A stretch of DNA of 11,667 bases from Streptosporangiaceae bacterium (GTDB lineage Bacteria > Actinomycetota > Actinomycetes > Streptosporangiales > Streptosporangiaceae), in assembly GCA_030040815.1 (NCBI GenBank), contig JASHSZ010000138.1, forward strand, positions 1-11,667. The letters run 5' to 3'. Position 1 is the stretch's first letter. Every line of letters begins with the position of its first letter. Under the pieces are notes generated by a model. That model saw nothing but the letters and a program-made list of their open reading frames with translations, made no database searches and had not been told where the DNA came from. Position numbers and translations under genes: made by a program. This document shows, in pieces, positions 1 through 11,667 of this stretch.

Positions 1-65
1 GTCGGTACTCGCAGCGGTTCACTCCATCTCGGTCATGAACCTCGGCGTTCACTTCGCCGCCCACA

Positions 66-126
66 AAGCTAAGCCCGGCGGTCATTTCCGGACACCGACG
101 GATAACCCTTGGGGGACGCGGCCGAC
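66..126 (-). promoter_or_regulatory. Promoter copy A of a four-copy regulated promoter family, driving a gene beyond the left edge
   Basis: Read on the minus strand, the proximal box is GGG-TTATCCGT-CGG (108 down to 95). A weaker distal box ends in GT-CCC (126-113). The -10 is TAGCTT at 71-66. The proximal box centre lies 30.5 bp from the first base of the -10, against 31.5 bp in the other three copies. In the other copies the start codon lies about 55-90 nt after the predicted transcription start, so the gene served here should begin at or beyond position 1. The whole element overlaps the 3' end of the glycosyltransferase-like ORF that ends at 82. The box pattern and spacing are seen directly; activator control is inferred. 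Confidence 0.65.
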
Positions 127-1512
127 CCGGCGCCAAGTTTCCGCGGTGACGGGCGCGACCGGGGCTGTCTGGGTGTCAACGCCGAGTGGCGGCTGCAGGT
201 GAGCTCGGGGTGACGTGCTGGGTTCGGTACTGGCGAGCAGGTCTACGGGCGTGATTTGTATCCGATGACGCAGGACCGCTCTCGACGGGCCGCTCCCGCT
301 GCTCGTGATGCTCACGAAACCCAGGAGCGCCGCGGGATAGACAAAATATCCCCACCGACTCGCGGGAGCCAACGTGAACAACATGGCGAGAGTGATAGCG
401 AGCCGCCACGCTGCCGCCCTGACGTCGGTTGGTGGCCAGACGACCAGTGATGCGGCCATCCCGAGCCCTACAACGCACAGAAGGCCGACTGCAGCCCACC
501 GACCCGCAAGTCCGGTGGCGGCGAGCAGGTGCCCGGGCAGCGGGCTGTCCGCACTTGTCTGGTACCTGGCCATGCCAAGCGGGAACAGCACCGTGTTCTG
601 GAACAGCGCTGCGGGCGCCGTCAGCGAGGCTGGCGCTGTCGCCGCGACGAGCGCCGTCGTGGTGATCCCGGCTGCAACCACGAACCTGGTCGCTGCCCGC
701 GCGCCGTCCCTGACCGCAAGCGTCGCGGCAAGGACCGGCATGGCGGGCCAGGCGGTGGCCTTGATGGCGCATGCCGCGCCAAGCGCGATAGCCGCCGCCA
801 GCCGTCCTCGCCGCCGGTGCGGCGCACCGGTGCACGCGAGCGCCAGGCATAGCAGTGCCAGCACCGGCGGGTCGGTGAGCCCTTGCGTCAGTGGCAGGGC
901 GAAGACCGGCGAGCCGACGGCGAACACAGTGCAGCGCATCGCGCTGCCTGGCTTTGCGAGCCGGAACGCAGCCGCGAGGACCGCTGCGGTGGTGATGCCC
1001 ATCCAGAGCCTGGGATCGCCAGCGACGCCGTGGAGGCCGACGGCCGCAGGCAAGCCGAAGACGGCCATCGCAGGCTCGTACGGGTTGTACTGCAGGACGC
1101 GCGAGATCTGATCTGCGGGCAGGTAGGGGGTGCCGTGCTGCAGGAGCTGAACCGCGGAGCGCGCTACGACCGTCAGTGAGTCCTCGCCGGACTTGGACAT
1201 GGTATGGCCGAGCGTCACTTGCCAACCCAGTGGCGCCGCAACCGCACCGGCCAGGGCTATGAGCGGCGCGGCCTCGCGGCCTCGCGACTGCCACGCCGCG
1301 GCGGTGAGCGCGGCCAGCGCGTATGCGCCACCGGCCCAGACTGCCCAGATCCACTGCAGCGGCTCGCCGGACATGGCGAAGACCAGCCCTGCGAAGCCGG
1401 CGAACGCCGCGTACCAGGCAGCGAGCTGTCCGCGGTTACTGAGGGACGCAGCGTCCGCGGCCGACGTAACCTCGCGCCGCGTCACCAGCTGACCACGGCC
1501 GACTCGATTCAT
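82..1512 (-). CDS. GT87/DUF2029-like polytopic membrane glycosyltransferase
   Basis: This encodes a protein of about 476 residues, nearly all hydrophobic helices, typical of GT-C glycosyltransferases that use polyprenyl-phosphate sugars and work on the outer face of the membrane. After the first helices, an acidic pair (E110-D111) is followed by HGTPYLP (116-122) and YNPYEPAM (132-139). These resemble the loop of DUF2029/GT87 mannosyltransferase-like proteins. Later features are GLTDPPVLALL and a KATAWPAMPVL helix, then RWGYFVYPAALLGF near the last helix. The ATG at 1512 is chosen because the reading frame upstream of it, back to 1806, lies over the ferredoxin gene and is low-complexity Ser/Ala/Arg sequence. 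An ATG at 1557 is possible. It follows the ferredoxin gene on the same strand after 94 nt, so the two may be co-transcribed. The last ~72 residues are polar, unlike the rest, and their final codons run through promoter A, so the true end of the folded protein may be near residue 405. The sugar and acceptor are unknown. Confidence 0.72.
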   Translation of the reverse strand: MNRVGRGQLVTRREVTSAADAASLSNRGQLAAWYAAFAGFAGLVFAMSGEPLQWIWAVWAGGAYALAALTAAAWQSRGREAAPLIALAGAVAAPLGWQVTLGHTMSKSGEDSLTVVARSAVQLLQHGTPYLPADQISRVLQYNPYEPAMAVFGLPAAVGLHGVAGDPRLWMGITTAAVLAAAFRLAKPGSAMRCTVFAVGSPVFALPLTQGLTDPPVLALLCLALACTGAPHRRRGRLAAAIALGAACAIKATAWPAMPVLAATLAVRDGARAATRFVVAAGITTTALVAATAPASLTAPAALFQNTVLFPLGMARYQTSADSPLPGHLLAATGLAGRWAAVGLLCVVGLGMAASLVVWPPTDVRAAAWRLAITLAMLFTLAPASRWGYFVYPAALLGFVSITSSGSGPSRAVLRHRIQITPVDLLASTEPSTSPRAHLQPPLGVDTQTAPVAPVTAETWRRVGRVPQGLSVGVRK

Positions 1513-1606
1513 GCGCGCAGTGTGGCCCTTCGACGTCGCGGCGCTGGCCGCGCGCATTCTGGCAGCCGCGTTGGGTGCGCCGCAAGTGTCGGCGCGGCTG
1601 GATGCG

Positions 1607-1927
1607 TCAGTATCGCTGAAGCGGGTGCTGTGCCACGATCGGGTGATCAGAGTGGATCTTGCCGATGCTCGAGGCGCCGCCCGGTGAGCCGAGGTAGGTG
1701 AAGAACTCGACGTTAGCCCTGAAGTAGGGCTGCAACTCGCGAGGGACGTCGCGTTCGTAGTAGATCGCCTCGACCGGGCAGACTGGCACGCAAGCCCCGC
1801 AGTCAACGCACTCGTCGGGCTGGATGTACATCATGCGCTCGCCCTCGTAGATGCAGTCGACCGGGCACTCACCGACGCAGGTCTTATCCAGCAGGTCGAT
1901 GCAGCCCTCCGTGACGATGTAGGTCAC
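1607..1927 (-). CDS. fdxA: 7Fe ferredoxin ([3Fe-4S][4Fe-4S]), FdxA-like
   Basis: A 106-residue soluble electron carrier. The Cys pattern is that of seven-iron ferredoxins. By analogy with Azotobacter FdI (offset of one residue), C9, C17 and C50 bind the [3Fe-4S] cluster and C21, C40, C43 and C46 bind the [4Fe-4S] cluster, with C25 the extra cysteine. CVGECPVDCIYEG and ECVDCGACVPVCP are visible. The C-terminal half carries the LGSPGGA segment found in actinobacterial FdxA proteins. The start is GTG at 1927, with a GAGGAG ribosome site about 9 nt upstream. It has its own promoter (copy B) about 90-150 nt upstream and a leader with two short tandem hairpins. FdxA-type ferredoxins belong to the DosR dormancy regulon in M. 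tuberculosis, which fits the promoter design seen here. The redox partner is not evident; the nearby heme membrane protein at 5173-6234 is a candidate only by proximity. Confidence 0.95.
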   Translation of the reverse strand: MTYIVTEGCIDLLDKTCVGECPVDCIYEGERMMYIQPDECVDCGACVPVCPVEAIYYERDVPRELQPYFRANVEFFTYLGSPGGASSIGKIHSDHPIVAQHPLQRY

Positions 1928-1945
1928 CTTGAGACTCTCCTCTTC

Positions 1946-1976
1946 GGGCGTATGCGCCCTTCTCGGCGTGTGCGCC
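1946..1976 (-). repeat. Two tandem short hairpins in the ferredoxin leader
   Basis: Positions 1946-1959 read GGGCG-TATG-CGCCC and 1965-1976 read GGCG-TGTG-CGCC. They are two small inverted repeats with four-base loops, about 18 nt apart and flanked by similar TCTTC/TCTC sequence. They lie between the predicted transcription start (about 2013) and the GTG at 1927, so they would be in the 5' untranslated RNA or act as an operator pair. The function is unknown. Confidence 0.4.
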
Positions 1977-2019
1977 TGTGATCCTCGGGGACGATCGAGA
2001 ACTTACTTCACCGCGGGCA

Positions 2020-2084
2020 AAGTTAGGGGCCGCCCGTCATTTCCGAACACCGACGGATACCCCTTAGGGGACGTGTGAACCCCC
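2020..2084 (-). promoter_or_regulatory. Promoter copy B, upstream of the ferredoxin gene
   Basis: On the minus strand the distal box reads GGGGGT-TCACACGT-CCCC (2084-2067). The proximal box reads GGG-GTATCCGT-CGG (2063-2050), with centres 18 bp apart. The -10 is TAACTT (2025-2020), 31.5 bp from the proximal box centre. Predicted transcription starts near 2013, leaving a leader of roughly 86 nt before the ferredoxin GTG. The core 2036-2073 matches copy A (81-118) at 35 of 38 positions. Confidence 0.7.
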
Positions 2085-2241
2085 ATAGCCTCGCCAAGCT
2101 TGCGGGCACAGCCTGGCCAGTGCCTGGGTGAGTTCCCGCTGGTCAAACCGCGTTGTGCCAGCTCCTGGACCGGCGTGACCCGGCCTCGGCGCGAACGGCT
2201 GCGCTAGCACTCGGCGTGCCGAGTGAGCCGTGGATCCCCCC

Positions 2242-2305
2242 GGGGGTTTGCCGTCCCCCGAGGGTTATTGGTCCTTGCGCGAGCCGCGCTGAGCGGCCCT
2301 AGTCT
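2242..2305 (+). promoter_or_regulatory. Promoter copy C, upstream of the lipoprotein gene
   Basis: The distal box is GGG-TTTGCCGT-CCC (2244-2257, flanked by further G and C). The proximal box is GGG-TTATTGGT-CCT (2262-2275). Centres are 18 bp apart (2250.5 and 2268.5). The -10 is TAGTCT at 2300-2305, 31.5 bp from the proximal box centre. With transcription starting near 2312, the leader to the ATG at 2368 is about 56 nt. No good -35 is visible, as expected for an activator-dependent promoter whose proximal box abuts or overlaps the -35 position. Confidence 0.7.
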
Positions 2306-2367
2306 GCTTCCGGGTGCGGCCCAGTAACGGAATGACGACGTCAAGGTCATATGAAGGAGACAATGCC

Positions 2368-2925
2368 ATGCCCAACCGATGGTGGGTGGTCCCCGGCATC
2401 GCAGCCGCAGCCGTCGTTCTCGCGGCCTGCGGGAGCAGCAGCACCCCGCCCAGTTCATCATCAACGAGCAATCCGGCGGCGGCCATCGCCTCGGTTGCGA
2501 TCAAGACGATGAGTACGAGCAAGGGAACTGTGCTCGTTACTCCTAGTGGGCTCACCTTGTACTGGTTCGCCAACGACACAACGACCCAGTCGAACTGCAA
2601 CGGCTCGTGCGCCACCTACTGGAAGCCGCTCCTAGGCGAGGCAGTCGCTGCGTCTGGCACATCGCTGCCGCACGGCTTCGGGACGATCAAGCGGTCGGAC
2701 GGCGAAACGCAGATCACCTATGACGGTCACCCCCTTTACACCTACACGGGCGACACAGCGTCAGGCCAGATCAATGGGAACGGCCTCGACGCCTCGGGTG
2801 GTATGTGGTGGGCGATAACGCCAACGGGTAGTGAGCTCGGAGCGAGCGCTGCATCGTCGACTTCCGGCGGTAGCGGCTCCAGCGGTTCCGGCGGCAGCGG
2901 CTCCAGCGGTTCGGGCGGCTGGTGA
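2368..2925 (+). CDS. Secreted lipoprotein with COG4315-type repeats
   Basis: A 185-residue exported lipoprotein. A short signal peptide (MPNRWW, then a hydrophobic stretch) ends in the lipobox LAAC with the lipidated Cys at residue 21. A Ser/Pro-rich linker follows. Two copies of the Yx(F/W/Y)xxD-type repeat of COG4315/PF03640 lipoproteins are seen. The first has LYWFAND (64-70), C77, C81 and the TYWKPLLG segment. The second has a KRSDG-QITYDGHPLYTYTGD block (108-129) ending in GGMWWAI. The tail (about 160-185) is a Ser/Gly linker ending in Trp. The ATG at 2368 is preferred over a GTG at 2314 because AAGGAG (2354-2359) sits 8 nt upstream and 2314 is at the predicted transcription start. The molecular role of this family is not established. 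Promoter C drives it, and a strong hairpin follows, so it is probably a single-gene transcript. Confidence 0.9.
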   Translation: MPNRWWVVPGIAAAAVVLAACGSSSTPPSSSSTSNPAAAIASVAIKTMSTSKGTVLVTPSGLTLYWFANDTTTQSNCNGSCATYWKPLLGEAVAASGTSLPHGFGTIKRSDGETQITYDGHPLYTYTGDTASGQINGNGLDASGGMWWAITPTGSELGASAASSTSGGSGSSGSGGSGSSGSGGW

Positions 2926-2979
2926 CTTTTCAGCCAGCGCCGCGCTGAGTCAGCGGCCAGGACGCTGCTGACATCCGCC

Positions 2980-3020
2980 AGCCACAGTGCCCTGCAGGTG
3001 GCTGCAGGGCACTGTGGGCT
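2980..3020 (+). terminator. Perfect 16-bp hairpin after the lipoprotein gene
   Basis: The arm 2982-2997 (CCACAGTGCCCTGCAG) pairs perfectly with 3002-3017 around a GTGG loop (2998-3001). Two more pairs (A2980-T3020, G2981-C3019) can form past a bulged G3018. There is no T-run after it, as is common for actinobacterial terminators. It begins 55 nt after the lipoprotein stop and precedes promoter D. Confidence 0.8.
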
Positions 3021-3203
3021 GTGGGTGATATGCCTGCCTGGTTGAGCGCTGGGCACCAGCGCGCACTTGCCAGGACGTGAGGGCAAACAGGATGCTCTCC
3101 CTAGCCAGCAATCGCCGCGAGTGGCCACCAGTGCGCCCCGTGAGCAGTTCTTACCTTCCGTCACTGCTGGCACCGCATACTCATTGTTGGTCAGACCCCC
3201 CAA

Positions 3204-3265
3204 GGGTTTCTCGTCCCCTGAGAGTTTGCCGTCTCTGTGCGGTGGCAGTTCGCAGGCTCTAACTT
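3204..3265 (+). promoter_or_regulatory. Promoter copy D, upstream of the repeat protein and heme protein run
   Basis: The distal box is GGG-TTTCTCGT-CCC (3204-3217). The proximal box is AGAG-TTTGCCGT-CTCT (3221-3236), itself a clean inverted repeat. Centres are 18 bp apart (3210.5 and 3228.5). The -10 is TAACTT (3260-3265), identical to copy B and 31.5 bp from the proximal box centre. Predicted transcription starts near 3272, which rules out the GTG at 3266 as the start of the downstream gene. Confidence 0.7.
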
Positions 3266-3299
3266 GTGGCGGGTAGGGAGTTAGCTCGATCTCCAGCAT

Positions 3300-3331
3300 C
3301 GCGCCAAGGGACCACTCCTGGTTTTGGCGCG
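3300..3331 (+). promoter_or_regulatory. Leader stem-loop just before the ribosome site
   Basis: CGCGCCAA (3300-3307) pairs perfectly with TTGGCGCG (3324-3331). Inside the loop ACCA (3311-3314) can pair with TGGT (3319-3322). It lies in the predicted 5' untranslated RNA and ends 9 nt before GGAGG at 3341. It might tune translation or stabilise the message, but no riboswitch class is recognised. Confidence 0.35.
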
Positions 3332-3349
3332 CTTACTGTCGGAGGGCAC

Positions 3350-5113
3350 GTGGTCCCTAAGCACCGGAGGTCTGACGAGCCGTCGCTGGTGTCAGTGGGT
3401 GCGCCGGTGAATAGAACTGAATACGGGCCTGCTGCGTTCGGGTACGGCCCGGTTGCCAGCGCCGCGCCCCTGGCCCCGCAGGCGAGGGCCATGGCTGTCG
3501 GCAATGGCTACTCGGCGTCGAATGGTCACAGCGGCCTTGCCACCGGGCCAGGCTGGGCGGAAGGCCCGGAAGAATACTCCTGGCAGGAATGGCAGGACTG
3601 GCACGACTGGGCACCGCCGCCTGCGATGCATCCCGATCACCCGTCGGCGCCCGTACCGCGGGTCGAGTTTTCGGTGGACCATCCGTCGGGCCCCATGCCG
3701 ATTCCTCGCGCCCTCGCGGCGCCGGACCCTGCCGGCGCCGTTGGTTGGCGCGCGCCGGCGGCTCACGACCAGCTGCGTCCGCTGCCGCCTGGCCTGGACG
3801 CTGACGGCGCAGGCCCTCGAGGGTCCGCAGCGCAGGCGCCGGATGGTCCGCGGCGAACGCGCGGTTCAGGGCGGCATGCCGCCGTTATCCCGACGGGAAC
3901 CGGTGACTATGTGGCCGCCGCCGCGGCGGGTGCTGCGGCCGGTCAGATGCACCCGGATGGCGCCCGCTTCCAGCGCGAGTCTGGTCTGCCGCGCCGCGAG
4001 TCCGCAGGGTTCCAGCGTGAGCCGGGCCTGCCGCGCCGCGATGCCACCGGCTTGCAGCGTGAGCCGGGCCTGCCGCGCCGCGATGCCACCGGCTTCCAGC
4101 GTGAGCCGGGCCTGCCACGCCGCGATGCCACAGGATTGCAGCGTGAGCCGGGCCTGCCACGCCGCGATGCCGCAGGATTGCAGCGCGATACCGGGCTGCC
4201 GCGCCGCGATGCCACCGGGTTCCAGCGCGATACCGGTCTGCCCCGCCGCGACGCCACTGGCTACCAGCGGCAAGCTGGTCCCGGCTGGCAGGAGACCACC
4301 GACTACCGCCGTGAGACCGGCCCATTTGGACCCGGCCCCGGACCGGCGAACGCGCGGTACCAGAATGGGCGTTCCCCTGGCGTTTCGCTCACCAGGACCG
4401 GGCAGCTTCGCGCGCTGGCCAACGGCAGTGCCGTCCAGATTGCACAAGAGGCGCACGACGATGCCGCCGCGATCCGCGAGGCTGCCGAACTCGAAGCCGC
4501 CACGATAACCCAGCATGCGACGGGCCAGGCAGCCGCCATACGGGAGGCCGCTGAGCGGCAGGCCGCCGAGCTGCGGGCGCGGCTCGACGAGATGCTCAGC
4601 GAACTGAGCCGGATCGCCCCGTCCGCTACCGCTGGCCTCGCCGCTCCTGCGCTGCCGGCGACCGCTCCGGCGCTCCCTGGTGCCGAGCCAGGTGTCCTGA
4701 GGAGGACGCGAGCGCTGCCGACGACCGCTCCGGCGCTCCCTGGTGCCGAGCCAGGTCTACCTGGGCGGACGTCACCTCGGCCGGCCACCAAACCGACGAG
4801 GCCGGATGCCAGGCCGACTGGGCCGGCCAGGCCGAAGACAGCGACCACGGCAGGCAGGCAGGCGCGAGCGATGCGCGTCTTCACCTACGGCATCGCGGCG
4901 GCGCTCGCGCTGGCCGGCATCTCCACGGTCGTAGAAATCGGGACGCACGGATTTGATTTCTTCACCTTCAGAGAAGGCGGAACAGGCGAGACGCCGGGCA
5001 ACGTCACTGACTCGGTGTTCCTGGCTCGGCAGGCTGCCGCGGTGCACAACGCCTCAGCCCCGGCGGGGAAGCACCATAAGACCTCTGACGCGACAGCCAA
5101 GACGAGCAACTGA
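3350..5113 (+). CDS. Large repeat-containing protein with DivIVA-like coiled coil and C-terminal membrane anchor
   Basis: A 587-residue protein of unknown function. The N-terminal ~200 residues are Pro/Gly/Ala-rich and low in order. Residues 206-303 are seven tandem 14-residue units of the form GFQREPGLPRRDAT, followed by degenerate copies. Residues ~364-423 are a charged Ala/Glu-rich helix (AAAIREAAE occurs twice), likely a coiled coil similar in composition to DivIVA-type proteins. A Pro/Ala linker with two 21-residue repeats follows (~435-476). A single hydrophobic segment (~510-530) precedes a ~55-residue tail ending in GKHHK and Ser/Thr/Lys-rich sequence. The start GTG at 3350 has GGAGG (3341-3345) 4 nt upstream. 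The longer frame from GTG 3266 adds 28 residues but begins upstream of the transcription start predicted from promoter D. It is probably co-transcribed with the heme protein gene 59 nt downstream. A scaffold or organiser of the membrane complex is a guess only. Confidence 0.75.
   Translation: MVPKHRRSDEPSLVSVGAPVNRTEYGPAAFGYGPVASAAPLAPQARAMAVGNGYSASNGHSGLATGPGWAEGPEEYSWQEWQDWHDWAPPPAMHPDHPSAPVPRVEFSVDHPSGPMPIPRALAAPDPAGAVGWRAPAAHDQLRPLPPGLDADGAGPRGSAAQAPDGPRRTRGSGRHAAVIPTGTGDYVAAAAAGAAAGQMHPDGARFQRESGLPRRESAGFQREPGLPRRDATGLQREPGLPRRDATGFQREPGLPRRDATGLQREPGLPRRDAAGLQRDTGLPRRDATGFQRDTGLPRRDATGYQRQAGPGWQETTDYRRETGPFGPGPGPANARYQNGRSPGVSLTRTGQLRALANGSAVQIAQEAHDDAAAIREAAELEAATITQHATGQAAAIREAAERQAAELRARLDEMLSELSRIAPSATAGLAAPALPATAPALPGAEPGVLRRTRALPTTAPALPGAEPGLPGRTSPRPATKPTRPDARPTGPARPKTATTAGRQARAMRVFTYGIAAALALAGISTVVEIGTHGFDFFTFREGGTGETPGNVTDSVFLARQAAAVHNASAPAGKHHKTSDATAKTSN
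3965..4258 (+). repeat. Seven tandem 42-bp coding repeats
   Basis: The units run head to tail in frame with no spacers, each coding 14 residues (x-F/L-QREPGLPRRDAT). Units 2-5 are nearly identical. The first (RESGLPRRESA) and the last two (RDTGLPRRDAT) are diverged, and a degraded eighth and ninth unit follow to about 4318. The near-identity of central units suggests recent expansion, and copy number may vary between strains. Confidence 0.9.
4651..4776 (+). repeat. Two tandem 63-bp coding repeats
   Basis: 4651-4713 and 4714-4776 encode two 21-residue Pro/Ala-rich units, both containing TAPALPGAEPG. They lie between the coiled coil and the membrane anchor of the 587-residue protein and probably act as a flexible spacer. 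Confidence 0.8.
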
Positions 5114-5172
5114 ACGGCCATAGGCAAATAACGGGGTAGCAGGGCTAATCCTTTGGAAGGAGAAGCTGCGAG

Positions 5173-6234
5173 ATGGCTACTACTAGGAACTACGGGCGGG
5201 GCCAACACCCCCGCGACGCCGTAGAAACCTGGAACGAGCCCGATTCCGCCGGCACGTGGGACGAGCAAGAGGCCGTCGGCACGTGGGACGAAGAAGACCA
5301 GTGGGCGGACGTTTACCGGCCGCAGCAGCGGGCGGCTCAGCAAGGCGCAGCCGAGCGGCGCCCGGCTCAGCGAGGCGTGGATGGGGATGAGTTGCAGCCG
5401 CGGGCTAAGCGCGGCATGGACGAATGGATGGAGCGGGACTTCAAGTTCGGCGGCTCCCGAATCAAGCGGAAGACGATCGCACTTGTCCTGATAGGCGCCT
5501 TCGGGGTAGTACCCCTGTTCTTCATGCTGCCCGCGCTCGTCACGCTGAACGCGAACACCTTCAGTGTGTCGGTCGACGACACGCTGGGGACCGGCGCGGA
5601 GATCTGCCTGTTTTTGTGCCTGCTCGTCACTCCCCTGATGACGCTCACCGGGCTGCGCTGGTTCTTCCCGCTGCGGCGCTGGTTCGGCATCATGATGGCG
5701 TGCTGCGGCGTCGGCGACGGGGTTGCAGCCGGTCTCACCGATAATTTCGCGGGCGGCTTTCTCGCGAAGCTGACCGAGCACACCTTCACGCTCGTCGGAT
5801 TCGTGATGGTGCTGCTGGTCATCCCGCTCCTGCTCACGGGCAATCCCTGGGCGCAGCGCAAGCTGGGCCGGTACTGGAAGACGCTGCACAAGCTCATCTA
5901 CGTCATCTGGGGGTTCCTCTTCCTCCACCTGGCGTTGCTCGAAGGGTTCGGGTTCGAGCGCGAGAACAATGGCTCCGGGTTCGCCGGTGACGGTGACCCC
6001 ATCTTCCATCAGCGGCTGTACCAGTACTCGGCGTGCAGCCTCTTCCTGCTTACCCTCAGGCTGCCACCGGTAAAGCGGTGGATCGCCGCTCGTCAGCAGG
6101 AGGGCCGGGACTGGCTCGTCTGGCTGACGATCACGCCGATTTTCCTGCTCTTCGTGTTCGGAATGATCTTCATCATTAACGAAGAGTTCTTCAAGGGAAT
6201 CAACTCCTTCGACGAGACCCCCAGCAACGAGTAA
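5173..6234 (+). CDS. MsrQ/ferric-reductase-like heme b membrane protein
   Basis: A 353-residue membrane protein of the ferric-reductase-like transmembrane domain family (PF01794, MsrQ/YedZ branch). The first ~95 residues are a polar cytoplasmic-type extension with three TWDE-like repeats (TWNEP, TWDEQ, TWDEE at 19-41). About six or seven helices follow, starting at ~101, 143, 172, 205, 241, 283 and 315. The segment LGRYWKTLHKLIY...LHLALLEG holds H239 and H252, 13 residues apart as in the two conserved distal heme ligands of E. coli MsrQ. The histidine expected 14 residues after the first Arg of the LRRWFG motif is replaced by D182 in my alignment, so heme ligation may differ; H203 is a possible substitute. 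The ATG at 5173 has AAGGAG (5157-5162) 10 nt upstream. No MsrP-like molybdoenzyme gene is nearby, so methionine sulfoxide repair is not supported. Electron transfer across the membrane is the safer reading. Confidence 0.8.
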   Translation: MATTRNYGRGQHPRDAVETWNEPDSAGTWDEQEAVGTWDEEDQWADVYRPQQRAAQQGAAERRPAQRGVDGDELQPRAKRGMDEWMERDFKFGGSRIKRKTIALVLIGAFGVVPLFFMLPALVTLNANTFSVSVDDTLGTGAEICLFLCLLVTPLMTLTGLRWFFPLRRWFGIMMACCGVGDGVAAGLTDNFAGGFLAKLTEHTFTLVGFVMVLLVIPLLLTGNPWAQRKLGRYWKTLHKLIYVIWGFLFLHLALLEGFGFERENNGSGFAGDGDPIFHQRLYQYSACSLFLLTLRLPPVKRWIAARQQEGRDWLVWLTITPIFLLFVFGMIFIINEEFFKGINSFDETPSNE

Positions 6235-6330
6235 GGCAGCGGCCGCTACGACGCGGGCGCCTGGGCCAGCCGACGCTTCACCACGTCTGGTGCTGCTCTA
6301 GGCGAACAGGCCAGGAGTAGGGAGAGGGAT

Positions 6331-6984
6331 GTGACGAGCTATTCGTACGCCAGAGGCGAAGAGCCCTCGACGTTCGCTGGGGGCGTCATACTGGCGATTG
6401 CTGCCTCCCTGGCCACTATCTTGGTGATCGCGGGCCTCGTCTACGCCGCGGGTACTCCCGCGCGTCACCAACGCGCGCTTGCCGCCGCAGGGTGCGAGCC
6501 TAACCTGTCGCCCAACGGACTGGCGTGCACTACCGTGTGGCAACTGGAAGGGCGATGGACGGCGCTTACGACTTCGGCCCTGGGGCAACTGAATACTGAT
6601 GCGGCCAACTACGCCGCCAACGAATTTAGCAACCTCGCCGCGGCTGAAGCCGCCCTAAATGCGGAACTGACAACCGCGAAGGTCTTGGATGCCAAACTGG
6701 CGGTATTCCCATTCCCGCCCGATGTCGCTGGCCGAGCCAATGCGCTCGTAAAGGCCATCGGGGCCAGGGTCACGCTGATCGCCGAGCAGGCCAAGTCGTC
6801 TTCACTCGCCCAACTGCGGTCGTTCGACGCCCAGATTGACGCTGACGGCGCTGTCATCCAGAAGAACATGAACCTCGTCCGCGCGATTTTGTACATCCGA
6901 CCTACTGCGGCGCAAGAGCCGATCGGCGGATCCTGCGGAGGGGTTTGCCCTGGTCAGGGAGTGCAGCCCATAGGCAACCCATAG
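6331..6984 (+). CDS. Single-pass membrane protein with extracytoplasmic helical domain, unknown function
   Basis: A 217-residue protein I do not recognise. A short cytoplasmic N-terminus is followed by one membrane helix (~17-40). The outside domain has C55 and C66, then a long Ala-rich helical stretch (about 85-190, with NEFSNLAAAEAALNAEL and FDAQIDADGAVIQKNMNL). It ends in a tail with a CGGVC pair (C202 and C206). The four outside cysteines could form disulfides or a redox-active pair. The start is GTG at 6331, with AGGGAGAGGG immediately upstream (6319-6328). The gap from the heme protein gene is 96 nt with no convincing terminator, so it is probably the third gene under promoter D. Base composition is slightly less GC-rich than its neighbours. 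Confidence 0.75.
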   Translation: MTSYSYARGEEPSTFAGGVILAIAASLATILVIAGLVYAAGTPARHQRALAAAGCEPNLSPNGLACTTVWQLEGRWTALTTSALGQLNTDAANYAANEFSNLAAAEAALNAELTTAKVLDAKLAVFPFPPDVAGRANALVKAIGARVTLIAEQAKSSSLAQLRSFDAQIDADGAVIQKNMNLVRAILYIRPTAAQEPIGGSCGGVCPGQGVQPIGNP

Positions 6985-7503
6985 GCGATTGATTCGCCGC
7001 CGAAGCTCAGGTCGCGACCGACCGCCAGGCGCGACCCGAGCGTACGGGGGAGCCGTCCCGGCCCAGGCGCAGTGGCCTGAGGAGTTTGCGCCGATCCGGG
7101 TTGCCGCGACGCTTAGCAGCACTATCTGTCGGCAAGCGCGCACTGGCGCTGCCGCCGTGCTCGACCGCCCGGCGCACCCTAGGCCTGATCTGGACAGGCG
7201 CCTTGGACCGCGGTGTTGCCACGGCGAGGCCCGGGGTGGGTATCTCGGCCTCGGGCACGGCCGCGGCGATACCTCGGTCCGAGAGCGCAGCGCGGCCCGT
7301 TCCCCAAAAAGTGGTGGCAGTCACGTGGCCGCGTGCCGACCACGGCTGCTCGCCGGGGACTTCTCCGCGCGGCGACCAGGCTGCCGCCTCAAGGCCAGCC
7401 GCCAGCACGCGGCAGCCCTGCGGGGGCCGAGGGCGCGAGCGGTTGAAGGGACCTAGGCCAGACATTTAGCCTGGGCCTGGCAGATTCGGAACTAAAGCGG
7501 CAG
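6985..7503 (+). other. About 500 bases with no supported gene
   Basis: Frames are open on both strands over parts of this stretch (for example plus 7086-7469 and minus 7007-7465), but none has a ribosome site, recognisable motifs or natural-looking composition; they read as Arg/Ala/Pro/Gly-rich translations of GC-rich DNA. A small GGCGA-TTGAT-TCGCC inverted repeat at 6984-6998, right at the stop of the preceding gene, could be a weak terminator. The promoter of the amidohydrolase gene is presumably near the right end but I cannot point to it. Confidence 0.45.
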
Positions 7504-8745
7504 GTGATACCGATCGCGATAGACGTGGTGGAACAGGCCGGCTTGCTCGGCGGAGATCTGGCCGAGTTGCGGCACGCACTGCACCGCGAGCCGGAGGTCG
7601 GGCTGCACCTGCCCGGCACCCAGCAGCGGGTTCTCGGCGCACTCGGCGGCCTTCCGCTGGAGATCACCACCGGCAGCACGCTGACGTCGGTGACCGGTGT
7701 GCTGCGCGGAGCCCGGCCCGGCCCGGTAGTGCTGCTGCGCGGGGACATGGACGCGCTGCAGATCGAGGAGAAGACCGTGGTGCCCTACCGGGCCACGACT
7801 GACGCCGCGATGCACGCATGTGGCCATGACCTGCACACCGCCATGCTCGTGGGCGCCGCCCATCTTTTGGCGCAGGCCCGCAATGAGCTGGCCGGCAGCG
7901 TCATCTTCATGTTCCAGCCGGGTGAGGAGGCCTGCGACGGCGCGGGTCACATGATCGCCGAGGGGGTCCTGGACGCGGCTGGTGACCGCCCCATCGCCGC
8001 GTACGCACTGCACGTCATGTCGGCGGGATACCCGCACGGCACCTTCGTCACCCGGCCCGGGCCGATGCTGGCGGCGTCAGACGCCCTGGGCGTACGCGTC
8101 CGCGGGGTCGGTGGCCATGGGTCCGCGCCGCACCTGGCCCGCGATCCCGTGATGGCCGCCTGCGAGATGGCGCTGGCCCTGCAGACCTACATGACGCGCG
8201 GCATCGACCCGCTGGAACCGGCCGTGCTGACCGTGGGCTCTTTCCACGCTGGCACCCGGCGCAATGTCATACCCGAGACGGCGAGCTTCGATGCGACCGT
8301 CCGCACCTTTTCCCAGGAGGTCCGGGACAAGGTCGCGAGGGAGACAGTCCGGGTATGCGAAGGCATCGCCGCCGCGCACGGCCTGGACGTGGATGCCGTG
8401 TACAGCCAGGAGTACCCCGTCACCGTCAATGACGAGGCCGAGGCGGCGTTCGCGGCGCAGACCGTCGCAGCGCTGTTCGGCGGCGACGCGTTCACGCCGA
8501 TGGCCAGGCCGGTGACCGGCGCCGAGGACTTCTCCCGGATCCTCGCCGAGGTGCCAGGCGCGATGGTGTTCCTCGGCGCGACGCCGCCTGGCGAGGACTA
8601 CATCGGGGCGGCGTTCAACCACTCTCAATACGCCACGTTCGACGATGGGGTGCTCAGCGCGGGAGCCGCGCTGTACGCCGGGCTGGCGCTCCGTCGTCTT
8701 GCCGCGGCCGTCAACACTCACGACACCCACGAAGGACGTGCATGA
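7504..8745 (+). CDS. M20D-family metal-dependent amidohydrolase (aminoacylase/carboxypeptidase type)
   Basis: A 413-residue cytosolic hydrolase of the M20D/AmhX-like family, which cleaves N-acyl amino acids, hippurate-like amides or small peptides with a di-metal centre. Visible motifs are LRHALHREPEVG (22-33), LLRGDMDALQIEE (77-89), MHACGHDLHTAML (103-115) with C106 and H108 as metal ligands and H111, and FQPGEE (137-142) with the catalytic and ligand Glu pair. H170 in ALHVM, the dimerisation-domain GGHGSAPH (203-210) and FNHSQ with H373 complete the set. All expected ligands are present and the length is normal, so the enzyme looks active. The start is GTG at 7504, giving an N-terminus close to family members; the ribosome site is weak. 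Its stop overlaps the ATG of a broken S9 peptidase gene by ATGA, suggesting a former peptide- or amide-degrading operon. The exact substrate cannot be read from the sequence. Confidence 0.92.
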   Translation: MIPIAIDVVEQAGLLGGDLAELRHALHREPEVGLHLPGTQQRVLGALGGLPLEITTGSTLTSVTGVLRGARPGPVVLLRGDMDALQIEEKTVVPYRATTDAAMHACGHDLHTAMLVGAAHLLAQARNELAGSVIFMFQPGEEACDGAGHMIAEGVLDAAGDRPIAAYALHVMSAGYPHGTFVTRPGPMLAASDALGVRVRGVGGHGSAPHLARDPVMAACEMALALQTYMTRGIDPLEPAVLTVGSFHAGTRRNVIPETASFDATVRTFSQEVRDKVARETVRVCEGIAAAHGLDVDAVYSQEYPVTVNDEAEAAFAAQTVAALFGGDAFTPMARPVTGAEDFSRILAEVPGAMVFLGATPPGEDYIGAAFNHSQYATFDDGVLSAGAALYAGLALRRLAAAVNTHDTHEGRA

Positions 8746-9138
8746 GCGAGGTCACGGCGGCGTCGGCCGTCATGAGTCCGGTGCAGCGCCGGGTACAGCG
8801 AGCAGTGGGGCCGGGCCATCAGGAGGCCCGAGTCCGCACATGACCCCGGCACCGGCTGGGGCAGCGTGGACTTCGCGGACGTGATGGCGTGCGCAGAAAC
8901 CGCGTGCCAGCGATTCAGCTGGATCGACCGGGACCGGATCGGCATCCTCCGCGGCTCCTACGGCGGGTTCATGACCTCATGGGCCATCGGTCACACGTTG
9001 CTGAGCGGATATCAGCCGCGGTCCATCCGCGTGCGCGGCGGGCGGAAGCTGAGTCATCTGCCCGTACGGACCAGCCGATGGGGTTCCTGTCGTGTTCTTC
9101 TACGGGACGCCGGCACGATGTTCCTGGCCCAGGCTTAA
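8742..9138 (+). pseudogene. Remnant of an S9 (prolyl oligopeptidase-like) peptidase gene
   Basis: An ATG at 8742 overlaps the amidohydrolase stop and opens a short frame (MSEVTAASAVMS..., 33 codons). From about 8776, in another frame, the sequence matches the catalytic domain of S9 peptidases: RCSAGYSEQWGRAIRRPES (normally PRGSxGYSE), then DPGTGWGSVDFADVM, WIDRDRIGI, and the nucleophile motif RGSYGGFMTSW with its serine kept (normally GGSYGGFMTSW). After IGHT (8997) the frame is lost. ERISAAV in the next frame continues the match briefly, then similarity fades. The β-propeller half (expected more than 1 kb) and the Asp and His of the triad are missing. This is an internal deletion plus at least one indel, so not functional. 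Confidence 0.85.
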
Positions 9139-9224
9139 TCACCCGACCACCAGCGCGGCGGCGTGATCGTCCACAGGACGGCCAGTCAGCGGCATAACCG
9201 GGTGCGCTGGCGCGAGACCAGCGC

Positions 9225-9230
9225 TACCGT
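9225..9230 (+). promoter_or_regulatory. Likely -10 element for a leaderless methyltransferase mRNA
   Basis: TACCGT matches the actinobacterial TANNNT -10 and lies 6 nt before the GTG, so transcription would begin at or next to the start codon. No clear -35 is seen. Confidence 0.4.
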
Positions 9231-9236
9231 CTCGGG

Positions 9237-10028
9237 GTGACCAGGGAGCATGACCGGGCAGTGGCCCGCAACCGGACGGCGTGGGACCGGCAGGTCGAAG
9301 CGGGTAACGAATGGACCCTGCCGGTCGGTCCGGAGATTACCGCCGCTGCGCGGACTGGTGACTGGTCGGTCGTCCTCATCGGCTACGAGGCGGTGCCTCG
9401 CGATTGGTTTCCGGCCAGCCTGGTCGGCGCTGATGTACTGTGCCTGGCCAGCGGTGGCGGACAGCAGGGCCCGGTGCTCGCCGCTGCGGGCGCGCGTGTG
9501 ACGGTCTTTGACAACTCGCCTGCACAGCTTGCCCGTGACCAGATGGTGGCGGAGCGCGATGGGCTGGAGATTACGACGGTTCTCGGCGACATGCGCGACC
9601 TGAGCGTGTTCGCGAGCGAGACCTTCGACCTGGTCTTCAACCCGGTATCGACGGTGTTCTGCCCCGAGTTGGCGCCGGTGTGGCGCGAGTGCGTCAGGGT
9701 GCTCCGGCCAGGTGGCGCGCTGCTGACTGGATTCATGAACCCGGACGTGTTCATCTTCGACGAGGAAGCCAGCTTTAACGATTGCGAACTGGTCGTCCGG
9801 CATCGGCTGCCGTACTCGGACCTGGCCAACCTCGATGCGGCTGAACTCGACCGGCTGCGGGGCACTGACGTGCCGCTGGAGTACAGCCACACGCTGACCG
9901 AGCAGATCGGCGGCCAGCTTGACGCTGGCCTCGTGATTACCGGATTCCGCGAGGCGCCGCATCACATCGGCCCGACGGCCGCTTACATGCCCGGCTACTT
10001 CGCCACTCGTGCGGTGAAGCCAGCCTGA
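9237..10028 (+). CDS. Class I SAM-dependent methyltransferase
   Basis: A 263-residue soluble methyltransferase. Motif I is ADVLCLASGGGQQGPVLAAAG (65-85), in which the glycine-rich loop binds S-adenosylmethionine. Motif II ends in the acidic residue D92 (VTVFDNSP), GDM follows further on, and LVFNPVSTVF lies in the motif IV position. VRVLRPGGALLTGFMNP is the usual post-motif helix and strand. The C-terminal third (LEYSHTLTEQIGGQLDAGLVITGF) is typical of Methyltransf_11/25 proteins. The substrate is unknown and the neighbours do not suggest one. The start is GTG at 9237. There is no ribosome site, but TACCGT (9225-9230) lies exactly 6 nt upstream, the layout of a leaderless transcript. Both flanking genes are decayed, so it probably stands alone. 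Confidence 0.9.
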   Translation: MTREHDRAVARNRTAWDRQVEAGNEWTLPVGPEITAAARTGDWSVVLIGYEAVPRDWFPASLVGADVLCLASGGGQQGPVLAAAGARVTVFDNSPAQLARDQMVAERDGLEITTVLGDMRDLSVFASETFDLVFNPVSTVFCPELAPVWRECVRVLRPGGALLTGFMNPDVFIFDEEASFNDCELVVRHRLPYSDLANLDAAELDRLRGTDVPLEYSHTLTEQIGGQLDAGLVITGFREAPHHIGPTAAYMPGYFATRAVKPA

Positions 10029-10117
10029 GCCGATCAAGGCGTCTTAGCTCAGGGCAGCAGGGCGGCGGAGTACGAATTCGTCACATCGACTCCGGGTGTG
10101 CCTTGCAGACTGTCAGC

Positions 10118-10159
10118 ATGCCCATCCAGCTCCACCACGTCGTCATCGACCCGGTCTGA
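10118..10159 (+). pseudogene. Possible 13-codon stub of a VOC/glyoxalase-like gene
   Basis: MPIQLHHVVIDPV followed by a stop resembles the first strand of VOC-superfamily proteins, which often begin with a metal-binding His in an HHVxID-type motif. No continuation is recognisable in any frame downstream. It is too short to be certain and chance is possible. Confidence 0.3.
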
Positions 10160-10275
10160 GGAAGCTCGTGAGTGCTCCCTTGACAGTTAGCAGCGCCCGG
10201 TCGGCGTGCCCGGAGAGCAGGCAGCGTTCGACGGGCGCGCAGGCCACAACGGAACGGCGTCTGCGAGCTGCAGGG

Positions 10276-10642
10276 CTAGCTCACCGACTCGGTTACGCCG
10301 GTCGGCAAGCCAACGCTCCTGGCCGGCGCGATGAACAGGTACCCGTTCTTCGCGAGCCCGATCTCGGCCCTCATCCCATCGACCGCCATCGTCTCGGCGA
10401 GATCCTCGAAGAACCCGGTGCTGTAGTTCGACAGCTCGATGTTCCCGCGCACCGAGAACAGGCGCCGGATGCGGCCGGAGGCACGGGGCGTCGACGCACG
10501 CTCATACGCCGGTTCGCGCTTGACGACAGTAATGGCCGCCCTGGGATCGAGCACCCTGACGAAGTAGCCGACAGCCGACCCGACCGCCCACCCCTGGGTA
10601 CCCGACCGGCCCACCCCGGGTAGTGGCCACGTCTGTTCTCAT
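10276..10642 (-). pseudogene. Truncated, frameshifted N-terminus of a FAD-dependent oxidoreductase (DAO family)
   Basis: The minus strand encodes about 115 residues of the FAD-binding N-terminus of a glycine oxidase/FOXRED1-like protein. It has the Rossmann loop (GWAVGSAVGYF), ITVVKREPAYERAST (the acidic E after strand 2 region), RIRRLFSVRGNIELS and IGLAKNGYLFIAP. It then stops at 10276, whereas family members run to about 380-450 residues. The presumed ATG at 10642 (MRTDVATT) is out of frame with the rest. A 22-bp tandem duplication (10578-10599 and 10600-10621) accounts for the shift: removing one copy restores MRTDVATTQGWAVGSAV in one frame. The first glycines of GxGxxG are also eroded. 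Truncation and frameshift make it non-functional. Confidence 0.85.
10578..10621. repeat. 22-bp tandem duplication inside the oxidoreductase pseudogene
   Basis: ACCCGACCGCCCACCCC (10578 on) and ACCCGACCGGCCCACCC (10600 on) begin two adjacent 22-bp units ending in GGGT. They differ by only a one-base shift around the G/C runs. The unit length is not a multiple of three, which explains the frame break. Confidence 0.8.
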
Positions 10643-10937
10643 GACAGCAGGATGGACCTGGCCCATCCATGCGCAAAATGACAGACCTATGCAATCAGCT
10701 CATAGATCATCGGCACCCGTGTTCAGCGGCGGGCGTCGGCCCGAACAGGCGATCCGGCGCGAACGGGGTAACCGCGGACTCGCTCACACGCCGATGTGCC
10801 TGTCTCCAAGGCGGACGTCGGCGCTGCGGGTCCTCGTCGTCGGCGAGGCTGTCATCGCCCGGCAGCGGCCGCCGATCAGTCGGGTGAGAAGGCACCGAAC
10901 ATGACGCAACGTCTGGTGCGAGCACTATGTTGGCAGC
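10643..10937 (+). other. Intergenic region before the TPR gene
   Basis: No gene is recognised. Short overlapping frames on both strands lack supporting features. The right end carries a likely -35/-10 pair for the TPR gene (see 10901-10931). Confidence 0.45.
10901..10931 (+). promoter_or_regulatory. Likely promoter of the TPR gene (leaderless)
   Basis: ATGACG (10901-10906) approximates the TTGACN -35, and TATGTT (10926-10931) matches TANNNT with a 19-bp spacer. The -10 ends 6 nt before the GTG at 10938, the same spacing as at the methyltransferase gene. Confidence 0.45.
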
Positions 10938-11630
10938 GTGATCACTCAGACGCTGCTCGACGAGCTGTGGGATTTCGAAGACCCCGCTGGGTCGGAGCAG
11001 AGATTTGCCGTCGAGGAGGCATCGGAGTCGCACACAGATTCCGAGCGGGCCGAGCTGGTCACCCAGCGGGCCCGGGCGCTCGCCCTGCAGCAGCGGTTCG
11101 AGGACGGGCACGCGTTGCTCGATTCTCTGGGCGATCCCCCTGACGCCGTCGTCAGGACCCGCGTTGCACTCGAGGACGGGCGGCTGCTCAACAGCGCAGG
11201 GCGGGCGACCGAGTCCGTGCCGGAGTTCGAGACCGCCGCCAGGACCGCCGAGACCGCCGGCCTGCTGTTCCTCCAGATCGACGCGCTGCACATGCTCGCC
11301 ATCGCTGACGACACTCGGTCGAGTGAGTGGGCGGCGCAGGCGATCGATCTTGCGCTGGCAGCGCCTGACGACCGCACCCGGCGCTGGCTCGTCTCCCTGC
11401 ATAACAACCTTGGCTGGCGGGACTTCGACGGCGGGCGCCTGACCGAGGCACTCGACCATTTCCAGCAGGCGCAGGAGTGGGCCGAGCGCGTCGGTAACGA
11501 CCAGCAGCGAATCTGGGCGCGCGAGGCGATCGACGAGTGTGTCGCGGCAATCGCAGCGCGCGACAGTCCCAATGAAGAGTCAGCGCCGCAGTCGGATGAG
11601 CGCCTGGAAGGCGGCGTTGCTGACCGATGA
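10938..11630 (+). CDS. Tetratricopeptide-repeat protein
   Basis: A 230-residue all-helical, acidic protein built of TPR-like helix pairs: ERAELVTQRARALALQQRF and EDGHALLDSLG, then AVVRTRVALEDGRLLNSAGR and ESVPEFETAARTAE. After these come FLQIDALHMLAIADD, SSEWAAQAIDLALA, RRWLVSLHNNLGWRDFDGG with EALDHFQQAQEWAE, and a closing RIWAREAIDECVAAIAAR. The repeats resemble TPR_12-type modules, which bind other proteins. The opening LLDELWDFEDPAGSEQRF recurs in actinobacterial TPR proteins of about this length. There is no signal peptide, so it is cytoplasmic. The last ~25 residues are polar and disordered. GTG at 10938 is chosen for the promoter spacing. The partner and process are unknown. Confidence 0.85.
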   Translation: MITQTLLDELWDFEDPAGSEQRFAVEEASESHTDSERAELVTQRARALALQQRFEDGHALLDSLGDPPDAVVRTRVALEDGRLLNSAGRATESVPEFETAARTAETAGLLFLQIDALHMLAIADDTRSSEWAAQAIDLALAAPDDRTRRWLVSLHNNLGWRDFDGGRLTEALDHFQQAQEWAERVGNDQQRIWAREAIDECVAAIAARDSPNEESAPQSDERLEGGVADR

Positions 11631-11667
11631 GAGTGCAGCACGCGCCGAACTGGGTGTGCTGCGCGTT
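11596..11667 (+). CDS. Start of a gene cut by the right edge
   Basis: The frame opening at ATG 11596 (MSAWKAALLTDESAARAEL...) reads like ordinary protein and runs off the window, overlapping the end of the TPR gene by 35 nt. Competing starts are ATG 11572 in the same frame and ATG 11627 in another frame, which overlaps the TPR stop by ATGA but gives a less natural sequence (MRVQHAPNWVCC). No function can be assigned. Confidence 0.3.
   Translation, partial: MSAWKAALLTDESAARAELGVLRV

What the first reader, a model, noticed from the sequence alone, without database searches (positions are those of the whole stretch)
66..3265. Four promoters share tandem GGG-N8-CCC boxes and a fixed-distance -10: a local regulon with DevR/DosR-like architecture
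Seen directly: at 66-126 (-), 2020-2084 (-), 2242-2305 (+) and 3204-3265 (+) there are paired boxes GGG-N8-CCC, the N8 ending in GT, with centres 18 bp apart. A TANNNT hexamer (TAGCTT, TAACTT, TAGTCT, TAACTT) starts 31.5 bp from the proximal box centre in three copies and 30.5 bp in the fourth. The left half of the distal box is weak in copy A. This puts the proximal box around -43, next to or overlapping the -35, as for a class II activator. Known: DosR/DevR binds palindromes around GGGACTWWAGTCCC, often as tandem pairs, and M. tuberculosis fdxA is in its regulon. Here the GGG...GTCCC frame is kept but the inner AC is TT. Inferred: a NarL/LuxR-type response regulator switches on the ferredoxin, a COG4315 lipoprotein, the repeat/heme operon and an off-window gene under low oxygen, NO or redox stress.
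Basis: partly seen in the sequence, partly recalled or inferred. Interest (0 to 1): 0.82.

Follow-up and report, generated by a model that had tools for sequence, protein, structure and literature searches.

The report
Redox gene cluster's shared promoter switch
Four promoters in this soil-bacterium DNA carry the same paired control boxes, kept in related genomes beside an unusual two-headed DNA-binding regulator that probably switches the cluster on; it resembles, but probably is not, the tuberculosis dormancy switch.

Summary
The four sites are real. Each holds a GTCCCCYRAGRGNTWYYSGTC unit in an 18-bp repeat, with TANNNT 46-47 bp from its start. A matrix built only from relatives scores them 24.6-33.6, against at most 15.0 in 200 shuffles. 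In Streptosporangiaceae MAGs the boxes stand before the orthologous fdxA paralogue, PF03640 lipoprotein and rep-heme-orf217 genes. 24 of 27 relatives' sites keep the -10 at that distance. Exact matches: 16, in 9 of 80 genomes, reversed control 0.

The regulator is probably not DosR. The left arm lacks the inner C of DosR/OsdR boxes (0 of 31 proximal boxes). The nine motif genomes all encode a NarL-type protein with two REC-HTH modules, here dLuxR (one seen only as a contig-end fragment), usually in or beside the cluster. Its receivers look degenerate, and DosR's essential K182 is Glu in both HTHs.

Best reading: a small, local, class II-type regulon run by dLuxR. In the closest relative a box precedes dLuxR where window site A points off-window. 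Low oxygen or NO as signal is untested. Asymmetric half-sites read by two different HTHs is the bold part.

The parts
66..135 (-). Site A: boxes 95-126 (proximal unit 97-117), -10 TAGCTT 66-71; reads out of the window to the left
   Evidence: In the closest relative G001 (L017) the equivalent place after GT87 has a site (+4258) and then dLuxR 4515-5876; in G003 and G173 it precedes a TetR gene. The target in this genome is not visible. The site overlaps the 3' tail of the GT87 ORF, a tail that the BLAST match to relatives does not cover.
2020..2090 (-). Site B: boxes 2050-2081 (proximal unit 2052-2072), -10 TAACTT 2020-2025; promoter of fdxA paralogue
   Evidence: orthologous sites before fdx in G001, G003, G004, G173, G128
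2235..2305 (+). Site C: boxes 2244-2275 (proximal unit 2253-2273), -10 TAGTCT 2300-2305; promoter of the lipoprotein gene
   Evidence: orthologous sites before lipo in G001, G003, G004, G005, G162, G173, G128
3195..3265 (+). Site D: boxes 3204-3235 (proximal unit 3213-3233), -10 TAACTT 3260-3265; promoter of the rep-heme-orf217 operon
   Evidence: orthologous sites before rep in G001, G003, G002, G162, G173, G128, G039; degenerate in G004
1607..1927 (-). fdxA-type ferredoxin, a cluster-specific paralogue
   Evidence: NF045480 FdxA_Actino above cut-off. In G001, G003, G004, G128 and G173 the cluster copy is 77-90% identical and has a box; a second copy elsewhere is 70-73% identical and has none, best matrix score within its locus 1.9
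2368..2925 (+). PF03640 (COG4315-type) lipoprotein; likely start ATG 2368 with lipobox LAAC
   Evidence: Pfam E 1.1e-27 for the 2314-2925 ORF; start judged by eye
3350..5113 (+). rep: repeat/low-complexity protein with a C-terminal stretch that looks membrane-spanning; likely start GTG 3350
   Evidence: Start by similarity to MVPKHRRS... in relatives; 42-bp tandem repeat 3968-4269; no Pfam hit; membrane stretch by eye
5173..6234 (+). heme-type membrane protein, ferric-reductase/MsrQ-like
   Evidence: PF01794 above cut-off; NF003831 MsrQ below cut-off; 1364 homologues
6331..6984 (+). orf217, conserved last gene of the operon
   Evidence: Conserved after heme in G001, G003, G004, G005 and G169; no Pfam hit
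82..1512 (-). GT87-like membrane glycosyltransferase downstream of fdx
   Evidence: PF09594; conserved after fdx in L017, L020, L021, L060, L061

Best explanation
The four sites are activator boxes of a small, clade-specific regulon. Its regulator is most likely dLuxR, a NarL/LuxR-family protein made of two fused receiver-HTH modules (REC1-HTH1-REC2-HTH2) encoded in or beside the cluster in relatives and expected off-window here. dLuxR binds the 18-bp-repeated boxes centred near -43.5 and -61.5 and contacts RNA polymerase at a promoter with a weak -35 and a TANNNT -10 (class II-like). It turns on an fdxA paralogue, a PF03640 lipoprotein, the rep-heme membrane operon and, through site A, probably a regulator gene (dLuxR itself, as in the closest relative, or a TetR, as in two others). 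Shown by sequence: boxes, spacing, conservation, linkage, co-occurrence, domain layout. Inferred: binding, activation, autoregulation. Unknown: the signal. The receivers lack most phosphorylation-pocket residues, so ligand, partner or concentration control is likelier than a sensor kinase.
For: Sites: window scores against shuffles. 24 of 27 relatives' sites, found by their boxes, have TANNNT at 46 or 47; the same test at upstream offsets succeeds in 10 of 2970. Exact motif: 16 matches in 9 of 80 genomes, reversed control 0; 15 lie before fdx, lipo, rep or TetR genes and one just downstream of dLuxR (loci). Paralogue contrast: in five genomes the cluster fdxA has a box and the second fdxA has none. 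Regulator: 11 of 295 family genomes have dLuxR at E<=1e-100, next best 2.8e-74. They include 8 of the 9 genomes with exact motif among 297; the ninth, G162, has a contig-end dLuxR fragment beside lipo (E 3e-24 in a one-to-one comparison). Linkage: dLuxR shares a contig with cluster genes in 8 of the 12 genomes that have it (G001, G003, G004, G005, G128, G162, G169, G173); in G002 and G039 it is next to a box, in G044 next to a variant array of 18-bp units. A site precedes dLuxR in G001. Genus contrast: of 9 genomes, the 6 with motif have dLuxR; G028, G081, G147 have neither. Two GerE domains; REC-HTH-REC-HTH order (pLDDT 70.8); PDB relatives NarL and DevR.
Against: No binding or expression data. 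The window holds no dLuxR gene, and no whole genome is held for it. Co-occurrence is within one clade, so shared ancestry inflates any p value. G033, G169 and G044 have dLuxR but no exact motif (G169's rep promoter is not on the contig; G044 has a variant array). G033's dLuxR is unlinked, and the second dLuxR of G173 (L095) has no site nearby. The G004 rep site is degenerate; G001 fdx lacks TANNNT. Among the dLuxR loci scanned, a box reads toward dLuxR only in G001; in G004, G005 and G162 dLuxR is divergent from the boxed lipo promoter, and in G002 and G039 the box lies downstream of dLuxR.
Confidence: 0.72

Rival explanations
1. A genuine DosR/DevR/OsdR orthologue elsewhere in the genome binds these as degenerate Dev boxes and switches the genes on in low oxygen or NO.
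For: Same GGG-N8-CCC frame and GTCCC right arm; OsdR consensus AGGGCCGATCGGCCCT. DevR targets have closely packed sites, the proximal one overlapping the -35. Mtb fdxA is in the DosR regulon, and the printed hspX probe holds GGGTCAATGGTCCC. The OsdR list contains USPs, a protoporphyrinogen oxidase with chlorite dismutase, and a lipoprotein, and one box here precedes hemY-hemQ in G002.
Against: The inner C of the left arm is absent in 31 of 31 proximal boxes, though present in 5 of 31 distal ones. OsdR-type palindromes are not enriched over the reversed control in 10 genomes. A different regulator is linked to the boxes. Exact motifs were found only in genomes with dLuxR.
Confidence: 0.13
2. 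Another cluster-linked regulator, such as the TetR of G003 and G173 or an unlinked factor, reads the boxes, and dLuxR is only a neighbour.
For: A boxed promoter precedes a TetR gene in G003 and G173. Window site A's leader aligns about as well to the TetR leader of G173 (score 75) as to the dLuxR leader of G001 (score 74); G003 scores 62.
Against: I noticed no TetR gene behind a box in the ORF lists of the other cluster contigs (by eye; no systematic search); dLuxR is in all nine motif genomes. Tandem half-sites at class II position are untypical of TetR repressors (general knowledge).
Confidence: 0.1
3. The boxes are not protein sites but a duplicated promoter block spread by recent intergenic duplication.
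For: A and B are similar over about 65 bp.
Against: C and D differ from A and B outside the conserved columns, and the same columns are kept in orthologous promoters of other genomes whose cluster proteins are about 37-91% identical to the window's.
Confidence: 0.03

Closest known systems
DosR/DevR (M. tuberculosis) and OsdR (S. coelicolor) regulons
   Same: NarL-family HTH regulator; GGG-N8-CCC frame with GTCCC right arm; closely packed boxes, the proximal over the -35; ferredoxin FdxA among DosR targets; OsdR's predicted list also has a protoporphyrinogen oxidase/chlorite dismutase pair and a lipoprotein
   Different: Boxes asymmetric with an 18-bp repeat; the linked regulator has two REC-HTH modules, degenerate receivers and Glu at the K182 position; few sites, nearly all in one locus
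BldM and BldM-WhiI of Streptomyces (atypical NarL-type regulators)
   Same: Called atypical response regulators; the BldM-WhiI heterodimer reads a 16-bp non-palindromic site of two unlike half-sites (PMC4125116, passages)
   Different: Here two unlike HTHs are fused in one chain; sites come as repeats with 18-bp period; recognised letters differ
NarL/FixJ-type response regulators (LiaR, VraR, NarL)
   Same: REC followed by GerE HTH; best PDB matches by sequence and fold
   Different: Duplicated and fused, about 450 aa

Membership tests
DosR/DevR/OsdR regulon | Palindromic box with GGGAC or GGGCC left arm and GKCCC right arm | tested here: not met
   Left-arm position 4 is T in 27, A in 3, G in 1 and C in 0 of 31 proximal boxes; C in 5 of 31 distal boxes
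DosR/DevR/OsdR regulon | GGG-N8-CCC frame | tested here: met
   Position-by-position counts; literal in 2 of 8 window boxes
DosR/DevR/OsdR regulon | Tandem boxes, proximal one overlapping -35 | tested here: met
   Spacing; DevR feature from passages of PMC3029386; start sites not measured
DosR/DevR/OsdR regulon | Core DNA-binding residues K179, K182, N183 | tested here: not met
   dLuxR HTH1 reads L/E/N and HTH2 K/E/N by eye on the DevR alignment; residue roles from PMC5999986 passages. Tests dLuxR only
DosR/DevR/OsdR regulon | Phosphorylatable receiver and cognate sensor kinase (DevS/DosT/OsdK) | tested here: inconclusive
   REC1 keeps Asp61 but has QS for the acidic pair and Pro for Lys; REC2 looks to lack them (canonical positions recalled). 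Kinase not searched for
DosR/DevR/OsdR regulon | Induction by hypoxia, NO or CO | not testable with these tools
   No expression data
NarL/LuxR (GerE) regulators | GerE helix-turn-helix | tested here: met
   Two stretches of PF00196 in dLuxR of G001 and of G039
NarL/LuxR (GerE) regulators | N-terminal receiver fold | tested here: met
   Two (beta-alpha)5 domains in the model; Foldseek to LiaR, VraR; PF00072 found only weakly, below cut-off, in the G039 protein and not in the G001 protein
Atypical response regulators (BldM/WhiI type) | Missing phosphorylation-pocket residues | tested here: met
   judged by eye on the alignment only

The most novel reading that the evidence does not exclude
dLuxR is a single-chain 'built-in heterodimer'. 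Its two different HTHs read the two different arms of each box (GGGNTW on the left, GGGACS on the right, read inward), so one molecule covers one 14-bp box and molecules stack every 18 bp. In G044, where the DosR-K182-equivalent residue of HTH1 is Gln instead of Glu, the inner bases of the box have changed too (N8 = ATTCAGGT) in an array of about five units (one case only).
Probability: 0.3. Interest if true: 0.65.

Novelty: new variant of a known kind. Interest (0 to 1): 0.5.

Why it matters
It links a box code, a regulator of unusual architecture and a redox gene set of unknown role (ferredoxin, PF03640 lipoprotein, heme-type membrane protein) in uncultured soil actinobacteria. That gives a direct test of whether fusing two NarL-type modules lets one protein read asymmetric sites, and a handle on what PF03640 lipoproteins and this MsrQ-like protein do.

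Tried and rejected
DosR palindrome scan: fewer hits than the reversed control in all 10 genomes. OsdR/DosR orthologue by protein: not searched, as no sequence was at hand. One-mismatch hits outside the nine motif genomes (24 in 24 genomes) are close to the reversed-pattern number (27 hits), so they were treated as chance. Two mismatches in 15 genomes: 53 matches against 21 reversed (counted by eye). Other fdxA copies: 21 loci in 13 genomes, best matrix score 5.1. The [NiFe]-hydrogenase genes beside the G005 cluster have no box. Plasmid search of window 1-6300: two records, both short matches inside fdxA. A first guess that the boxed gene beside dLuxR in G039 is a multicopper oxidase was wrong: it is PF24152 (DUF7405); the label G039_MCO and in my notes is that mistake.

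Literature: searches for fused double-LuxR regulators (1, 0 and 5 papers) listed none on such a protein; searches touching this family or a DosR regulon in it (15 of 193 papers listed, 8 of 28 listed) showed none on this regulon in the rows seen. PMC5069765, PMC4125116, PMC5999986, PMC3029386 and PMC12919924 were seen as passages only; all others as search listings.

Rows left out of the 31-site table: L064 +9998 (score 27.2, inside an ORF, no -10), L101 +2956 (15.3) and L063 -19225 (13.5), G002:C388 (L019 -8259, score 17.0, inside ORFs, no -10 at the place), loose-pattern hits away from these promoters (not checked one by one), distal-register hits of the same sites, and the G044 array. The G004 rep site was put in register by hand. 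The -10 was not used to find sites, but the table was assembled by me.
Full report
What the window is. The closest relatives found are uncultured Streptosporangiaceae MAGs; no whole genome is held for the window. Gene order is GT87 (-), fdxA-type ferredoxin (-), PF03640 lipoprotein (+), a repeat protein 'rep' (+), a ferric-reductase/MsrQ-like membrane protein (+) and orf217 (+).

The observation. All four sites are present with the stated spacing. The pattern GGG-N8-CCC is literal in 2 of 8 boxes; the element actually conserved is GTCCCCYRAGRGNTWYYSGTC, repeated with an 18-bp period and followed by TANNNT 46 or 47 bp from its start. A weight matrix made from 25 sites of relatives, window excluded, gives the four sites 33.6, 32.2, 31.8 and 24.6; the best score in 200 dinucleotide shuffles of the window is 15.0.

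Conservation. Clusters with orthologous genes in other genomes carry the boxes at the same promoters: fdx in G001, G003, G004, G173, G128; lipoprotein in G001, G003, G004, G005, G162, G173, G128; rep in G001, G003, G002, G162, G173, G128, G039, with a degenerate copy in G004. Of 27 relatives' sites, 24 have TANNNT at 46 or 47; two have it at 45 (G002 rep) and 49 (G004 rep), one (G001 fdx) has none; at upstream offsets the same test succeeds in 10 of 2970. Rows left out are named under tried and rejected. Taking the hexamer start as -12, the proximal box is centred at -43.5 and its GTCCC reaches about -37, so it overlaps the -35 region, whose own letters are weakly conserved.

Paralogue contrast. 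G001, G003, G004, G128 and G173 each hold the cluster fdxA (77-90% identical to the window's) and another copy elsewhere at 70-73%; G001 has a third at 63%, and G162 showed only a 71% copy away from its cluster contig. The cluster copies' loci carry boxes (matrix scores 24.1-35.2 before fdx); the other copies' loci score at most 1.9. In 13 further genomes 21 fdxA-like loci score at most 5.1.

How local it is. The exact pattern occurs 16 times in 9 of 80 genomes, with 0 matches of the reversed pattern. Fifteen matches lie before fdx, lipo, rep or TetR genes and one lies between dLuxR and a DUF7405 gene in G039. Allowing one mismatch in 297 family genomes gave 42 matches: 15 exact and 3 one-mismatch in those nine genomes, and 24 one-mismatch hits elsewhere, close to the 27 hits of the reversed pattern (counted by eye). 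A tandem pattern with up to three mismatches in 15 genomes gave 25 matches in 10 genomes against 4 reversed; one of the 25 (G002:C388) looks like chance. It added G162:C10 and G002:C669, whose targets are unclear, and a tandem array in G044.

The regulator. In G001 a site stands before a gene for a protein with two GerE domains. A search of 295 family genomes found strong relatives (E<=1e-100) in 11, the next best being 2.8e-74. These 11 include 8 of the 9 motif genomes; in the ninth, G162, the first 63 residues lie at a contig end beside lipo (66% identity). So all nine motif genomes have it; G033, G169 and G044 have it without an exact motif. A Fisher test gives 1.1e-12 for the uniform count and 5e-15 with G162 added, but shared ancestry makes these too small. 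Within the genus of G003 (9 genomes), the six with motif have dLuxR and the three without (G028, G081, G147) have no match. The gene lies between lipo and fdx in G004, beside lipo in G005 and G162, after orf217 in G003, G169, G173 and G128, after GT87 in G001, and next to a box in G002 and G039. In G002 that box precedes hemY and hemQ; in G039 hemY follows the DUF7405 gene; in G044 a variant array of 18-bp units precedes a multicopper-oxidase-like gene. A box reads toward dLuxR only in G001.

What the regulator looks like. The model (mean pLDDT 70.8, pTM 0.35, so domain order but not arrangement) shows REC-HTH-REC-HTH; Foldseek's best matches are LiaR, VraR and other NarL-type regulators, and by sequence NarL and DevR lead. 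In 22 homologues REC1 keeps Asp61 but has Gln-Ser where canonical receivers have the acidic pair and Pro where they have Lys; REC2 seems to keep none of these (by eye; canonical positions from general knowledge). The recognition helices read mostly SPLTVEN (some SPLTVDN) and APKTVEN, so DosR K179/K182/N183 become L/E or D/N and K/E/N (residue roles from passages of PMC5999986).

DosR or not. The frame and right arm agree with DosR/OsdR, and class II tandem placement is reported for DevR. But the left arm is GGGNTW: position 4 is never C in 31 proximal boxes, while GTC on the right is nearly fixed. Natural DosR boxes are themselves degenerate (the printed hspX probe holds GGGTCAATGGTCCC), so this lowers DosR rather than excluding it. 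The asymmetry resembles the BldM-WhiI heterodimer site (PMC4125116). The bold reading is that dLuxR is such a heterodimer in one chain.

Site A. In G001 its counterpart precedes dLuxR; in G003 and G173 a TetR gene. Window A's leader aligns about equally to G001 and G173 (scores 74 and 75; 62 for G003). G001 is the closest relative by the cluster proteins compared (fdx 91%, lipo 79%), and neither it nor the window has dLuxR in the fdx-lipo gap. I therefore put the dLuxR target at about 0.6.

Function. Ferredoxin, heme-type membrane protein, lipoprotein, hemYQ and (in one relative) a multicopper-oxidase-like protein point to redox or heme work, but the stimulus is unknown, and low oxygen is only one candidate.

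Noticed in passing
L098 (G002) 1035-7278: dLuxR, a box and then hemY and hemQ, with hemE upstream: a heme biosynthesis locus. OsdR's predicted list also holds a protoporphyrinogen oxidase/chlorite dismutase pair.
   Followed up: partly
L062 (G039) 8406-13234: dLuxR, a tandem box, a DUF7405 (PF24152) protein gene and hemY in a row.
   Followed up: partly
L100 (G044) about 2005-2090: Tandem array of 18-bp units (GTCCCCTAGGGGATTCAG type) between dLuxR and a multicopper-oxidase-like gene.
   Followed up: partly
L022 (G005) 1-8786: [NiFe]-hydrogenase small subunit and HypD confirmed by Pfam, with other hyp-like ORFs beside the lipo-rep-heme cluster; no boxes before them.
   Followed up: partly
L021 (G004) 14613-15077: Universal stress protein gene (PF00582) just after GT87; no box found before it.
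   Followed up: partly
window 3968-4269: 42-bp tandem repeat, 7.2 copies, inside rep, coding a QREPGLPRRDATG-type repeat.
   Followed up: no
window 8866-9138: Short Peptidase_S9 fragment (PF00326), likely a gene remnant.
   Followed up: no
L079-L087 and L090-L093: More distant proteins (about 40% identity) matching mostly HTH1-REC2-HTH2 of dLuxR in other family genomes; some frames hold TGA stops.
   Followed up: no
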